Positions 1 to 64,000 of a stretch of DNA of 64,000 nt are shown here, in pieces. The DNA is taken from contig NZ_JQGK01000002.1 of NCBI RefSeq assembly GCF_000743525.1, positions 124,001 through 188,000 on the forward strand, in the 5' to 3' direction. Source of the DNA: Sulfurospirillum sp. SCADC (GTDB lineage Bacteria; Campylobacterota; Campylobacteria; Campylobacterales; Sulfurospirillaceae). The notes beneath the pieces are model-generated. The model saw nothing but the letters and a program-made list of their open reading frames with translations, did no database searches and was not told where the DNA came from. Position 1 is the first letter of the stretch. Each line of letters starts with the position of its first letter. A program made the position numbers and the translations under genes.

Positions 1-563
1 GCAATCGTGATTAAAACGGTAAAATCGGTTTGGTACCCCAAGAGATTGTCACGAAAGGTTGAAAACCCAGCATTATTGAACGCAGCAACCGAGTGGAAAA
101 TACCTTGCCAGATCGCTTTATTAAGAGGCATATGGGTGGCAAAACGCATCGTTAAGATGAGTGCACCTAGCGATTCGATGATGAGCGTAAAGAGAAAAAC
201 CTTTTTTAAAAAGCTTTGAATGTCGAGGTTATGGGCGTAATTGAGCGAATCTTTTGCCATGTTTTTTTCATGAATGGTCAGGTTCTTCTTCATAAATAAG
301 AAGAAGAGGGTGACGATACTCATATACCCAACACCACCCACTTGCATCAAAATCAAAATAACACATTGCCCAAAAAAGGTAAAATGTTCAGGGGTTACTT
401 TAACCACAAGCCCTGTCACGCACGTTGCAGAAGTCGAGGTAAAAAGTGCATCGATAAACGCGAGTCTTCCCACATGGGCAAACGGGAGCATCAAGACAAT
501 GGCACCACAAAAAATAACCGCTAAATAGCTAAAAAGGATGATCCTTAAGGTTTTTTGATTCAT
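1..563 (-). CDS. TrkH/KtrB-family potassium transporter subunit (partial, C-terminus beyond left edge)
   Basis: This is the membrane-embedded, K+-conducting subunit of a Trk/Ktr uptake system in the inner membrane. Only the first 187 residues are in the window. Reading the minus strand from 563 gives the first pore loop TSATCVTGL (residues 44-52) and the second, FNNAGFS (162-168), each preceded by hydrophobic helices. These are the two first repeats of the four-fold TrkH/KtrB architecture. The ATG at 563 overlaps the stop of the upstream response regulator by ATGA-type overlap, so the two are translationally coupled. A soluble KtrA/TrkA partner is not visible and may lie further left. KtrB rather than TrkH is likely because the N-terminus is short. 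Family assignment is firm; subtype is inference. Confidence 0.88.
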   Translation of the reverse strand, partial: MNQKTLRIILFSYLAVIFCGAIVLMLPFAHVGRLAFIDALFTSTSATCVTGLVVKVTPEHFTFFGQCVILILMQVGGVGYMSIVTLFFLFMKKNLTIHEKNMAKDSLNYAHNLDIQSFLKKVFLFTLIIESLGALILTMRFATHMPLNKAIWQGIFHSVAAFNNAGFSTFRDNLLGYQTDFTVLITI

Positions 564-1267
564 TCATCTCCTTGTTCGTGTTCACATTGGCAAAAACGAT
601 ACCCAATGCTGGACTCTGTTGTGATGTACTCGGGTCTGGTCGAGCTTTTTTCAATTTTCTTGCGCAAAGAATTGATGTAGGTTCTGAGATACTGCATTTC
701 GTTTTGATACCCAACACCCCATACCGCTTTTAAAATCTGCTGATGCGGAAGGACTTTGTTGGCATTTTGCATCAAGTAACGCAACAGTGCGTATTCTGTG
801 GGCGTGAGCTTTAAGAAAGATCCCTTTAACGTTACCTCTTTCTTGGTAAAATCAATGGTAAGATCTTTACATGTAAGGATTTCGTGGGAAATTTCATGGT
901 GCACGCGTCGTAGCGTTGAGCGCACACGTGCAAGCAGTTCACTGGTCGAAAAGGGCTTGGTGACATAGTCATCCGCACCCAAATCCAGTGCCGCGATAAT
1001 CTCTTTTTCATCGCTTTTCGCTGAGAGAACAATGATGGGCGTTTTGCTCTCTTTGCGCACCGCTTTGATCAGTGTTTTACCATCGCCATCAGGCAATCCA
1101 AGATCTAAAATAATGAGCGTAGGATTGTGGCTGATGTATTCACGTTTTGCAAGTGTGAGCGTATTGGCACAGCGCGTTTTATAACCGTATTCGAACAGTG
1201 AAATGGTTAAAAGTTTGGAGATGGCATCGTCATCTTCAACGATTAAAATAAGCTCATTGGGTTTCAT
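560..1267 (-). CDS. OmpR/KdpE-like response regulator
   Basis: A 235-residue transcriptional regulator. The receiver domain spans about residues 5-118 with acidic pocket EDDD at 11-14, phospho-acceptor Asp55 in ILDLGLPDG and the conserved Lys104 in TKPF. A winged-helix DNA-binding domain of OmpR type fills residues 130-228. The sequence around the receiver resembles KdpE. It overlaps the upstream kinase by four bases and the downstream K+ transporter gene by three to four bases, so all three form one coupled operon. The likely role is to control K+ uptake genes in response to the neighbouring KdpD-like kinase; that pairing is inferred from gene order. Confidence 0.9.
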   Translation of the reverse strand: MKPNELILIVEDDDAISKLLTISLFEYGYKTRCANTLTLAKREYISHNPTLIILDLGLPDGDGKTLIKAVRKESKTPIIVLSAKSDEKEIIAALDLGADDYVTKPFSTSELLARVRSTLRRVHHEISHEILTCKDLTIDFTKKEVTLKGSFLKLTPTEYALLRYLMQNANKVLPHQQILKAVWGVGYQNEMQYLRTYINSLRKKIEKSSTRPEYITTESSIGYRFCQCEHEQGDE

Positions 1268-2283
1268 TCTGCCTCTTTTTGGAGCGCACTGAGGTGTTTG
1301 AGCCTTGGTAAGGTTATCTCAAAACAGACGCCATTTTCGTGGTTATACGCTTTTATTTTTCCATGGTGTGCGGCGACGATGCTTTGGCAAATGAACAGTC
1401 CAATGCCACTGCCTGAAATATCTTTCGCGTTTTCAAGGCGGTAAAATTTATCGAAAATTGTCTCTAAATACTGCTCTTTGAGGGGATTGCTTTCGTTGAA
1501 GAAGGTGATCTTCACATGTTTGGGTTCTTGAATGATCGTGACACTGATCTGTTTGGTCTGGTTGGAGTATTTAAATGCGTTGTCTAAAAGATTGGCAAAA
1601 AGGCGCACTAAAAGATTGTAATCACCCCAGAAAAGCTCCAAATTTGCATCTACATGTAAACGTAAAGAGCGCTGTATGTGGGCTTCATCAAAATCTTGCA
1701 ACGCAACACCCAAACTATCTTCCAGATCGCACCATTCCATCTTCAGCTCTAAGTGCTTGTCTTTCAGGCGCGCATTGTCTAAGAGGTTATTGATGAGGCG
1801 GTTCATGCGATCCGAGCCATTTTTGATCTCGTGAAGCAGTGTATTTTGCGTCTCTTCGCTCATTTTTCGATCTTCCAAGAGCAGTGTAATCGAGCCCAAA
1901 ATGGAAGAGAGCGGTGTTTTAAGGTCGTGCGAGAGGGTGCTTAGTAAAATCTCTCGTATCTCATTGGTTTGAATTTTTTTCGCTTGTGCCGTGATGATGT
2001 AGCCCACCAGTACAAAAATAGCAAAACTCCAGAGATAAATCGCATCATGGACGCTGAAGCTGTAAACGGGCGGAACATATAAAACATTGAAAAGTAAAAT
2101 CGCCATAAGAGTGATCACGGCTGTAGCAGAAAAGTTACCACGAAGGGCAACCACAATGATGGGAATCAGATGAATCAGTGCGATGTTCACTAACTCCAGA
2201 TAGCTTTGAAACACAACGCTAATCAGCGTAATAATCCCCAAGACACCCAAAGCAGTTAAAATGTAATTGTAGCGATGAAACAC
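1264..2283 (-). CDS. Short KdpD-like sensor histidine kinase lacking the N-terminal KdpD/USP region
   Basis: A 339-residue membrane kinase. Residues 8-98 form a compact four-helix membrane bundle like the DUF4118 region of KdpD. The HisKA motif LSHDLKTP carries phospho-acceptor His119, followed by an N box (NLLDNAFKYS) and a G box (GSGIGLFIC). Full KdpD is close to 900 residues and begins with a KdpD domain and a USP domain; these are absent here. The start at 2283 leaves about 110 bases to the divergent TonB receptor gene. Linkage to a Trk/Ktr-type transporter instead of kdpFABC suggests that the system was recruited to another K+ importer. The signal sensed cannot be read from the sequence. 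Confidence 0.87.
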   Translation of the reverse strand: MFHRYNYILTALGVLGIITLISVVFQSYLELVNIALIHLIPIIVVALRGNFSATAVITLMAILLFNVLYVPPVYSFSVHDAIYLWSFAIFVLVGYIITAQAKKIQTNEIREILLSTLSHDLKTPLSSILGSITLLLEDRKMSEETQNTLLHEIKNGSDRMNRLINNLLDNARLKDKHLELKMEWCDLEDSLGVALQDFDEAHIQRSLRLHVDANLELFWGDYNLLVRLFANLLDNAFKYSNQTKQISVTIIQEPKHVKITFFNESNPLKEQYLETIFDKFYRLENAKDISGSGIGLFICQSIVAAHHGKIKAYNHENGVCFEITLPRLKHLSALQKEAE

Positions 2284-2394
2284 GCCTGATCCTCATAGTC
2301 TATTTGGGATTATTATAGAGCAGAATCCATCAAAAAGTTATCAAAATAGTGACTTTTAGGATAAAATAGTTTTCCCAATTTTCAAGGAGAATGA

Positions 2395-4398
2395 ATGAAA
2401 AATCTCAAAGGTTTTCGAGGAAAGTATTTCAGCCTAGCCGCGATACTTGCTTTAAATGCTACATTAACTTTGGCAAGCGATGTTCAAAGTGTTGTAGACA
2501 CTGAAAAGCAACTCTCTACGCCAAAAGTTGAAGCATCCGCGGAATCAACAGAAGTGCTCGAAGAAAGCAGCGCCCCTGTTGTGGTGATCTCGAAAAAGAT
2601 CAAAGCCCAAAAGTCTGAAGTCTACACCGCTTCTAAATCCTTGGTCAGTGCGACCAATGTCACCGATAATGTCAGCATTATCACCTCCGAAGAACTCTCC
2701 CTCAAAGGCATTACTACTGTTGTTGAAGCGCTCAATACCATCGCAGGTCTTAGCTTTACTTCCAATGGTGGGCTTGGCAAATCAACTGCTGTAACGATGC
2801 AAGGTATGGCAAATCAATATATTCTCTTAATGGTGGATGGTGTGCGTTATAATGACCCGAGTGCGCTTTTAGGCGACGCTGATTTTAGCCATCTTTTGGT
2901 TGGAGATATTGAGCGTATTGAAGTGATCAAAGGAGCTCAAAGTGGTGTGTGGGGAGCGGACGCGGCTGCGGGTGTTATTAATATCATCACAAAAAATTCG
3001 CAAAATGGAACGCATGCCAGTGCGGGTGTTGAAGTTGGAAGCTATGGACATAAAAATGTCAATACGTCATTCTCTCATAAAACCGATAAATTCGATGTCA
3101 TGCTCTCTGTACAACGTCTCACGGAAGATGGATTTACAACGTATGCACCAAGAGGTGAAAACATAGATCAATATGAAGATGATGCCTATCGTAATACAAC
3201 GCTAAATCTTAAAATGGGTTACTGGATTGATGAGCGTAACCGCATTGAAGCAGGATACCATGATGTCAATGCGATGAGCAATTATGATGACTTTGGCAAT
3301 CCAAACAGTGCACAACATACCGATGCCCATCTGCAATCGGCTTATTTAACCTATAAATATTTTACTACTAACCATGCGATTGAAACAACGCTGTCTCAAA
3401 GCTCCTTTCATAAAAAAGAGTTGGATGCTTCGTATACAGGCGATTTAAATGATTATCAAGGCAAAGTGCCTTCCATAGAGCTTAAAGATACATGGAAATA
3501 CTATGATAATAGCTCTTTAGTATTCGGAACTTCGTATGAAAAACGAGAACTGACCTACACGGCAATAGGCGATAGTGAAAAAGAGCGCGATGAAAACTCC
3601 AAAGCCCTTTACATGAACAATACCAATCGATTTGGCAATGTCATCCTAACAGAAGCGTTGCGTTACGATAGCTTTAGTGCCTTTGATGATAAAGTAACGG
3701 GTAAAATTGGTGCAAAATACCTCTTTAGTGATCAGTTTAATATCTATACCAATTATGGTACCGCGTATAAAACACCTTCGATGTTTGAGATGATTTACCC
3801 TTGGGCAAGCTATGGCATCAGCAATTTTGATCTTAAACCTGAAAATATTAAAAGCTTTAATGTCGGTATGCAATATGCTGGATTTACGATGAATATCTTT
3901 AGGAATGAAATCGAAGATATGATTGATGCACGACTTAATTCTTCTTGGAAATACCAATACGTCAATCTTGATGGCACGTCCGTTATGAAGGGCATAGAGC
4001 TTTCGTATGAACAACAGCTGTTTCAATCACTTTTAATGGGAGCAAACTATACGTATGTGGATGCTAAAAGTGAAGATGGCGAGAGACTTAAAAAACGACC
4101 GCGTTATCAAAGTACTGTGTATGCAACATATATGCCGACAAGCAAAATTAAAATCAATGTTAATGGTACCTATATCGGTTCACGTGAGGATGTCTCAATC
4201 GATCCAAGCACGTATGCAACATCACCTGTTGATACCGGAAACTATTTTGTTGCCAATACCAAAGTGAGTTACCAAGTGGATAAAATATGGAATGTCTATG
4301 CCAAAGCCAATAACTTGCTTGATCGCTACTACCAAACCGTCGATGGTTATGCAACGGCAAGACGAAGCTATTACGCTGGTGTTGAGGCGAGATTTTAA
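2395..4398 (+). CDS. TonB-dependent outer-membrane receptor (BtuB/CirA-like)
   Basis: A 667-residue receptor for high-affinity uptake of a scarce ligand across the outer membrane. It has a signal peptide (residues 1-28), a candidate TonB box near APVVVISKK (60-68), a plug domain at about 75-190 with the motif RIEVIKGAQSGVWGADA and then INIITK, and a beta-barrel ending in the aromatic C-terminus EARF typical of BamA substrates. The plug resembles BtuB and colicin-I/catecholate receptors. Ligand identity, cobamide or siderophore, cannot be settled. AAGGAG precedes the ATG. No cobalamin riboswitch fits the 111-base leader. The next gene starts within its stop codon. Confidence 0.93.
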   Translation: MKNLKGFRGKYFSLAAILALNATLTLASDVQSVVDTEKQLSTPKVEASAESTEVLEESSAPVVVISKKIKAQKSEVYTASKSLVSATNVTDNVSIITSEELSLKGITTVVEALNTIAGLSFTSNGGLGKSTAVTMQGMANQYILLMVDGVRYNDPSALLGDADFSHLLVGDIERIEVIKGAQSGVWGADAAAGVINIITKNSQNGTHASAGVEVGSYGHKNVNTSFSHKTDKFDVMLSVQRLTEDGFTTYAPRGENIDQYEDDAYRNTTLNLKMGYWIDERNRIEAGYHDVNAMSNYDDFGNPNSAQHTDAHLQSAYLTYKYFTTNHAIETTLSQSSFHKKELDASYTGDLNDYQGKVPSIELKDTWKYYDNSSLVFGTSYEKRELTYTAIGDSEKERDENSKALYMNNTNRFGNVILTEALRYDSFSAFDDKVTGKIGAKYLFSDQFNIYTNYGTAYKTPSMFEMIYPWASYGISNFDLKPENIKSFNVGMQYAGFTMNIFRNEIEDMIDARLNSSWKYQYVNLDGTSVMKGIELSYEQQLFQSLLMGANYTYVDAKSEDGERLKKRPRYQSTVYATYMPTSKIKINVNGTYIGSREDVSIDPSTYATSPVDTGNYFVANTKVSYQVDKIWNVYAKANNLLDRYYQTVDGYATARRSYYAGVEARF

Positions 4399-4958
4399 TG
4401 AAACTAACCTTGCGACCCTACCTATGGTATAAACTGCTCAATTCACTTTTTTTTGGGCTGGCGGTGGGGAGTGTTTTTGTGCTTTACACGCCGCTTGAGC
4501 CCTCTGTCTTTTCGCTTGGAGGCATTGGGCTTGCCATTGGTTTGCTTGTGGTGGCAAAAGTCTACGAGAAGATGATGAATCTTCTCGTTTTTTACCGCAT
4601 CACACTTTTGGTGGAGTTTTTAGCGCTTCTCATTGTGGTGAGTTTTCTTCTGTTTCGCTACAGTTACAGCAGTGTCTTATTTATCTATATCTCATATCAG
4701 CTGACTTTTGTGTTTGGCAATTACCTGATGCGTATTGAAACGCTTGCTTTGAAACGTACCATCTTACTCTCGTTTGCGGATGTTCTGAAGCAAAAGGGCT
4801 ATCTGATCGGTATGGTGCTTTCGTATCTGTTTTACAAGAGCATTGAATGGTATGGCATTAGTGACAAACAAGAGCAAGTGTATGCTTTACATGTAGGACT
4901 TTTGTTTATTCAAATCGTTATTATTTTTCTTGTTTTCAAGGCATTTCGCCCACGTTGA
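4398..4958 (+). CDS. Six-helix hydrophobic membrane protein, unknown function
   Basis: A 186-residue integral membrane protein with about five to six hydrophobic helices and few charges, ending FKAFRPR. The ATG shares a base with the TAA of the TonB receptor (TAATG), so it is translationally coupled and probably acts with the receptor. The size and helix pattern resemble one half of a major-facilitator transporter, but I do not recognise a family signature. It carries a TTTACATGTAG copy of the dispersed palindrome at 4886-4896, read as Leu-His-Val. A role as an inner-membrane partner for the receptor's cargo is a guess from position. Confidence 0.72.
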   Translation: MKLTLRPYLWYKLLNSLFFGLAVGSVFVLYTPLEPSVFSLGGIGLAIGLLVVAKVYEKMMNLLVFYRITLLVEFLALLIVVSFLLFRYSYSSVLFIYISYQLTFVFGNYLMRIETLALKRTILLSFADVLKQKGYLIGMVLSYLFYKSIEWYGISDKQEQVYALHVGLLFIQIVIIFLVFKAFRPR

Positions 4959-5011
4959 GCCTCTCTTTCAGGAATTTATGATTACAATTCATTAATTTGA
5001 AATGTTAAGGA

Positions 5012-6910
5012 TTGTGCTTGCATCGTGAAGAGAACACGTTGTTTCATAGGTTCATTGCGAGCTATGAGCAGTATAAAGAGAGAAAAGCCTTTATTTACAG
5101 AATAGGCGATCAAGAGTTTGAAGTCAGTTACGAGAAATTATTTGAAGATGTTTTGATTCTTTCACGTGCGTTAAAAGCTAAAAAGGTCACAAAAGGCTCT
5201 AAGGTGATGTTTTTGTGTGACAACCGCTATGAGTGGATGGTCACCGATCAGGCGTTAATCGCCCTTGGTGCCATCGGCATTCCAAGAGGCTGTGACACAC
5301 CCACACAAGAGTTAGAGTTTATTCTCTCCCATTCTAGTGCCGAATTTTTGATCATTGAAAATGAGAGCGTGTATGCACGACATGAAGCGATGCTAGATAG
5401 TTTTAAACTTAAAGCTATTTTTATTGTCGAAGCACCTAAGGTTCACTCCCTTTTAAGCAACCTCTATTCGTATAACGATATTTTAAAAGATCGTACGATT
5501 CATGCGGATGAGGTTGAAGCGTTTATCAAAGGTAAAGAGGCGCTTGACGAAGAAGATCCTGTCACGCTTATTTATACTTCAGGTACGACTGGCACGCCTA
5601 AAGGCGTTATGCTGAGTCATAAAAATATCATGTACAACGTACGTGAAATTCCGCCATTGATTGCGCTTCAAAGTGACGATGTGTGGGTTTCGATCCTTCC
5701 TTCGTGGCATATTTTTGAACGTGCTGCCGAATACGTCGCCCTTTCACGAGGATGCTGTACGGTGTATTCGACCATTAAAACCTTTGCTGCCGATTTGGAG
5801 CAGTATAAACCCACCATTGTGGCGACGGTGCCAAGGCTGTGGGAGTCGATGTACACACGCATTATGACTACGCTGGAGAAGAAAGATCCTAAAAAAGCCA
5901 AACTTTTTAACAAACTTGTCGCCATTTCAGCCGCTTACCGACATGCAAATCGCGTTTTAAACGACGAACTTCCCTGTTATCAAAAGCCCTCATTGATGTT
6001 TACATGTAAAGCTAAAACCATTGCATTTGTGACGCGTTTAGCGCTCTATCCACTCTACGTGTTTGCTCAAAAAAAGCTCGCACTCGTTCAAGAAAAATTT
6101 GGAGGAAGACTACGCCTTGCCGTCAGTGGGGGAGGTGCTTTGCCTGATTTTTTAGATGCGTGGATTGATGCCATTGGGATTCGCATTGTGAATGCGTATG
6201 GTATGAGTGAGTGTGCACCAACAATCGCAGGGCGAGCGTTACAATGTAATACTTTCTCAACACTCGGACTCCCTCTTTACAACACACATCTCAAAATTGT
6301 CAACAAAATGGGCGTTATGTTAGGTGCAGGTGAAGTAGGTGAAATTTGGGTGAAAGGTGAGCAGGTATTTAACGGTTATTACAAAAATACCGAAGAGAAT
6401 GTCAAAAGTTTTAGTGAAGATGGCTTCTTTAAAACAGGCGATCTTGGCAAGCTGACCCTCAAAGGTGAGTTGGTTATCACGGGGCGCTCTAAAGAGATTA
6501 TTGTCTTAGCCAGCGGTGAAAATGTCGATCCAAGTCGCATCGAATCTACGCTCTCCATGTTGCCGTTTATTACCGATGCGATTTTAGTCGGGCATACCAA
6601 AAAAGGGTTGGGTGCGCTCATCGTGCCTGATTTTGAAAAGCTCAAAGAGTATGTCGCGTTAAATTTCAACAAAGCCGTACACAGCATTGAGCAAGTGATG
6701 GAAGATAAACAGATCGTATCAAAAATCAAAAGTGAGATGAATGAGCTTTTGCATCAAGGACAAGGGTTTAAGCCCTTTGAGAAGTTGCAAAATATTCACT
6801 TTTTAGACCAAGAGTTTACCGTAGGCGAAGAGCTGACCAACACATTTAAGAAAAAACGACACGTCATCGAGAAAAAGTACAAAGAAATCATCGATAAATT
6901 TATACATTAA
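5012..6910 (+). CDS. AMP-forming long-chain acyl-CoA synthetase (FadD-like)
   Basis: This 632-residue enzyme activates a fatty acid with ATP to an acyl-adenylate and transfers it to CoA. The AMP-binding P-loop motif IYTSGTTGTPKGVMLSH is present near residue 190. Later motifs are NAYGMSE (adenine binding) and KTGDLG followed by ITGRSKEIIVLASGENV, as in long-chain acyl-CoA ligases. There is no ATG at the front: TTG codons occur at 5012 and 5018, and the TAAGG at 5006-5010 favours 5018. It is the first gene after a short gap downstream of the TonB-receptor pair. The substrate chain length is inferred from the family only. Confidence 0.92.
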   Translation: MCLHREENTLFHRFIASYEQYKERKAFIYRIGDQEFEVSYEKLFEDVLILSRALKAKKVTKGSKVMFLCDNRYEWMVTDQALIALGAIGIPRGCDTPTQELEFILSHSSAEFLIIENESVYARHEAMLDSFKLKAIFIVEAPKVHSLLSNLYSYNDILKDRTIHADEVEAFIKGKEALDEEDPVTLIYTSGTTGTPKGVMLSHKNIMYNVREIPPLIALQSDDVWVSILPSWHIFERAAEYVALSRGCCTVYSTIKTFAADLEQYKPTIVATVPRLWESMYTRIMTTLEKKDPKKAKLFNKLVAISAAYRHANRVLNDELPCYQKPSLMFTCKAKTIAFVTRLALYPLYVFAQKKLALVQEKFGGRLRLAVSGGGALPDFLDAWIDAIGIRIVNAYGMSECAPTIAGRALQCNTFSTLGLPLYNTHLKIVNKMGVMLGAGEVGEIWVKGEQVFNGYYKNTEENVKSFSEDGFFKTGDLGKLTLKGELVITGRSKEIIVLASGENVDPSRIESTLSMLPFITDAILVGHTKKGLGALIVPDFEKLKEYVALNFNKAVHSIEQVMEDKQIVSKIKSEMNELLHQGQGFKPFEKLQNIHFLDQEFTVGEELTNTFKKKRHVIEKKYKEIIDKFIH

Positions 6911-6937
6911 AGCATTTCGTGCCATAATGGTGTCAGA

Positions 6938-6956
6938 GCCTTTTAAAGGCGTTTTT
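6938..6956 (+). terminator. Small GC hairpin with T-run in the leader of the beta-CASP gene
   Basis: GCCTTTTAAAGGC at 6938-6950 is followed by GTTTTT. It sits between the acyl-CoA synthetase stop (6910) and the next start (6972). The stem is short, so it may be only a weak terminator or attenuator. Confidence 0.35.
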
Positions 6957-6971
6957 GACAAAGGAGAACAG

Positions 6972-8366
6972 ATGGCAAACGTCACATCATACGGTGCTGC
7001 TTCCATGGTTACGGGTTCGTGTCATCTCTTAGAGATTAACTCCATTAAAATCTTAATTGATTGTGGCATGATCCAAGGGGAGCTGTGGAAGAGCAACTAT
7101 GAGCCTTTTGGGTTTGAGCCTTCTTCGATTGATTACCTCATTTTAACGCATGCGCATAACGACCACATCGGGCGCGTTCCAAAACTGGTCAAAGAGGGGT
7201 TTCGTGGCGAGATTATATCCACGGAAGCGACGTTGGATATTGCCTACATTATGCTTTTAGACAGTGCCAATTTATTGCAAGAAGAGTACGAGACACAGCT
7301 TCGCAAAGCGTTGCGCAGAGGGGAAGAGGCAAGTGTAGTTGAGCCTCTTTACACCAAAGAGCATGTTGAGCAGGTTTTCACCCACAAAATGCGTCGTGTG
7401 CAGTACGATGAGATCATCACCATTGCCCCTTTTTTAAAGCTAAGCCTTCACAATGCAGGGCATATTATGGGAAGTGCGTTTGTTGAGATTAATTATGACG
7501 AAGAAAATGTCTCCAAAACGGTTGTTTTTTCAGGCGATTTGGGCAGTAAAAACCGTCTGCTTCTCAATGATCTTGTGCCGATTTTCCATGCAGATACCCT
7601 TTTTATCGAATCGACCTATGGCGATAGGGAACACAGGGCACTCAAAGAGAGCCTTCAAGAGTTTAAAGACGCTGTGGTTTCAACCCTCAATGATGGCGGA
7701 AATATCGTCATTCCTTCCTTTGCGCTGGAGCGAACGCAAGAGATTTTGTGGCTGTTGCATCAGATGCACCAAGAGGGGCTTTTGCACAATTGCCATGTCT
7801 TTTTAGACAGTCCTTTAGCGATTGAAGCGACCAAAATTTACCAAAAATACCCTGCACAAATGAACCAAACGGTAGGGTTACATGTAAGCTTGGGTGATGA
7901 TCCTTTTTCATTTCCTCAACTCAAACATACACCGCGTCGCAAAGACTCTATGCAAATTAATGATGTCGATAAACGTGCTATCATTATCGCAGGAAGTGGC
8001 ATGTGTACGGGTGGGCGCGTGTTACACCATCTCAGACAGCGCATCTGGAACCCTAAAAATGCCGTTATTTTTGTAGGGTTTCAGGTCAAAGGCACGTTGG
8101 GACGTGATATTATCGATGGGGAGCCTTTTATTCGCATTTATGGGGAAGATATTAAAGTGCGCTCCAAAATCTATACGATCAACGGACTCTCAGCCCACGC
8201 CGATAGAGCGGATATGCTCGCTTGGATTCAACACATTGAAGGGCTAGCGATGATTCATCTGATTCATGGTGAGATAGATAAAATGGAGCTTTTTAAAGCC
8301 TATTTGAAAGAAAACATCGAAAGTAAGGTACATATTGTCAAAAAAGCGGAAACAATTTACCTTTAA
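6972..8366 (+). CDS. Metallo-beta-lactamase/beta-CASP family RNA-processing hydrolase
   Basis: A 464-residue zinc-dependent nuclease. The metallo-beta-lactamase signature HAHNDHIGR lies at residues 60-68 (His60, His62, Asp64, His65). Further metal ligands are in HNAGHIMGSA and in FSGDLG. The beta-CASP insertion carries SFALERTQEILW, SGMCTGGRVLHHL and the late His of LSAHADRADM. This is the Ysh1/CPSF-73-like prokaryotic branch, not RNase J. I place the start at 6972 because GGAG lies just upstream; an in-frame ATG at 6927 would translate through a hairpin. RNA substrate is unknown. It contains TTACATGTAA at 7878-7887. Confidence 0.9.
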   Translation: MANVTSYGAASMVTGSCHLLEINSIKILIDCGMIQGELWKSNYEPFGFEPSSIDYLILTHAHNDHIGRVPKLVKEGFRGEIISTEATLDIAYIMLLDSANLLQEEYETQLRKALRRGEEASVVEPLYTKEHVEQVFTHKMRRVQYDEIITIAPFLKLSLHNAGHIMGSAFVEINYDEENVSKTVVFSGDLGSKNRLLLNDLVPIFHADTLFIESTYGDREHRALKESLQEFKDAVVSTLNDGGNIVIPSFALERTQEILWLLHQMHQEGLLHNCHVFLDSPLAIEATKIYQKYPAQMNQTVGLHVSLGDDPFSFPQLKHTPRRKDSMQINDVDKRAIIIAGSGMCTGGRVLHHLRQRIWNPKNAVIFVGFQVKGTLGRDIIDGEPFIRIYGEDIKVRSKIYTINGLSAHADRADMLAWIQHIEGLAMIHLIHGEIDKMELFKAYLKENIESKVHIVKKAETIYL

Positions 8367-8489
8367 AATTGACAAGGGCGATTTGAAAATGTTATAGTTT
8401 ATTTTGACTTCGTTTATTGCTTCCTGATAGGGTCTATAAGCTTTAATGCCTTCGTGGTAAATGTCGTAAAATAGCTTTAGAAAGAGTCC

Positions 8490-11405
8490 TTGAAAATGAT
8501 TAGAGCGATGTTGTACCGTGTCTCCTTATTGCAAGCTTTAGCGGTGATGATTATTATCTCACTGTTGCTTCCTTTACCTCTTGTCATCCTGACGTATGTT
8601 AACAGTACGTATAAAAATAAACAAGCAACCTTTACCACACTCAATACCAAAAAATTTAACCTCTCTTCCGCTGTGTTTGTTGAGTCTTTATGGAATTTTT
8701 ACCCAGAACTTGGGCAGAAGATGATCGACCAGCTTTTGCTTGATCCGAGTGTTCAATTTGTACATGTTAAAGACAGTGACGACAAGCTCTTTTTAGGGTG
8801 GGAAACGCACGAAAGAATTGCAGACAACGACAATACGCTCTTTTTACAGAAAATTTTAGAAAAAGATGGGGTGGTCGTTGGCTCATTAGAGATGGGTTTT
8901 AAACGCCAAGATCTTGTAGACTCTATACTCTCTGACATGACGCTGTTTGGGGGCATGATTTTTTTGCAACTGCTCTTTTTAATCACCGTGATTTCATGGA
9001 TTTACTACTACAAAATTATCCGTCCGATTCGTCGTTTGGTCGGGCACTCCACCCTTTTGGCACAGCAAAAACTGAATGAGCCTTTTGTGTGGGATGAAAA
9101 CGATGAGATCGGCACCTTGGGCTTTGCATTAGATAAAACACGCATGAAGCTCAAAGGCTTTTTTGAAGCGCTCAAACATGAAAATGAGATACTCGATGAA
9201 AAAGTCAAACAACGCACCAAAGAGCTTGAAGATGCGAGTCGCTATAAGTCTGAATTTCTTGCCAATATGAGCCATGAAATTCGTACACCGATGAATGCCA
9301 TCATGGGAATGTCCCATTTGATGAGCAAGACAGCGATGAACAGTACGCAAGTGGGGTATGTGGCTAAAATTAAAGAGGCATCTTCGGTTTTGCTTCGTAT
9401 TATCAACGATATTTTGGATTTTTCCAAAATTGAAGCGGGCAAAATGGAGGTTGAATCCATCGCGTTTGATCTGCACAAAGAGCTTAAAAAAAGCAGTTCG
9501 ATCTTCTCAGTGCTTGCCAAAGAGAAAGGGATCGATTTTCAGTGTGACTTTGTGGAAACCAATCGCTTTTTCAAGGGCGATCCATGCAAGATTATGCAAA
9601 TTGTCAACAATTTTTTAAGCAATGCGATCAAGTTTACCAAAGAGGGCGCTGTTGTGTTAAGCGTTGAAGAGCAGATTCAGGATGACCAGAGCGCAACGCT
9701 GAGCTTTCATGTCAAAGACAGTGGCATTGGCATCGCTAAAGAGAAACAGTCGCTTCTGTTTAAAGCCTTTGGTCAACTAGACGCTTCCATCACACGAAAA
9801 TACGGTGGAACAGGGCTTGGGCTTTACATCTGCACACAGCTTGCGGAGATGATGCACGGGCGTATCCGTTTGGAGAGCGAGGAGGGCAGAGGAAGTCTTT
9901 TTAGCCTTACATTGACGCTTCCACTTGCTAAAGGCATTGATATACAGCATGAAAACAGTGCACTCGATTATGAGCCACTGCATATTTTAGTCATTTGCGA
10001 TCAAAAAAAAGTAAGCGAGGCATTAAGTGAGCTGATTCGCTCTTTTGGATTTTTTGTCACCGTCTGTAAAAGCAGCGATAATGTCAATGCCATTTTTCAC
10101 AAAGAGGGTGAACCTTTTCATCTGGCTCTTTTGGATTATGAACTGGCTAAAAAAGCCAATGGTGTTGATTTTTACGAGCAACTGGTTAATAAAGTCGGTA
10201 TGGAGGCACTTCCTCCGTTCTTGATGATGGCAAGTAATGACGATGCGGAGCTCAAAGAGCGCATTTTGGGCACAGGCATCAAAGCGTTACTCAAAAAACC
10301 CATCAACCCTTCGATGCTCTATGATGAAGCCGTCTCTTTATGCGCGATAAGGTCGCAAGTGTCACTTTTCGACCCTTCTAAAATCAACCTCTCCTCCAAA
10401 CGAATTTTGGTTGTGGAAGACAATGACATCAATCTTGAGGTCGCAACCTATCTGCTCAAAGAGACACATGCCACTGTTGAAATAGCACGCAATGGGCTGG
10501 AAGCGGTGGAGATCATTCAAGAGCAAATCCACCCGTTTGATCTTATCTTAATGGATGTTCAGATGCCACTGATGGATGGGTATGAAGCCACACGCATCAT
10601 TCGCAAAGAGCTCAACCTTCTGACACCCATCGTTGCGATGACCGCCAATGTGATGATTCATGATATTGAAAAATGCCTTGCCGCTGGAATGGATGCGCAC
10701 ATTGGCAAACCTTTTGAAGTGGAAGACTTCTATGGTACGCTCTTGGAGGTTTTACATGTAAACGTTCCCATGACGCCAAAAACACATCCTATCGCTCCCA
10801 AAAGCCCTAAAACTCTTTTTGCGAAGCAAGAGGCGATTAAGCGCTTAGGAGGCAATGAGGCGCTGTGGGAGAAGATTTTTCGAAACTTTTTTGAGACCTA
10901 TCTTCACTTGCCTGAGCAATTGCACACTTTGATCGCTGCGGAAAATAGAACCACCTTGATGGATTATGTGCATACCACCAAAGGGCTAAGTGGTACGGTT
11001 GGATTGAGCCAGTTGGAGCAGAGTCTTGGAGTGTTGGAACGCTCAATTAAAGAGCAAAATAGCTTTGAAAATCTGCCTTTAGACGCCGTTTTAAAAGAGC
11101 ATCACGCACTGATGAGCATCTTGCGCAGTGAGTATGAAAAACTAAGCACGCCTTCATCTTTCCACCAAATCCATTTTTCCTTTGAAGAGAAAAAGGTTTT
11201 AGAGTCCCTTTTGGTAGAACTTCAAATGGCGCTTGAACTCTCCAATGTCTCCAAAGTGACGTTTGTGCTTGAACAACTTCTTTCCCATGGCGAGGTGGCA
11301 GGTAAGGCATCGTTTAAAGAGCTTCTTTTTACATGTAAACAGTTTGATTTTGAAGCCGCCTTGCAAAGTTTGGAGCGTTTAAGTGAGGAGTTAAGCAATG
11401 GCTAG
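8490..11405 (+). CDS. Hybrid sensor histidine kinase (HAMP-HisKA-HATPase-REC-REC-HPt)
   Basis: A 971-residue phosphorelay protein. A first helix (about residues 12-35), a periplasmic segment of some 115 residues and a second helix (150-172) precede HAMP. The HisKA motif NMSHEIRTPMN carries His262; the ATPase domain has GGTGLGLYI. A first receiver (about 490-610) is divergent, and a second has Asp689 in LMDVQMPLMDG and KPF. The C-terminal HPt motif is VHTTKGLSG with His828. The start is TTG 8490 or ATG 8496. It overlaps the downstream HD-GYP regulator by eight bases, its probable phosphorylation target. The small periplasmic domain may take input from the binding protein encoded third in this operon. 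Confidence 0.93.
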   Translation: MKMIRAMLYRVSLLQALAVMIIISLLLPLPLVILTYVNSTYKNKQATFTTLNTKKFNLSSAVFVESLWNFYPELGQKMIDQLLLDPSVQFVHVKDSDDKLFLGWETHERIADNDNTLFLQKILEKDGVVVGSLEMGFKRQDLVDSILSDMTLFGGMIFLQLLFLITVISWIYYYKIIRPIRRLVGHSTLLAQQKLNEPFVWDENDEIGTLGFALDKTRMKLKGFFEALKHENEILDEKVKQRTKELEDASRYKSEFLANMSHEIRTPMNAIMGMSHLMSKTAMNSTQVGYVAKIKEASSVLLRIINDILDFSKIEAGKMEVESIAFDLHKELKKSSSIFSVLAKEKGIDFQCDFVETNRFFKGDPCKIMQIVNNFLSNAIKFTKEGAVVLSVEEQIQDDQSATLSFHVKDSGIGIAKEKQSLLFKAFGQLDASITRKYGGTGLGLYICTQLAEMMHGRIRLESEEGRGSLFSLTLTLPLAKGIDIQHENSALDYEPLHILVICDQKKVSEALSELIRSFGFFVTVCKSSDNVNAIFHKEGEPFHLALLDYELAKKANGVDFYEQLVNKVGMEALPPFLMMASNDDAELKERILGTGIKALLKKPINPSMLYDEAVSLCAIRSQVSLFDPSKINLSSKRILVVEDNDINLEVATYLLKETHATVEIARNGLEAVEIIQEQIHPFDLILMDVQMPLMDGYEATRIIRKELNLLTPIVAMTANVMIHDIEKCLAAGMDAHIGKPFEVEDFYGTLLEVLHVNVPMTPKTHPIAPKSPKTLFAKQEAIKRLGGNEALWEKIFRNFFETYLHLPEQLHTLIAAENRTTLMDYVHTTKGLSGTVGLSQLEQSLGVLERSIKEQNSFENLPLDAVLKEHHALMSILRSEYEKLSTPSSFHQIHFSFEEKKVLESLLVELQMALELSNVSKVTFVLEQLLSHGEVAGKASFKELLFTCKQFDFEAALQSLERLSEELSNG

Positions 11406-12429
11406 AATTTTAGTCATCGATGACACGCCAGAGTATCTTGAAATGCTCAGTTCGCTTTTGAATGAGCATGAAGTGTATGCCGCGAAAGAGGGCAAACGGG
11501 GCTTGAGTTTAGCGCAAACGGTGATGCCCGATCTCATTTTACTGGACATCAATATGCCTCTGATGACAGGGTATGAAGTGTGTCGTAGGCTTAAAACGAT
11601 GGAAAACGTACGCGCGATTCCTGTCATTTTCCTTACCGCCAATGAGGGCAGTGATTATGAAGAGATCGGGTTCAATTTAGGAGCAGTCGATTTTATCGCC
11701 AAGCCGTTTCATGCAGGACTCTTAAAAGCCAGAGTTCAGACGCACATCGCGTTATACCAACTGCAATCCAACCTGCAAAGCCAAGTGACAAATCAAACTG
11801 AAGAGATTCGCAAACTCAACCATGAAATGACCTATCTCTCCGCTTCGATTGCGGAGCTCAAATCTAAAGAAACCGGCGAGCATTTAAGACGTGTCGCGGA
11901 GTTTTGTTACCTTTTTTGTAAGTTTTTAGGCAAAGAGGAAGCTGAATGCGAAAAGATCAAAATGGCAGCTGTCCTTCACGACATCGGCAAAGTGGGCATT
12001 AGCGATGAGATTTTGAACAAGCCTACCAAATTGGATGATGCTGAATGGGAAATTATGAAAAATCACTCCATGCTTGGGTATGAGATGCTCATCGACTCTG
12101 AATTTGAGCTGATGCAACACGCTGCGATGATTGCGCTTGAACATCATGAACGTTGGGATGGCGAGGGGTATCCGCATGGGAAAAAAGGTGAAAATATCTC
12201 ACTGATTGGACGCATTTGCGCGGTGGCGGATGTGTTTGATTCACTTTTGGACAAACGCGTTTACAAAGAGCCTTGGGAAGAAAAAGCTGTAAGAGACTAT
12301 TTTATCATGATGCGTGGAAGCCAATTTGACCCTCAGATAACCGACATTTTACTGGAAAATTTTGATATGTTTCTCTACACATGGAAATCACTCCAAAGAC
12401 CTAAAGGGAAACGATGCGACAGGGTTTAG
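11398..12429 (+). CDS. Response regulator with HD-GYP c-di-GMP phosphodiesterase domain (RpfG-like)
   Basis: A 343-residue signalling enzyme that probably hydrolyses cyclic di-GMP when phosphorylated. The receiver occupies residues 1-120 with Asp50 in LLDINMPLMTG. A coiled linker follows, then the HD-GYP domain with VLHDIGKVGI and HHERWDGEGYP, which matches the HHExWDGxGYP signature. It is translationally coupled to the hybrid kinase upstream (eight-base overlap) and overlaps the binding-protein gene downstream by 16 bases. The three genes therefore look like one sensor-to-second-messenger unit. Active-site residues look intact. Confidence 0.93.
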   Translation: MARILVIDDTPEYLEMLSSLLNEHEVYAAKEGKRGLSLAQTVMPDLILLDINMPLMTGYEVCRRLKTMENVRAIPVIFLTANEGSDYEEIGFNLGAVDFIAKPFHAGLLKARVQTHIALYQLQSNLQSQVTNQTEEIRKLNHEMTYLSASIAELKSKETGEHLRRVAEFCYLFCKFLGKEEAECEKIKMAAVLHDIGKVGISDEILNKPTKLDDAEWEIMKNHSMLGYEMLIDSEFELMQHAAMIALEHHERWDGEGYPHGKKGENISLIGRICAVADVFDSLLDKRVYKEPWEEKAVRDYFIMMRGSQFDPQITDILLENFDMFLYTWKSLQRPKGKRCDRV

Positions 12430-13100
12430 TCCTCGCACTTTTGGCTCTTTGTGCGTATGCGGACGTCTTTAAAGTCTACACGGAGCAAAATCCACCGTAT
12501 AATTTTATGGAAAATGGCACGGTTACAGGAAGTTCTACCAAGCTTTTAGAAGCACTTTTGCAACACTCTGGACATCAGCTAGAAGGAAATCGTATTTGGT
12601 TTTTGCCATGGACGCAAGCTTATCATGAAGCGTTACATGTCAAAAACAGCCTTCTTTATAGTACTGCTCGAACGCCTGAGCGAGAAGCACTTTTTCAATG
12701 GGTTGGTCCCATCGGTAAAATGACCTTAGGTGTGGTTGCAAAAAAACAAACGCATATTCGCATCGCTTCATCTGATCAGCTACAACGTTATAAAATTGCG
12801 ACAATTCCAAATACAGCTTCTGAGAAACTTTTACTCAAGCTAGGTGTGCATGAAACAACATTAGAGCGTTTTGGGCATGTGCCTTCACAAATTAAAAAAT
12901 TGGCACAAAATCGTGTGGACGCTGTTGCTTACAGTGTGGATGCCACGTTTAATATTTTGCAAGAAATGGGGTATGACACAGACGATTATGAAGTGGTGTA
13001 TCTGCTCAAAGAGAGTGATCTCTACTTTGCATTTCATAAAGAGACCAATCCTCAAACCATCACAACACTCAACGAAACGCTCAAAACCCTCTTAAAATAG
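12414..13100 (+). CDS. Periplasmic substrate-binding protein, SBP family 3 type
   Basis: A 228-residue secreted protein with a short signal peptide ending near CAYA (residues 12-15). The mature part begins DVFKVYTEQNPPYNF, a start typical of family-3 solute-binding proteins for amino acids and related small ligands. No permease or ATPase gene is adjacent. Its gene overlaps the HD-GYP gene by 16 bases, so it is more likely a ligand-binding accessory to the hybrid kinase than a transport component. That role is an inference from gene order. A near-copy of the dispersed palindrome (TTACATGTCA) occurs in it. Confidence 0.82.
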   Translation: MRQGLVLALLALCAYADVFKVYTEQNPPYNFMENGTVTGSSTKLLEALLQHSGHQLEGNRIWFLPWTQAYHEALHVKNSLLYSTARTPEREALFQWVGPIGKMTLGVVAKKQTHIRIASSDQLQRYKIATIPNTASEKLLLKLGVHETTLERFGHVPSQIKKLAQNRVDAVAYSVDATFNILQEMGYDTDDYEVVYLLKESDLYFAFHKETNPQTITTLNETLKTLLK

Positions 13101-13169
13101 CACCAAAAATTTCTTTAGAATTTTTTCAAGAGAAGTAGAGTATAGTTCAAAAAATATAAAGGAGCGATC

Positions 13170-13451
13170 ATGAACATCAATGCTACTTCCATGACAGCCA
13201 TGTCCAACTGGATGAACAACAGCGCTCAAAATGTCGCCAATGTCAACACCGAGAACTACAATGCCACGCAAACGACCATCTCCAATCAAGGTAACGCCGT
13301 GGTTGCCCAAAGTAGCCAAACCGAAAACGGTACGGATCTAGCAACCGAATTTACCGATCAAATCGCACTTGAAACGAATTTTGAAGCCAACACCAAACCC
13401 ATTCAAGCCGAAGACGAGATGATCGGCAGCCTCTTGGATATGAAGGCGTAA
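13170..13451 (+). CDS. Miniature flagellar rod/hook-like protein (N- and C-terminal rod motifs only)
   Basis: A 93-residue protein. Residues 1-30 (MNINATSMTAMSNWMNNSAQ and then NVANVNTENY) match the N-terminal helix of flagellar rod, hook and FlgC/FlgG-type proteins, where ANVNT is the conserved motif. Residues 55-93 (TDLATEFTDQIALETNFEAN, then DEMIGSLLDMKA) match their C-terminal helix. The whole central domain found in true rod proteins of more than 130 residues is missing, leaving only a 25-residue Asn/Gln/Thr/Ser-rich linker. AAGGAG precedes the ATG. No other flagellar gene is adjacent. It could be a small axial protein or an assembly decoy; function is unknown. Confidence 0.75.
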   Translation: MNINATSMTAMSNWMNNSAQNVANVNTENYNATQTTISNQGNAVVAQSSQTENGTDLATEFTDQIALETNFEANTKPIQAEDEMIGSLLDMKA

Positions 13452-13459
13452 TAAGTCAA

Positions 13460-13588
13460 TCACCATTGTCTTAAATTCTTTTTTTGTTTGAAGATTTGTC
13501 TAATAGGATCCATTTTATCCGGATATTTGGTTACAGTATTTCTTTTGGTCACAATGTATTTAAAAGCTAGTAGTTGTGTCCTTAGCTG
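13460..13588 (-). pseudogene. Possible remnant of an unknown coding sequence
   Basis: An open frame of 42 codons between stops on the minus strand, rich in Lys/Thr/Gln, with no start codon at its beginning and no recognised family. It lies immediately downstream of the asparagine-synthetase-like gene, in the AT-rich island. It may be a broken end of inserted DNA. The rest of 13452-13647 shows nothing further. Confidence 0.2.
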
Positions 13589-13647
13589 CTATGTTGGCTT
13601 TATTTATGTTCTCTTGCTTACGTAGGCAGCATCCTAGCCTATTATTT

Positions 13648-14886
13648 TTAATCTTTTATTAACGCATATAGGCTAGCAACTTCTAGATTACGAATGTATT
13701 TTGCATTGACTTCTAAGCGCTGACTATCGATATTAAGATATTTATTGATAATAGCGTCAGTTTTACTTTTATGGAAATTAATATATTTTTTTGGATCCCA
13801 TCGTAGACCTTGATCATCTTTTCTCCAAACGACTTCATCTGAAATAATTTTATCCATTGCTAATCGTGATATGATTTTAGGAATTTTTTGATGAAATCGT
13901 CCTTCTAATTCAAGCATCATATACTTCTCTAAAAGTTTATTAAAATATGGAGTAAATGAAGAAATTCCAGATACTTCTATGTTGTTTCTTACTCTGTTAG
14001 TATCATGTTTAACACTACCACAGCATAAATTATACATATGCAAATAATCAAGATTTATATTTTTTATATTTTTATATTTTTTTAATATAGAAAAAACTTC
14101 TTTTTGTTTTATTTTTCTTAAGTTAAAAATCTGTTTTAAAAGTTTTAAATATTTACTATCTCTAAACAAAACTTGTAAATAATTTTCTTCTAAACTCTTA
14201 TAAATATTTATCGAAATAGTTTCACCTGCCATACCATGCATTAAACAGCTACCTCCATTAAATTTTACAGCCTTCCCTATGAAACTTAATGGAACAACAC
14301 CAATATTGGCTGGACCAAAATTAAGATTTGACGATTCCTTTAAAATATCAAAATCAAATTCTGATTCATAATTGACTTCTATAGTATTCAATTTGATACC
14401 CACTGAATCAGCAGATTTTTTAGCAAAGTAGTAATCATTCCCTGCAGGTGTCTTAGTTGTCCATACTCTAACCTTATGTAGCCAGTCTGCATCAGCTAAG
14501 ACAGCAAGTAAAAGAGAACTATCTACCCCCCCCGATATAACTAAATCAATATCTTTATCTTTATAATGATTAGCAATGATATTGAATAATTCCTCTCGTA
14601 ATATTGATGCATTAAAATTGCTCATAGAAATGTTCTCCAAGGGCATTTCAAGTTCAAGTTTTTCGTTTTTATTATGATTTTCAAACGTATAAGAATGAGC
14701 ATTTTTTAATAGTTCAATTCCTTCAATAAAATTTTGTCTAGTACCATTTCTTAAAAATGTTTCTATGTGTTTGGATATACAAAGGCGATCTTTAAATTCT
14801 ACTAATTTTGAGTTACATAAAACAGTATTTTCAGAATTATCATATATATAATTATAATATGCATACTGATCAACATGAAAAAACAT
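13648..14886 (-). CDS. Orphan asparagine-synthetase-like ATP-pyrophosphatase protein
   Basis: A 412-residue protein with the PP-loop SGGVDSS at residues 118-124, the ATP-pyrophosphatase motif of asparagine synthetases and related amide- or lactam-forming enzymes. The first 110 residues replace the usual glutaminase domain: there is no catalytic Cys at position 2, and the region is short and divergent. This form would use ammonia or act as an adenylating cyclase, as in beta-lactam or lasso-peptide cyclases. Base composition is clearly more AT-rich than the flanks and Asn/Ile/Lys codons dominate, which suggests transfer. AGGAGA precedes the ATG and a TATAAT lies at 14920-14925 on the minus strand. 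No precursor-peptide or protease gene is adjacent. The product is unknown. Confidence 0.75.
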   Translation of the reverse strand: MFFHVDQYAYYNYIYDNSENTVLCNSKLVEFKDRLCISKHIETFLRNGTRQNFIEGIELLKNAHSYTFENHNKNEKLELEMPLENISMSNFNASILREELFNIIANHYKDKDIDLVISGGVDSSLLLAVLADADWLHKVRVWTTKTPAGNDYYFAKKSADSVGIKLNTIEVNYESEFDFDILKESSNLNFGPANIGVVPLSFIGKAVKFNGGSCLMHGMAGETISINIYKSLEENYLQVLFRDSKYLKLLKQIFNLRKIKQKEVFSILKKYKNIKNINLDYLHMYNLCCGSVKHDTNRVRNNIEVSGISSFTPYFNKLLEKYMMLELEGRFHQKIPKIISRLAMDKIISDEVVWRKDDQGLRWDPKKYINFHKSKTDAIINKYLNIDSQRLEVNAKYIRNLEVASLYALIKD

Positions 14887-14967
14887 TTTTTCTCCTAAGC
14901 GCTATTATTCTAAGAAAATATTATAACCCAAAATACTTGTTAAATAAAGAGTTTAAGTTTGCCTAAA

Positions 14968-15004
14968 ACTCCATAAAAAGACATGAATGAGACGTTTATG
15001 GAGT
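14968..15004. repeat. 10-bp perfect inverted repeat in the AT-rich island
   Basis: ACTCCATAAA and TTTATGGAGT are separated by 17 bases. No T-run follows, so a terminator is not clear. It could be an operator or an element end. Confidence 0.5.
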
Positions 15005-15057
15005 GGAATATTATAACAGTTTATTGTTTAATTGAAAACATTGACGCTAATTAAGTT

Positions 15058-15288
15058 TTAAACTGTTGTCTCGAATTGACTACATCGGTGATTGAATATA
15101 CAAAAACTGCATATCTGTTCCCAAGAAGACATACGAGCATGAGTAAAAATCGGATACGAAAAGCCATTGGATTCCTTAACATAAATGTGTGTGTCTTTTG
15201 GACACTGCAAAGGCGGATATAAAATGGGGCTTTTCAGAGTGAATGTAATACATCTGAGGATATTAGCAGATATGTGTACAATGCTCAT
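15058..15288 (-). pseudogene. Unrecognised 76-codon open frame, possible gene remnant
   Basis: The minus-strand frame begins MSIVHIS and contains several Cys and His residues (for example CSFCIFNHRC near the C-terminus), which look like a metal-binding fragment. There is no clear ribosome-binding site and I recognise no family. It lies between the AT-rich asparagine-synthetase-like gene and queA. It could be a decayed transposase or zinc-ribbon protein, or chance. Confidence 0.25.
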
Positions 15289-15455
15289 TAGCCCCCGCTT
15301 TGAGAAAATAACATAATTTTGATGCGTATAGTGTGATATAAAAGTGGTATTTTATTCGTTATAACCTTAAATCTTATAACGATAGATATTATTTTTTATA
15401 AGATAATGAGAAATTATGAATAAATATTCAATGAAACAGCGTCGTAAACTTAGTT

Positions 15456-16475
15456 TTAAACGATTAGCATCGCATCACCGTAAGAAAAGAAACGGTACTG
15501 CTCTTTTACGGCCTCTTCGTAGAGTTCAAGTGTTTTTTCAATCCCCACAAATGAAGCTACTAGCATAATCAATGTCGATTTGGGAAGATGAAAATTGGTT
15601 AAGAGATGGTTGACACGAAGAGGGGGATTTTGCGGATGCAAAAAGAGGTCGCATTTTCCTATAGGCTCTTTGGTTCTGGCAAAATACTCCACTGTTCGTG
15701 TGACCGTTGTTCCCACCGCTAAGATGTTTTTTGGGCTTTCAATGCGTTTACATGTAAGTTCTGGAATGGCGTAAATCTCGGAGTGCATCACATGATTGTG
15801 AATGTGTTCGGCTTCGACGGGTTTAAACGTTCCTGCGCCTACATGTAAGGTTAAAAAGTGAGTTTCGTAACGCTTTTTTAACGCTTCAAACATCGCATCG
15901 GTAAAGTGCAACGAAGCCGTTGGTGCAGCCACAGCACCTTGCTCTTTGGCAAACACGGTTTGATAATCCACGCTGTCTTCATCAGTGTCTTCGCGTTTGA
16001 TGTACGGTGGGAGTGGAATGTGTCCGATTTTATCTAACACAGTAAAAAGCACTTGGGTGTGCAGAGGTTTTTCTGCTTGAAAAAAGGCAACAACACGCGT
16101 ACCGTCCTCTTTGAGTTCCATAATTTTGGCGTGCATTTTTTCATCAAAAAAGAGCTTGGTTCCTACTTTGACACGACCTCTGATGTAGACCGAGTAGAGA
16201 TTGTCTTGCAAAGGAGCGTTCAGCAGTACTTCAACCTCTCCGCCGCTCTCTTTTTTCCCAAAAACACGTGCTTTAATGACTTTGGTGTCATTGAGAAGTA
16301 CGGCAATGTCTAAGGGTAAAAAGTCAAAAAGGTGTTTGAAATGGGTGTGTGTGATGCGACCACTTTGGCGATCAAATACCAAAAGCCTCGCCTCATCCCT
16401 AGGTTCAACGGGATGGGTGGCGATCAGCTCTGGTGGAAGTGTGTAGTCGTAGGTCGATTTTAAAAGCGGGTCTAT
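15456..16475 (-). CDS. queA: S-adenosylmethionine:tRNA ribosyltransferase-isomerase, probable AUA start
   Basis: QueA transfers and isomerises the ribosyl moiety of SAM onto preQ1-tRNA in queuosine synthesis. Conserved parts are VLLNDTKVIKAR, GHIPLPPYIKR, SLHFT and LTNFHLPKSTL. The first ATG or GTG in frame is at 16382, but family-typical sequence continues upstream: DYTLPPELIATHPVEPRDEA lies between 16475 and 16382. Back to the tatC stop (TAG, 16479-16481) there is no ATG, GTG or TTG in this frame. An ATA at 16473-16475 lies seven bases after GAGGA and gives 339 residues, the usual length. I therefore place the start there. Two copies of the dispersed palindrome lie inside (15749-15756, 15840-15847). 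Confidence 0.88.
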   Translation of the reverse strand: MDPLLKSTYDYTLPPELIATHPVEPRDEARLLVFDRQSGRITHTHFKHLFDFLPLDIAVLLNDTKVIKARVFGKKESGGEVEVLLNAPLQDNLYSVYIRGRVKVGTKLFFDEKMHAKIMELKEDGTRVVAFFQAEKPLHTQVLFTVLDKIGHIPLPPYIKREDTDEDSVDYQTVFAKEQGAVAAPTASLHFTDAMFEALKKRYETHFLTLHVGAGTFKPVEAEHIHNHVMHSEIYAIPELTCKRIESPKNILAVGTTVTRTVEYFARTKEPIGKCDLFLHPQNPPLRVNHLLTNFHLPKSTLIMLVASFVGIEKTLELYEEAVKEQYRFFSYGDAMLIV

Positions 16476-16478
16476 GGT

Positions 16479-17237
16479 CTATTCCTCACTCTTTTGTTCA
16501 GCTTCTTCTGTGTCATCCTCTTCAGGTGGAATGTACGGATTGACAATTTTGGCGACCAAAATAGAGATACCATAAAGGATAAGAAGCGGTGCTGCCATTA
16601 AGAACTGAGAGAGAATGTCGGGAGGCGTTAAGATACCTGCGACGACAAAGATAATGACAATGGCATAGCGGAAGAACTCTTTTAAGCCTTTATCATCCAC
16701 AAGCCCTAATTTTGCAAAGAAAAAGATGACAACAGGCATCTCAAAGGAGAGTCCAAATCCGACTAAAAATTTTGTAAAGAAGCCAACGTATTCGCCAATG
16801 CTAGGAAGTGCGGTAAAGAGTGCACTACCAAAACCAATAAGAAAAGCAAAGGCTAATGGGACAACAACGTAATAGCAAAAAGAGGCACCTATAGCAAACA
16901 TCATCGTTGCTGCAAGCACAAAAGGAATCACCAATTTTTTTTCATTCTCATAAAGGCCAGGGGCTACAAAAAGCCAAAATTGCCAAAATATCACGGGTAG
17001 TGAGAGTACAAATCCTGCAAAGAAAGCGACCTTCATTGCGGTGAAGAAAGGTTCTTGCACACCCGTAAAGATGACATTGCTTCCTTCTGGGAGAACGGCT
17101 TTTAGAGGGGAGATCATCCATGCAAGAATGGGTTGCCAAAATGAAAAACAGATAATAAACATCACAAGAATAGTAACGAGTGAAACGGAAAGTCTTTTAC
17201 GAAGTTCTGCTAAATGGGGCTTTAACTCATCAAACAT
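16479..17237 (-). CDS. tatC: Twin-arginine translocase subunit TatC
   Basis: A 252-residue, six-helix inner-membrane protein that recognises twin-arginine signal peptides. The N-terminus MFDELKPHLAELRKRL is the usual TatC start. Later features are GVQEPFFTAMKVAFFAG and the conserved periplasmic and helical segments of TatC. It ends in an acidic tail (PEEDDTEEAEQKSEE). The ATG shares a base with the tatB stop (TAATG), and queA follows in the same frame after one TAG, so tatB-tatC-queA is one operon. Confidence 0.97.
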   Translation of the reverse strand: MFDELKPHLAELRKRLSVSLVTILVMFIICFSFWQPILAWMISPLKAVLPEGSNVIFTGVQEPFFTAMKVAFFAGFVLSLPVIFWQFWLFVAPGLYENEKKLVIPFVLAATMMFAIGASFCYYVVVPLAFAFLIGFGSALFTALPSIGEYVGFFTKFLVGFGLSFEMPVVIFFFAKLGLVDDKGLKEFFRYAIVIIFVVAGILTPPDILSQFLMAAPLLILYGISILVAKIVNPYIPPEEDDTEEAEQKSEE

Positions 17238-17671
17238 TATACATTTTCCTCTTTTTTTGTCTCTTTAGGTGTTTCGATCACTTGAACGGGAATGGGTTCA
17301 GATGAGAGCGTTGAAGGCGTCTCAAGCGAGGCACTCTCTTTCACACTGCTTTCAAGTTCTTTTAAAGAGTCATTGACTCCTTGGGTTGTTTTTTTGATCT
17401 CTTCGAGTTCATCGAAGGTGATGACTTTACGGACACTGCTAGCCGCTTCATCCAGTTTTTTCTTGTAAGTGAGGGCTTCATCTTTGAGTTCTTGAATTTT
17501 CATCTCTTGCTCAAAACTGCTTTTGACATCATTGATGCTGTTTTTAAAAGATTTGAAAAATTTTGCACCTTTGACCATAGCGTCAGGAAGTTTTTCCGGA
17601 CCTAAAAATATAATAGCGATTATTGCGATAAGAAGGATTTCTCCTATACCCATACCAAACATGAAAGGCAC
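17237..17671 (-). CDS. tatB: Twin-arginine translocase subunit TatB (TatA/B family)
   Basis: A 144-residue protein with an N-terminal membrane helix (MGIGEILLIAIIAIIFLGPE, about residues 6-25), the FLGPEKLP hinge, an amphipathic helix and a long charged, partly coiled C-terminal region. The Glu near the helix start and its length point to TatB rather than TatA. It is coupled to tatC. Initiation could be at residue 1 or at Met4 or Met6. Confidence 0.92.
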   Translation of the reverse strand: MPFMFGMGIGEILLIAIIAIIFLGPEKLPDAMVKGAKFFKSFKNSINDVKSSFEQEMKIQELKDEALTYKKKLDEAASSVRKVITFDELEEIKKTTQGVNDSLKELESSVKESASLETPSTLSSEPIPVQVIETPKETKKEENV

Positions 17672-17745
17672 CGCCTTGAAGTTAAATTGAAGTTGGATTT
17701 TATCTGAATTTTTATCAAAATACTATAAATGTCACGAACGTGGGG

Positions 17746-17751
17746 TATAAT
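17746..17751 (+). promoter_or_regulatory. TATAAT -10 element for the GGDEF-EAL gene
   Basis: TATAAT preceded by GGGG lies 59 bases before the ATG at 17810. No good -35 is seen. Its position inside the longer in-frame extension from 17729 supports the shorter start. Confidence 0.5.
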
Positions 17752-17809
17752 AGGATTAAATAGTGTGACAAACGCTTTGCCTAAAAACTTCGACAACAGA
17801 GGTAAGAGG

Positions 17810-19696
17810 ATGCAGATTCGTATCAGTCCGTTACGTATAGTTCTTATTTATGCACTTTTCGCGACACTGTGGATTCTCTTTTCCGATCATTTGGTTGAGT
17901 CTTTGATCGATAATGTTGCTTACTTAACATTGATTCAGACTTACAAAGGGCTTTTTTTTATTGTTGTGACTTCCTTGCTGCTGTATGGGCTGATTCGCGC
18001 GACAGTGACGAAGCTTGAGATGATGCAAAAAAAGCTCAAAGTGCATGAAGAGCGCTTGGAGTATGTAATCCAAGGATCCAATCTTGGGTATTGGGACTGG
18101 GACTACGTGCATCAACACCATGTTGTCAACGACAAATGGCTCTCGTTTTTGGGGTTAAAACGTGAGGATATTGAGAATGATGTGACGGATTGGGAAGAGC
18201 GTATTCATCCTGAAGATCGTATGTTGACCCATAAAGCAGTGGAGCATACCATCAAACACCATCAACCCTATGTCGTAGAGTTTCGTATGCGCCATAAAGA
18301 TGGGCATTGGGTTTGGATCGAGGGTTCTGGTGCGGTGGTGGAGCGCGATGATAAAACAGGTGCACCGCTTCGGCTTGCCGGAACTCATCGTGACATCAGT
18401 GATCGTAAAAATGCCCAAAGAGATATGCTTTTTCTAGCCCTCAACGACACACTAACGAAACTTCCCAATCGTGCATACCTGAGGCAAGAGCTTGAAAAGC
18501 GCTTGATGGAAGAGTCGTCGTTGTGCTTTTTATTTTTAGACTTGGATCGTTTCAAAATCATTAACGATATGTATGGACACACGATAGGCGACAAAGTGAT
18601 TCAAGTGGTCGCCGAACGGTTAAAATCATTGTTGAATCATTCCGATTTTATTGCCCGCGTTGGTGGTGATGAGTTCGTTATCTTAAGCAATGAATCCTTA
18701 CATGTAGAAGCGTTGTGCCAAAAACTCATTGCAGGTTTGGACGCGCCCATTGTCGTGGCAGATGAACATTTTAAGCTGAGTGTGAGCATTGGCGTTGCGT
18801 GTTCTCCTCATGATGGCAAAAGTTTTGAAGCACTTTTTAAAAATGCCGATACCGCCATGTACGAAGCTAAAAATCACCCGTCTAAACATTATCTTTTTTA
18901 CACATCATCGATGACAGAGCACCTTTTAAATATCTCAAAATTTGACAATGATCTCAAACATGCGATTGAAAATGATGAATTTGTCCTGCATTATCAGCCG
19001 CAGATCAACCTTCATAACAATGCAGTGATTGGCATTGAAGCGCTTGTTCGGTGGCAACACCCTGCTCAGGGCTTGCTCTCGCCTTATAATTTTATTGCAA
19101 GGGCAGAAGAAACCAGACTCATCATCCCTCTTGGATTGCTGATTTTCAAAAAAGCGTTGGAGCAGATGAAACGGTGGCAAGATGAGATTTTTTTCAATGG
19201 CATCATCGCGATTAACATCTCGAGTGTTCAGATTGAAGAAGAAGATTTTATCGATCAGATCGAGGCGATACGCCAAAAAATAGAGGTGAGTGCGCTTAGC
19301 ATTGAGCTTGAAGTCGCAGAGAGCAGTTTTATGAACAATCCGATGCAATCGTCCAAAACACTGCAAAAACTTGAAAATTTGGGCTATAAAATCTCGATTG
19401 ATGATTTTGGAACAGGCTATTCGTCTTTGAGTTATCTCAAACAATTACCCTTGCATAAACTCAAAATTGACCGCTCGTTTATAAGTGATTTACCGCGCGA
19501 TAGAGACGATCAAGCGATTGCTAAAGCGATCATTGTGCTTGGGAAGACCTTGGAGTTGGAAGTTTTAGCCGAAGGGGTGGAAACAGAGGAGCAAAAAGCG
19601 TTTCTCATCGAAAATGGATGCGACAGCATGCAAGGGTTCCTTTTCTCAAAACCCATGAGTGCGGAAGCGTTGAAAACCTCTTTATATCAAAACTAA
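17810..19696 (+). CDS. PAS-GGDEF-EAL cyclic di-GMP signalling protein
   Basis: A 628-residue membrane protein. Two N-terminal helices (about 8-60) precede a PAS/PAC domain (WDWDYV through GTHRDISDRK). The diguanylate cyclase domain has the intact signature GGDEF at residues 285-289, and the phosphodiesterase domain has EALVRWQHP starting at residue 410, with DDFGTGYSSL and LAEGVETEEQ later. Both active sites look complete, so it may make and break c-di-GMP. An in-frame ATG exists at 17729, but AGAGG at 17798-17802 and the promoter position favour 17810. A palindrome copy is at 18699-18706. Confidence 0.93.
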   Translation: MQIRISPLRIVLIYALFATLWILFSDHLVESLIDNVAYLTLIQTYKGLFFIVVTSLLLYGLIRATVTKLEMMQKKLKVHEERLEYVIQGSNLGYWDWDYVHQHHVVNDKWLSFLGLKREDIENDVTDWEERIHPEDRMLTHKAVEHTIKHHQPYVVEFRMRHKDGHWVWIEGSGAVVERDDKTGAPLRLAGTHRDISDRKNAQRDMLFLALNDTLTKLPNRAYLRQELEKRLMEESSLCFLFLDLDRFKIINDMYGHTIGDKVIQVVAERLKSLLNHSDFIARVGGDEFVILSNESLHVEALCQKLIAGLDAPIVVADEHFKLSVSIGVACSPHDGKSFEALFKNADTAMYEAKNHPSKHYLFYTSSMTEHLLNISKFDNDLKHAIENDEFVLHYQPQINLHNNAVIGIEALVRWQHPAQGLLSPYNFIARAEETRLIIPLGLLIFKKALEQMKRWQDEIFFNGIIAINISSVQIEEEDFIDQIEAIRQKIEVSALSIELEVAESSFMNNPMQSSKTLQKLENLGYKISIDDFGTGYSSLSYLKQLPLHKLKIDRSFISDLPRDRDDQAIAKAIIVLGKTLELEVLAEGVETEEQKAFLIENGCDSMQGFLFSKPMSAEALKTSLYQN

Positions 19697-19756
19697 CTTT
19701 TAGCTCCTTTTTTGTACAATAAGCGCACTTTAATTACACACATAGGGCGATAATCC

Positions 19757-21958
19757 ATGGAAAATTTAGACGCAGTGTTAAAAAAACATAAGTTAACCAA
19801 AGACGAATATGAAAATATTTTGAACATTTTAGGACGTGAGCCAAACATGCTTGAAATTGGCATCTTCTCGTCGATGTGGAGTGAGCACTGCTCGTATAAA
19901 TCCAGTAAAAAATACCTCAATGGTTTCCCAACCAAAGCGCCATGGGTGATTCAAGGACCTGGTGAAAATGCGGGTGTTATCGATGTGGGTGATGGAATGG
20001 CAGCCGTCTTTAAGATGGAGTCACACAACCACCCAAGCTTTATTGAACCGTATCAAGGTGCCGCAACGGGTGTGGGTGGAATCCTCAGAGACGTCTTTAC
20101 GATGGGTGCGCGCCCCGTTGCAAACATGAACTCTCTTCGTTTTGGCAATGTCACTAACAATGACGACACATCGCATCATCAACGCTACCTCGTGCGTGGT
20201 GTGGTTGCAGGTATCGGCGGATACGGTAACTGCATGGGTGTGCCTACCATCGGTGGCGAGACCTTCTTTGATGAAAGCTACAATGGCAATATCTTGGTTA
20301 ATGCGTTTACCCTTGGTCTTGCAAAAAGTGATGAAATTTTTTACGGAAAAGCGGAAGGCCTTGGTAACCCTGTTGTGTATGTGGGTTCAAAAACAGGTCG
20401 TGACGGTCTGGGTGGTGCTGTTATGGCGAGCGATAGCTTCACTGAAGCCAACAAAAGCCTACGCCCAACCGTTCAAGTAGGTGATCCATTTGCTGAAAAA
20501 CTACTTTTGGAAGCGTGTTTAGAACTCTTTAAAACAGACTATATCGTGGGCATCCAAGATATGGGTGCTGCGGGTCTTACTTCAAGCTCATTTGAGATGG
20601 CAGGACGAAGTGGAAGCGGTATGATTATGCACTTAGATAAAGTTCCTGCTCGTGAAGAGGGGATGCAACCCTTTGAATTTATGCTCTCTGAGTCACAAGA
20701 GCGAATGCTCATCTGTGCGAAAAAAGGGTATGAAGATAAAGTGGTTGACATCTTTAGAAAATGGGACTTGAATGCTGAAATCATCGGTGAAGTAACGGCG
20801 ACGGGCAACATGGAGCTTTTCTGGCATGGTGAGAGAGTGGCAAATATGCCCGTACAACCTGTCAGCGAGCAAGCACCGATTTACGATAGACCAACCAAAG
20901 AGCCAGCTTATTTGGCTACTATTAAAAACACAACGATTAATGATTTTGCAAAAGTTGAGAACCAAAAAGCATTTGACACACTCCTCAATTCAGTTGAAAT
21001 TAGCGACAAATCATGGATTTTTAACCAATACGATTCAACGGTACAGACTAATACGATTAAAGCACCAGGTAGTTTGGATGCAAGCGTGATTCGTATCAAA
21101 GAAAACGGCAAAGCACTTTCTATGAGCAGTGACTGTAACCCACGTTATAACTACATCGACCCTAAAATGGGTGCTGCTGCGGCAGTAGCTGAGAGTGGAA
21201 GAAATGTTGCGATGAGTGGCGCACGACCTTTAGCCATTACCGATTGTCTCAACTACGGAAATCCTGAAAATCCTGAAGTGATGTGGCAATTTGCACAAGG
21301 GTGTTATGGCATCAAAGAGGCGTGCGCAAAACTCAATACCCCTGTTGTCAGTGGTAACGTTTCCCTTTACAACGAAACCAATGGTGTGGGCGTTTTCCCA
21401 ACCCCTGCGATTGTGATGGTAGGTTTGAATGATGATGCGAACACAACCCTTCCATCCAGTTTCCAAAAAGAGGGTGCAAGCGTTTATCTCATTGGCGATA
21501 CCCAAAGTGATTTTGGCGGTAGCTTGTATATGAAAGAGCTTTTTGGCAAAGTTGAAGGTACATTAGCAGAGCTTGATTATGACAAAGAGTTGAAATTGTG
21601 GGAGCTTGTCATCGAAGCCAATAAAAAAGGTTTCTTGAACGCAGCCAAAGATGTTAACGTTGGCGGTATCGCGATTGCTCTTGCTAAAATGGTCGCCAAA
21701 AGTGGAAAAGGCGTTACATGTAAGTTTACATGTAATGATGCTAAAGACATTTTTGCTGAGAGTTTCTCTCGCGCTATCGTTGAAGTCAATGATGAAGCAA
21801 GCTTTGAAACAATGGCTAAAACGATTGGAATTACTGTTGCAAAAATTGGAAATGTTGGTGGAGAGAGCTTTACATGTAATGATATTTCTAAGTCAGTTGA
21901 AGCTATTAAAGAGCGTTATTTTAACCGCTTTCAAGAAGTGATTGAACAAGACATCTAA
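19757..21958 (+). CDS. purL: Phosphoribosylformylglycinamidine synthase II, PurL
   Basis: This 733-residue small-type PurL converts FGAR to FGAM with ATP and ammonia supplied by PurQ-PurS. Motifs include [36 protein letters not shown] and [10 protein letters not shown]. Length fits the bacterial/archaeal small PurL class. purQ and purS are not adjacent. The 3' end is unusual in carrying three copies of the dispersed palindrome within 164 bases (21715-21722, 21727-21734, 21871-21878), encoding TCK, FTCN and FTCN. A strong terminator follows. Confidence 0.97.
21715..21734. repeat. Tandem pair of the dispersed palindrome inside purL
   Basis: Two TACATGTA cores lie four bases apart (21715-21722 and 21727-21734), 12 bases start to start, read in frame as TCK and FTCN. 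A third copy is 144 bases downstream. The pair is the densest arrangement in the window. Confidence 0.9.
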
Positions 21959-21973
21959 ATTATTGTATATGAA

Positions 21974-22011
21974 CCTAAAGGCTAAGTACATTAATAGACT
22001 TAGCCTTTAGG
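21974..22011. terminator. Bidirectional terminator between purL and a small ORF
   Basis: A perfect 14-bp stem, CCTAAAGGCTAAGT at 21974-21987 paired with ACTTAGCCTTTAGG at 21998-22011, with a 10-base loop. A T-rich run follows on the plus strand at 22015-22024. On the minus strand it begins just after the stop of the 26-codon small ORF. Confidence 0.85.
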
Positions 22012-22014
22012 GAA

Positions 22015-22095
22015 TTATTTTTTTGGAGGGTTGTTACCGCGTCCACCACCAGATGGTTTTCCCGTAGTACTTGGCCAATTTGGGTTATTTGCCAT
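22015..22095 (-). CDS. 26-residue small protein, Pro/Gly/Asn-rich
   Basis: The minus strand from 22095 reads MANNPNWPSTTGKPSGGGRG followed by NNPPKK and TAA. AAAGGAG lies six bases before the ATG, an ideal ribosome-binding site, and the stop abuts a strong terminator shared with purL. There is no signal peptide or helix; the chain is polar and probably disordered. It stands alone, with its own start signals and terminator, between purL and the NlpC/P60 lipoprotein genes. Function is unknown. The layout argues for a real, independently expressed small protein. Confidence 0.7.
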   Translation of the reverse strand: MANNPNWPSTTGKPSGGGRGNNPPKK

Positions 22096-22161
22096 TTGAT
22101 CTCCTTTATAAATTTATTGACATCATTATACAATAAGCTTAGCTTTCTTTACATGTAAAAT

Positions 22162-22935
22162 CTAAAACGTTCCATAAGCGACAAAAAAGGCGATATTCAT
22201 ACACTGAGGTTGTGCCGCACCTTGTTTGGAGGGGCAGCGTTTCATATAGGTGTTGATGACTTTACCGTCTTTGTTGGTGAGCATCGGATAGTTAAAATTC
22301 ATATAATCCAAAACATTTTTACCATTGGAGTGGTGGATAAACTCAACCGTTCCATCAGGTTCTACTTTCGTGACAATGCCTACGTGTGTGATGTTTTCCG
22401 CCACTTGCACTGCCGGTTGTTTAGTCGCTACTTTTTCTTTGCCTTTGGCTTTGGCTTTTGTTTTCACCGCAGGTTTGCGCTCGGTATTTTCAAAGAAGAC
22501 GAGATCGCCGAGGTTGGGAAGTCGGGTCTCATACGCATTGCCTTTTTTAGACATCAGGTTGAACATGGCGCGTGATTTTCTGGCGTTATCAAAACTTTGA
22601 CTGAGCTCTTTTTCTTGGTAAAAAGGTGTTCCTGTTTTGTAGTTAATCAGACTTACAAAGCCCGAGCAGTCGCCTCCGTCACGTTTCCCCAAATACATCA
22701 TGGCATTGTGTACGATGGCTTCACGCATAGAGAGTTCAGGCACGGGGCGCAAGTCAAAACTCTCATGCTCTTGTCTGAGGAAAAAATCGTTGGAAGGTTT
22801 TTCACCCAGATATATTTTGGGCTCTACTGGAGTTTTTTCTTCTGCAATGGGAAGTGTGGGTGTCTCAATTGTTGTTTGTTGTGCACACCCTGCGAGTAGA
22901 AGCGCTGTGACGCCTAAAGCGATCCAACGTCTCAT
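22162..22935 (-). CDS. NlpC/P60-like lipoprotein, putative peptidoglycan hydrolase
   Basis: A 257-residue lipoprotein: signal peptide with lipobox LLAGC (acylated Cys17), then a papain-like NlpC/P60-type domain. The catalytic Cys90 lies in GGDCSGFV and a candidate His in THVGIV or FIHHS. A Lys/Ala-rich insertion (KTKAKAKGKEKVATKQ) sits before the His region. It probably cleaves cell-wall peptides, but divergence from classic NlpC/P60 leaves substrate open. It overlaps the upstream paralogue by four bases, so the two arose by tandem duplication and are co-expressed. Confidence 0.83.
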   Translation of the reverse strand: MRRWIALGVTALLLAGCAQQTTIETPTLPIAEEKTPVEPKIYLGEKPSNDFFLRQEHESFDLRPVPELSMREAIVHNAMMYLGKRDGGDCSGFVSLINYKTGTPFYQEKELSQSFDNARKSRAMFNLMSKKGNAYETRLPNLGDLVFFENTERKPAVKTKAKAKGKEKVATKQPAVQVAENITHVGIVTKVEPDGTVEFIHHSNGKNVLDYMNFNYPMLTNKDGKVINTYMKRCPSKQGAAQPQCMNIAFFVAYGTF

Positions 22936-23552
22936 TTGATGCTCCCATACGCGCTAAAATAAGCAGGTGCTAAGCATTTATGCCCTTCATCTTTAGGGCA
23001 TTTTTCCATGTAGGAGTTGACGACTTTTGTATCGTTCATCGTGACCGTTGGATAGTTGAGATTCATTTGGCTAATCAAATTTTTTCCTTTGGTATGGTGA
23101 ATAAAATAGACGGTTTCATCAGGATCAATTTTCGTGATGATACCGATATGGGTGATGTTATCGACGCTTTTTTTCGCCTTAGCATACTTTTTAACGGTAT
23201 TGGCAAAAAAGATCAAGTCTCCCACTTTGGGTTTTTCGTGATAGAGGCGGTTTTGGTCCTCTAAAAGGTTGTAGATTGCAAGAGAGCGTCTCGCATCTTC
23301 AAAATAATCATTGAGCTCAGTTGCGCTAAAGTAGGGCTGAATACTCTCTTTATTGACCAAAGTTACAAAGCCTGAACAATCACCCCCGTTAGGTTTGCCT
23401 TGGTATTTAAGCGCGTTTTTGATGATCTCTTGGCGTTTGGGTGTGTCGTCTTTAACCTGTGGAAGTTCGGGAGCATTTTGTGTTAACTCTTTTTGAGCAC
23501 AACCGCTCAGTAAAAATGTGCAGGCACACAGTGCCACTAGATACAGTCTCAT
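22932..23552 (-). CDS. NlpC/P60-like lipoprotein, paralogue of the next gene
   Basis: A 206-residue lipoprotein with lipobox LLSGC (Cys18), catalytic-type motif GGDCSGFV (Cys59) and the matching THIGII and FIHHTKGKN segments. It shares the C-terminal pattern NSYMEKCP...YFSAYGS with its neighbour (NTYMKRCP...FFVAYGT), which shows common descent. It lacks the neighbour's Lys-rich insertion. The first gene of the pair; start at 23552 fits the signal peptide. A role in cell-wall turnover is inferred from family. Confidence 0.83.
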   Translation of the reverse strand: MRLYLVALCACTFLLSGCAQKELTQNAPELPQVKDDTPKRQEIIKNALKYQGKPNGGDCSGFVTLVNKESIQPYFSATELNDYFEDARRSLAIYNLLEDQNRLYHEKPKVGDLIFFANTVKKYAKAKKSVDNITHIGIITKIDPDETVYFIHHTKGKNLISQMNLNYPTVTMNDTKVVNSYMEKCPKDEGHKCLAPAYFSAYGSIK

Positions 23553-23613
23553 TCAAATCCTCATGATAATTTCATTATGGTAACGATTTTTTCCTAAAAA
23601 TTTGGAATAAATT

Positions 23614-24756
23614 TTATATGTTTAGGCTATCCATCGCTTTTTGCATACGTTCTAAAATCATTTTTAAAACACTTTTTTGGGTTCCAAAGTTGAGGCGTAC
23701 AAAGTTTGGATTGCCAAAGGGTTCTCCATCGCTCAATCCTACGCCAAAGTCCAGAAAAAACGCATACAGACTCTTTACATGTAAAGCGCTTGCGTCGATC
23801 CACGCGAGAAAGGTTGCTTCTTGATCTAGGAGTTTAAGCTTAGGATTATGCGCGACAAACTCTTGAACCATTGTGAGGTTTTCAGCCAAGTAGAGACGAA
23901 GTTCTGCTAGCCACGCATCGCCTTCTAGGTACGCTGCTTTAAGAGCGGTAATGCCCAAAAGATTGATGCCTCCGACCATACTTCCCATCGTTTTTTGAAA
24001 ACGTTTACGCAGTTCCACATTGGGAATAACCGCAAACGAGGCTTGAAGTCCCGCGATATTAAACGTTTTGCTCGGTGCCATCAGCGTAATGCTTTTTTGC
24101 GCTAATGCCTCGCTAAGAGATGCGATAGGAATGTGTTTTGCCTCTGGATTTAAAAGCAAATCGGCATGAATTTCATCGGAGCAGATAGTAAGGTCGTACT
24201 TTAAACAAAAATCTCCCAGTCTCTCCAACTCTTTACATGTAAAAACCGTTCCTGCTGGATTGTACGGATTGCAGAGCATAAAGAGTTTACATGTAGGCGT
24301 TATGGCTTGCTCCATTGCTTCAAAATCAAGTGTCCAACGGTTTTTCTCTTCTTTCATCGCAATGGCTAAAACCTCTTTATTCGCATGACGAGGCGCTTTG
24401 ATAAAGTGCGGATAAATCGGTGTCGTGGTCATCACGCTTTCCCCTTGCGTCGCAAGGCACGCCACATTCATACTGCTGACAACCCCATGCGTAAATAAAA
24501 TCCACTCTTTTTTGATCTCCCAATTGTAATGGCGTTTCAAAAAGGAAATGATCGCATCGTAGGTTTCATCGTCAATGCCGGTATACCCAAAAACACCCTC
24601 GCTCACTCTTTTTTGAAGGGCGTCTATCACACATGGAGGCGATTTAAAATCCATATCGGCAACCCACGCAGGGATGATGTCTTGGTCTTTGTATTTGTCC
24701 CATTTCTCACACGGTGTTTTAGTTCTATCAACGATTTCATCAAAATTAAACATCAA
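23614..24756 (-). CDS. PatB/MalY-type pyridoxal-phosphate C-S lyase
   Basis: A 380-residue fold-type-I PLP enzyme of the MalY/PatB cystathionine beta-lyase group, which splits C-S bonds in cystathionine or cysteine conjugates. Evidence is the PLP-binding Lys in MAPSKTFNIAG, CNPYNPAGTVF, CSDEIHADL and FGNPNFVRLNFG near the end. ATG codons at 24756 and 24753 are both possible starts. Three copies of the dispersed palindrome lie within it, more than in any other gene except purL (23776-23783, 24234-24241, 24288-24295). It is divergent from the TerB-DnaJ gene. Confidence 0.9.
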   Translation of the reverse strand: MMFNFDEIVDRTKTPCEKWDKYKDQDIIPAWVADMDFKSPPCVIDALQKRVSEGVFGYTGIDDETYDAIISFLKRHYNWEIKKEWILFTHGVVSSMNVACLATQGESVMTTTPIYPHFIKAPRHANKEVLAIAMKEEKNRWTLDFEAMEQAITPTCKLFMLCNPYNPAGTVFTCKELERLGDFCLKYDLTICSDEIHADLLLNPEAKHIPIASLSEALAQKSITLMAPSKTFNIAGLQASFAVIPNVELRKRFQKTMGSMVGGINLLGITALKAAYLEGDAWLAELRLYLAENLTMVQEFVAHNPKLKLLDQEATFLAWIDASALHVKSLYAFFLDFGVGLSDGEPFGNPNFVRLNFGTQKSVLKMILERMQKAMDSLNI

Positions 24757-24829
24757 AATTGTCCTTTTTTTTAGTGTAATGATTGTAGCATATTTGCCAA
24801 AAATTCGTTTTACATGTAAAGGTGAAAAA

Positions 24830-25582
24830 ATGACCTATATCATTATTGCAGTCGTTATTGTAGTGTTTTATTTGTTAACCAAAAACTATCAAACCGAAGC
24901 GTATCAGCACATCAATATCGATGCAAAACAGACACTTAGAGGTGATTTGGCGGAGCATGAGGCTGGGCTTTTGGTTGCATTGATGGCAAAAGTGGCAAAA
25001 GCTGATGGCAGGGTGTGTGAACTGGAAGCGGAGCTTTTAAAGCATACGTTTAGTGACATCGCACGTGTGTTTGAAAACAGCGAAAGCATTCGTGAAGCGC
25101 TCAAATCAATTTATGAGAAAGAGATAAAAAGCTTTGATAATACGCTTATTGTCTCACAAAAATACCTTAAACTCACCCAAAACGACTATACTAAACGTCT
25201 CAAAGTGATGGAGTATCTGCTCAATCTTGCCTTTATCGACAAGAGTTTTTCGCAAGCGGAGCTGATGATCACCGAAGATATTGCGGATGCACTCATGATC
25301 AAACGCGCTGATTTTGAAAGACTCATCGCTGCGTTTGAGCAATTTTATGCGAACAAAGCCTCACACGCACAGATGGGAATACAAAATGCCTATGCCATTT
25401 TAGGCGCAGATCCGAGTGAAGATATGGAGAGTATTAAGAAAAAGTACCGTGCGTTAGTCAAAGAGTATCATCCTGACATTTTAATGGGGCAGGGGAAAGA
25501 TCAAAACATCATTGATGCCGCAACGACAAAGCTTCAAGAGATCAATGAAGCGTATGAGATGATTAAAAAGGAAAAAAACTAG
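24830..25582 (+). CDS. TerB-DnaJ membrane-anchored co-chaperone (DjlA-like)
   Basis: A 250-residue protein with one N-terminal membrane helix (MTYIIIAVVIVVFYLL), a TerB-like helical domain (about 45-160, KVAKADGRVCELEAE) and a C-terminal J domain with the HPD motif (KEYHPDILMG). This is the DjlA arrangement, in which a membrane-bound J domain recruits DnaK. I use ATG 24830, because the helix begins there; a TTTACATGTAAA copy lies 9-20 bases before it. The thioesterase gene starts on the base after its stop. Confidence 0.86.
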   Translation: MTYIIIAVVIVVFYLLTKNYQTEAYQHINIDAKQTLRGDLAEHEAGLLVALMAKVAKADGRVCELEAELLKHTFSDIARVFENSESIREALKSIYEKEIKSFDNTLIVSQKYLKLTQNDYTKRLKVMEYLLNLAFIDKSFSQAELMITEDIADALMIKRADFERLIAAFEQFYANKASHAQMGIQNAYAILGADPSEDMESIKKKYRALVKEYHPDILMGQGKDQNIIDAATTKLQEINEAYEMIKKEKN

Positions 25583-26065
25583 ATGTTAACAACCCCGTTT
25601 GAGAGGCACACCTTGAGTATGTCCGTGTTAATGACGCCCGATAAAGCCAATTTTTCAGGCAATGTGCACGGAGGTGATCTGTTAAAATTGCTCGATCAAG
25701 TGGCTTACGCATGCGCATCACGCTATTGTGGAGGCTATGTCGTAACGATGTCGGTCGATCAGGTCATTTTTAAACAAGCGATTCCAGTAGGTACGTTGGT
25801 GACCTTTTTAGCCAGTGTAAATTTTACAGGAAAAACATCGATGGAAGTGGGCATTAAAGTGATTGCGGAGAACATTCAAAAAGGGATTGCAACGCACACA
25901 AACAGCTGTTTTTTCACGATGGTTGCGGTGGATGAGAACGGACGTCCCAAACCAGTTCCTGCGTTAGTGCCAGAAACCGATGTGGAAAAAAGACGCTATC
26001 ATGATGGCAAACGCCGCCGTGACATCAGGCTTCACGGCTACAATGAGATCGCACCCCAAAAATGA
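25583..26065 (+). CDS. Hot-dog fold acyl-CoA thioesterase (YciA/BACH-like)
   Basis: A 160-residue cytosolic thioesterase. Typical features are MTPDKANFSGNVHGGDLLKL near the N-terminus with the catalytic Asp region DQVAYACA, and the hot-dog core VIFKQAIPVG followed by TSMEVGIKV. It hydrolyses acyl-CoA esters. Its ATG abuts the stop of the J-domain gene. A convergent terminator follows. Confidence 0.9.
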   Translation: MLTTPFERHTLSMSVLMTPDKANFSGNVHGGDLLKLLDQVAYACASRYCGGYVVTMSVDQVIFKQAIPVGTLVTFLASVNFTGKTSMEVGIKVIAENIQKGIATHTNSCFFTMVAVDENGRPKPVPALVPETDVEKRRYHDGKRRRDIRLHGYNEIAPQK

Positions 26066-26074
26066 GGGGTGATC
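26047..26074. terminator. Convergent terminator between the thioesterase and dsbA-like genes
   Basis: CACCCC (26052-26057) and GGGGTG (26066-26071) form a stem with an eight-base loop, flanked by GATC on both sides and followed by TTT. It overlaps the end of the thioesterase gene. Confidence 0.6.
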
Positions 26075-26075
26075 T

Positions 26076-26702
26076 TTAGAGTTCAGATTTGATAAGGTCT
26101 TCTAACTCTTGTTTTCCAAATTTGACCAGTGGTTTTCCATTGACAAAAAACTCTGGGGTCGCGTTGACGCCTAGGGTTTTGGTATCGGCGATATCTTGCT
26201 TAATCAGCGCATCAATCTCAGGTTTTTTCATATCATTTTTTAATGTGTCGATGTCAATTCCCACTTCGGGTAAAAATCCCCAAATCAGCCCAATATTGGG
26301 TGTGCCATGGCTTGCCCATTTGTCTTGGTATTTGTAGATGACTTCGAGTGCTTCGAGGTATTTACCTTGCAAACGTGCCGCTTCGATCATCGCGACGACA
26401 TAGTAAGAGTCGGTGTGAAAAGGAGCGTAACGAAGAACCAGTTTGAGTGTGTCAGGATTTTGTTTGAGAATGTTTTTGACAAACGGGTAAAAACTTTTAC
26501 ATGTACCACACGCTGGGTCAAAAAACTCGACTATCGTGGTTTTCGCGTTGGGATTGCCAAGCACATAGGCGTGAGGTCTCACCAATGCAGACGTTTTTTC
26601 GCTGGAAACCGAATGGTCAGCATTCTTATACAGATAACTTCCTCCGACAAAAAGAAGCACAAGAACAAAGAGTGACGCAATAATAAGGGTCTGTTTTTTC
26701 AT
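26076..26702 (-). CDS. DsbA-like periplasmic thiol:disulfide oxidoreductase
   Basis: A 208-residue protein with an N-terminal membrane/signal segment (about 5-24) and a thioredoxin fold with active site CGTC (Cys65, Cys68) in FFDPACGTCKSF. The later cis-proline-type region is NATPEFFVNG. It oxidises or exchanges disulfides in the periplasm. It is encoded right behind a DsbB-like gene, two bases apart, its likely redox partner. The codon for Cys68 lies inside a copy of the dispersed palindrome (26498-26505). Confidence 0.9.
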   Translation of the reverse strand: MKKQTLIIASLFVLVLLFVGGSYLYKNADHSVSSEKTSALVRPHAYVLGNPNAKTTIVEFFDPACGTCKSFYPFVKNILKQNPDTLKLVLRYAPFHTDSYYVVAMIEAARLQGKYLEALEVIYKYQDKWASHGTPNIGLIWGFLPEVGIDIDTLKNDMKKPEIDALIKQDIADTKTLGVNATPEFFVNGKPLVKFGKQELEDLIKSEL

Positions 26703-26704
26703 GG

Positions 26705-27139
26705 TTACGAAGCCTTTGGTTTGATAAAAATTAAAGTAATAAAAATAAGCGCAAATGCAACGAGTGAGAGGAATTGAATCGTGACAAATCCAAACCAGTT
26801 GATGTAGTCACTCGTGCATGAAACACCTTGCGAACACGGAGCAAGCGTTTCTGGAACGATGCCAAAGTAGAGCAAATTATGGTAAATCGCAAAGAAAAGT
26901 CCGATGAGGACGAGTGGCATGGCGTATTTAAACACATGTGTATCATTGCTAAAAAGTGCGACGAGAAAAATAACGCTTAAAGGGTACATACAAATGCGTT
27001 GATACCAGCACATAACACAGGGTGGAAACATCATAATTTCACTGAAAAAGAGGCTTCCCAGTGTTGCGACCATCGAAACGATCCATGCAAAAAAAAGCAG
27101 TGTAAAAAGCGTATTTGAGCACGTTTGCGTTTGATTCAT
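26705..27139 (-). CDS. DsbB/BdbC-like disulfide-bond formation membrane protein
   Basis: A 144-residue, four-helix membrane protein. The first Cys pair is in CVMCWYQR (Cys41, Cys44), the signature of BdbC/DsbB, and the second periplasmic pair is Cys102 and Cys108 (APCSQGVSC). It passes electrons from the DsbA-like protein encoded next to it to the quinone pool. Confidence 0.92.
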   Translation of the reverse strand: MNQTQTCSNTLFTLLFFAWIVSMVATLGSLFFSEIMMFPPCVMCWYQRICMYPLSVIFLVALFSNDTHVFKYAMPLVLIGLFFAIYHNLLYFGIVPETLAPCSQGVSCTSDYINWFGFVTIQFLSLVAFALIFITLIFIKPKAS

Positions 27140-27241
27140 TCAATCTCCAAAAATTTGACTATCTTCTTTAATCCGTCCTAAAAGGAACGTATTGTAAAAT
27201 AAAATCATCAATAAATTATTAATACGATAAAAAGGACGAGT

Positions 27242-28774
27242 GTGAGAGCGTTAATAAGTGTCAGCGATAAAACGGGGATTATGGAGTTTGCCAAGGAGTT
27301 GGTGGCGTTGGGTTTTGAGATCATCTCAACGGGTGGAACCTATAAACTTTTAAGCGAAGAGGGTGTTCGTGCGCTTGAAATCAGTGAGGTGACCAAGTTT
27401 CCTGAGATGTTCGACGGACGTGTGAAAACGCTTAATCCAATGATCCACGGAGGCATATTACACCGAAGGGATTTACCTTTACATGTAACGCTTGCTAAAG
27501 AGCATGGCATCGAGGGAATTGATCTTGTGTGTGTCAATCTGTATCCGTTTAAAGAGACGATTGCCAAGACGGATGATTTTGATGAGATTATTGAAAATAT
27601 TGACATCGGTGGACCTGCGATGGTGCGCAGTGCGGCGAAAAACTTTAACGATGTCTTGATCGTGACTGATGTTTTGGACTATGACAGCGTGATTGAAGCG
27701 CTCAAATCGGGTAACAATACCCTAGAATTTAGACGAGATTTGATGATCAAAGCATTTGAGCATACGGGAGCGTATGATAGCATGATCGCCAACTACATGA
27801 ACAAGCGCTTTAACAACGGTTTTGGTGAGAAACAGTTTATCGTAGGCACCAAAGCATTCGATACACGTTATGGTGAGAACCCACACCAAAAAGGTGCATT
27901 GTATGAGTTTGACTACTTCTTTAGCAACAACTTCAAAACCCTTAAAGGCGAAGCGAGTTTTAACAATATGACAGACATCAACGGTGCCGTTAAAATCGCT
28001 GCATCTTTTGGTGACGCTCCAGCGGTGTGTATCATCAAACATGCCAATCCGTGTGGATTTGCCATTGGTGGTGATCTTTTGGACAGTTACATCAAAGCAC
28101 TTAAGTGCGATCCTGTTTCAGCCTATGGTGGCGTTGTGGCGATTAATGGAACGCTCAATAAAGCCTTGGCTGAGAAAATCAATGAAATTTTCGTCGAAGT
28201 GATCATCGCTGCTAACGTCGATGAGGATGCGTTACATGTCTTTGATGCCAAAAAACGCATCAAAATCTTTACGCAAGAGAGCAAATACTTGGTGCTTAGC
28301 GAAGATGCGTATGACTTTAAACACGTTGATGGTGGCTTTGTTTTCCAAGAGAGCGACAGGGTGAATGATGATGAGATTAAAAATGCAAAATGTTTAACCT
28401 CGCGAACGGCTTCCAAACAAGAGCTGAGCGATCTTGAAATTGCCTATAAAGTGGCAAGTTTGACCAAATCAAACTGTGTGGTTTACGTTAAAGAGAGCTC
28501 AATGGTCGCGATTGGTATGGGAATGACGAGTCGTGTGGATGCTGCCAAAGCGGCACTTCGCAAAGCCGAAGAGATGGGCATTGATGTGAGTGGTGCAGCC
28601 TTAGCGAGTGAAGCGTTTTTCCCGTTTCGTGATAGCATTGATGCCGCAGCTGCCGCAGGGGTGAAAGCGATCATCGAACCAGGGGGTAGCATTCGTGATG
28701 AGGATGTCATTGCCGCTGCGAATGGGCATGGTATGGCACTTTACTTTACTGGCGTGAGACACTTTTTACATTAG
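27242..28774 (+). CDS. purH: Bifunctional AICAR transformylase/IMP cyclohydrolase
   Basis: This 510-residue enzyme carries out the last two steps of IMP synthesis. The N-terminal cyclohydrolase (MGS-like) domain starts [11 protein letters not shown] with ISTGGTYK and FDGRVKTL; the C-terminal transformylase has KHANPCG and the ending [14 protein letters not shown]. The start is GTG 27242 with AAAGGA upstream. The length and both active domains look complete. A copy of the dispersed palindrome is at 27480-27487 and a one-base variant near 28233. Confidence 0.97.
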
Positions 28775-28785
28775 TAGCTTTTTAG

Positions 28786-28812
28786 AGAGCCTTAAATCAA
28801 GGCTCTTCCTTC
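28786..28812 (+). terminator. Rho-independent terminator after purH
   Basis: AGAGCCTT (28786-28793) pairs with AAGGCTCT (28799-28806) over a five-base loop, followed by a pyrimidine-rich run. Confidence 0.75.
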
Positions 28813-28848
28813 TCTTTTTGTTTAATTCAGATACGATTTGTCTTTTTC

Positions 28849-28862
28849 TTGATGTAGATTAA
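28849..28862 (+). promoter_or_regulatory. FNR/CRP-family box upstream of the DUF2249 operon
   Basis: TTGATGTAGATTAA matches the FNR consensus TTGAT-N4-ATCAA with one mismatch. It lies 52 bases before the ATG at 28915. A site of this class, with the nitrosative-stress-type gene content downstream, suggests control by oxygen or NO through an FNR/Crp-family regulator. Confidence 0.5.
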
Positions 28863-28914
28863 GGAAATTAACCTCACTTTGCATTATAGTTTCATCAAAA
28901 ATAAGGATGAAACC

Positions 28915-29268
28915 ATGAATACAGATCATTTTCCTAGCGATGCAAAACTTTTACATGTAAACAATGCAACAGTTCCTTTTTTCACGTACTCTCAAGAGGG
29001 GATAGAGTTTATCAGCTTTGATACTTCAACATGCGTGCCACCCGAACCGATGGTGAATGCGATGATCGCCCTTGAACTTTTAGATGCGCCCACAAAAAAA
29101 GTGGTGATGATCAACCACCGTTCACCCGTTGGACTGCTTGCCAAAGTAGAATCCTTTTACGACATTGAGGTGAGCGAGCTTGATGGTGGCAAACTGCAAC
29201 TGATTTTTTCCTACAAAGAAGGCGTGAGTGACAAAGTCGATCTTAGCCAAAAACAGTGCGCAGGTTGA
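28915..29268 (+). CDS. DUF2249-domain protein
   Basis: A 117-residue soluble protein. Residues 35-100 fit the DUF2249 pattern: FDTSTCVPPEPMVNAM, then a short helix and KVVMINHRSPVGL followed by two strands. DUF2249 proteins are small SirA-like folds often found near NO and denitrification genes. AAGGATG precedes the ATG at 28915. It is the first gene of a three-gene operon; the next starts four bases after its stop. A palindrome copy encodes LLHVNN at 28952-28959. Confidence 0.75.
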   Translation: MNTDHFPSDAKLLHVNNATVPFFTYSQEGIEFISFDTSTCVPPEPMVNAMIALELLDAPTKKVVMINHRSPVGLLAKVESFYDIEVSELDGGKLQLIFSYKEGVSDKVDLSQKQCAG

Positions 29269-29272
29269 GAGC

Positions 29273-30535
29273 ATGAAAGTCTCACTCGCCACGGAGATGG
29301 CACCACCGTTTGTCTTGGTCGCGCACTTTTTTATCGCAGGGATTCTCTTCTTGACGCTGAGCGGTGTGGCGCTTTTGTCGATGAGTTCAGAGCTTTCAGG
29401 CTACATCATCTCCTCTTCGCTTGCAGCATTTTCACATCTTTATCTGCTGGGTTTTGTGATGATGATTATCTTTGGGGCAATGTATCAGCTGTTGCCTGTC
29501 GTGCTTGAAGCGCCCATTTTTTCCAAAGATTTTGCTTATGTGCAGTTTTATATGTACGTTGTTGGCTTTTTGATGATGGTGAGTGGCTTTAGCGTTGCAG
29601 AGCTTCATCTATTGATTCCTTATGGCGCAGTTATTACCTATCTTTCGATGCTGATTTTTTGCTTCAATGTGTTTCTGACCTTTTACCGTTTAGAGAAGAT
29701 TACTTTAGTGAGTCAGTTTTTACTCATTGGTACGATTTTTTTGTTTATCTCGGTGAGCCTTGGGTTGATCATTGGGCTGAGTTTAGGACATGGTCTTTTA
29801 GCCATAGACATCGATGCTTGGGTGAAAGCGCACATCATAGGCACCCTTGGTGGCTTTGTGCTGATGATTGTTATGGGCGTTTCAATGGTACTGATTCCGA
29901 TGTTTTCACTTTCGCATAACTTTAGTGAGCAGTGGATCAAAAGGGCATTTTACTTGCACAGTTTTGGTGTGACGCTGATGATGATTGCACTGATTGCGCC
30001 ATTCCCTCTTTTTGTGCAGAGCATTGCCGCTTTGTGTATGGTTTTAGGCATACTCTCTTTTGTCGTGCAAATCGCTGTGATTCTAAAGCAAAGAGTGCGC
30101 AAACAAAATGATTATTGGGTCAAAAATATCCTTTTTGCACTGGTCTGTTTGGTCGCTTCGGTGTTGACATGTACGCTTTATTTTATTCTAACAGAGGCAT
30201 ATTTAGGCATCCTTTCAGGCGTGCTTTTCTTCTTTGGCTTTTTGCTCTCGTTTATTGTGGGGCATATCTATAAAATTTTGCCTTTTTTAATCTGGTATGA
30301 GAAATTTTCACCCCTTGTCGGAAAGCAAAAAGTGCCTTTGTTGCATCAGATGATTCACACCAAGATGGCAGACAGCCAAACATGGATGCTGTTTGTTGCA
30401 GTAGGGATACTGTGCAGTGGTGTTGTCACTCAGATAGAGAGACTTTTTTTTCTAGGAAGCGTGTTGCTGTTAAGTTCACTTGCCTTAGTCGCGTTGAATG
30501 CACTTTACGCATTTAAGTATCAAATGAAGGAGTAA
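29273..30535 (+). CDS. Twelve-helix His-rich membrane protein (NnrS/haem-copper oxidase subunit I-like)
   Basis: A 420-residue integral membrane protein with about twelve hydrophobic helices. Conserved-looking histidines sit inside or next to helices (FSHLYLLGF, KAHIIGTLGGF, GHIYKILPFLIW), as in haem-binding NnrS and haem-copper oxidase I-like proteins. The catalytic Cu ligands of a true oxidase are not clear. ATG 29273 lies four bases after the DUF2249 stop. A role in NO or haem-copper stress is inferred from the operon, since DUF2249 and DUF59 genes accompany NnrS-type proteins in other bacteria. Confidence 0.7.
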   Translation: MKVSLATEMAPPFVLVAHFFIAGILFLTLSGVALLSMSSELSGYIISSSLAAFSHLYLLGFVMMIIFGAMYQLLPVVLEAPIFSKDFAYVQFYMYVVGFLMMVSGFSVAELHLLIPYGAVITYLSMLIFCFNVFLTFYRLEKITLVSQFLLIGTIFLFISVSLGLIIGLSLGHGLLAIDIDAWVKAHIIGTLGGFVLMIVMGVSMVLIPMFSLSHNFSEQWIKRAFYLHSFGVTLMMIALIAPFPLFVQSIAALCMVLGILSFVVQIAVILKQRVRKQNDYWVKNILFALVCLVASVLTCTLYFILTEAYLGILSGVLFFFGFLLSFIVGHIYKILPFLIWYEKFSPLVGKQKVPLLHQMIHTKMADSQTWMLFVAVGILCSGVVTQIERLFFLGSVLLLSSLALVALNALYAFKYQMKE

Positions 30536-30538
30536 AAA

Positions 30539-30835
30539 ATGATAACAAAAGAAGCAGTTTACGCTGCCATTTCAACCGTTATAGACCCTGAAGTTGGGTT
30601 TGATATTGTCGCTTTGGGGCTGATTTACGATGTCAAAATTGACACTAACCAGGTATTCGTTACGATGACGCTCTCCACCAAAGGTTGCCCTCTGCATGAG
30701 TTGATTCAACAGTGGACGAAAGATGCGGTTTTAACGATAGAAGAGGTGGAGATGTGCGAGATCGAAATTGTGTGGGAGCCTGCTTGGAATATCTCAATGG
30801 CGAGTGAACGTGTCAAAAAGGAACTATGTGGTTAA
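30539..30835 (+). CDS. DUF59/MIP18-family iron-sulfur assembly protein
   Basis: A 98-residue protein matching the MIP18/SufT/PaaD family: STVIDPEVGFDIVALGLIYD near the N-terminus and the conserved TKGCPLHE with its reactive Cys. Members aid maturation or repair of Fe-S clusters. It follows the membrane-protein gene after three bases and closes the operon. Fe-S repair would fit an oxygen- or NO-stress operon. Confidence 0.88.
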   Translation: MITKEAVYAAISTVIDPEVGFDIVALGLIYDVKIDTNQVFVTMTLSTKGCPLHELIQQWTKDAVLTIEEVEMCEIEIVWEPAWNISMASERVKKELCG

Positions 30836-30863
30836 TGTGTGTCATTATAAGGATTTATTAATT

Positions 30864-30916
30864 CCAAAATCGAGTAAATATATACTATAATAAAGACTGA
30901 TTTTTGATTTTGGAGG
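30864..30916 (+). promoter_or_regulatory. Promoter of the STAS-MCP operon with flanking inverted repeat
   Basis: TATAAT at 30886-30891 precedes GGAGG at 30912-30916 and the ATG at 30921. The arms CCAAAATC (30864-30871) and GATTTTGG (30906-30913) flank the -10 box as an 8-bp inverted repeat, possibly an operator that spans the start point. Confidence 0.5.
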
Positions 30917-30920
30917 CAGA

Positions 30921-31244
30921 ATGGATTTAATGACCAAAGTGCACAGTGAACATGTTGATATTGTGGTTTCAGGTACCATCAAAACAATCGCAAATGCACA
31001 GACAATTAAAGAGGCAATTCGAAAAGCGCATGAACAGCATTCAGATACCATCATCAATCTTATCATTAAAGACTCTTTCATTATTACGTCGTCTGTCATT
31101 GGTTATGTCATTAAATCGATTGAAATGGACAAAATCGCTTTACATGTAAACGTTGGAAGTGAAGAGTTGTATGAAATGCTTGAAGATATGAATTTAATTG
31201 ATGTGATGAACGTTCGAAAGGATTATAGATGCGCAAAGGCATAG
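30921..31244 (+). CDS. Small STAS-like protein overlapping a chemoreceptor gene
   Basis: A 107-residue soluble protein with alternating strands and helices ([49 protein letters not shown]) like STAS or anti-sigma-antagonist folds. The usual phosphorylatable Ser could be in the FIITSSVIG segment. It overlaps the following chemoreceptor by 16 bases, so the two are coupled. Such a protein might set receptor output, but this is inference. A palindrome copy lies at 31141-31148. Confidence 0.6.
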
Positions 31245-32818
31245 GTTTAAAAATAGGGTTAACGCTTATTCCGCTTTTATTGTGCAGTTTTATTGTTTTA
31301 CAATTTTTCATCGTCGGTGAGTTTAAAAAATCATCTCAAATGCAAAGTGAAAATAATCTTAATTTACTCAGTCAATCGGTTTTTCAAACCGTTCGTGCTG
31401 CTATGAATTTGGGTGATCGTGCTTTGATTGAAAAATCATTGCAAGAAGCAGGTGCGATGAAGGGAATCAAAGAGCTTAAAATTCACCAATCACAAGCGGT
31501 CATTGATACCTTTGGCATCAATGCTAAACCTTCAACCGATGTCGCTGTTGTTACTATTTTTAAAAATCCAACCCAACATAATATAACGCTTGATGATGAC
31601 AAAGGGCATCGTTTGCGCCTGTTGAAGCCATTGATTGCCGAAGAAGATTGTTTAGCGTGTCATGCAACGTCTCAAAAAGGAGATGTGTTAGGGGTTATGG
31701 ATATGACCTTCTCGTTTGCCGATATTGATGCGTACATTGGTGATATTAGTTGGAAATTGGTCAGTATTTTTACCCTTTCATTGCTGATCACTTCGGTATT
31801 GATCATGTGGGTACTTAAACGTGTTGTGGGCAATCCTTTGGAGATTTTACTGGAGCGTGTGCGTGATCTCTCCAGTGGAAATGGTGATTTGACGGCGCGC
31901 GTAAAAATCAACAGTCAAGATGAAATGGGTGAGATCGCTCACTCCATTAATATTTTTATCGAGAAGATCCAATCTATTATTTTAAGTTCACAAACCATTT
32001 CACAAAATGTTGAACATACCGGTGAAATGCTCAATTCCAATGCGGTTGAATTTTCCAAAGGTGTGGTCGAACAAGCCCAACAGATTAAGATGTCGTTTGA
32101 TTTGATGAAAGACATTGAAGCCGATCTAGACCTCTCGGAAGAGCTTGCGATTCACACGGTTGAAGACAATAGCGCTTCGTTTAGTGTTTTAGAAACGATG
32201 AGTCTATCGCTCAATGAAGTGGTGCAAAAAATTAATGCAGCGAGTGATTCAGAACAAGAGATGGCGCATCAGATTCAAAGTGTGGTGGCACAAACTGAGC
32301 AGATTAAAGGCGTGTTGGCAATGATCAAAGATATTGCTGATCAGACCAATTTGCTCGCGCTCAATGCTGCCATAGAAGCAGCGCGCGCAGGTGAACATGG
32401 TCGTGGATTTGCGGTGGTGGCGGATGAAGTGCGAAAACTGGCTGAACGTACCCAAAAATCATTGGCTGAGATTGATGCGACGATTGGAGTGATTGTTCAA
32501 GGTGTGACGCAGCTCAGTTCCAATATGGAAGTTAATGCTGAAAATATTAGCCAGATTTCCCAAAACGCATTTGGAGTTCAAAGTGCGACAGAAGAGACCA
32601 AAAATCGCACATTAGAGTCGATTGAAGTTTCTAAAAAAGCCTCTAAAAAAGTGGTTGAGATCTCCCATCTGACCAATCAAATGATGGAGCAGATGAAGCG
32701 AACCCTCAGTTTATCGGACAATAATGAAAAAATAGCCGTGGAGCTTTCTCACATTTCTCAAACAATGCTAGAGTCTTCGCAAAATCTAGACTCTACGCTT
32801 TCAACGTTTAAAGCCTGA
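31229..32818 (+). CDS. Methyl-accepting chemotaxis protein with periplasmic c-type haem motif
   Basis: A 529-residue chemoreceptor. Helix 1 (about 8-29), a periplasmic sensor region (30-170) and helix 2 (172-194) precede HAMP and a cytoplasmic signalling domain whose tip reads [20 protein letters not shown]. The sensor holds CLACH at residues 141-145, the covalent haem-binding CxxCH motif, as in DUF3365/Tll0287-like haem sensors. It probably responds to redox state, oxygen or NO. It overlaps the STAS-like gene and ends at a convergent terminator. No C-terminal CheR pentapeptide is seen. Confidence 0.92.
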
Positions 32819-32849
32819 TGCAGTGAGGCTTTTTAGCCTCTTTGCATCA
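32816..32849. terminator. Convergent terminator between the chemoreceptor and ABC-F genes
   Basis: A two-part stem: TGATGCA (32816-32822) with TGCATCA (32843-32849), and GAGGCT (32825-32830) with AGCCTC (32835-32840), enclosing TTTT. It includes the chemoreceptor stop and overlaps the end of the ABC-F gene. Confidence 0.75.
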
Positions 32850-34791
32850 TCTCAACTTTCTCTTCGATCTCTAAAAGCTCTTCAATTAAAGGCTCTAAAA
32901 GTGCCTCTTTCGCTTCTAAATTTTGACTCAGCTTTGTAAGCCCAATCTGTTGGTAACATTCAGGATTTTCAAGACATTTTTTAATCGCAATGATCTCATC
33001 TTCAAGGGTTTGAATCTGTTGTGGCAAAGTTTCAAGAGAGCGTTGTTCTTTGTAACTGAGTTTCGTAGGAACACTCTCTTTGGCTTTTTGAGCTTTTGGC
33101 TCTTCTCTCTGAGGAGAAGATACTTCTTGTGCTGATTCCATCGCATCAAGCTCTTTAATCTCTTTTTCAATCTCCAAGTATTCGCTGTACCCTTGATAAC
33201 TCTCTTCAATGATCCCTTCACCTTTAAAGACATACAGCTTGCTGGCAATTTTATCGACAAAGTAACGATCATGGCTGACAAAAATAACCGCACCGCCAAA
33301 GCTTTGAATGTACTCTTCTAAAATATTGATCGTGGGAATATCCAAATCATTGGTCGGTTCATCGAGAATGAGACAATCCACCTCTTGCGAAAAAAGTAAG
33401 GCAAGTGCCACACGGTTTTTCTCACCACCGCTTAAAATGCCGATCTTTTTATTGAGATCTTCTTTGGGAAAGAGAAAGTCTTTAAGATACCCAAAGACAT
33501 GAAGGTTTTTACCCTTAACATCGACCCGATCGCCGCCATTGGGGCAAAAGGTTTCGATAAGGTTTTTGTTATCATCGAGCATAAGGCGTTGTTGGTCAAA
33601 ATAACCGACTTTAAACTCGCCTTTGTCAAATTTCCCCGCATCAACGCTCATATCGCCGAGTAAGATTTTAAGCAGAGTCGATTTTCCAGCCCCATTTTTT
33701 CCCACAATCGCAATGCGATCTTTTTGTAAAATACGCGTGCTAAAGTTTTTAATCAGTAGTTTATTGCCCAGTTTTTTATCGATGTTGTACATCTCAAAAA
33801 GCATCTTTTGCTTGTTGATGATCTTTTCACCGTTAAAGTTATGCTTTTCGCGCTCAAGTTCTAGTTTAAGTTTTCGAACCAGTGAAGGGTTCTTCTTGGC
33901 AGATTCGCGCAGTTCAAAAACCCTCTGTTTTCGCCCTTCATTGCGTTTGAGTCTCGCTTTGACACCACGTCTGAGCCACTCTTCTTCGCCCTTGAGGTAT
34001 TTGAGTAGATTCTCATGCTGTTTTTGGAGCGACACGATCAATAACTCTTTACATGTAAGGTAATTTTCATAGCCTCCCTCGAAGCTTCGAACCGTGCCAT
34101 CATCGATTTCAATCGTACGTGTGGCTAAGTGATCAATGAAATAACGATCATGCGAAATGAAAAGCAGGGTGAATTTGGACTTTAAAATCATCTGCTCTAA
34201 AAACTCAACCATGTAAACATCCAAATGGTTGGTAGGTTCATCTAGAAGCAAAATATCGGGTTTTTGAAGAATGAGACCTGCAAGAGTAACACGACGTTGT
34301 TCGCCACCGCTTAAAAGATTGACATCGCTGTGCTCAAATTGTTTAAGATCAAACTCGTGTAAAACGTGCTCGATCTTTTCATCCAAACTCCACGCATCGT
34401 GTAGATCTAAAAAGGTGACTAATTGAGACTGTTCCGCCAATAAGGCTTCATTATGGTAGTCATGCTCTAACGTTTTAATAACCTCTTCATAGCGAAGACG
34501 TGCGGTTTTAAGCTCTTTAAGTTCTTCTTCAATCGCCTCTTTGACGTTCATGCCCTCTTTAAATCGAGGGGTTTGGTCTAACATACCGACTTTGACATTT
34601 TTTTGCAGAATCCGTCTCCCAACGTCAGCTTCCAATACGCCAAAAACGATCTTCATCAGGGTTGATTTTCCCCCACCGTTTTTGCCAATGATGGCAACAC
34701 GTTCGCCCTCATGCAGCGAAAAATCAACGTTGGTTAAAATTTTTTGGGTTTCATAGGCTTTGCTGATACCAATTAAATCTAAAAGTGCCAA
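32833..34791 (-). CDS. ABC-F family ATPase (Uup/YheS-like)
   Basis: A 652-residue soluble protein with two ABC ATPase domains and no membrane segments. The Walker A motifs are GKNGGGKST (domain 1) and GKNGAGKST (domain 2), with signature motifs LLSGGEQRRV and ILSGGEKNRV and LLDEPTNHLD / ILDEPTNDLD. A charged linker and a C-terminal coiled coil follow. ABC-F proteins act on ribosomes or, for Uup, on branched DNA. It is monocistronic here. Confidence 0.94.
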   Translation of the reverse strand: MALLDLIGISKAYETQKILTNVDFSLHEGERVAIIGKNGGGKSTLMKIVFGVLEADVGRRILQKNVKVGMLDQTPRFKEGMNVKEAIEEELKELKTARLRYEEVIKTLEHDYHNEALLAEQSQLVTFLDLHDAWSLDEKIEHVLHEFDLKQFEHSDVNLLSGGEQRRVTLAGLILQKPDILLLDEPTNHLDVYMVEFLEQMILKSKFTLLFISHDRYFIDHLATRTIEIDDGTVRSFEGGYENYLTCKELLIVSLQKQHENLLKYLKGEEEWLRRGVKARLKRNEGRKQRVFELRESAKKNPSLVRKLKLELEREKHNFNGEKIINKQKMLFEMYNIDKKLGNKLLIKNFSTRILQKDRIAIVGKNGAGKSTLLKILLGDMSVDAGKFDKGEFKVGYFDQQRLMLDDNKNLIETFCPNGGDRVDVKGKNLHVFGYLKDFLFPKEDLNKKIGILSGGEKNRVALALLFSQEVDCLILDEPTNDLDIPTINILEEYIQSFGGAVIFVSHDRYFVDKIASKLYVFKGEGIIEESYQGYSEYLEIEKEIKELDAMESAQEVSSPQREEPKAQKAKESVPTKLSYKEQRSLETLPQQIQTLEDEIIAIKKCLENPECYQQIGLTKLSQNLEAKEALLEPLIEELLEIEEKVEMMQRG

Positions 34792-34848
34792 ATAGATGCC
34801 TCATTTCGTTTTTTGCGCGTATTATACCATTAAGATGAAAAACAGAGG

Positions 34849-34876
34849 ATGGGTAAAGTTTTGACGCTTTACCCAT
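34849..34876 (-). terminator. Hairpin terminator downstream of the second chemoreceptor
   Basis: ATGGGTAAAG (34849-34858) pairs with CTTTACCCAT (34867-34876) over eight bases. On the minus strand it follows the chemoreceptor stop and is followed by TCTGTTTTTC. Confidence 0.75.
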
Positions 34877-34884
34877 GAGGTTGG

Positions 34885-36495
34885 TTAGGATTGGAACTGA
34901 TTGAGTTTGTTATTAAGATTTTCAGCCAAACGAGAGAGGTGATCTGCTGCTGCAGCGATCTCTTCAACACTTCTAGCATTTTGTGATGTCAATGTATTGA
35001 TATTGGTGACCATGTCAACGATCTTGTCCGTATCTTGTGAAATTTTTCGAGAATTTTGAGCACTGATTGTAACCGCCTGCACACTCTCATCCATGACCTG
35101 CGTGGTTCCTAAGATGGTTGTTTCAACACCACTGGAAACCGTCGAGAGTCTTTGAATGTTTTTAGCATTTTTGCCCATCTGCTCTGAAGAGTCGACGATA
35201 GATTGGACGATGACATTGATGGTGGCATTGATCTCGGTAAGAGAGCTTTGGGTACGCTCCGCTAACTTTCGTACTTCATCCGCAACCACCGCAAACCCAC
35301 GTCCATGTTCCCCAGCCCGTGCTGCTTCTATGGCAGCATTGAGTGCCAACAAATTGGTCTGATCGGCAATATCAGAGATAACCGTCAGGATCTGTTTGAC
35401 TTGTTCCGCATCATGGCTCATCTGTTCTAGTTTTTGAGCCAAAGCAGATTCGGATTGGCTGGCTTGATCCATCTCTCCTCGAAGTGAGATAACCTCATTT
35501 TTGGCATTATCAAGGCGACTTCCTGCTGTGGCGATGCTCTGTTTCATCCCTTCAGAGAGTGTTGCTGTCTCTTGAACAAACGTTTTAATGGCTTCAATTT
35601 CATGGATCGTATTTTCCACAATCGTCGAACTTTGCTCTGCATTGCGACCTATTTGCATACTGGTCGTACTGAGTTCATGGGAAACGGAGGCGTTTTCATT
35701 GGACGAGTTTTTCGCATCTTTAATGGTAAGTTCAAGTGTTTCGACTAAGGCATTAAAACTATCTACCATCTCTTTAATCTCATTGTGTTTGGTGTAGGAA
35801 ATACGGAAATGAAGCTCTTTCTTTCGAACGAAATTACCAATGCTATCTCGTACAAGATGCACGCCTTGCATAATGTTATTGCGGATGATAATGCTTAAGA
35901 AGATGGTGGCTCCAACCACGATTAAGAGGACAATGATCATACTCGTATTGGCACTTTGTTTCTCTTCAGCCGCATGCGATGCCATTTTCTTTGCTAATTC
36001 CAGATTATAACTCATATGTTCATCAAGCGCTGATGTTAAGGTTTTCAGTGTAGCTCGTGCTTTGTTAAAAGCGACAGAAGCTTCCGCTTTGTGCCCTGTT
36101 TCTGAGAGTTTTAAAATATCGTTCACCAATACTTTAAATTTCTCCAAGGCTTCAAGGTCCTTTTCAAGCAGTGCTTTATCTTTCGCATCACTGGTCAGTT
36201 TTTCATACTGATTCAACTCTTTTGTAAGGTCATTTAAAGCGCCGAGGATTCCCTCTTTAGACTTTGCATTGGTCTCTTTATCCTCTTGGGTAATATGCTC
36301 CCACATGACCAAACGAAGACGGAGTCCATACAGCATTGCATGATTGAGAGAGAGAACGCTTGGGAGTGAATTGACAGTGACATAATTCGTTTCCTCATAA
36401 ACTGTATCCATCTTTGTCATGCTAATACCAAAAATCGTACAGGCTCCGATAATTGCGATAGCTAGCATCGCTATGAGTTGTTTTCCAATAGTCAT
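34885..36495 (-). CDS. Methyl-accepting chemotaxis protein, four-helix-bundle sensor
   Basis: A 536-residue chemoreceptor. Helix 1 (about 8-26), a helical periplasmic domain (27-185) of the 4HB_MCP type, helix 2 (186-206), HAMP and a long cytoplasmic hairpin with the tip [20 protein letters not shown]. The last residues, KLNQFQS, are not a CheR-binding pentapeptide. The ligand is unknown. It is transcribed away from the M48 protease gene. Confidence 0.93.
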
Positions 36496-36668
36496 ATGTG
36501 ACTCCTTTTTGTGTTGTGTGCTATTCTAAACTCATTTTCCTAATAAAATATTTAAACTACACGATGTGTTACTAGAAAAAGAGAAAAGAATTTATTTCTG
36601 AGAAAATCATATCACGCATGCGTTGCAAAGGTGTTGCATTTGTTTAGAGAATATTGATGAAAAACTGG

Positions 36669-36677
36669 TATGATAAT
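36669..36677 (+). promoter_or_regulatory. Extended -10 promoter of the M48 protease gene
   Basis: TGGTATGATAATG contains an extended -10 (TGnTATGAT), about 35 bases before ATG 36708. Its location within the longer in-frame reading from 36654 argues for the shorter start. Confidence 0.5.
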
Positions 36678-36707
36678 GTTTTTCAATTTGTCAAAGGAAA
36701 AGACTCT

Positions 36708-37931
36708 ATGTTAGAACTTTTAACGCTCTTTTACATTATTTATCTGCTGATTAAACTCTACGCAGCCTTTATGGAGATAGGTTTTGTGAGTAACGCTCGT
36801 GGTTTGAAAGCGATTATTCTCTCTCCTTCCAATTATGCTAAGGCAGCGGCGTATAAAATTGCTTCGCAAAAATTCTCTATTGCCAATACGTTGTTTGATT
36901 TTGTCCTCTTTTTTGGTTGGATCACGTTTGGACTCTCCGCGCTTGATGCCGCACTTATCATGGAAAATGAAGTGCTTCGTTCGGTACTCTTGGTGATGAG
37001 CTTTAGTGCGATTAATTACCTTTTAACATTACCGTTTGATCTGTATCAGACCTTTGGGCTCGATAAAAAGTTTGGGTTTTCAACGATTGATATAAAAACA
37101 TTCATACTCGATCAACTCAAATCAACAGTGATGTTTTTACTTTTTGGCGGTGTCTTTTTTTGGGCAATGAGTGCGATTATCATGGCGTATGAATATTGGT
37201 GGTTTTATGGATTTTTATTTGCGTTTGGGGTCATTTTGTTTATCAATATGATCTATCCCATTGTGATCGTTCCGCTGTTCAATAAACTAACCCCACTTGA
37301 AGATGAGAGCCTTAAAAGCTCCATTGAAGCCCTTTTGCAAAAAGCAGGGCTTAAGAGCAGTGGCGTTTTTAGCTTGGATGCCAGTAAACGGGATAACAGG
37401 CTCAATGCTTACTTTGGAGGGTTAGGACGTTCCAAACGCGTTGTACTGTTTGATACCTTAATCGCAAAGCTTGAAAAACACGAATTACTTGCCGTTTTAG
37501 GACATGAGTTGGGTCACTTTAAACATAACGATATTCTTAAAAATATTGCCTCCAGTGCGCTGATGCTGTTGCTTATGTTCGCACTCTTTGGAAACCTTCC
37601 CGAAGAGCTTTTTGACGCTTTACATGTAAACCAATCTGCAGGCAGTGTAATGATACTTTTCTTAATGCTTTCACCACTGCTTTCATTTGTTTTGATGCCT
37701 CTGTTTGGACTGGTGAGTCGTTACAATGAGTACAGAGCCGATGAGTATGGCAGTGAGTGCGAGAGTCAAAATGCCCTCGCTTCTGCCTTGGTCAAATTGG
37801 CAGATGAAAATAAGAGCTTTCCGCTTTCACACCCGTTAACGATTGCACTTTATTTTACCCATCCACCGCTGACGGAAAGGCTTAAAAAGCTTGGAATGCG
37901 TTTTGATGAAGGAGAGGTTCTTGCGCATTAA
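36708..37931 (+). CDS. M48-family zinc metalloprotease (Ste24/CAAX prenyl protease 1-like)
   Basis: A 407-residue membrane metalloprotease. The zinc-binding helix HELGHFKHN supplies two His and the catalytic Glu; the third ligand is the Glu in the NEYRADEYG segment. Several hydrophobic helices and length match the Ste24 branch, which is larger than HtpX. AAAGGA (36694-36699) precedes ATG 36708, and a promoter lies just upstream, so I prefer this to TTG 36654 or ATG 36657. In bacteria these proteases act in membrane-protein quality control. It overlaps prmC by 11 bases. Confidence 0.9.
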   Translation: MLELLTLFYIIYLLIKLYAAFMEIGFVSNARGLKAIILSPSNYAKAAAYKIASQKFSIANTLFDFVLFFGWITFGLSALDAALIMENEVLRSVLLVMSFSAINYLLTLPFDLYQTFGLDKKFGFSTIDIKTFILDQLKSTVMFLLFGGVFFWAMSAIIMAYEYWWFYGFLFAFGVILFINMIYPIVIVPLFNKLTPLEDESLKSSIEALLQKAGLKSSGVFSLDASKRDNRLNAYFGGLGRSKRVVLFDTLIAKLEKHELLAVLGHELGHFKHNDILKNIASSALMLLLMFALFGNLPEELFDALHVNQSAGSVMILFLMLSPLLSFVLMPLFGLVSRYNEYRADEYGSECESQNALASALVKLADENKSFPLSHPLTIALYFTHPPLTERLKKLGMRFDEGEVLAH

Positions 37932-38736
37932 TGAGCTTGTACGTTTAGGCACAGAACAACTGCGTGGTGTCACAGAGATTCCTCAAAAAGAGGCGATGAT
38001 CCTTTTGGGCGAAGTCTTGGGTAAAGAGATGAGTTGGATCATGGGGCATGGTGAAGACGAAAGTGGTGAAGATGCGCGGTTTATGGAACGTTTAAACCGT
38101 CGTGCTCATCATGAGCCTTTGGAGTATATTGTAGGTCGCGCTAGTTTTTATGGAAGAGTTTTTGATGTCGATTCGCGCGTGCTGATTCCCCGACCTGAAA
38201 CAGAACTACTGGTCGATAAAGCTGTTGAACTTGCCAAAACATTGCCTGAAAATGCGCATATTGTCGAGATTGGCTGTGGGAGTGGCATTGTCTCCATTAT
38301 GCTCTCTCTGCTGCTTCCTAAGGCTCATATAACTGCGGTTGACATTTCTCCTGATGCTTTACATGTAAGCTCTCATAACGCCAAAAAACAAGGCGTGAGT
38401 GAGCGTATTACTTTTGTGGAAGGGAGTTATATGGATGGAGTAACAGAAAAGATCGATATGATCGTCTCCAATCCTCCTTATATTGCGAATAACGAGCCTT
38501 TAGGCATTGGACTCTCTTTTGAGCCTTCATTAGCGTTATATGGCGGAAACAGAGGCGATGAGATGCTCTGTCATATTATCGATCTTTTTGTGCAACGAGA
38601 GGCTAAGGCATTGGTCTGTGAAATGGGATACGACCAGCGTGAACCTATTGCTTTACATGTAAAAGAAAAAGGTTTGAACGTAGCGTTTTACACAGATTTA
38701 GCAGGACTTGATCGTGGATTTTGGATTAAGGAGTAA
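37921..38736 (+). CDS. prmC: Release factor glutamine methyltransferase PrmC (HemK)
   Basis: This 271-residue SAM-dependent enzyme methylates the GGQ glutamine of peptide release factors. The NPPYI catalytic motif, RVLIPRPETE and the SAM-binding VEIGCGSG are present. I choose TTG 37921, because AAGGAGAGG lies just before it; upstream ATGs at 37891 and 37906 lie deeper in the protease gene. Two palindrome copies occur (38360-38367, 38654-38661), both read as ALHV. Confidence 0.93.
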   Translation: MRINELVRLGTEQLRGVTEIPQKEAMILLGEVLGKEMSWIMGHGEDESGEDARFMERLNRRAHHEPLEYIVGRASFYGRVFDVDSRVLIPRPETELLVDKAVELAKTLPENAHIVEIGCGSGIVSIMLSLLLPKAHITAVDISPDALHVSSHNAKKQGVSERITFVEGSYMDGVTEKIDMIVSNPPYIANNEPLGIGLSFEPSLALYGGNRGDEMLCHIIDLFVQREAKALVCEMGYDQREPIALHVKEKGLNVAFYTDLAGLDRGFWIKE

Positions 38737-38738
38737 GA

Positions 38739-39209
38739 ATGAGAAGTTTTATGGTGATTTATTTGGTGATGCTTGGCATTGCGATGGGTGTTGAAATTGC
38801 AGCAGGTGCGTTTATCGCACCGGTGATCTTTTTCCCACAAAAGTATTTGGGTGAGGGCGTTTTAAGCCATTTTCAAAGCGGTATTTTGATGACACAAGTC
38901 TTCTTAAAGATGAACCTTGTCATTGGTTTTGCAGCACTTTACAGCATTATTTATGAAGTGGAAGTCTTTATGATGCGTAAAAATTATGATTTTCTCTCAT
39001 TCGTTTTATCGCTTATGATTGTCGTTGGCACGGGGCTTTTTCTCTATTACTATACGCCCTTTATCGTCCATGCGCAACAATTAGGGGCTAGTGAGACAAC
39101 AACCGAAGCGTTTGCTTCCATGCACAAACAGAGTGAATGGGTGATGAAAGCTTTGATAGTCATGCAATTTGGGTTATTTATCAGGCGAGGTTGGTTAAGT
39201 CAAAAATAG
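38739..39209 (+). CDS. DUF4149-type four-helix membrane protein
   Basis: A 156-residue membrane protein with about four helices. The start (VIYLVMLGIAMGVEIAAGAF, then IAPVIFF) and the central HFQSGILMTQVF fit DUF4149 proteins, which are common in Campylobacterota next to prmC. It starts two bases after prmC ends. Function is unknown. Confidence 0.8.
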   Translation: MRSFMVIYLVMLGIAMGVEIAAGAFIAPVIFFPQKYLGEGVLSHFQSGILMTQVFLKMNLVIGFAALYSIIYEVEVFMMRKNYDFLSFVLSLMIVVGTGLFLYYYTPFIVHAQQLGASETTTEAFASMHKQSEWVMKALIVMQFGLFIRRGWLSQK

Positions 39210-39235
39210 GAGAAGAAGCGAAGGCTTCTTCTCCT
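39208..39235. terminator. Convergent terminator between the DUF4149 gene and ftsZ
   Basis: A perfect 12-bp stem, AGGAGAAGAAGC (39208-39219) with GCTTCTTCTCCT (39224-39235), and loop GAAG. It starts at the DUF4149 stop and ends 26 bases before the end of ftsZ. Confidence 0.85.
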
Positions 39236-39261
39236 GCATAGAAGAGGGTTAGAAGGGTTGA

Positions 39262-40380
39262 TTAATCCATTTGGTGTCTGATATAGGTTGGGATGTCAAG
39301 ATAGTCATCTTGTCCCTCATAGCCACCACTTACTTTTTTCATGCGTAAAATACGCTCTTTTTTGATTGATTCTTGATTGCTGTTCAGCATTTTGAGCTCT
39401 TTGGATGCTTCGACTTTATTTTCAAAGCCTGTTGCAACAATGGTCACTTTAACACTGTTTTCTTCCATATCTTCACTGGTAGTTGTACCAAAGATAACAT
39501 CAGCATCTTCATCGGCACAATCAAGAATAAGTTGCATTGCATTGCTGATTTCAGTGATAGGATAGCTTGAAGGAATTTGGAAGTGAACCAAGACACCAAG
39601 TGCGCCATTAATAGAGAGGTTATCAAGTAGAGGGGACTCAATAGCACTCTTAATCGCTTCCATCGCTGCATCTTCACCCATGCTCTCGCCAATACCCATA
39701 AGCGCCATACCACGATGACTCATAACGGTTTGTACGTCAGCAAAGTCAACGTTAATGTCGCTTTGACCAGAGGAGAGAACCACCAAACTCATACCACTAA
39801 CAGCCCTGCTTAAAACGTCATCAACGATTTTAAAACTGTCTTTGATCCCAAATTTTGCATCGACAATCGCAAGAAGTTTATCGTTAGGGATGATGACAAT
39901 CGAATCACTCTCTTTACGAAGTTCATTAATGCCAAGTTCTGCTAATTTTGCTCTTTTTTTACCTTCAAACATAAACGGACGTGTTACAACAGCAACCGTT
40001 AATGCACCGACTTCTTTAGCCGCTTGTGCCACAACAGGCGCAGCACCTGTTCCCGTACCGCCACCAAAACCAGATGCGATAAAAACAATATCCGCTTTTT
40101 CTAAAGAGCTTTTGATCTCTTCGTAACTCTCTAATGCAGATTCACGACCAATATCAGGGCGCATACCTGCACCTAAACCTTTTTTACCAAGTTGAATTTT
40201 TGTTTTGGCTAAACAATTTTCAAGGGCTTGTGCGTCAGTGTTTGCTGCGATAAGGTCGATACCTTCGATACCTTCTCTTACCATGTGGTTAATCATATTA
40301 CCACCGCCACCGCCAACACCGATAACTTTGATTTTAGCTCCGTATACACATTTTGATTCTTCTATGCTAAATCCGTTCAT
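39262..40380 (-). CDS. ftsZ: Cell-division GTPase FtsZ
   Basis: A 372-residue tubulin homologue that forms the division ring. It has the GTP-binding GGGTGTG motif, an N-terminal VIGVGGGGGNMINHM and the conserved C-terminal peptide LDIPTYIRHQ that binds FtsA. I place the start at 40380 (MNGFSIEES), preceded by AAGAGGGGTAAGAGG; an in-frame ATG at 40422 lies inside the end of ftsA. It forms an operon with ftsA and ppiD. Confidence 0.97.
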   Translation of the reverse strand: MNGFSIEESKCVYGAKIKVIGVGGGGGNMINHMVREGIEGIDLIAANTDAQALENCLAKTKIQLGKKGLGAGMRPDIGRESALESYEEIKSSLEKADIVFIASGFGGGTGTGAAPVVAQAAKEVGALTVAVVTRPFMFEGKKRAKLAELGINELRKESDSIVIIPNDKLLAIVDAKFGIKDSFKIVDDVLSRAVSGMSLVVLSSGQSDINVDFADVQTVMSHRGMALMGIGESMGEDAAMEAIKSAIESPLLDNLSINGALGVLVHFQIPSSYPITEISNAMQLILDCADEDADVIFGTTTSEDMEENSVKVTIVATGFENKVEASKELKMLNSNQESIKKERILRMKKVSGGYEGQDDYLDIPTYIRHQMD

Positions 40381-40394
40381 ACCTCTTACCCCTC

Positions 40395-41771
40395 TTAAAA
40401 TAATTGTGTCAGTCTGTTCCATAGTTTTGAGCCAAAACCCTCGCTATGTTCTTCCTGGATGTTTGCAAGGTCTTTTAATTTCTCCTTTGCATTACTATCA
40501 AAAGCAGGAAGTGTTCCAATTTCATTTTCTTCAGTCTCATCGCCATCATCAAATGTCTCTTGGTGGTGGTGTTTGGTTGGTTCTATCGTCTCATCTTTGT
40601 AACGTAATTTTTTGTTAGAATCGATCTCATACGGTGTGAAATGACCTCCGCCGTATAAAACAAGACCAATGGCTGTTGCATAGCTTGGATCTCTGAGTGT
40701 CTCAAAAAGTCCATCCATCTCTCTTGGTTTGGCAATTCTGATCGGCACATTGTCGAAAATGGCAGATGCCAATTCTCGAATACCATCCAGTTTTGTCATG
40801 CCACCTGTTAGCACCACACCTGCACCAATTTGCTCTTTAAAACTACTGTCTTCGAGTGTTTTAGCTAAGATCATCAGAGTCTCTTCAACTCGTACATAAA
40901 TCACATTGGAAACAATGTTGAGAGAGACTTCATGCGTTGAGCCATCATCTCCAATGACAGGAAGTTCAATAAGCTCATTGGAGTTGCTTTTAAGAGAGCC
41001 GTAATTGATTTTGATCTCCTCAGCTGCACCAAGTGGTGTATGCAGCGCCGTTGAGAGATCATTCGTGATGTTCAGTGAACCTACGCCTAAGTAGTCATTA
41101 AAGCGCATGGAGTTGCCTGCATGGATCATCACGTTACATGTAGCGCCACCCATATCAATCACCGCAACGCCTAGTTCTCTCTCGTCGTGATTTAAAACAG
41201 CAATCGCAGAGGCATAACAACCCAGAACGATGTTGTCAATTTCAACGCCTGCTGATTTAACGGCTTTTCTTAGATTGCTTAGGGATGATTTTTGAGCGGT
41301 AATAATGTGGACTTGCACTTCAAGACGCGCGCCATTCATGCCAAGAGGATCTTCAATAAACTCTTGATCGTCTACTTTGAAATTGTAAGGGAGTACGTGG
41401 AGTTTTTCATATTCATTGGGAATATTGGCATTGTGATCGGCCATTTGCATGGCACGATTGATCTCTTTGATGCCAATGTCACGATTTGGAATGTTGACAA
41501 TGCCACTGCTATCAACACTTTTTGTGTACGCTCCAGAGATCGAAACGATGACTCTTTCGTACTGTGTTCCTGCGACTCTTTTTGCATCATTGAGTGCATT
41601 ACGAATCGACTTTGATGCAAGGTCAATATTGGTAATAATACCTTTTTTAAGACCTTGAGACTTTGCAATACCTGCCCCTAAGATTTTAACATCGCCATCA
41701 TCGTTTGTTTGAGCGATAATAGCGCAAATCTTGGTTGAACCAATGTCGATACCTAAAATCGTAGTGCTCAA
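40395..41771 (-). CDS. ftsA: Cell-division protein FtsA
   Basis: A 458-residue actin-like ATPase that tethers FtsZ to the membrane. The start reads STTILGIDIGSTKICAI with the phosphate-1 motif, and VVLTGGMTKLDGI lies near the end. The C-terminal GFGSKLWNRLTQLF is an amphipathic helix like the membrane-targeting sequence. The start codon is TTG, immediately after the ppiD stop. A palindrome copy is at 41135-41142. Confidence 0.96.
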   Translation of the reverse strand: MSTTILGIDIGSTKICAIIAQTNDDGDVKILGAGIAKSQGLKKGIITNIDLASKSIRNALNDAKRVAGTQYERVIVSISGAYTKSVDSSGIVNIPNRDIGIKEINRAMQMADHNANIPNEYEKLHVLPYNFKVDDQEFIEDPLGMNGARLEVQVHIITAQKSSLSNLRKAVKSAGVEIDNIVLGCYASAIAVLNHDERELGVAVIDMGGATCNVMIHAGNSMRFNDYLGVGSLNITNDLSTALHTPLGAAEEIKINYGSLKSNSNELIELPVIGDDGSTHEVSLNIVSNVIYVRVEETLMILAKTLEDSSFKEQIGAGVVLTGGMTKLDGIRELASAIFDNVPIRIAKPREMDGLFETLRDPSYATAIGLVLYGGGHFTPYEIDSNKKLRYKDETIEPTKHHHQETFDDGDETEENEIGTLPAFDSNAKEKLKDLANIQEEHSEGFGSKLWNRLTQLF

Positions 41772-43232
41772 CTATTTTCCTTTGTAGTATTGCTCGACTT
41801 TGTATGCAGTAGCGAGCTTTTTAATAAGATTTTGGTTTAATTCAGCTTGTTTCACTTGTAAAACATTTTCACTAATCATACTAACATACTGCTTAGCCTT
41901 GTCCTTATTAAGCAACTTTTGTTCCAGAACCTCGTATACAATGGCCTTCCCATCGATAACCTTATAACCTTTTTTGGTGGTGTTATCAAAAACGTGACTT
42001 AGAAATTCAGCACTTTTTGCTTCACTAAGACCTGCAATTGATTTGACAGAATCACGACTAACGAAGCCAATGTCACTTCCTGTGAAATTTTCAAGTTTTG
42101 CAGCAGCTTTTGAATCTAAAGCGGCACTTTTAAGCTCTTCTAAAAGATCGTGACTGGCATTTTTCTTCGCCATTTCATAAGGCATAGGCTCAGGGAATTG
42201 AATGGTTTTTACTTTGATAATAACGTAATTTTCTTTTATAACAACAGGTTTTAAGACTTCATCTTTGGCTGCCACTTGAATTTTATCAAGTGGATAGGTG
42301 GTGTCATCATCAAAAATTGTTTTTGTTTCAGTTGCTGGCAGTTCGCCTTTTTTGAAAGCGAGGAAGGCTTCTAAAGAGCTCTTTTTATCATTTTTAAGTC
42401 TTAAATCAACAGCAACTTTTGTTTTTGCCTCTTCAAAACTCATAAGCTTTCCATCGGGATGAACGTAGTTGTGTTTCTCTTGTGTGTAAAATTCTTCTAA
42501 CGTTTTATCATCAAATTTAGTTTGAGAAGCAGGAAGATTGAGCAGTTCAAGGGTATAGCTTTTTTTCGTAAGGTATTTGGATTTGTTTTTCTCCCAATAA
42601 GCTTTGATAGCATCTTCATTCACCGTGACTTCATTGGCATCAAGGCTAACCGTGGCAATAGAGAGACGATCTTCCATAAAAAAAGCTGAGGCAAAAAGGT
42701 CAATCTCTTTAGGTGTTGGCGTTAGCTTAAAGAAGTTTTCAAGCTTTGCATGTAAAATCTCTTTTTCAAGACCATTTTCATAATCACTAGGGTTGATGCG
42801 ATTGGCTTTAAGAATAGAGTAATAGAGTTCTTTGTTAAACACGCCATCTGTTTGAAAGGTTGGAGTGTTGATAAGGCGTTCTTTGACATCTTCTTTGGTC
42901 GCAAGAAGACCGATTTCATCAGCGTAGTTAAGCAGAAGTGCTTGATTGACCAGCGTATTCATAACGATCTTATCAAGGCCTATTTGATCGGCTTGCTCTT
43001 GGGTAAGTTTACCACCTAGAAGATTGTTGTAAAAGTTATAGTGGCTGGCATAAGCGGATTGGAATTCTTGGACAGAGATGGTTCGATGACCTACTTTTGC
43101 GACAGATGCGGCACGATCTGTGTTCATATCATAAGCACCCCATCCCACAAAACCAGCGCCTACAAACGCTATTGTGCTAATCCAGATAGTGATGACTAGG
43201 TATTTTTTGTGACGTTGCATCCAGGTAATCAT
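41772..43232 (-). CDS. PpiD/SurA-type periplasmic folding factor
   Basis: A 486-residue protein anchored by one N-terminal helix (about 12-34, YLVITIWISTIAFVGAGFVG). The SurA_N-like chaperone segment is followed by a PPIase-like region and a C-terminal helical part (NQNLIKKLATAYKVEQ). The parvulin core is weak, so prolyl isomerase activity is uncertain. Proteins of this type help folding of outer-membrane and secreted proteins. It is the first gene of the ppiD-ftsA-ftsZ unit, an order seen in Campylobacterota. Confidence 0.82.
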   Translation of the reverse strand: MITWMQRHKKYLVITIWISTIAFVGAGFVGWGAYDMNTDRAASVAKVGHRTISVQEFQSAYASHYNFYNNLLGGKLTQEQADQIGLDKIVMNTLVNQALLLNYADEIGLLATKEDVKERLINTPTFQTDGVFNKELYYSILKANRINPSDYENGLEKEILHAKLENFFKLTPTPKEIDLFASAFFMEDRLSIATVSLDANEVTVNEDAIKAYWEKNKSKYLTKKSYTLELLNLPASQTKFDDKTLEEFYTQEKHNYVHPDGKLMSFEEAKTKVAVDLRLKNDKKSSLEAFLAFKKGELPATETKTIFDDDTTYPLDKIQVAAKDEVLKPVVIKENYVIIKVKTIQFPEPMPYEMAKKNASHDLLEELKSAALDSKAAAKLENFTGSDIGFVSRDSVKSIAGLSEAKSAEFLSHVFDNTTKKGYKVIDGKAIVYEVLEQKLLNKDKAKQYVSMISENVLQVKQAELNQNLIKKLATAYKVEQYYKGK

Positions 43233-43336
43233 TCATGCCCTTTGAGAACTTTGTATTTTGCTATAATTCTATCTATATAGTTATTAAATAACCATAAATT
43301 GCGTGAAACTCCTAACAAAAAAGGTAAAAAGTAACA

Positions 43337-44641
43337 ATGAACACGAAAATGTTAATTGAAGATGACCTAAAGCATATATGGCATCCATGTACGCAGATGA
43401 AAGACCACGAGACACTTCCGATTATTCCCATTCAAAGAGGTGAAGGGGTTTATTTAGTCGATTTTGAAGATAACCGTTATATCGATGGTGTTAGTTCGTG
43501 GTGGGTTAATCTTTTTGGCCATTGCAATCCCTATATCAATCAAAAAATTAAAGAGCAATTAGAGAGACTTGAACACGTTATTTTTGCGGGATTTACGCAT
43601 GAGCCGATCATTAAGCTCTCAAAAAGACTCTGTGCTTTGGCGCCAAAAGGGCTGGATAAGTGTTTTTATGCTGATAACGGCTCTAGTGCCATTGAAGTCG
43701 CCCTTAAGATGAGCTTTCAATACCATAAAAACAAGGGGCAAAAACGCCCCCTTTTTATCTCTTTAGAAAACAGTTATCATGGCGAAACCATCGGTGCTTT
43801 AGCGGTTGGCGATGTTAAATTGTACAAAGAAGTGTTTGAAGACATCCTCTTACAAACGATTCAAACGCCTGTGCCTCAAGATCAAAGTGAAGCGAGTGCC
43901 ATCAAAGCTGCTGATGCGCTAGAGCAAATTTTTAAAGAAAAAGCCGATCAGATTTCGGCGTTTATCATTGAACCTTTGGTGCAATGTTCAGGTGGTATGA
44001 ACATGTACCACCCGCGTTATATCTCACTGGCACGCAAACTGTGTGATGTGTATGGCATTCACTTAATTGCCGATGAAATCGCTGTTGGCTTTGGTCGGAC
44101 GGGTAAAATGTTTGCGTGTGAATACGCCCATGTTAGTCCTGATTTTATGACGCTTTCCAAGGGACTAACGGGCGGTTATCTGCCTCTTTCAGTGGTGCTA
44201 ACAACGCAAGACGTGTACGATGCGTTTTATGGTGATTATTCCGAATTTAAGGCATTTTTGCACTCACACAGTTATACAGGAAATCCTTTGGCGTGTAGTG
44301 CTGCCAATGCGACCTTAGACCTCTTTGAACATGAGTCTATTTTAGAGAAAAATCAGGAAAAAATTGCTTTGATTGCTTCGAAGTTGGAGCGTTTTAAATC
44401 ACTCGCTAATGTGCAGAAAGTCCGTCAAACAGGGATGATCGCAGCAGTGGAACTAGACATCTATCCGATTGATTTTCGGGTAAATCTTAAAGTATTTGAG
44501 TATGCCATGAAAAAGGGTGTGATACTGCGTCCACTGGGCAATGTTGTCTATTTTATGCCTCCTTATGTCATTACATGTAAAGAGATTGAGACGATGATGG
44601 ATGTGGCGTATGAGGCGATTGTAAGCCTAAAGAGTCTATAA
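43337..44641 (+). CDS. bioA: Adenosylmethionine-8-amino-7-oxononanoate aminotransferase
   Basis: This 434-residue class-III aminotransferase makes 7,8-diaminopelargonic acid in biotin synthesis. Motifs are IWHPCTQMKDHE, NGSSAIEVALKM, ADEIAVGFGRTG and the PLP lysine in LSKGLTGGYLPL. WHPCTQ is typical of BioA rather than other class-III enzymes. Other bio genes are not adjacent. TTACATGTAA is at 44571-44580. Confidence 0.94.
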   Translation: MNTKMLIEDDLKHIWHPCTQMKDHETLPIIPIQRGEGVYLVDFEDNRYIDGVSSWWVNLFGHCNPYINQKIKEQLERLEHVIFAGFTHEPIIKLSKRLCALAPKGLDKCFYADNGSSAIEVALKMSFQYHKNKGQKRPLFISLENSYHGETIGALAVGDVKLYKEVFEDILLQTIQTPVPQDQSEASAIKAADALEQIFKEKADQISAFIIEPLVQCSGGMNMYHPRYISLARKLCDVYGIHLIADEIAVGFGRTGKMFACEYAHVSPDFMTLSKGLTGGYLPLSVVLTTQDVYDAFYGDYSEFKAFLHSHSYTGNPLACSAANATLDLFEHESILEKNQEKIALIASKLERFKSLANVQKVRQTGMIAAVELDIYPIDFRVNLKVFEYAMKKGVILRPLGNVVYFMPPYVITCKEIETMMDVAYEAIVSLKSL

Positions 44642-44668
44642 TAGAGCCATTTTGAAGAAGGATACACC

Positions 44669-45586
44669 GTGAACATTCCCCATATTCCCGTACTTTTAGA
44701 AGAGGTTAAAGCGGCTTTTTCTGCTCTTTCTGAGGGAGTTATCGTGGATTGTACGCTCGGATACGGTGGGCATAGTGAGGCTCTTTTGGAGCAAAATCCC
44801 ACCATCAAACTCATTGGCTGTGACCAAGACGAAGAAGCGCTCGCTTTTAGCCAAAAAAGGCTTGAGCGCTTTGGTGATCGCGTGAGTTTGCATCATGGTA
44901 ATTTCGCTTCGGTGATCGCTAAGTATGCGCATTTACCGATTCGTGGTATCTTAGCAGACATTGGTGTTTCCTCTTTACAACTTGATAAAAAAGAGCGCGG
45001 ATTTGCCTTTGATTCGGATGTGCTTGACATGCGTATGAATCCAAAGCAAGCGCTCAGTGCGTATGAAGTGGTCAACCACTACTTCCAAGAGGAGTTAGAG
45101 TTTATTTTGCGCGAGTATGGCGAGATTCATGAGTATAAAAAACTGGCACATGTGATCTGTGAGGCGAGAGCAAAAGCCCCGATTCAAAGTGCCAAAGAGC
45201 TTTCAAAATTGGCCGAAAAAGTGGGTGGCAAAAAGAGTATTCATCCTTCGACGCTGCTATTTCAAGCCATCCGCATCGAAGTCAATAACGAACTGGGGGT
45301 TTTAACAGAGCTTCTTGAGAGCATTAAAAATACCAATTTTGAGCGCTGCATTGTAGGTATCATCTCCTTTCACTCATTGGAAGATCGCATTGTGAAGCAG
45401 ACGTTTAAACTGTGGTCTCAAAACTGCATTTGCCCACCTGCTGTGATGCGTTGTATGTGTGGCAATAATCATGCTTTAGGCAAACTCATCAGTAAAAAGC
45501 CGATTGAAGCAACAAACGCAGAAATCAAAAAAAACCCACGAAGCCGTAGTGCCAAACTTCGTATTTTTGAGATCAAGAGAGCATAA
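44669..45586 (+). CDS. rsmH: 16S rRNA (cytosine-1402-N4)-methyltransferase RsmH
   Basis: A 305-residue SAM-dependent enzyme. It begins IPHIPVLLEEV with DCTLGYGGHSE as SAM motif, then LADIGVSSLQLD and FHSLEDRIVK; the end carries NPRSRSAKLR. The start is GTG 44669 with GAAGGA upstream. It overlaps the FtsL-like gene by one base, as in dcw clusters. Confidence 0.97.
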   Translation: MNIPHIPVLLEEVKAAFSALSEGVIVDCTLGYGGHSEALLEQNPTIKLIGCDQDEEALAFSQKRLERFGDRVSLHHGNFASVIAKYAHLPIRGILADIGVSSLQLDKKERGFAFDSDVLDMRMNPKQALSAYEVVNHYFQEELEFILREYGEIHEYKKLAHVICEARAKAPIQSAKELSKLAEKVGGKKSIHPSTLLFQAIRIEVNNELGVLTELLESIKNTNFERCIVGIISFHSLEDRIVKQTFKLWSQNCICPPAVMRCMCGNNHALGKLISKKPIEATNAEIKKNPRSRSAKLRIFEIKRA

Positions 45587-45870
45587 TGGACGATAAAAAC
45601 GATCTTTTAGAACAGTACGATGCTGAGCAGAAAGTTGAGAGAAACCTTGATTTTCGTTTTTTACTGCTTGTCTATATGGTAATGTGTGTCGCTTTTTTGG
45701 TCATTTTGCCACGCATTTACATCAAAAATCAGATCTATTACATGAGCCGTGACATCAATAAACTCTACGGCGAGTATTCGATTCTCAAAGAAGAGAACCG
45801 CGTTTTGAAACAAAATTTGGAAAATATTCGCTTCAAAAATCAAATCTTAGACACCATTTACATCGAATAA
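45586..45870 (+). CDS. FtsL-like small division protein
   Basis: A 94-residue bitopic protein: short cytoplasmic tail, one membrane helix (about 24-42, RFLLLVYMVMCVAFLVILP) and a periplasmic coiled coil (INKLYGEYSILKEENRVLKQ). Position directly after rsmH, size and topology match FtsL. ftsI does not follow; rmuC does. Identification is from topology and synteny, since FtsL sequences diverge widely. Confidence 0.75.
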   Translation: MDDKNDLLEQYDAEQKVERNLDFRFLLLVYMVMCVAFLVILPRIYIKNQIYYMSRDINKLYGEYSILKEENRVLKQNLENIRFKNQILDTIYIE

Positions 45871-45904
45871 TTGTTTTACATGTAAGCTTATAGGAGGAGT
45901 TTTT

Positions 45905-47209
45905 ATGCCCCAAGAGATGCTATTGTTAGCCGTTTTTATCACTTTTGTTGTTGCAATGCTTGTACTTGGAGTGTGGATTAGAGCAGTCTTTAAAGAAAAA
46001 GCATCCACGCTCGTTGAGATGAAAGTCAAGAATGAGCAATTAAGTGCAGAAAACCTTGCCCTGAATATGAGAAGTGCAACCCTCCAAGCCGAACTGCAAG
46101 CCCAAAAAGAGAGCCATCAGAAGCTCAAACTTGATTTTGAAGAGCAGGGGAAAAAGCTTGAGCTCAAACTCAATGCCATTATGGAGCAACACCTCGAAAA
46201 AAAGCTTCAAAAACTGGACGATACCTCGATCAAATCGCTTGAAACACTCCTTAAACCTTTTAAAGAAAATTTAGAGCATTTCAAAAAAAGTGTTGAAAAT
46301 TCCCAAGAGAACAGCACGAAAAAATTTGCAGAACTCTCCAAAGAGATCGAACTGGTTGCTCGTGCAGGTATGAATATCTCCAAAGAGGCTGAAAACCTTA
46401 CCAAAGCGCTCAAAGGCAAAAAGCAGAGCCAAGGCAGTTGGGGTGAGATGATCTTGGAGAGTGTTCTGGAGTATTCGGGGCTTGTAAAAGGCGTTCACTA
46501 CGAAACACAAGAAAGTTATAAAGATGAAGAAGGAAGAATGAAACGTCCCGATGTTGTCATCAAACTACCACAAGATCGTACCATCATCATCGATTCTAAA
46601 GTTTCACTCAACAGTTACGATGAGTTTATAAGAGCGGAGAGTGATGAGGAGAAGCACATCGCCTCCAAAGCGCTTATGCAAGCTTTTCGTGAACATATTG
46701 ATACGCTAGATTCTAAAGATTACGCGCACTATAAACAAGGAACGCTTCAATACGTCTTTATGTTTGTGCCGATTGAAGGGGCATTTTCAGTCGCGATTAA
46801 CGAAGATCCAAAACTGTATGAATACGCGCTTCGCAAACATATTGCCATTGTGAATCCTTCCACATTGACTGTTTCTTTGCGCACGATTTATCTCTACTGG
46901 CAAAGTGAGCAGTCGAGTACACTTGCGACGAAGCTGTTTGATGAAGCAGGCAAGATGTACGACAAAATGGTTGGGTTTTCGGAGAGTTTTAAAAAAGTGG
47001 GTACTCAGCTTCAAACGCTCAATAACAGCTATGAAAGCGCTCAAAAACAGCTCAGTGAAGGTTCAGGCAACATCTTAGGTCGTGTGGAGAATTTGAAGCG
47101 TTTAGGGGCTAAAGCGACCAAAAATCTTAAAGACGCCAAACTTGAGTATCAAGATTTTAGTACGGACATTGAAGAAGTTGCGCTTCTTGCGGAAAAAAGA
47201 GAAGAATAA
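45905..47209 (+). CDS. rmuC: DNA recombination protein RmuC
   Basis: A 434-residue protein with one N-terminal helix (about 5-25), a long coiled coil (35-160) and the RmuC nuclease-like domain, seen as QGSWGEMILESVLEYSGLV, RPDVVIKLP, IIIDSKVSL and FVPIEGAF. RmuC limits inversions between short inverted repeats, which is of note in a genome full of short palindromes. AGGAGG precedes the ATG, and a TTTACATGTAAG copy lies 17-28 bases upstream of the start. Confidence 0.93.
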   Translation: MPQEMLLLAVFITFVVAMLVLGVWIRAVFKEKASTLVEMKVKNEQLSAENLALNMRSATLQAELQAQKESHQKLKLDFEEQGKKLELKLNAIMEQHLEKKLQKLDDTSIKSLETLLKPFKENLEHFKKSVENSQENSTKKFAELSKEIELVARAGMNISKEAENLTKALKGKKQSQGSWGEMILESVLEYSGLVKGVHYETQESYKDEEGRMKRPDVVIKLPQDRTIIIDSKVSLNSYDEFIRAESDEEKHIASKALMQAFREHIDTLDSKDYAHYKQGTLQYVFMFVPIEGAFSVAINEDPKLYEYALRKHIAIVNPSTLTVSLRTIYLYWQSEQSSTLATKLFDEAGKMYDKMVGFSESFKKVGTQLQTLNNSYESAQKQLSEGSGNILGRVENLKRLGAKATKNLKDAKLEYQDFSTDIEEVALLAEKREE

Positions 47210-47306
47210 TTTTATAAAAGTAGTGTTGATTGCTCTAAATCGTGTTACAATTTCTTAGAACCATAGTATTTATCCGCCTGCCTTTTTTGTTGTAAGGAGC
47301 ATCGCT

Positions 47307-49506
47307 ATGAAAAAAACAAAACGGTATACGTTCACGTTTAGCATTATTACCCTTATTTTAGGACTTGCAAGCTTTCTTTCAATCTCTTTGATTGGTCATA
47401 ATTACCTGCAAAGCTCTAAAAATTCTTACAGTATGATTCAAAAGCGCAATGCGGAAGTGCGTAAAAATATCATTGAAACTATTAAAGTCTCTTTGCAAAA
47501 AACGTCTGAGCATCTTAAAGTGTTGATTCATAGCCAATAAAGCGATGATCTTTTTGCTTCAAGAGAGATTTTTACGCGGATGATGTGGGAGATCTTGCTC
47601 TCTGTCGTACGATCCGCGTGAACGCACGTGGTTTACACAAGCCACTTCTCCTGAGCATTTTTACTGGTCAGAACCTTATGCGTTTGCTTCAACCAATGAG
47701 ATTGGCATAACCGTTTCATACCCTTTTATGAACAAAATGAGTGAAAAAGTGAAAGTGGCTGGAATTGATTTTACCATTGCTTCGATCACCAAACTGCTTC
47801 AAGAACAAAGTCTTGTTATCGATGGATCTATTGTCATTGTCAATCCTCATGGCGATGTGATAGCAAGCTCTTTACCAACCAAAGAGTCTAATCTGAGCGT
47901 TGATCAACTCCCCAAAGAGATACACGCTTCGTATGAGCAATTTTTGAATGGAATTAAGCGTGGTTGAGTTCAGAATGAAGCCAATGAAAACTATCTGTTT
48001 GCTTTTTCAGAATTTCCGGCGGATTTTGGAAAGCAGTGGTACATTGGAACCTATTTGGAAGAGAAAAAAGTGACCCAAGAGATTGATGCGATTATGATTC
48101 AAACCATGGTGATTTCACTTTTTATGATGTTCTTTATCATCATTGTGACATGGGTTTTTCTAAGACGCATTATCATCGCACCCGTTGATTTGCTTAAAAC
48201 AATGAGTGATGGCGTGGTGCTCAAACAATACGACGCGGTGCATCACGTTAGAACGCGGATCAAAGAGTTTTACGCACTTAGCCATTCGATGGTACTGATG
48301 GCACGTTCGATCAAAGCGCATGAAAAAGCACAAGAGAACCTAATGGAGTCGTTTATCAAACTGATTGCCAGTGCCATCGATGATAAATCACCTTATACGG
48401 GTGGACATTGTGAGCGTGTGCCTGAACTTGCCACGATGTTAGCCGAAGTCGCCAATAGCAGCCATGAAGGCATTTTTAAAAAGTTCAATTTTAACGATGA
48501 AAATGCGTGGAGAGAGTTTCGCATTGCAGCACTTCTTCACGACTGTGGCAAAGTGACAACGCCTGAATATGTGGTCGATAAGGCCACCAAACTAGAGAGT
48601 ATTCACAACCGCATTCATGAGATTCGTACCCGTTTTGAGGTGTTGCTTAGAGATGCGCAAATTGCCTATTTAAAAGGGCTTTTAGAGGGGAAAGACACTC
48701 AAGAGCTCTTAGTACAAAAACGCTCAGAGGCGGAAGCAAAACTCTTTGATGATTTTACCTTTTTAGCCGAGTGTAACATCGGTGGTGAGTTTATGGATGC
48801 TCAAAAAATAGAACGTCTCAAAGAGATCGCCTCCATCACGTGGACACGCCATTTTGATGATCGCCTTGGTATGAGTGAAGCGGAGAAAAAACGGTTGCTT
48901 GAGATTCCGATGAAGCCCCTTCCATGTGTTGAAACACTGCTGCAAGATAAACTAGAGCAGCTGATTACCAGAGAACAAGAGGTCGATATGAAGGTCTTTA
49001 CGCGTCTTGGGATTAAGATGGAGATACCAAAGTATTACAACAATTTAGGCGAATTCTACAATCTTAGTATCGCTAGAGGAACCTTGAATGACGAGGAGCG
49101 TTATAAGATCAATGAGCATATCATCATGAGTATTCGTATGCTCTCAGAACTTCCCTTTATGGACAATCTCAAACATGTTCCTGAGTATGCGTGTGCGCAC
49201 CATGAGACGATGAAAGGTGCGGGGTATCCGCGTAAGCTTACCAAAGAGCAGATCTCACTGCCTGCACGCATCATCGCCATTGCCGATATTTTTGAAGCGT
49301 TAACCGCCAGTGATCGACCGTATAAAAAAGCCAAAACGATCTCAGAAGCGATTAAAATTTTGAGCATGCTCAAAAAAGATGAGCACAGCGATGGCGATCT
49401 GTTTGAGCTTTTTTTAAAAAGTGGTGTTTACATGCAGTATGCGAAAAAGTATCTTAAGCCTGAACAGATTGATGATGTGGATGTAACGCAATATCTCTCG
49501 TCATAA
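47307..49506 (+). pseudogene. Disrupted Cache-HD-GYP c-di-GMP phosphodiesterase
   Basis: The remains of one long gene. Frame 1 from 47307 encodes a membrane helix and start of a sensor domain, then meets TAA at 47538. The sensor resumes in another frame with YDPRERTWFTQA near 47608, a Cache-domain motif, so at least one frameshift lies at about 47570-47607. A further in-frame TGA at 47965 interrupts it before NENYLFAFSEFP and a second helix. From TTG 48055 a 483-codon frame is intact, with HAMP-like linker and an HD domain (TGGHCERVPELA, LLHDCGKVTTP, HHETMKGAGYP). The C-terminal part might still be expressed; the sensor is lost. Confidence 0.85.
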
Positions 49507-49526
49507 CTCTTTACATGTAAAGAGTT
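49505..49526. terminator. 22-bp perfect palindrome containing TTTACATGTAAA
   Basis: The dispersed palindrome TTTACATGTAAA at 49510-49521 is extended by AACTC and GAGTT into a perfect 22-bp dyad directly on the stop codon of the HD-GYP gene. It could fold as a hairpin, but has a minimal loop and no T-run, so termination is uncertain. Confidence 0.5.
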
Positions 49527-49598
49527 GCCTACATTGTTTGTTTCATCTTGACGCAAGTAACGAAGCGTTAGAATGTTACAAAAAATAGGAGACAAAAA

Positions 49599-51758
49599 AT
49601 GTCCGAAAAACATTTTGAGCTTGACATTAAGGGCATGACGTGTGCAGCGTGTTCGGCGCGCATTGAGCGTGTGCTTGGCAAGCTTGAAGGCGTCACCGCC
49701 AATGTCAACTTAGCCACGGAAAAAGCGTTTGTTACTACATCTAACCCAAATATCAATCTTCCGCAAATCATCCAAAGCATTGAAAAAACAGGTTTTGGCG
49801 CTACCGAATCTTCCAAGGTCGATCAGGATCAAAAGAGTTTGGATAAAGAGCAGGATTACCAAAAACTTTTAAAAGAATTTAGCCTCTCAGCACTGCTTAC
49901 TTTGCCATTCTTCGTTGAAATGGTTGGGATGTTTTTTAACATCCATCTGCACCTCTCACCGATGATTCAGTTAGGACTGGCGACCATCGTGCAGTTTTAC
50001 TGCGGTCGAAAGTTTTACGTGGGTGCGTACAAAAGCCTTAAAAGCGGCAGTGCCAATATGGACGTTCTCGTCGTTTTGGGTACGAGTGCGGCGTACGTTT
50101 TAAGCCTCAGCGTTGTGCTTTTTTACGTGCCGCTGCACCTTTATTTTGAAGCGTCTGTTTCGGTCATCACTTTAGTGCTTTTAGGCAAACTTTTAGAAGT
50201 CAGAGCCAAAGCCAAAACGGGGTTTGCTATTGCAAAACTCCTTCATTTGCAGCCTAAAAAAGCATTTGTGGAACGCGATGGAACGCTTGAAGAGATCAGC
50301 ATCGAAGCTTTACATGTAAACGATATTTTTGTGGTCAAAGCAGGCGAGAGTATTCCCACCGATGGCATTGTCGTTGAGGGCAATAGCATGGTCGATGAGT
50401 CGATGATGACGGGAGAGAGTTTACCGGTGCTCAAATCCGTGGGCGATACCATCGTTGGAGCGACCAAAAATGGCGATGGGATGCTCAAATGCCAAGCGAC
50501 CAAAGTTGGCGCTGACACCTTTTTAGCCTCCATCGTCCGCCTCATCGAAGAAGCTCAAGGCTCCAAAGCACCGATTCAACGCCTTGCCGATACGATTGCG
50601 GGTATTTTTGTGCCCATCGTCGTGAGCATCGCGGTGATTACCTTGGGTGCGTGGTGGTTTATCGGAGGCAATTTTGAAGAGGCGATCATCAATGCCGTTT
50701 CGGTGCTAGTGATCGCGTGCCCATGCGCGCTTGGACTTGCCACACCGACGGCGATTATGGTCGGAGTTGGCAGAGGGGCAAGTGAGGGAATTCTCATCAA
50801 AAATGCCGAAGTGCTTGAAAATGTAGGCAAAATTAATGCGGTTGTGTTTGATAAAACAGGCACCTTGACCTATGCCAATCCTCAAGTGGTCGATGTTTTA
50901 ATTGAGAATGCACTTTCAAAAGAGCAATTCTTAGCCCTTGCCGCGAGCTTGGAAGAGGGTTCAAAACACCCGTTAGCCAAAGCGATTATCGCCTCAGCAT
51001 CGCAGAGCGAATCAAAAAGTGTTCAAGCGTTTCAGAACTATTCCGGTTTGGGTGTTTCAGGCGAGATTGATGGCGTGGTTTATTTTGCAGGTTCACCTGC
51101 ATTTATCGCTCAGTTTACATCGTTACAACCCTCAGATCGCGCGCAAACGTTTTTGGAAGAGGGCAATAGTATCGTAGCGTTGGCAACAAAAGAGCAGATC
51201 ATCGGTTATATCGCGCTGGCTGATACGATTCGAGAGAGTGCCAAAGTGGCGGTTGAGAAGCTTCAAAATGATGGTATAGAAGTCTATATGCTCACAGGCG
51301 ATAATGAACGTTGTGCCCAAAAGGTTGCCAATGAGCTAGGCATCAAGCACTTTTTTGCCGAAGTTTTGCCAAATGGCAAAGCAGAAGCGATCACCAAGCT
51401 TCAAAAGGAAGGTAAATTTGTCTGTATGGTGGGTGATGGCATCAATGATGCACCTGCTCTTGCGGTGGCGGATGTGGCGATTGCAATGTCCAATGGTTCG
51501 GATATTGCGGTGGAGAGTGCGGATATGATCTTGATCGCCAATGATCCACTCTACGTTGTCAATGCCATCGCGCTTTCGCGTGCTACGATGTCAAAAATTA
51601 AGCAGAATCTCTTTTTAGCTTTTGTGTATAATACCCTAGCGATTCCATTGGCATTTTTGGGCATGTTAAACCCAATTGTTGCAGGTGGCGCCATGGCGAT
51701 GAGTTCAGTTTCGGTGGTGAGTAATTCACTGCTTTTGAGACGTTGGAAAATGAAATAA
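49599..51758 (+). CDS. copA: Copper-translocating P1B-type ATPase
   Basis: A 719-residue Cu(I) exporter in the inner membrane. One N-terminal heavy-metal domain with [12 protein letters not shown] (CxxC) is followed by eight helices, the transport motif [10 protein letters not shown] near residue 374, the phosphorylation motif DKTGTLT, and [18 protein letters not shown] precedes the ATG. A copZ-like gene lies 22 bases downstream. Cu(I) specificity follows from the CPC motif and the partner. Confidence 0.95.
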
Positions 51759-51780
51759 AATTATACTAAAAGGATAGACA

Positions 51781-51987
51781 ATGGCAACCATCACGTTAGT
51801 GGTTAAAGGAATGAGTTGTGGAGGATGCGTTAAAAGCGTCAAAGGTGTTTTAGAGGGAATTAAAGGGGTTAAGAGCGTCAATGTTGACCTTGCTAGTGGT
51901 CAAACCGTTGTTGAATACGATGCGCCGATTGATGTGAGTGTGTTTGAAAAAGCGATTGATGAAGCAGGGTTTGAAGTCGTTTCGTAA
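51781..51987 (+). CDS. copZ: CopZ-like copper chaperone (HMA domain)
   Basis: A 68-residue protein consisting of a single heavy-metal-associated domain with GMSCGGCVKSV; the two Cys bind Cu(I) for delivery to the ATPase encoded upstream. It starts 22 bases after copA with AAAGGA, so they are one operon. A palindrome copy (51991-51998) and a strong terminator follow. Confidence 0.92.
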   Translation: MATITLVVKGMSCGGCVKSVKGVLEGIKGVKSVNVDLASGQTVVEYDAPIDVSVFEKAIDEAGFEVVS

Positions 51988-52003
51988 TCTTACATGTAAA
52001 AAG

Positions 52004-52027
52004 GTGAGCCCTATTATTTGGGCTCAC
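52004..52027. terminator. Convergent terminator between copZ and nnrS
   Basis: GTGAGCCC (52004-52011) pairs with GGGCTCAC (52020-52027) over an eight-base loop, nine bases before the end of the minus-strand nnrS gene. Confidence 0.8.
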
Positions 52028-52035
52028 ACAACGCG

Positions 52036-53274
52036 TTACTTCTCAAATAAAATATGAATATACCGCTTCGACCATAACCCAAAGATCACAATCCACAACA
52101 CTGCCACGGTAAGCACCGCATGCAAGTACCCGAACTCTGGGAAAATACCTGCGATGATACGAATGAGCGCCATTGCTTGAATGAGTCCAAAAAGTGTCAC
52201 AGCATAGGCATCCGCTTTTGGCGTTCGTCCAGAATGCCCAAGGATGACTCTCGTTCCAAAGCCCACAAGAACGGTGGTAAAATAACCCAACGCCAAGGCA
52301 TGCAGCGGTGATTTTTCCAGATAAATGGAGTGCCCCACCAGTGCGCTAAAATCTTGCACCACAAAAAGACCAAAACCTACAGGAACCCACCAAATAGAGA
52401 GAAAAAGCACCCATAAAATAGCAGGCGATTTGCGAAACGGTAGACGCCATTTCATAAGCTCGTACGTGATGATGCCAAAAAGCGCACTGTCTGCCACAAA
52501 CGCGTTCATGCTTAACGCTTCTAACACTACTTTGAGGATGAGTGCCACAAAAACCAAGAGCAAAAAGTGCTTGCTTTTGTTCATCGTATAGCCGATGATC
52601 GTATTGGCAGCAAAAAAGGGCATCATCTTTTGGGAAACGATAAGAACAATAAAGAACAAATACAGATAAAAACTCACTCCCAGTGCCAAAGCGTAGGTCG
52701 GTGTAAACGCGTCTGCGATAAAGAGTAGCTGACCCACAAGCCCCAGCGCAAACGCTCGGAGCATCCATGTGGTATCGATTTTATTGGTCACCGTACTTTT
52801 GGTTTGAAACTCAAGCAAAAGTAAGCAGAGTTTGATGTAGCCTGCCACGATAAGAAGCATAGGCGCGACAAGTGCCATCTCAGAGACAAACGAGAGTGCT
52901 ATAAACAAAAGTCCACCACCGTTTATCAACCATGCGATGGGTAGATACGCTTTGGGTGATGCCGATGGACGCGAGAGATAGCGTGGAAAGGTTGTGAGCA
53001 AAAAGCCTGCAAAAAACTGTGTAAAGACGATGAACGTCATCGCATACGCATGGTACAGACCCACGCTTACATGTAAACTCAATAGCCCTGCATAATGCAG
53101 ACCTAAAAGTGCCACAAAGAGTACGCCCTGAACCACACCTGCAAAGAAAAAGAGGCGGTGTGGCTGAGCGACTAGGTTTTGAAGAGCCGTTGTTTTTGGA
53201 GGAGAGGGTGGGGTTAAACTACTGACAAAAACCACAACAACTAGCCCCCCTGTTGGCTGCATCGATAGCGGCAT
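52036..53274 (-). CDS. nnrS: NnrS-family haem-copper membrane protein
   Basis: A protein of about 400 residues with twelve helices, of the NnrS family linked to resistance to nitric oxide. Motifs are GLYHAYAMTFIVFTQFFAGF, then LLTTFPRYL, and HALALGYFTTVLVGFGTRV with HSGR. The start is uncertain: ATG 53274 lies well inside tpx, and GTG 53235 would shorten the overlap to 17 bases and remove an unlikely Gly/Val-rich front. It is encoded after tpx on the same strand and converges with copAZ. A palindrome copy is at 53068-53075. Confidence 0.88.
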   Translation of the reverse strand: MPLSMQPTGGLVVVVFVSSLTPPSPPKTTALQNLVAQPHRLFFFAGVVQGVLFVALLGLHYAGLLSLHVSVGLYHAYAMTFIVFTQFFAGFLLTTFPRYLSRPSASPKAYLPIAWLINGGGLLFIALSFVSEMALVAPMLLIVAGYIKLCLLLLEFQTKSTVTNKIDTTWMLRAFALGLVGQLLFIADAFTPTYALALGVSFYLYLFFIVLIVSQKMMPFFAANTIIGYTMNKSKHFLLLVFVALILKVVLEALSMNAFVADSALFGIITYELMKWRLPFRKSPAILWVLFLSIWWVPVGFGLFVVQDFSALVGHSIYLEKSPLHALALGYFTTVLVGFGTRVILGHSGRTPKADAYAVTLFGLIQAMALIRIIAGIFPEFGYLHAVLTVAVLWIVIFGLWSKRYIHILFEK

Positions 53275-53779
53275 TTAACGCTTCGTCATAATTTGGCTCT
53301 TCGGTAATTTCAGCAACCACCTGTTTGTAAACAATTTTGCCATCTTTATTGATCACAAAAAGCGCTCTAGCACACAAGCCTTCAAGTGCACCATCGCTAA
53401 TGAGCATACCATAAGCACGTGCAAACGCTTTGTGCCTAAAGTCACTGCCAACGGTGAGATTTTCAATACCTGCCACATTGCAAAATTTTGCGCTTGCAAA
53501 CGGTAAGTCCATCGAAACAATGGTCGTATCGATGTTCTCATGTTTCGCCACATCTTGGTTAAAACGCCTCGCTTCTGCATCACACACAGGCGTATCTAAA
53601 GAGGGTACAACAATGATGAGTTGCGCTTTGTTGCTCTCGCCACCGATGGTTTTTTCTTGTAAGTCTGGCGTGACAACTTTCACGATAGGCGCGTTGTTAC
53701 CCACTTCTTGGAAGTTTCCTTCCAATTTTACGGGTGCACCTTTGAGAGCTGTTTTGTCTATTTTTGCGGTAAATGTCAT
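53219..53779 (-). CDS. tpx: Thiol peroxidase Tpx with Cys-rich C-terminal extension
   Basis: A 186-residue 2-Cys peroxiredoxin that reduces hydroperoxides using thioredoxin. The peroxidatic Cys66 is in SLDTPVCDAE and the resolving Cys100 in ASAKFCNVAG. Typical Tpx proteins end near residue 167-170; here 17-20 extra residues end in ASCCGFCQ with Cys181, Cys182 and Cys185. The end overlaps the start of nnrS. The extra Cys could bind metal or act as a redox relay; that is inference. Confidence 0.93.
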   Translation of the reverse strand: MTFTAKIDKTALKGAPVKLEGNFQEVGNNAPIVKVVTPDLQEKTIGGESNKAQLIIVVPSLDTPVCDAEARRFNQDVAKHENIDTTIVSMDLPFASAKFCNVAGIENLTVGSDFRHKAFARAYGMLISDGALEGLCARALFVINKDGKIVYKQVVAEITEEPNYDEALNAAIDAANRGASCCGFCQ

Positions 53780-53885
53780 CTGAATCCTTTCAATTGCTTT
53801 ATATGAGAGTCATTTTATCCCATTTAAAACTAAAAAACCTTGATCTACATCTAGGAATTGGAAATTTTTTACATGTAAAGTGTTA

Positions 53886-53933
53886 TTTCATTTTGAAATG
53901 AAATGGATCGCCTTTTTATTAAAAGGCTATAAT
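53886..53933 (+). promoter_or_regulatory. Promoter with two inverted repeats upstream of RhuM-Fic
   Basis: A dyad TTTCATTT-TG-AAATGAAA (53886-53903) is followed by GCCTTTT (53910-53916) / AAAAGGC (53921-53927), then TATAAT at 53928-53933, 28 bases before ATG 53961. The second repeat occupies the -35 to -10 spacer, a place for a repressor. A palindrome copy TTTACATGTAAA is at 53868-53879. Confidence 0.55.
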
Positions 53934-53960
53934 AAAATATGAAAAAAGAGGATGGCAACG

Positions 53961-54953
53961 ATGCAAGAGACGCAAAATGTTGTTTTATACACAGATGATA
54001 AGGGGCAAGTAAGTTTAGAAGTGAGTCTTGAGAATGAGACCGTTTGGCTCAGTCAAAAGCAGATGTCGGAGCTTTTTGATAAAAATGTAAAAACAATCAA
54101 TGAACACATTGGAAATGTTTTTAAAGAAGGGGAATTGGAACAAAATGCAGTTATCCGGAATTTCCGGATAACTGCCAGTGATGGTAAAAACTATGATGTA
54201 GTACACTACAATCTTGATGTTATTATCTCCGTTGGGTATCGTGTCAAGTCAAAACGAGGTACACAATTTCGCATCTGGGCAAGTAAAATCCTCAAAGAGT
54301 ATCTTATCAAAGGTTACGCTCTAAACCACCAACGCATCAATGCTCAAAGCTTAAATGAACTCACCGCTACGATGGAACTCGTGCGCAAAAGCATTGAAAC
54401 CAAAGAGCTCAGCAGTAATGAAGCCAAAGGGTTACTGGACATTATCAACAACTATGCCAAAACGTGGGCACTGCTTCAAGGCTATGATTCTGATGCGCTT
54501 TATGCCCTTCAAGGCACACTCAATCAGCGGTTTATTTTAGACAACGATGAAGCCAAAAATGCTATTTCTGAGCTTAAAAAAGACCTAATGGCAAAAGGCG
54601 ATGCGACAGAACTTTTCGGCAATGAAAAAGCAGGTGAGTTTAAAGGCGCACTGCTCAATATCTATCAAACTTTTGGCGGAGTTGATCTGCTTCCAAGCAT
54701 CGAAGAAAAAGCAGCAAATTTGCTTTATTATGTCATCAAAGATCACGCTTTTAGTGATGGCAATAAACGCATCGGATCGTTTTTGTTCATCTTGTTTTTA
54801 CATAAAAATGGCATCGCTTACAAGGCAAATCATGAGCCAAAGATAAACGATAACGCTTTGGTCTCACTCGCCCTTTTAGTCGCCGCAAGCGAGCCAAGCC
54901 AAAAAGAGTTGATGGTCAAACTCATCGTCAATCTTTTAGGAGAATCAGATTAA
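53961..54953 (+). CDS. RhuM-family N-terminal domain fused to Fic/Doc domain
   Basis: A 330-residue protein. The N-terminal part (VWLSQKQMSELFDKNVKTIN, then RIWASKILKEYL) is the RhuM/virulence-protein domain, with a DNA-binding look. The C-terminal part is a Fic/Doc domain with HAFSDGNKRIGSF at about 262-274, close to the Doc motif HPFxDGNKR, where Fic enzymes transfer AMP or phosphate to a target. The Lys in place of the Fic Gly is typical of Doc kinases. AGAGGA lies eight bases before ATG 53961, which I prefer to ATG 53952. No separate antitoxin gene is present; the N-terminal half may restrain the C-terminal half. Confidence 0.88.
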   Translation: MQETQNVVLYTDDKGQVSLEVSLENETVWLSQKQMSELFDKNVKTINEHIGNVFKEGELEQNAVIRNFRITASDGKNYDVVHYNLDVIISVGYRVKSKRGTQFRIWASKILKEYLIKGYALNHQRINAQSLNELTATMELVRKSIETKELSSNEAKGLLDIINNYAKTWALLQGYDSDALYALQGTLNQRFILDNDEAKNAISELKKDLMAKGDATELFGNEKAGEFKGALLNIYQTFGGVDLLPSIEEKAANLLYYVIKDHAFSDGNKRIGSFLFILFLHKNGIAYKANHEPKINDNALVSLALLVAASEPSQKELMVKLIVNLLGESD

Positions 54954-54990
54954 AATACGTTTTACATGTAAACATTTCAAAGGAGAAAAT

Positions 54991-55179
54991 ATGCAGTATA
55001 AACTCATCACAGGACCCGATGATTCAACCTTTTGTGCGCGAATTACGGAGTTTTTAAATGATGGTTGGAAGTTACACGGAAATCCAGCTGTGACATTTAA
55101 TGGACAGAGCGTGATCGCGGCGCAAGCGATTGTCAAAGAGGATGAAAAAGATATAAAGGCGTGCGGATTTACGAAATAG
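54991..55179 (+). CDS. DUF1737 small protein
   Basis: A 62-residue protein starting MQYKLITGPDDSTFCARITE, with FLNDGWKLHGNP and QAIVKE, which fits DUF1737. The family is of unknown function. AAAGGAG precedes the ATG, and a palindrome copy TTTACATGTAAA (54961-54972) lies between it and the RhuM-Fic gene. Confidence 0.82.
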   Translation: MQYKLITGPDDSTFCARITEFLNDGWKLHGNPAVTFNGQSVIAAQAIVKEDEKDIKACGFTK

Positions 55180-55199
55180 AGCTTTGCATGTAAAGCTCT
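55178..55199. terminator. Hairpin built on a variant of the dispersed palindrome
   Basis: AGAGCTTT (55178-55185) pairs with AAAGCTCT (55192-55199) around GCATGT. It spans the DUF1737 stop and ends at the ancestral stop of the isochorismatase-like gene on the other strand, so it would serve both as a convergent terminator. Confidence 0.6.
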
Positions 55200-55726
55200 T
55201 ATTGGACTATCTCCTGCGTGGTTTTAACTTCAATACGGCTTTGTGTCGGAGTTAAATTTTCCCATAACCAGTTGTGAAAGTTGATAATGTGCTCTGCTTT
55301 TTACATTGGACGATCAGCCGTTGTGTGCCCATTTTTGATGACTGTAATCGCATAATCTCTCACCAATGCCCCATGAACGGTTGCATTGATACAAAAGTCA
55401 GTGGCGCAATCGCAAATGTAGAGTTTTTGTACACCTAGCTTTTGTAAGAGAGCTTCTAACTCCGTCTTATAAAAACAGTCATTGGCTTCTTTCTCAATGT
55501 AATGATCGTTTGCTTTTTGAGTCAAAGAAGGCAAGATATGCCATTCATCGCTACCATAAATTAAAAAATTTTCCTTTGTCCCATCGTGTTGCACAAAAAT
55601 AATAGGTTGATTCTTTTCTCTGAAAAATGTTGAGAGAAGGTTGACATTTTTGATGACGTTTTCTGCTTCAAAACGTGTGGTTTGAAAGGAACCGACTTGC
55701 ATATCGATGATGAGCAGCGCTTCCAT
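55199..55726 (-). pseudogene. Isochorismatase-family cysteine hydrolase interrupted by a nonsense codon
   Basis: A hydrolase of the isochorismatase/nicotinamidase superfamily: ALLIIDMQ with catalytic Asp, CDCATDFCINATVHGA with the nucleophilic Cys. The frame stops at TAA 55301-55303 after HTTADRPM, giving 141 residues. Reading through, the same frame continues 33 codons (KAEHIINFHNWLWENL, then LTPTQSRIEVKTTQEIVQ) to TAA at 55199-55201, and this is the normal end of the family. The catalytic residues are all before the stop, so the short protein may still fold in part. I treat it as a recent nonsense mutation or a sequence error. Confidence 0.8.
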
Positions 55727-55727
55727 T

Positions 55728-57734
55728 TTAGTCTATGCTTTCAAATAGTTCTGGTCGATACTCAAAGTGCATGGTGTCGTAGTGGTACCATCTGCCACCC
55801 CAAACAAAGCCGTGTTTTTCGAAAATATCGACGATTTCTTTGGGAAATTCATTGTGAAACGTGTGTGTTTTGTCCCACTGCCAGTAGCGTGAGTAGTGGG
55901 TGTCAAGATCGATGGCGATACCGTAACTGTGGGCACTTAAGCGTTCTGTTTTGGCGATCTTGCGGTAGTAGTAGGTTCCATCGACTTTTTTGAGGTATTT
56001 CATATACTCTTCAGGCAAACGATCGAGTTCATCAGAGACTTTTTGTAGTTGTGCGCTCGCATTTTCGTTTTTGTTAAATTTCAGTTTTTTGCCACCGTGG
56101 TTTGGAAGCCAGTTGACTGTGACGAGATTTTTTTCGATCTCACTTTTACTGGAACCATAAAGTTTTTTCAAAAAGGCGTCATTGCGAAAACGCCCTGGAT
56201 CGTCATTGAGAGCAGGTGCGCTAATCGGCGCAAAGGCTGGATATTTTTGAGCAAACATATCTTCAATATCTGCATTTTCAAGCAATTGATCAAAGGTTTT
56301 GCCTTTTTTGTCATCGTACGGCAGTGAGCTTCCATCCATAAAAAAGACGATGTTGTCTTTGATGGTTTTCACACTTGGGTATTTTGAAACAAGGTTGTTG
56401 CTTTTAGGGTTGGCTGGTTTGACCATAATGCCCTCAACACGGTTGATGAGCAGTCCATTTTCAGGCACATTAGGCTGGTTTGCTCCGACATAAAGATCTG
56501 AGATGATGGCTTTACCGATGACATTGCGCCCCTCTTTTCCATCCTCCATCGTCCTGACACCCCAGATGTTTTGCATGATAAGGGCTTTGCCTTCAAATTC
56601 GCCCGCATAGAGTATAATGTGACCTTTGAGATAGATCAGGCTTAAAAAGGCTATGCCATTTTTGAGGATCATCGCTTCTTTCTCCTTGGGTGTTAGATCT
56701 TTGAGTGAGACGTACTCTCCAAAACTCTTTTGAGCCGCAGAATTTCTAGGAATCCAGATGCCAAATGGAGAGAGAAAATCGCGCGTCATAGCGGAGCAGT
56801 CGCGGTTTGCAAGAAAACCACCCCAACCGTATTTTTCGCCTAAAAGAGCATCACCGATTTGACTGAGATTTTCTTTGTTAAAGCTTATAGGCACGGTTTG
56901 CGCAAAATTTTTGGGGATGCGAAGTTCTAACTTTTGGGCGTTAAAAGCAGCATCTCGTGTGTACATGTAAGCATGAAAAAAGTCATCGTCTTCATTGACA
57001 ATGGGCAAGATAGCTCCCACTTTTGCATAGGTGATGAAGCGTTGCTTTGCATTGTACAAAGGCACATTGTCTTTCGTGATGGCAATTTTTACAGCGTTGA
57101 TAAACTCGGTACGCTCTGTTGCATCGACAAGCACAAAGCTCTCCACTGGAAGCCAACCCGAAGCAAAAGAGCTCTCTACAAACGCCCAAGCGCCATCTCT
57201 GCTGTAATGTGAGATGATGATAGGTTCCGCCACATGAATGCGTGAAGTCTGCAAATAATCAAACGGATACCCTTCCCCAGGTAAGGTCGTTTTTTTGAAA
57301 AAAGGTTTGTCGGTGGGAAGGTTACGCATTTGCGCATTTTGGATCATAATCGCATGGGCATTGATACTGCCATAGGCTTCCACATTGGTAGCGTTGATGA
57401 TAGCATCGATCTCGGCGCCATCGATGAGTTGCAGATTCTCGCCATAATAGCGATTTTTCAGTCCATACGACCGGTTTGCCCAAAGTGCGTCTTCTTTGTC
57501 GTGACTCACATGCGTTCTAAACCATGGCGAATAGTAGCGATAGGTAAAATCATCTTGTGCAACGCTTTGAGGCGTAATGTTTTGTGCTAAAAAATCCACA
57601 TTTTGCGGATACACCAACATCGCTTTCGAAGTAGTTTTTTCAGCTATTAAAGCTTCTGGTGTCGGCTCTTTTGGCGCACAACCGCTTAGGAAAAACAGTG
57701 TACATGTAAAAAGAAAAATATTGCGTAGTGACAT
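55728..57734 (-). CDS. Lipoprotein with SH3, NlpC/P60 and M15 (VanY-like) peptidase domains
   Basis: A 668-residue envelope lipoprotein: lipobox LSGC near residue 19, an N-terminal NlpC/P60-stabilising region and SH3-like domains (about 100-270), an NlpC/P60 domain with GEKYGWGG and catalytic Cys313 in NRDCSAM, and His in LKGHIILY. The C-terminal M15 domain shows SAHSYGIAIDLD and WYHYDTMHFEYRPE, the zinc ligands of D,D-/L,D-carboxypeptidases. It would cut two different bonds in peptidoglycan peptides. It starts one base after the isochorismatase start on the same strand and is divergent from the helicase gene. Confidence 0.9.
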   Translation of the reverse strand: MSLRNIFLFTCTLFFLSGCAPKEPTPEALIAEKTTSKAMLVYPQNVDFLAQNITPQSVAQDDFTYRYYSPWFRTHVSHDKEDALWANRSYGLKNRYYGENLQLIDGAEIDAIINATNVEAYGSINAHAIMIQNAQMRNLPTDKPFFKKTTLPGEGYPFDYLQTSRIHVAEPIIISHYSRDGAWAFVESSFASGWLPVESFVLVDATERTEFINAVKIAITKDNVPLYNAKQRFITYAKVGAILPIVNEDDDFFHAYMYTRDAAFNAQKLELRIPKNFAQTVPISFNKENLSQIGDALLGEKYGWGGFLANRDCSAMTRDFLSPFGIWIPRNSAAQKSFGEYVSLKDLTPKEKEAMILKNGIAFLSLIYLKGHIILYAGEFEGKALIMQNIWGVRTMEDGKEGRNVIGKAIISDLYVGANQPNVPENGLLINRVEGIMVKPANPKSNNLVSKYPSVKTIKDNIVFFMDGSSLPYDDKKGKTFDQLLENADIEDMFAQKYPAFAPISAPALNDDPGRFRNDAFLKKLYGSSKSEIEKNLVTVNWLPNHGGKKLKFNKNENASAQLQKVSDELDRLPEEYMKYLKKVDGTYYYRKIAKTERLSAHSYGIAIDLDTHYSRYWQWDKTHTFHNEFPKEIVDIFEKHGFVWGGRWYHYDTMHFEYRPELFESID

Positions 57735-57794
57735 TGTTTTAAGCCCTTCATTTTTGTAAGTGCTATAATACCAAAAACAACTTAGGAAGCCTCT

Positions 57795-59123
57795 TTGAAC
57801 TTAGCACAAAAACTCATCGACATCTTAAAAAAGGACAATGTCCTGCTCACGGGCGGTGCAGGCGTTGGAAAGAGTTATCTTGTCGGTGAAATCGTCACGG
57901 AGTTGCGAAAAGTTGGCAAACAAATCGTCGTTTTAGGCAGTACGGGGGTAAGTGCGGTCAATGTCGGCGGTCAAACCTTGCACAGTTTTTTTGCCTTTGG
58001 CATCTGCAATCATCTCGATGAACTGACCCGACATGACCGCTACACCAAAGCCAGACTCGTTGAAATCAAAAAAGTGCTCACGAGGTGTGATCTTTTGGTC
58101 ATTGATGAAATTAGTATGGTTTCGGCGGATCTGCTTGATATGATCTATTATCGTCTGCGCAATGCAGGGTTTGAGGGAAGTGTGCTCTTTGTGGGAGATT
58201 TTTTCCAGCTTCCACCTGTTTCCAAAGGCAAAGAAAATAGCCTGTGGGGTGGTTTTGAGTACGCGTTTGAGAGCAGTTCATGGAACGCGTTTGAGCCTGT
58301 GGTCGTGGAGCTTACCATCACCAAGCGGACGCATGATGATCTTTTCTTCGCGCACCTTGGCAAAATACGACGTGGCATCCTTGATAGTGAAACCCTCGAA
58401 TACCTTGAAGCGTTGCGCACCAATGTCGGAGTGTGGGATGATGACCCAACGGTTTTGTTTGGAAGAAACAAAGAAGCCGAGATGCTCAACATCCAAAAAT
58501 TGGCGCAGATCGAAAGTGAACCCGTCGTGCTCAAAGCCAAAGAGAAAGTGCATGAGCAGTCTTTACATGTAAACAAAATCGAAGGGTGGAAAAATGCGCT
58601 TCCCATTCCTGTCGACTTGACCTTGAAAGTGGCTGCGAAGGTACTTTTTTGTACCAATAAATGGGGTAAATACTACAACGGCGAGCGAGGCATCATCAAA
58701 GCAATTGATGAAAATGAGGTCATCGTGGAAAAAGCAGGAGAGCTGGTTAAAGTGGAGCGTCAAGAGTATACACTGCACGAAAATGTCGTCATGGAAGGCG
58801 AAGTCAAAGAAAAACCACTCGTTTCCATCGAGCAGTTTCCCCTTAAACTGGCGTATGCGATCACAATTCATAAGAGTCAGGGCATGAGCATTGATTCACT
58901 GGTGTGTAACATCAACAACATCTTTGAAAAAAGCCAGTTTTACGTGGCAATTTCGCGTGCTCGTTACCCCAAACAGCTTCTGCTGGACTACCACTATCAG
59001 CGTTTTTATGAGCATTTGACACGCTGTGTGCAGGTTTCGCCCAAAGTAGGGGAGTTTTACCAAAAATCAGACATCTTAAAAATAGAAGAGGTTAAGAGCG
59101 ATTCACTTTTTGGCGACTTTTGA
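57795..59123 (+). CDS. Pif1/RecD-like superfamily 1B DNA helicase
   Basis: A 442-residue helicase. Walker A is LLTGGAGVGKSYL near residue 20, Walker B LLVIDEISMV, with FVGDFFQLPPVSKG and the C-terminal motif YAITIHKSQGMSID followed by VAISRARYPKQL. This set matches Pif1 and short RecD-like helicases. Such enzymes unwind 5'-3', including structured DNA. The start is TTG 57795. A palindrome copy is at 58564-58571. Confidence 0.92.
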   Translation: MNLAQKLIDILKKDNVLLTGGAGVGKSYLVGEIVTELRKVGKQIVVLGSTGVSAVNVGGQTLHSFFAFGICNHLDELTRHDRYTKARLVEIKKVLTRCDLLVIDEISMVSADLLDMIYYRLRNAGFEGSVLFVGDFFQLPPVSKGKENSLWGGFEYAFESSSWNAFEPVVVELTITKRTHDDLFFAHLGKIRRGILDSETLEYLEALRTNVGVWDDDPTVLFGRNKEAEMLNIQKLAQIESEPVVLKAKEKVHEQSLHVNKIEGWKNALPIPVDLTLKVAAKVLFCTNKWGKYYNGERGIIKAIDENEVIVEKAGELVKVERQEYTLHENVVMEGEVKEKPLVSIEQFPLKLAYAITIHKSQGMSIDSLVCNINNIFEKSQFYVAISRARYPKQLLLDYHYQRFYEHLTRCVQVSPKVGEFYQKSDILKIEEVKSDSLFGDF

Positions 59124-59155
59124 CGATTTACATGTAAACCACAAGGGGGCAACCT

Positions 59156-59668
59156 ATGGAACTCAATGTAAGTTATGAAAATACGTCCAGTGCGACGTAC
59201 AGCACAAAATCCACGATCAGTTTAAGTGATGCGCAGGAAAATAAGCTGAGTGGGAAAGAGATCGTCAATGCGTATTTGGCGCAGTTTCAACAAGAGATGA
59301 TGGCACAATCAAGCATCACGTTTGGTGACCAAGCCAATACGTTTAGTCTAGCAGATATTGGCTACACGGGGAAACCTATCGCTAATTTAACGCAAGATGA
59401 GGCATCGGCACTCGTCTCAGAAGACGGCTTTTTTGGCATTAGCAAAACCAGTGAGCGCATCGCTGATTTTGTTGTCAATGGCGCAGGGGATGATCTTGAA
59501 AAACTTCAAGCAGGTCGCGAGGGAATGCTCAGAGGTTTTGCAGAGGCGGAGCAGATGTGGGGTGAAAAATTACCTGAAATTAGTTATACTACGATGCAAA
59601 AAGCACTTGAAAAAGTCGATGCACGTATTGCCGAACTTGGTGGAAATGTGCTCGATACATCCGTATAA
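59156..59668 (+). CDS. Uncharacterised soluble protein, possible DUF5610-like C-terminus
   Basis: A 170-residue protein with a Ser/Thr-rich N-terminus (MELNVSYENTSSATYSTKST) and a helical C-terminal segment, GREGMLRGFAEAEQMWGEKL, that resembles small proteins labelled DUF5610 or hydrogenase-4 component G in Campylobacterota; I would not trust the latter name. No signal peptide. AAGGGGGC precedes the ATG, and a palindrome copy (59129-59136) lies in the gap after the helicase gene. Confidence 0.65.
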   Translation: MELNVSYENTSSATYSTKSTISLSDAQENKLSGKEIVNAYLAQFQQEMMAQSSITFGDQANTFSLADIGYTGKPIANLTQDEASALVSEDGFFGISKTSERIADFVVNGAGDDLEKLQAGREGMLRGFAEAEQMWGEKLPEISYTTMQKALEKVDARIAELGGNVLDTSV

Positions 59669-59679
59669 CAAAGGCTCAA

Positions 59680-60177
59680 ATGAGACGCATTTTCATCGCA
59701 TTTTTACTGTTACATGTAAGCCTTTTTGCGGAGACATTGGTAGTAGAGAATTTCAAAACCAATGTCTTTGCAAAGTCCGACAAAAAGCCTGCTGAAGCAA
59801 TGGTTGGTTTGATTTTTGAGGGCAAAGAGGTGAAACTGTATGAGTATAAAGTCGTAGATACGCTCAACATCGTCATTGGCAGTTATTTTGCCGAAGATCT
59901 TGTGACCTCCCGCGGTAAAGAGCTTTTAAAAGCAACCTTGATTGCGTATGCTAAAAAAACACATGGTTTGGTGATTGATGCTGTGTACATTAAAGAGCTC
60001 ACCGTTAAAACCAATCCCTCAACGAAAGAGATCGTGGATGCCATCAAAAAAGAGGGCGTGTTTCAGCAACAGCAACAAAATAACGCGCCAAAACAACAAC
60101 AATCCCAACAGCTCAATTTAGCGCCTCCTCTTCCAAAACGCTCTTTGATTCCAGAAGAGAATGCGGTTAATTTTTAA
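59680..60177 (+). CDS. Secreted FliL-like protein with Gln-rich tail
   Basis: A 165-residue protein with a signal peptide (MRRIFIAFLLLHVSLFAET). Residues 60-115 (IGSYFAEDLVTSRGKELLKA, then IDAVYIKELTVKT) resemble the C-terminal stator-interacting domain of flagellar FliL, although a membrane anchor is replaced by a cleavable signal. The tail is rich in Gln, Asn and Pro (FQQQQQNNAPKQQQSQQ). A copy of the dispersed palindrome encodes LHV inside the signal peptide. The FliL relation is a visual judgement. Confidence 0.6.
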   Translation: MRRIFIAFLLLHVSLFAETLVVENFKTNVFAKSDKKPAEAMVGLIFEGKEVKLYEYKVVDTLNIVIGSYFAEDLVTSRGKELLKATLIAYAKKTHGLVIDAVYIKELTVKTNPSTKEIVDAIKKEGVFQQQQQNNAPKQQQSQQLNLAPPLPKRSLIPEENAVNF

Positions 60178-60542
60178 TGATGATGTTCACAGCTATGATC
60201 AGGATTGATCTTGGCTGTTTTTCCTGCTAGAAAGTCGCGTAACGCATCTTCAACGGTATCATTTTTGTCATCAAAATAGACATCAATCCCTACATGTAAA
60301 AACTTTTTGAGAGGATCTCCGCCAATTCCTGATACCACAAGCGTATCAGCGCCCAATGCTTGGATGTTCGCAACTGCATTGGCACAGCCTCCTGTGACAT
60401 GCCCAGGGTTTTTATGCACACTCACTTCTTGCACAATACCATCCATCACATCAACAGCGGTATAAAAAGTGGCTTTACCAAAATGTGCACCACGTTTTGC
60501 TCCGAGTCCATCCTCTTTCATGGTTGGAAATATTATAGTCAT
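60174..60542 (-). CDS. NifX/NafY-type dinitrogenase cofactor-domain protein
   Basis: A 122-residue protein of the NifB/NifX/NafY domain family: HFGKATFYTAVDVMDG, HKNPGHVTGGCANAVANIQA and VSGIGGDPLKK. It ends in a His-rich tail, CEHHH. These proteins bind iron-molybdenum-type or other metal clusters, also outside nitrogen fixers. No nif genes are nearby. Its stop overlaps the FliL-like stop by four bases. Confidence 0.85.
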   Translation of the reverse strand: MTIIFPTMKEDGLGAKRGAHFGKATFYTAVDVMDGIVQEVSVHKNPGHVTGGCANAVANIQALGADTLVVSGIGGDPLKKFLHVGIDVYFDDKNDTVEDALRDFLAGKTAKINPDHSCEHHH

Positions 60543-60665
60543 ATCTTATCCTTTTAATAATATTTGATAATTTTATCTAAAGCAAGATTAAATAAGTCAC
60601 AAACAAATGTCACAGAATATGCTAAAATCAAAAAGTTTAAAAAAAGTATGAGTAAAAGAGTAAAA

Positions 60666-61463
60666 ATGAGAGATTTTGAAGCCGCTAAAGAGTTTTTTAA
60701 AGACACGGTTGATCCTTCGTTTTATTTTGATAGCATTAATGCTGAAATAGCGCGCAATAAACTAAACGATGCCATTGGTGATCCGCTGATTCCGCTTATT
60801 TTTATCATGGGCGATCCTGGTGTTGGCAAAAGCCATATCATGCGTGTTATGCACTATTCTGCGATGCGAAATGGTGCTAGTATTTTGATAGAACATCCTT
60901 TTTTTGACCCACGCGATCTTTTTAAAGAGCTTTATGAAGCCAGAGAGATGCCGTTTGATAAACATAAAAGTCAAGGTGAATTTTTAGATGAACTTTTTGA
61001 AGCGTACGTGGGCACATTCTGCACTATTTTTATCGATGAAGCGCAACTTCTCAATGATGAACAGTTTGAATTCCTTCGTATTCTTAGTGACACCAAACTC
61101 TTTCAATTTGTCCTAGCCATGCACAAAGATGAGGGTCGAGCACTATTGGCTAAAAAGCAGTTTAAAACCCGTACAAAACTGGTGATTGAGTATGGAAATT
61201 TGGAAGAAAATGAGATATTGCGTTATATTCACACTCTCTTTATGGGGCACACTCACGGCGAAATCGCACTGATGTTCACGAAGAATGAAGCTCGCGTGAT
61301 TGCTAGGTATGCCAAAGGCAATTTTAGAATGATTAAAAAATTTTTGTATACGCTGATGAAACTGCTCGATTATGCGCAAAAAAAGGGGTTGTCGAAGTAT
61401 CGTAAACTCAATAGTTGCCTGTTAACGATGGCAGCACTTGATATTGGACTCATCCATGACTAG
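60666..61463 (+). CDS. ExeA/MshM-type AAA ATPase
   Basis: A 265-residue AAA+ ATPase: Walker A GDPGVGKSH, Walker B TIFIDEAQLL and a lid region RYAKGNFRMIKKF. It resembles ExeA, MshM and the Campylobacter transformation ATPase CtsP, which work with type II/IV-pilus-like machinery. I choose ATG 60666 with AAAGAG just upstream; ATG 60648 is also possible. It overlaps the TPR membrane-protein gene by 26 bases. No secretin gene is next to it here. Confidence 0.82.
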   Translation: MRDFEAAKEFFKDTVDPSFYFDSINAEIARNKLNDAIGDPLIPLIFIMGDPGVGKSHIMRVMHYSAMRNGASILIEHPFFDPRDLFKELYEAREMPFDKHKSQGEFLDELFEAYVGTFCTIFIDEAQLLNDEQFEFLRILSDTKLFQFVLAMHKDEGRALLAKKQFKTRTKLVIEYGNLEENEILRYIHTLFMGHTHGEIALMFTKNEARVIARYAKGNFRMIKKFLYTLMKLLDYAQKKGLSKYRKLNSCLLTMAALDIGLIHD

Positions 61464-62100
61464 TGTACGTTTTGAAGAGTTAGAAAAACGGTGTGCAAGG
61501 CTTAAAAAAATACGGATTTTACGCATTGTTGTAACGATAGGATTCCTCTTTTTAGGCGGATTTGGTGGGTATTATTGGATACATCAGAGCAACATAGAGC
61601 CCGTTGTTGTCTCTGTGCCACCTACGGAAAAGCCTGCGGTGGTTGTCCCCATTCCAAGTCTCAGTGATCATAATGAGAGCAATGCAACACTTTTTGAAAC
61701 CATGGTTCCTGAAGTGTCACGTGATGAAACACTCTTTTTAGCACCGCATGTTTACAAAGACGAGGCAAAATTACCTGTTTCTGAGACCGAAGAGGCGACA
61801 CGCTCGTTACACGAAGAGCAGCAGTTACTCAAAGCGTATAACACCGTTTCAACGTTTGACAACGCCTATGCACTGGCGCATTTTTACTTTGAGCATAAAG
61901 CCTATGCGGAGGTAATCATGTGGGCAAAAGAGGCGAGTAAACATAACTCAAGCTCCGAAAAACCGTGGATACTCTACGCCAAAGCAAAGTTTTACCTTGG
62001 AGATCGTACAGAGGCTATAAGGTCTTTGGAACTTTTTTTAGGCTATATTAATTCTAAAGAAGCACATGAACTACTAAATTTTTATAAAGGACAAGAATGA
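61438..62100 (+). CDS. Single-pass membrane protein with TPR-like repeats (MshN/CtsX-like position)
   Basis: A 220-residue protein with a cytoplasmic basic start, one helix (about 27-46, ILRIVVTIGFLFLGGFGGYY) and a Pro-rich linker, then helical TPR-like repeats (AYALAHFYFEHKAYAEVIMW, KAKFYLGDRTEAIRSLELFL). Coupled to the ExeA-type ATPase upstream and overlapping the next gene by four bases. In MSHA and related systems a TPR membrane protein accompanies the ATPase, so a pilus or DNA-uptake role is likely. The first codons could also be read from Met6 (MTSVRFEEL). Confidence 0.75.
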   Translation: MILDSSMTSVRFEELEKRCARLKKIRILRIVVTIGFLFLGGFGGYYWIHQSNIEPVVVSVPPTEKPAVVVPIPSLSDHNESNATLFETMVPEVSRDETLFLAPHVYKDEAKLPVSETEEATRSLHEEQQLLKAYNTVSTFDNAYALAHFYFEHKAYAEVIMWAKEASKHNSSSEKPWILYAKAKFYLGDRTEAIRSLELFLGYINSKEAHELLNFYKGQE

Positions 62101-62633
62101 GAGTTGTTTTAGCATTATTGGGTCTTTTTTGCAGTTATCTGTATGCCTATTCTTACAATGATCTTTTGAAAGACTATGAGGCGAAAAATTTTGAAAAAGT
62201 GTGCAATGATGGTTCCATTTTTCTGATTCGAAATGACAAAAATGAGCAGATATTAACGGCTATTGGCGATGCGTGCGCTAAAGTTGATTCGATTAACCCT
62301 TTAGGCAATGTTGCTAAAAATCTTATCAGCACCAAAGAATACCGTGAGAGTGGCTCTTATTTTGCAACATTGGTGCTTCAAAAAAAGCTGATTTATCAAT
62401 TTATGCACGACAATATCAATCTTAAAGAGCTCAAACTTCCTCGCACCGATCATGTCCTCTCTCGCGTTTTTGAGCAACTCTCTAAAGGCAACTATGAAAT
62501 CGTTGAGAAGCGCATTGAGATTAGTACACCTGAGATGAATTACCTGCTGTGGCTCTCGGATGATGACCCTAAAAAAGTCTATGTCGATGAAAATAAAGAT
62601 GGAAAGTTGGTTAAACGTCACTGGTATCTGTGA
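62097..62633 (+). CDS. Secreted helical-repeat protein, unknown
   Basis: A 178-residue protein with a signal peptide (MRVVLALLGLFCSYLYAYS) and a helical repeat-like body (YNDLLKDYEAKNFEKVCNDG). Two Cys (in KVCNDG and GDACAK) may form a disulfide. It is the third gene of the ATPase-TPR operon, overlapping by four bases. I recognise no family; a part in the same pilus- or secretion-like complex is inferred. Confidence 0.7.
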   Translation: MRVVLALLGLFCSYLYAYSYNDLLKDYEAKNFEKVCNDGSIFLIRNDKNEQILTAIGDACAKVDSINPLGNVAKNLISTKEYRESGSYFATLVLQKKLIYQFMHDNINLKELKLPRTDHVLSRVFEQLSKGNYEIVEKRIEISTPEMNYLLWLSDDDPKKVYVDENKDGKLVKRHWYL

Positions 62634-62701
62634 GGCTTTACTTTGTTTTAGGGTGTTTTGGACTAAAATCCCACCTCTAATTTTTTTACTCTAGGAAACC
62701 A

Positions 62702-64000
62702 ATGCCTCTTAGCCGACTCAATACTGAGCAAAGAAGTGCCGCAACGGCACCCTCAGGACATAATCTTATCATTGCTAGTGCTGGAACGGGTAAAACCTCG
62801 ACCATTGTGGCGAGAATTGCCCATCTTTTAAATCAAGGCATTTTGCCTTCTCGTATTTTATTGCTCACTTTTACCAACAAAGCAGCGGCAGAAATGTTAG
62901 AACGCGTGGGTGTTTTCTTTGGTAAAAATATCACCTCACAAATTGAATCGGGCACGTTTCATGCAGTCAGTTACCGCCTTTTGAAAAAACTGGGTCGCAA
63001 TATTGTCCTCAAACAGCCAAAAGATCTCAAAATTTTACTTAAAAGCATTCACGACAGGCGTCGGTTTGATCATATTGACTCTACAGCAAAAGCTTATGGT
63101 GCCGCCTATCTTTATGACATTTTTTCACTTTATCAAAATAGCACGGTAACACAGAGTTTTTCCGAGTGGTTGGAGTCTAATGACAGCGAACACGGGCTCT
63201 TTTTTGATATTTACGAAGATATTTTTGAAGAGTTTCAAGCGCTGAAGCGTGAATTTGGCTATGTCGATTTTAACGATCTTTTGATCTTAATGCGCGATAC
63301 ACTCAAAACTACCGATGCGCTGAGCTTTGATGAAGTTTTGATCGATGAGTACCAAGATACCAATACCTTGCAAGGCTCACTCATTGACGCCTTTCGCTCC
63401 AAGTCGCTTTTTTGCGTGGGTGATTATGACCAGAGTATTTACGCGTTTAATGGTGCCAATATCGACATCATCGGTTCTTTTGCAACGCGTTATCCCAATG
63501 CGAATGTCTTTACGCTTAATAAAAATTACCGCTCGTCGCATAAAATTCTCTCTTTGGCTAACCGTGTCATTGAAAAAAATCCAAGGCTGTATGAAAAAAG
63601 GCTTGAAGTCACACGTGATGGAGCCTTTGAAGCGCCAAAACTCCTCATTTACGATGAGCTTTTTTCGCAGTATCAGTCCATATCAACCCTGATTAAACAC
63701 TCAACACATGCACCTGCTGACATCGCCGTTATTTTTCGCAATAACTCAACCGCCGATGGTATTGAAGCGACGCTTCGGGAACAAGGCATTGCCTGTAAGC
63801 GCAAAGGGGGCATTAGTTTTTTTGACTCCGCTGAAGTGAAAGCGATGCTTGATTTGGTGGGTGTGGTGGTCAATCCTAAAGATATGATGGCGTTTATCCA
63901 TAGTTTTGAATACGCGAGAGGTGTGGGAAGTTCGCTCTCCAAAGAGCTGTTTGATGGGCTTTTTAAACTGGGCGATGGCAACATTTACCAAGGGTTTTTT
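62702..64000 (+). CDS. UvrD/Rep-type superfamily 1A DNA helicase (partial, right edge)
   Basis: The first 433 residues of a DNA helicase. Walker A is ASAGTGKTS at residues 25-33, motif Ia LLTFTNKAAAEM, the DEYQDTN Walker B at about 217-223, then CVGDYDQSIYAFNGA and LNKNYRSS. The set is typical of UvrD/Rep/PcrA. The frame is open to the window end. The ATG follows AGGAAACC. It translocates 3'-5' in repair or replication restart. Confidence 0.93.
   Translation, partial: MPLSRLNTEQRSAATAPSGHNLIIASAGTGKTSTIVARIAHLLNQGILPSRILLLTFTNKAAAEMLERVGVFFGKNITSQIESGTFHAVSYRLLKKLGRNIVLKQPKDLKILLKSIHDRRRFDHIDSTAKAYGAAYLYDIFSLYQNSTVTQSFSEWLESNDSEHGLFFDIYEDIFEEFQALKREFGYVDFNDLLILMRDTLKTTDALSFDEVLIDEYQDTNTLQGSLIDAFRSKSLFCVGDYDQSIYAFNGANIDIIGSFATRYPNANVFTLNKNYRSSHKILSLANRVIEKNPRLYEKRLEVTRDGAFEAPKLLIYDELFSQYQSISTLIKHSTHAPADIAVIFRNNSTADGIEATLREQGIACKRKGGISFFDSAEVKAMLDLVGVVVNPKDMMAFIHSFEYARGVGSSLSKELFDGLFKLGDGNIYQGFF

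Follow-up and report, generated by a model that had tools for sequence, protein, structure and literature searches.

The AT-rich island between a flagellar-rod-like gene and queA in Sulfurospirillum sp. SCADC (positions 13,452 to 15,455 of the window, the whole 64,000-nucleotide stretch of DNA that was analysed) carries a gene that is genuinely foreign and lies in a cargo site. Most likely it is what remains, after truncation at the 5' end, of a glycan-type gene related to asparagine synthetase B (AsnB). It is of an ordinary kind, although there is a modest chance of an active but atypical AsnB-like subfamily behind it. The transferred gene, most likely truncated, is probably losing its function, though its open reading frame is intact and has a ribosome-binding site. 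The locus appears to illustrate the turnover of a cargo site on the queA side, where a toxin-delivery locus was lost, an insertion sequence was inserted and cut down, and a foreign metabolic gene was left stranded. The comparison covered a single genome of the host species and 23 congeners. The features of the locus are as follows.

13170..13451, (+): left flank, flagellar-rod-like protein of 93 aa (PF06429, 31.4 bits), a neighbour of queA conserved in the genus
13452..13647, no strand: unassigned island DNA, 196 bp; homology to the congener G007 stops at 13466
13648..14886, (-): AsnB-like ORF, 412 aa; PP-loop synthetase domain preceded by the C-terminal half of a type-2 glutaminase domain
14518..14535, (-): PP-loop SGGVDS (residues 118-123), aligned to S234-S239 of E. 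coli AS-B
14887..14925, (-): leader from the ATG to the IS end; AGGAG at 14892-14896, in-frame TAA TAG at 14902-14907, NIFLE codons at 14908-14922
14926..15035, (+): IS982-family element cut down to its 5' end; carries the terminal repeat ACCCAAAATACTTGTT, hairpin, transposase start MEWNIITVYCLIE...
15056..15182, (-): stub of a TpsB (ShlB/CdiB-type) gene, first 42 codons; 93% DNA identity to the sister species G005, 81% aa identity over 42 residues
15183..15455, no strand: spacer from the TpsB stub to queA, common with G005 and part of a 545-bp, 93% match
15456..16382, (-): right flank, queA (PF02547, 335 bits; open frame of 340 codons)

The island gene was confirmed as a real open reading frame of 412 codons. 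The longest open frame in the region extends over 417 codons, against a mean of 76 and a maximum of 133 in 200 dinucleotide shuffles, and the 412 codons contain no internal stop, where many would be expected in DNA of 27% GC. The GC content of the ORF is 27.3%, with 38/26/18% at the three codon positions, a strong codon periodicity, while window stretches of equal size outside it have a mean of 41.9% (sd 2.2, minimum 35.9%); the initial annotation of the island as AT-rich DNA differing from its flanks is thereby borne out. An AGGAG ribosome-binding site is properly spaced ahead of the ATG. The PP-loop SGGVDSS, from which an asparagine-synthetase-like enzyme had been proposed, is present at residues 118-124 and, together with a score of 32.1 bits against PF00733 (cut-off 21), places the protein in this superfamily. 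The match to TIGR01536 reached 46.6 bits across profile positions 160-513, below the curated cut-off of 267. In the organism's own genome no second gene exceeds the PF00733 cut-off, the second match being a 471-codon frame below it; two matches to GATase_7 fall within open frames of 448 and 622 codons, which, at a guess from their size, are PurF and GlmS.

The queA gene, whose start is probably further upstream, is present in all 24 genomes of the genus. The gap between the rod gene and queA is essentially empty (<=141 bp) in 16 of the 23 congeners and loaded (1.9-15.3 kb) in six, and in the remaining one, G005, the contig ends inside the cargo. Judging from these sequences, the junction is a cargo site that swaps its contents between related species. 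An ShlB-type TpsB is carried there by G005 and G019, the latter also having a 2625-aa TPS-domain protein; G014 and G016 hold other cargo, including a radical SAM gene in G014, and G007 (L037 1862-10665) has an orphan colicin-DNase/WHH tip and a SUKH immunity protein. The G007 cargo also comprises IS110 and Mutator transposases, a KptA-like RNA 2'-phosphotransferase and transport-like genes. In G019 (L038 3917-13669, L046 1-5100) the 2625-aa two-partner-secretion exoprotein is followed by low-GC (22-35%) small ORFs, some of which have lipoprotein-like starts. The AsnB-like gene is absent from 23 of 23 congeners; accordingly, the suggested comparison of the locus between the mini-rod gene and queA found it at the same place in none of them (0/23), including the six other congeners with a loaded site. 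With the foreign composition, the variable site and the remains of an IS and of two-partner secretion, this upholds the proposal that the DNA was transferred. A link to queuosine, considered for the adjacent queA, was rejected because the rod-queA junction hosts cargo in general.

On the queA side, positions 15056-15600 (545 bp) are 93% identical to G005 and take in queA at its 3' end, the intervening spacer and the first 42 TpsB codons; the intact TpsB gene scores 260.8 bits against PF03865. Components of two-partner secretion were recognised in relatives as TpsB (G005) or TpsB with TpsA (G019), whereas the window has the stub only, at the position of the G005/G019 locus and with the rest deleted. 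Since this stub is shared with G005, the site probably once had a two-partner-secretion locus that was later deleted. A literature search on two-partner secretion in Sulfurospirillum gave only general CDI/TPS papers.

Between the TpsB stub and the AsnB-like ORF lies an IS982-family remnant of about 110 bp, whose end is 39 bp upstream of the AsnB-like ATG. Positions 14926-15035 are the 5' end of a dispersed repeat that is found again in several congeners and, in the own genome, at the ends of many contigs. Intact copies measure ~940-950 bp and encode transposases of 282-287 aa, which exceed the cut-off of 130 bits of the IS982 model NF033520 (164.6 and 168 bits). The window copy retains the transposase start and the terminal repeat, and positions 14926-14941 match exactly the IS982 inverted-repeat consensus AC(N)6T(N)5TT given in PMC7335449. 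The 10-bp inverted repeat that had been taken as a sign of transfer does exist, at 14968-14977 and 14995-15004, and forms the arms of the IS982 hairpin, but as a count it is unexceptional, with 8 perfect 10-bp pairs, of which this is the single short-range one, against 9.9 (sd 4.4) in shuffles. The fragments suspected on both sides of the ORF proved to be real on the queA side, where there are two, the TpsB 5' stub and the IS982 end, but not on the rod side, where 13452-13647 gave no usable match, and none better than E 0.02, in the 23 congeners. Some IS982 kin form hybrid promoters (PMC7335449); here a promoter scan found 13 against 13.7 expected, so the idea of a promoter at the IS end carries no weight. 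Many contigs of the own genome (C2, C3, C15, C17, C20, C23, C27, C28 and C31) have IS982-type ends at their termini, and the element therefore probably breaks the assembly.

An AlphaFold model of the protein based on a 12-row alignment was of fair quality (pLDDT 65.8, pTM 0.70), being weak at residues 37-53, 186-193, 221-232, 253-265, 271-296 and 381-412, while a single-sequence model was useless (pLDDT 33.5). The model matched E. coli AS-B with Z 19.3 and rmsd 4.6 over 300 aligned residues, beta-lactam synthetase with Z 19.2 and carbapenam synthetase with Z 18.4, the range across such matches being 17.6-19.3, so that the predicted fold is effectively tied between them. In contrast, a profile search placed AS-B (8.6e-29) far nearer than CarA (1.1e-6) or beta-lactam synthetase (0.15). 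The structure-based search that had been recommended thus left AS-B and beta-lactam synthetase level in fold, with the profile favouring AS-B.

In the structure comparison, model residues 1-395 align with residues 133-488 of AS-B. About 130 N-terminal AsnB residues are therefore missing, amounting to the entire catalytic first half of the glutaminase domain; its second half is retained. The initial annotation was right that Cys2 is absent, but this follows from the loss of the entire N-terminal stretch and is not a change at Cys2 alone. In comparison with AsnB (TIGR01536; PF13537 and PF00733; E. coli AS-B, human ASNS), the window protein shares the PP-loop SGGxDS, S234-S239 of AS-B being retained in the alignment, and the synthetase fold, but has neither the catalytic N-terminal half nor Cys1, and so lacks the N-terminal nucleophile Cys and complete glutaminase domain of a glutamine-hydrolysing asparagine synthase. 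The AS-B residues E348, D351, E352 and K449 are replaced by M, E, T and D, identically across three MAFFT modes. M219 and D358, the counterparts of E348 and K449, depart from the essential residues of TIGR01536; the corresponding residues of human ASNS are termed required or essential in PMC6748925.

The protein was searched in the own genome and in sets of 149 relatives, 396 genomes of the phylum, 397 of the order (overlapping sets) and 321 gammaproteobacteria, where 5, 4, 10 and 6 genomes, respectively, gave matches. The best match over these sets was no better than E 1.5e-11, and none was closer than 32%, over part of the protein; the top phmmer score, 54.7 bits, belonged to L002. No close homologues were found in the genome_contigs, viral_contigs, plasmids (E 1) or phages (E 10) collections, and a literature search found no paper on this protein type. 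A 32-row tree was built from the window protein and 31 of 37 candidate proteins, after dropping one duplicate, one PP-loop protein that is not an AsnB, and rows that had a broken frame, contained stops or were cut at an end; L054, without a usable ORF, was not used. In this tree the window protein joins L008 and L009 (97/94), although the program warned of meeting long branches, and a wider clade unites it with L002, L003, L052, L055 and L056 (100/99), separate from the genus's own ordinary AsnB. Trees were re-run with four more long-branch rows removed, followed by either L008/L009 or L048/L049. Without L048/L049 the join to L008/L009 (97/94) persisted; without L008/L009 the place of the window protein dissolved, yet it stayed outside the 18 ordinary rows. 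The protein thus appears to group with AsnB-like proteins of glycan clusters and, as the initial annotation had anticipated, not with ordinary AsnB, a separation supported on long branches only.

L002 and L003 adjoin, by eye, polysaccharide-type genes, and L008 and L009 sit in glycosyltransferase clusters with an ATP-grasp gene. L008 (907-2694, in G323) and L009 (907-2700, in G222) are Cys-less AsnB-like proteins of 595-597 aa, 69% identical to each other, with ATP-grasp and lumazine-binding-like genes as neighbours; among 397 phylum genomes only these two were found at high identity. Their dN/dS ratio is 0.10 at a dS of 1.9, near saturation, and within that limit they are apparently under purifying selection. 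Like the window protein, these best-supported sisters, which come from Campylobacterales, lack Cys2, have a degenerate GxGGDE motif, carry RKxxxGL[KR]W where the usual motif has Lys and have lost the K449 counterpart; they differ in their full length and their neighbours and are only 22% identical to it, with the long-branch caveat noted above. L002, L003, L055 and L056, possibly WbpS-like, have a WRxxKQGFRW region that aligns with WRKDDQGLRW of the window protein, but retain both Cys2 and the catalytic Lys.

The absence of the glutaminase seems better read as a 5' truncation next to the IS end than as the clean loss of a domain. The protein starts at AS-B residue 133 and keeps half of the Ntn domain, which is what a random cut leaves, unlike its virus-contig relatives L048 and L049 (314 and 302 aa), which have no Ntn remains and carry the PP-loop at residues 32-35. 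Upstream of the ATG the frame reads NIFLE, then TAA TAG, then RLGEK, and NIFLE is identical to L009 at the equivalent glutaminase hairpin. Adding this upstream read-through raised the alignment scores over 15 AsnB-like proteins (summed p 0.005, 2000 shuffles); for single proteins the result ranged from p 0.0025 to no gain, L009 alone giving p 0.016, L008 alone 0.11 and several other AsnB zero gain. The match may be a trace of the lost N-terminal part, suggestive and not proof; the NIFLE stretch is short. The neighbouring TpsB is likewise a stub.

The changed counterparts of K449, D351 and E352, together with the half domain left, are the grounds for reading the gene as a remnant in decay or an ammonia-dependent ligase with barely any activity, and not as an enzyme dedicated to making a new amide; this reading is, on the whole, the probable one. 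It is opposed by the open 412 codons, the two stops just upstream of the ATG and the properly spaced AGGAG. Since stops occur just upstream and none within the 412 codons, unlike in neutral decay, the codons were kept open until recently. In addition, L008 and L009, apparently under purifying selection, are also without the counterparts of Cys2, K449 and D351/E352, so that these losses need not mean a dead protein. At the E348, D351, E352 and K449 positions L008 has S, H, V and T, and L002 has S, D, E and K; E348 is also missing in L002, L003 and L056, which keep Cys2.

The history suggested by comparison with relatives would begin with a two-partner-secretion (CDI-like) locus between the rod gene and queA, later mostly deleted, with 42 TpsB codons left. 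An AsnB-like gene of the glycan-cluster kind, very AT-rich and acquired by transfer, would then have occupied the site, and the IS982-family element probably removed its first ~130 codons, the catalytic glutaminase half. The remaining 412-aa protein is still translatable from the ATG with AGGAG and is predicted to fold like the synthetase half of AsnB. Going by its family and descent, it would use ATP to adenylate a carboxylate and, having no glutaminase, would transfer this to free ammonia or to some other amine.

That the island brought a functional, naturally glutaminase-free amide ligase, dependent on ammonia or an amine and with a sugar acid or a small carboxylate as substrate, is possible but rather doubtful. 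Such an enzyme would be kin to AsnB-like enzymes of glycan clusters, for instance WbpS-type uronamide amidotransferases. The intact ORF with coding periodicity, the AGGAG and ATG, the retained PP-loop, a predicted fold matching AS-B, beta-lactam and carbapenam synthetases, and the clade shared with the glycan-cluster proteins L002, L003, L008, L009, L055 and L056 would all suit it, whereas the half Ntn domain, the changed K449 and D351/E352 counterparts and a placement that dissolves without L008/L009 do not, and no sugar-pathway or other partner gene was seen beside the ORF. The nearest characterised idea, by analogy, is sugar uronamide formation by WbpS, which is required for uronamide sugars in Helicobacter pullorum and Porphyromonas gingivalis (PMC6025236, PMC7468200). 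Fairly unlikely is a variant in which the window protein and the Cys-less L008/L009 form an AsnB-like subfamily without glutaminase, catalytic Lys or acidic motif, sharing RK..(Q/H)GL(R/K)W and performing a different ATP-dependent glycan chemistry, the half glutaminase domain serving as a scaffold in the window member.

A cyclase or amidase that modifies peptides (lasso cyclase, RiPP amidation, nitrile synthesis or beta-lactam type) seems very improbable. The AsnB relatives of lasso and beta-lactam pathways have a dead or missing glutaminase; in beta-lactam and carbapenam synthetases, which lack an active glutaminase, the N-domain is complete though inactive. Beta-lactam synthetase does equal AS-B in predicted fold, but it is far more distant in the profile search. 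The lasso cyclase model NF033535 gave 16.9 bits (cut-off 525) and the macrolactam cyclase model 15.6 (cut-off 300), and inspection by eye of the small ORFs beyond the gene revealed no recognisable precursor, leader protease or transporter. AsnB relatives with peptide substrates are described (PesC and TsrC, PMC13060819). A lasso peptide, a beta-lactam or the unusual amide product foreseen in the initial annotation is thus not supported, the missing glutaminase having the look of a 5' truncation. Equally far-fetched is a role in the former toxin locus, such as that of accessory or immunity-like cargo in a CDI-type system. In sister species this site does carry TpsB/TpsA, SUKH immunity proteins and orphan DNase-toxin tips, and in G019 small ORFs of low GC follow TpsA; however, the six other loaded congeners have no AsnB-like gene there, PADLOC models gave no match, and other cargo at the site (radical SAM, transposases) is unrelated.

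Two further settings of AsnB-like genes were observed. L048 (5986-6930) and L049 (4099-5007), on IMG/VR contigs, encode asparagine-synthetase-like proteins of 302-314 aa without any glutaminase domain, embedded, by eye, in runs of glycosyltransferase- and methyltransferase-like genes. A phage origin of the island gene was rejected, as no phage genes were seen in the island and the protein of phage Motura, which keeps its MCG start, belongs to a deazaguanine cluster. This compact 426-aa AsnB-like protein (L174 18037-19317) is encoded there between queC and a tRNA-guanine transglycosylase gene.
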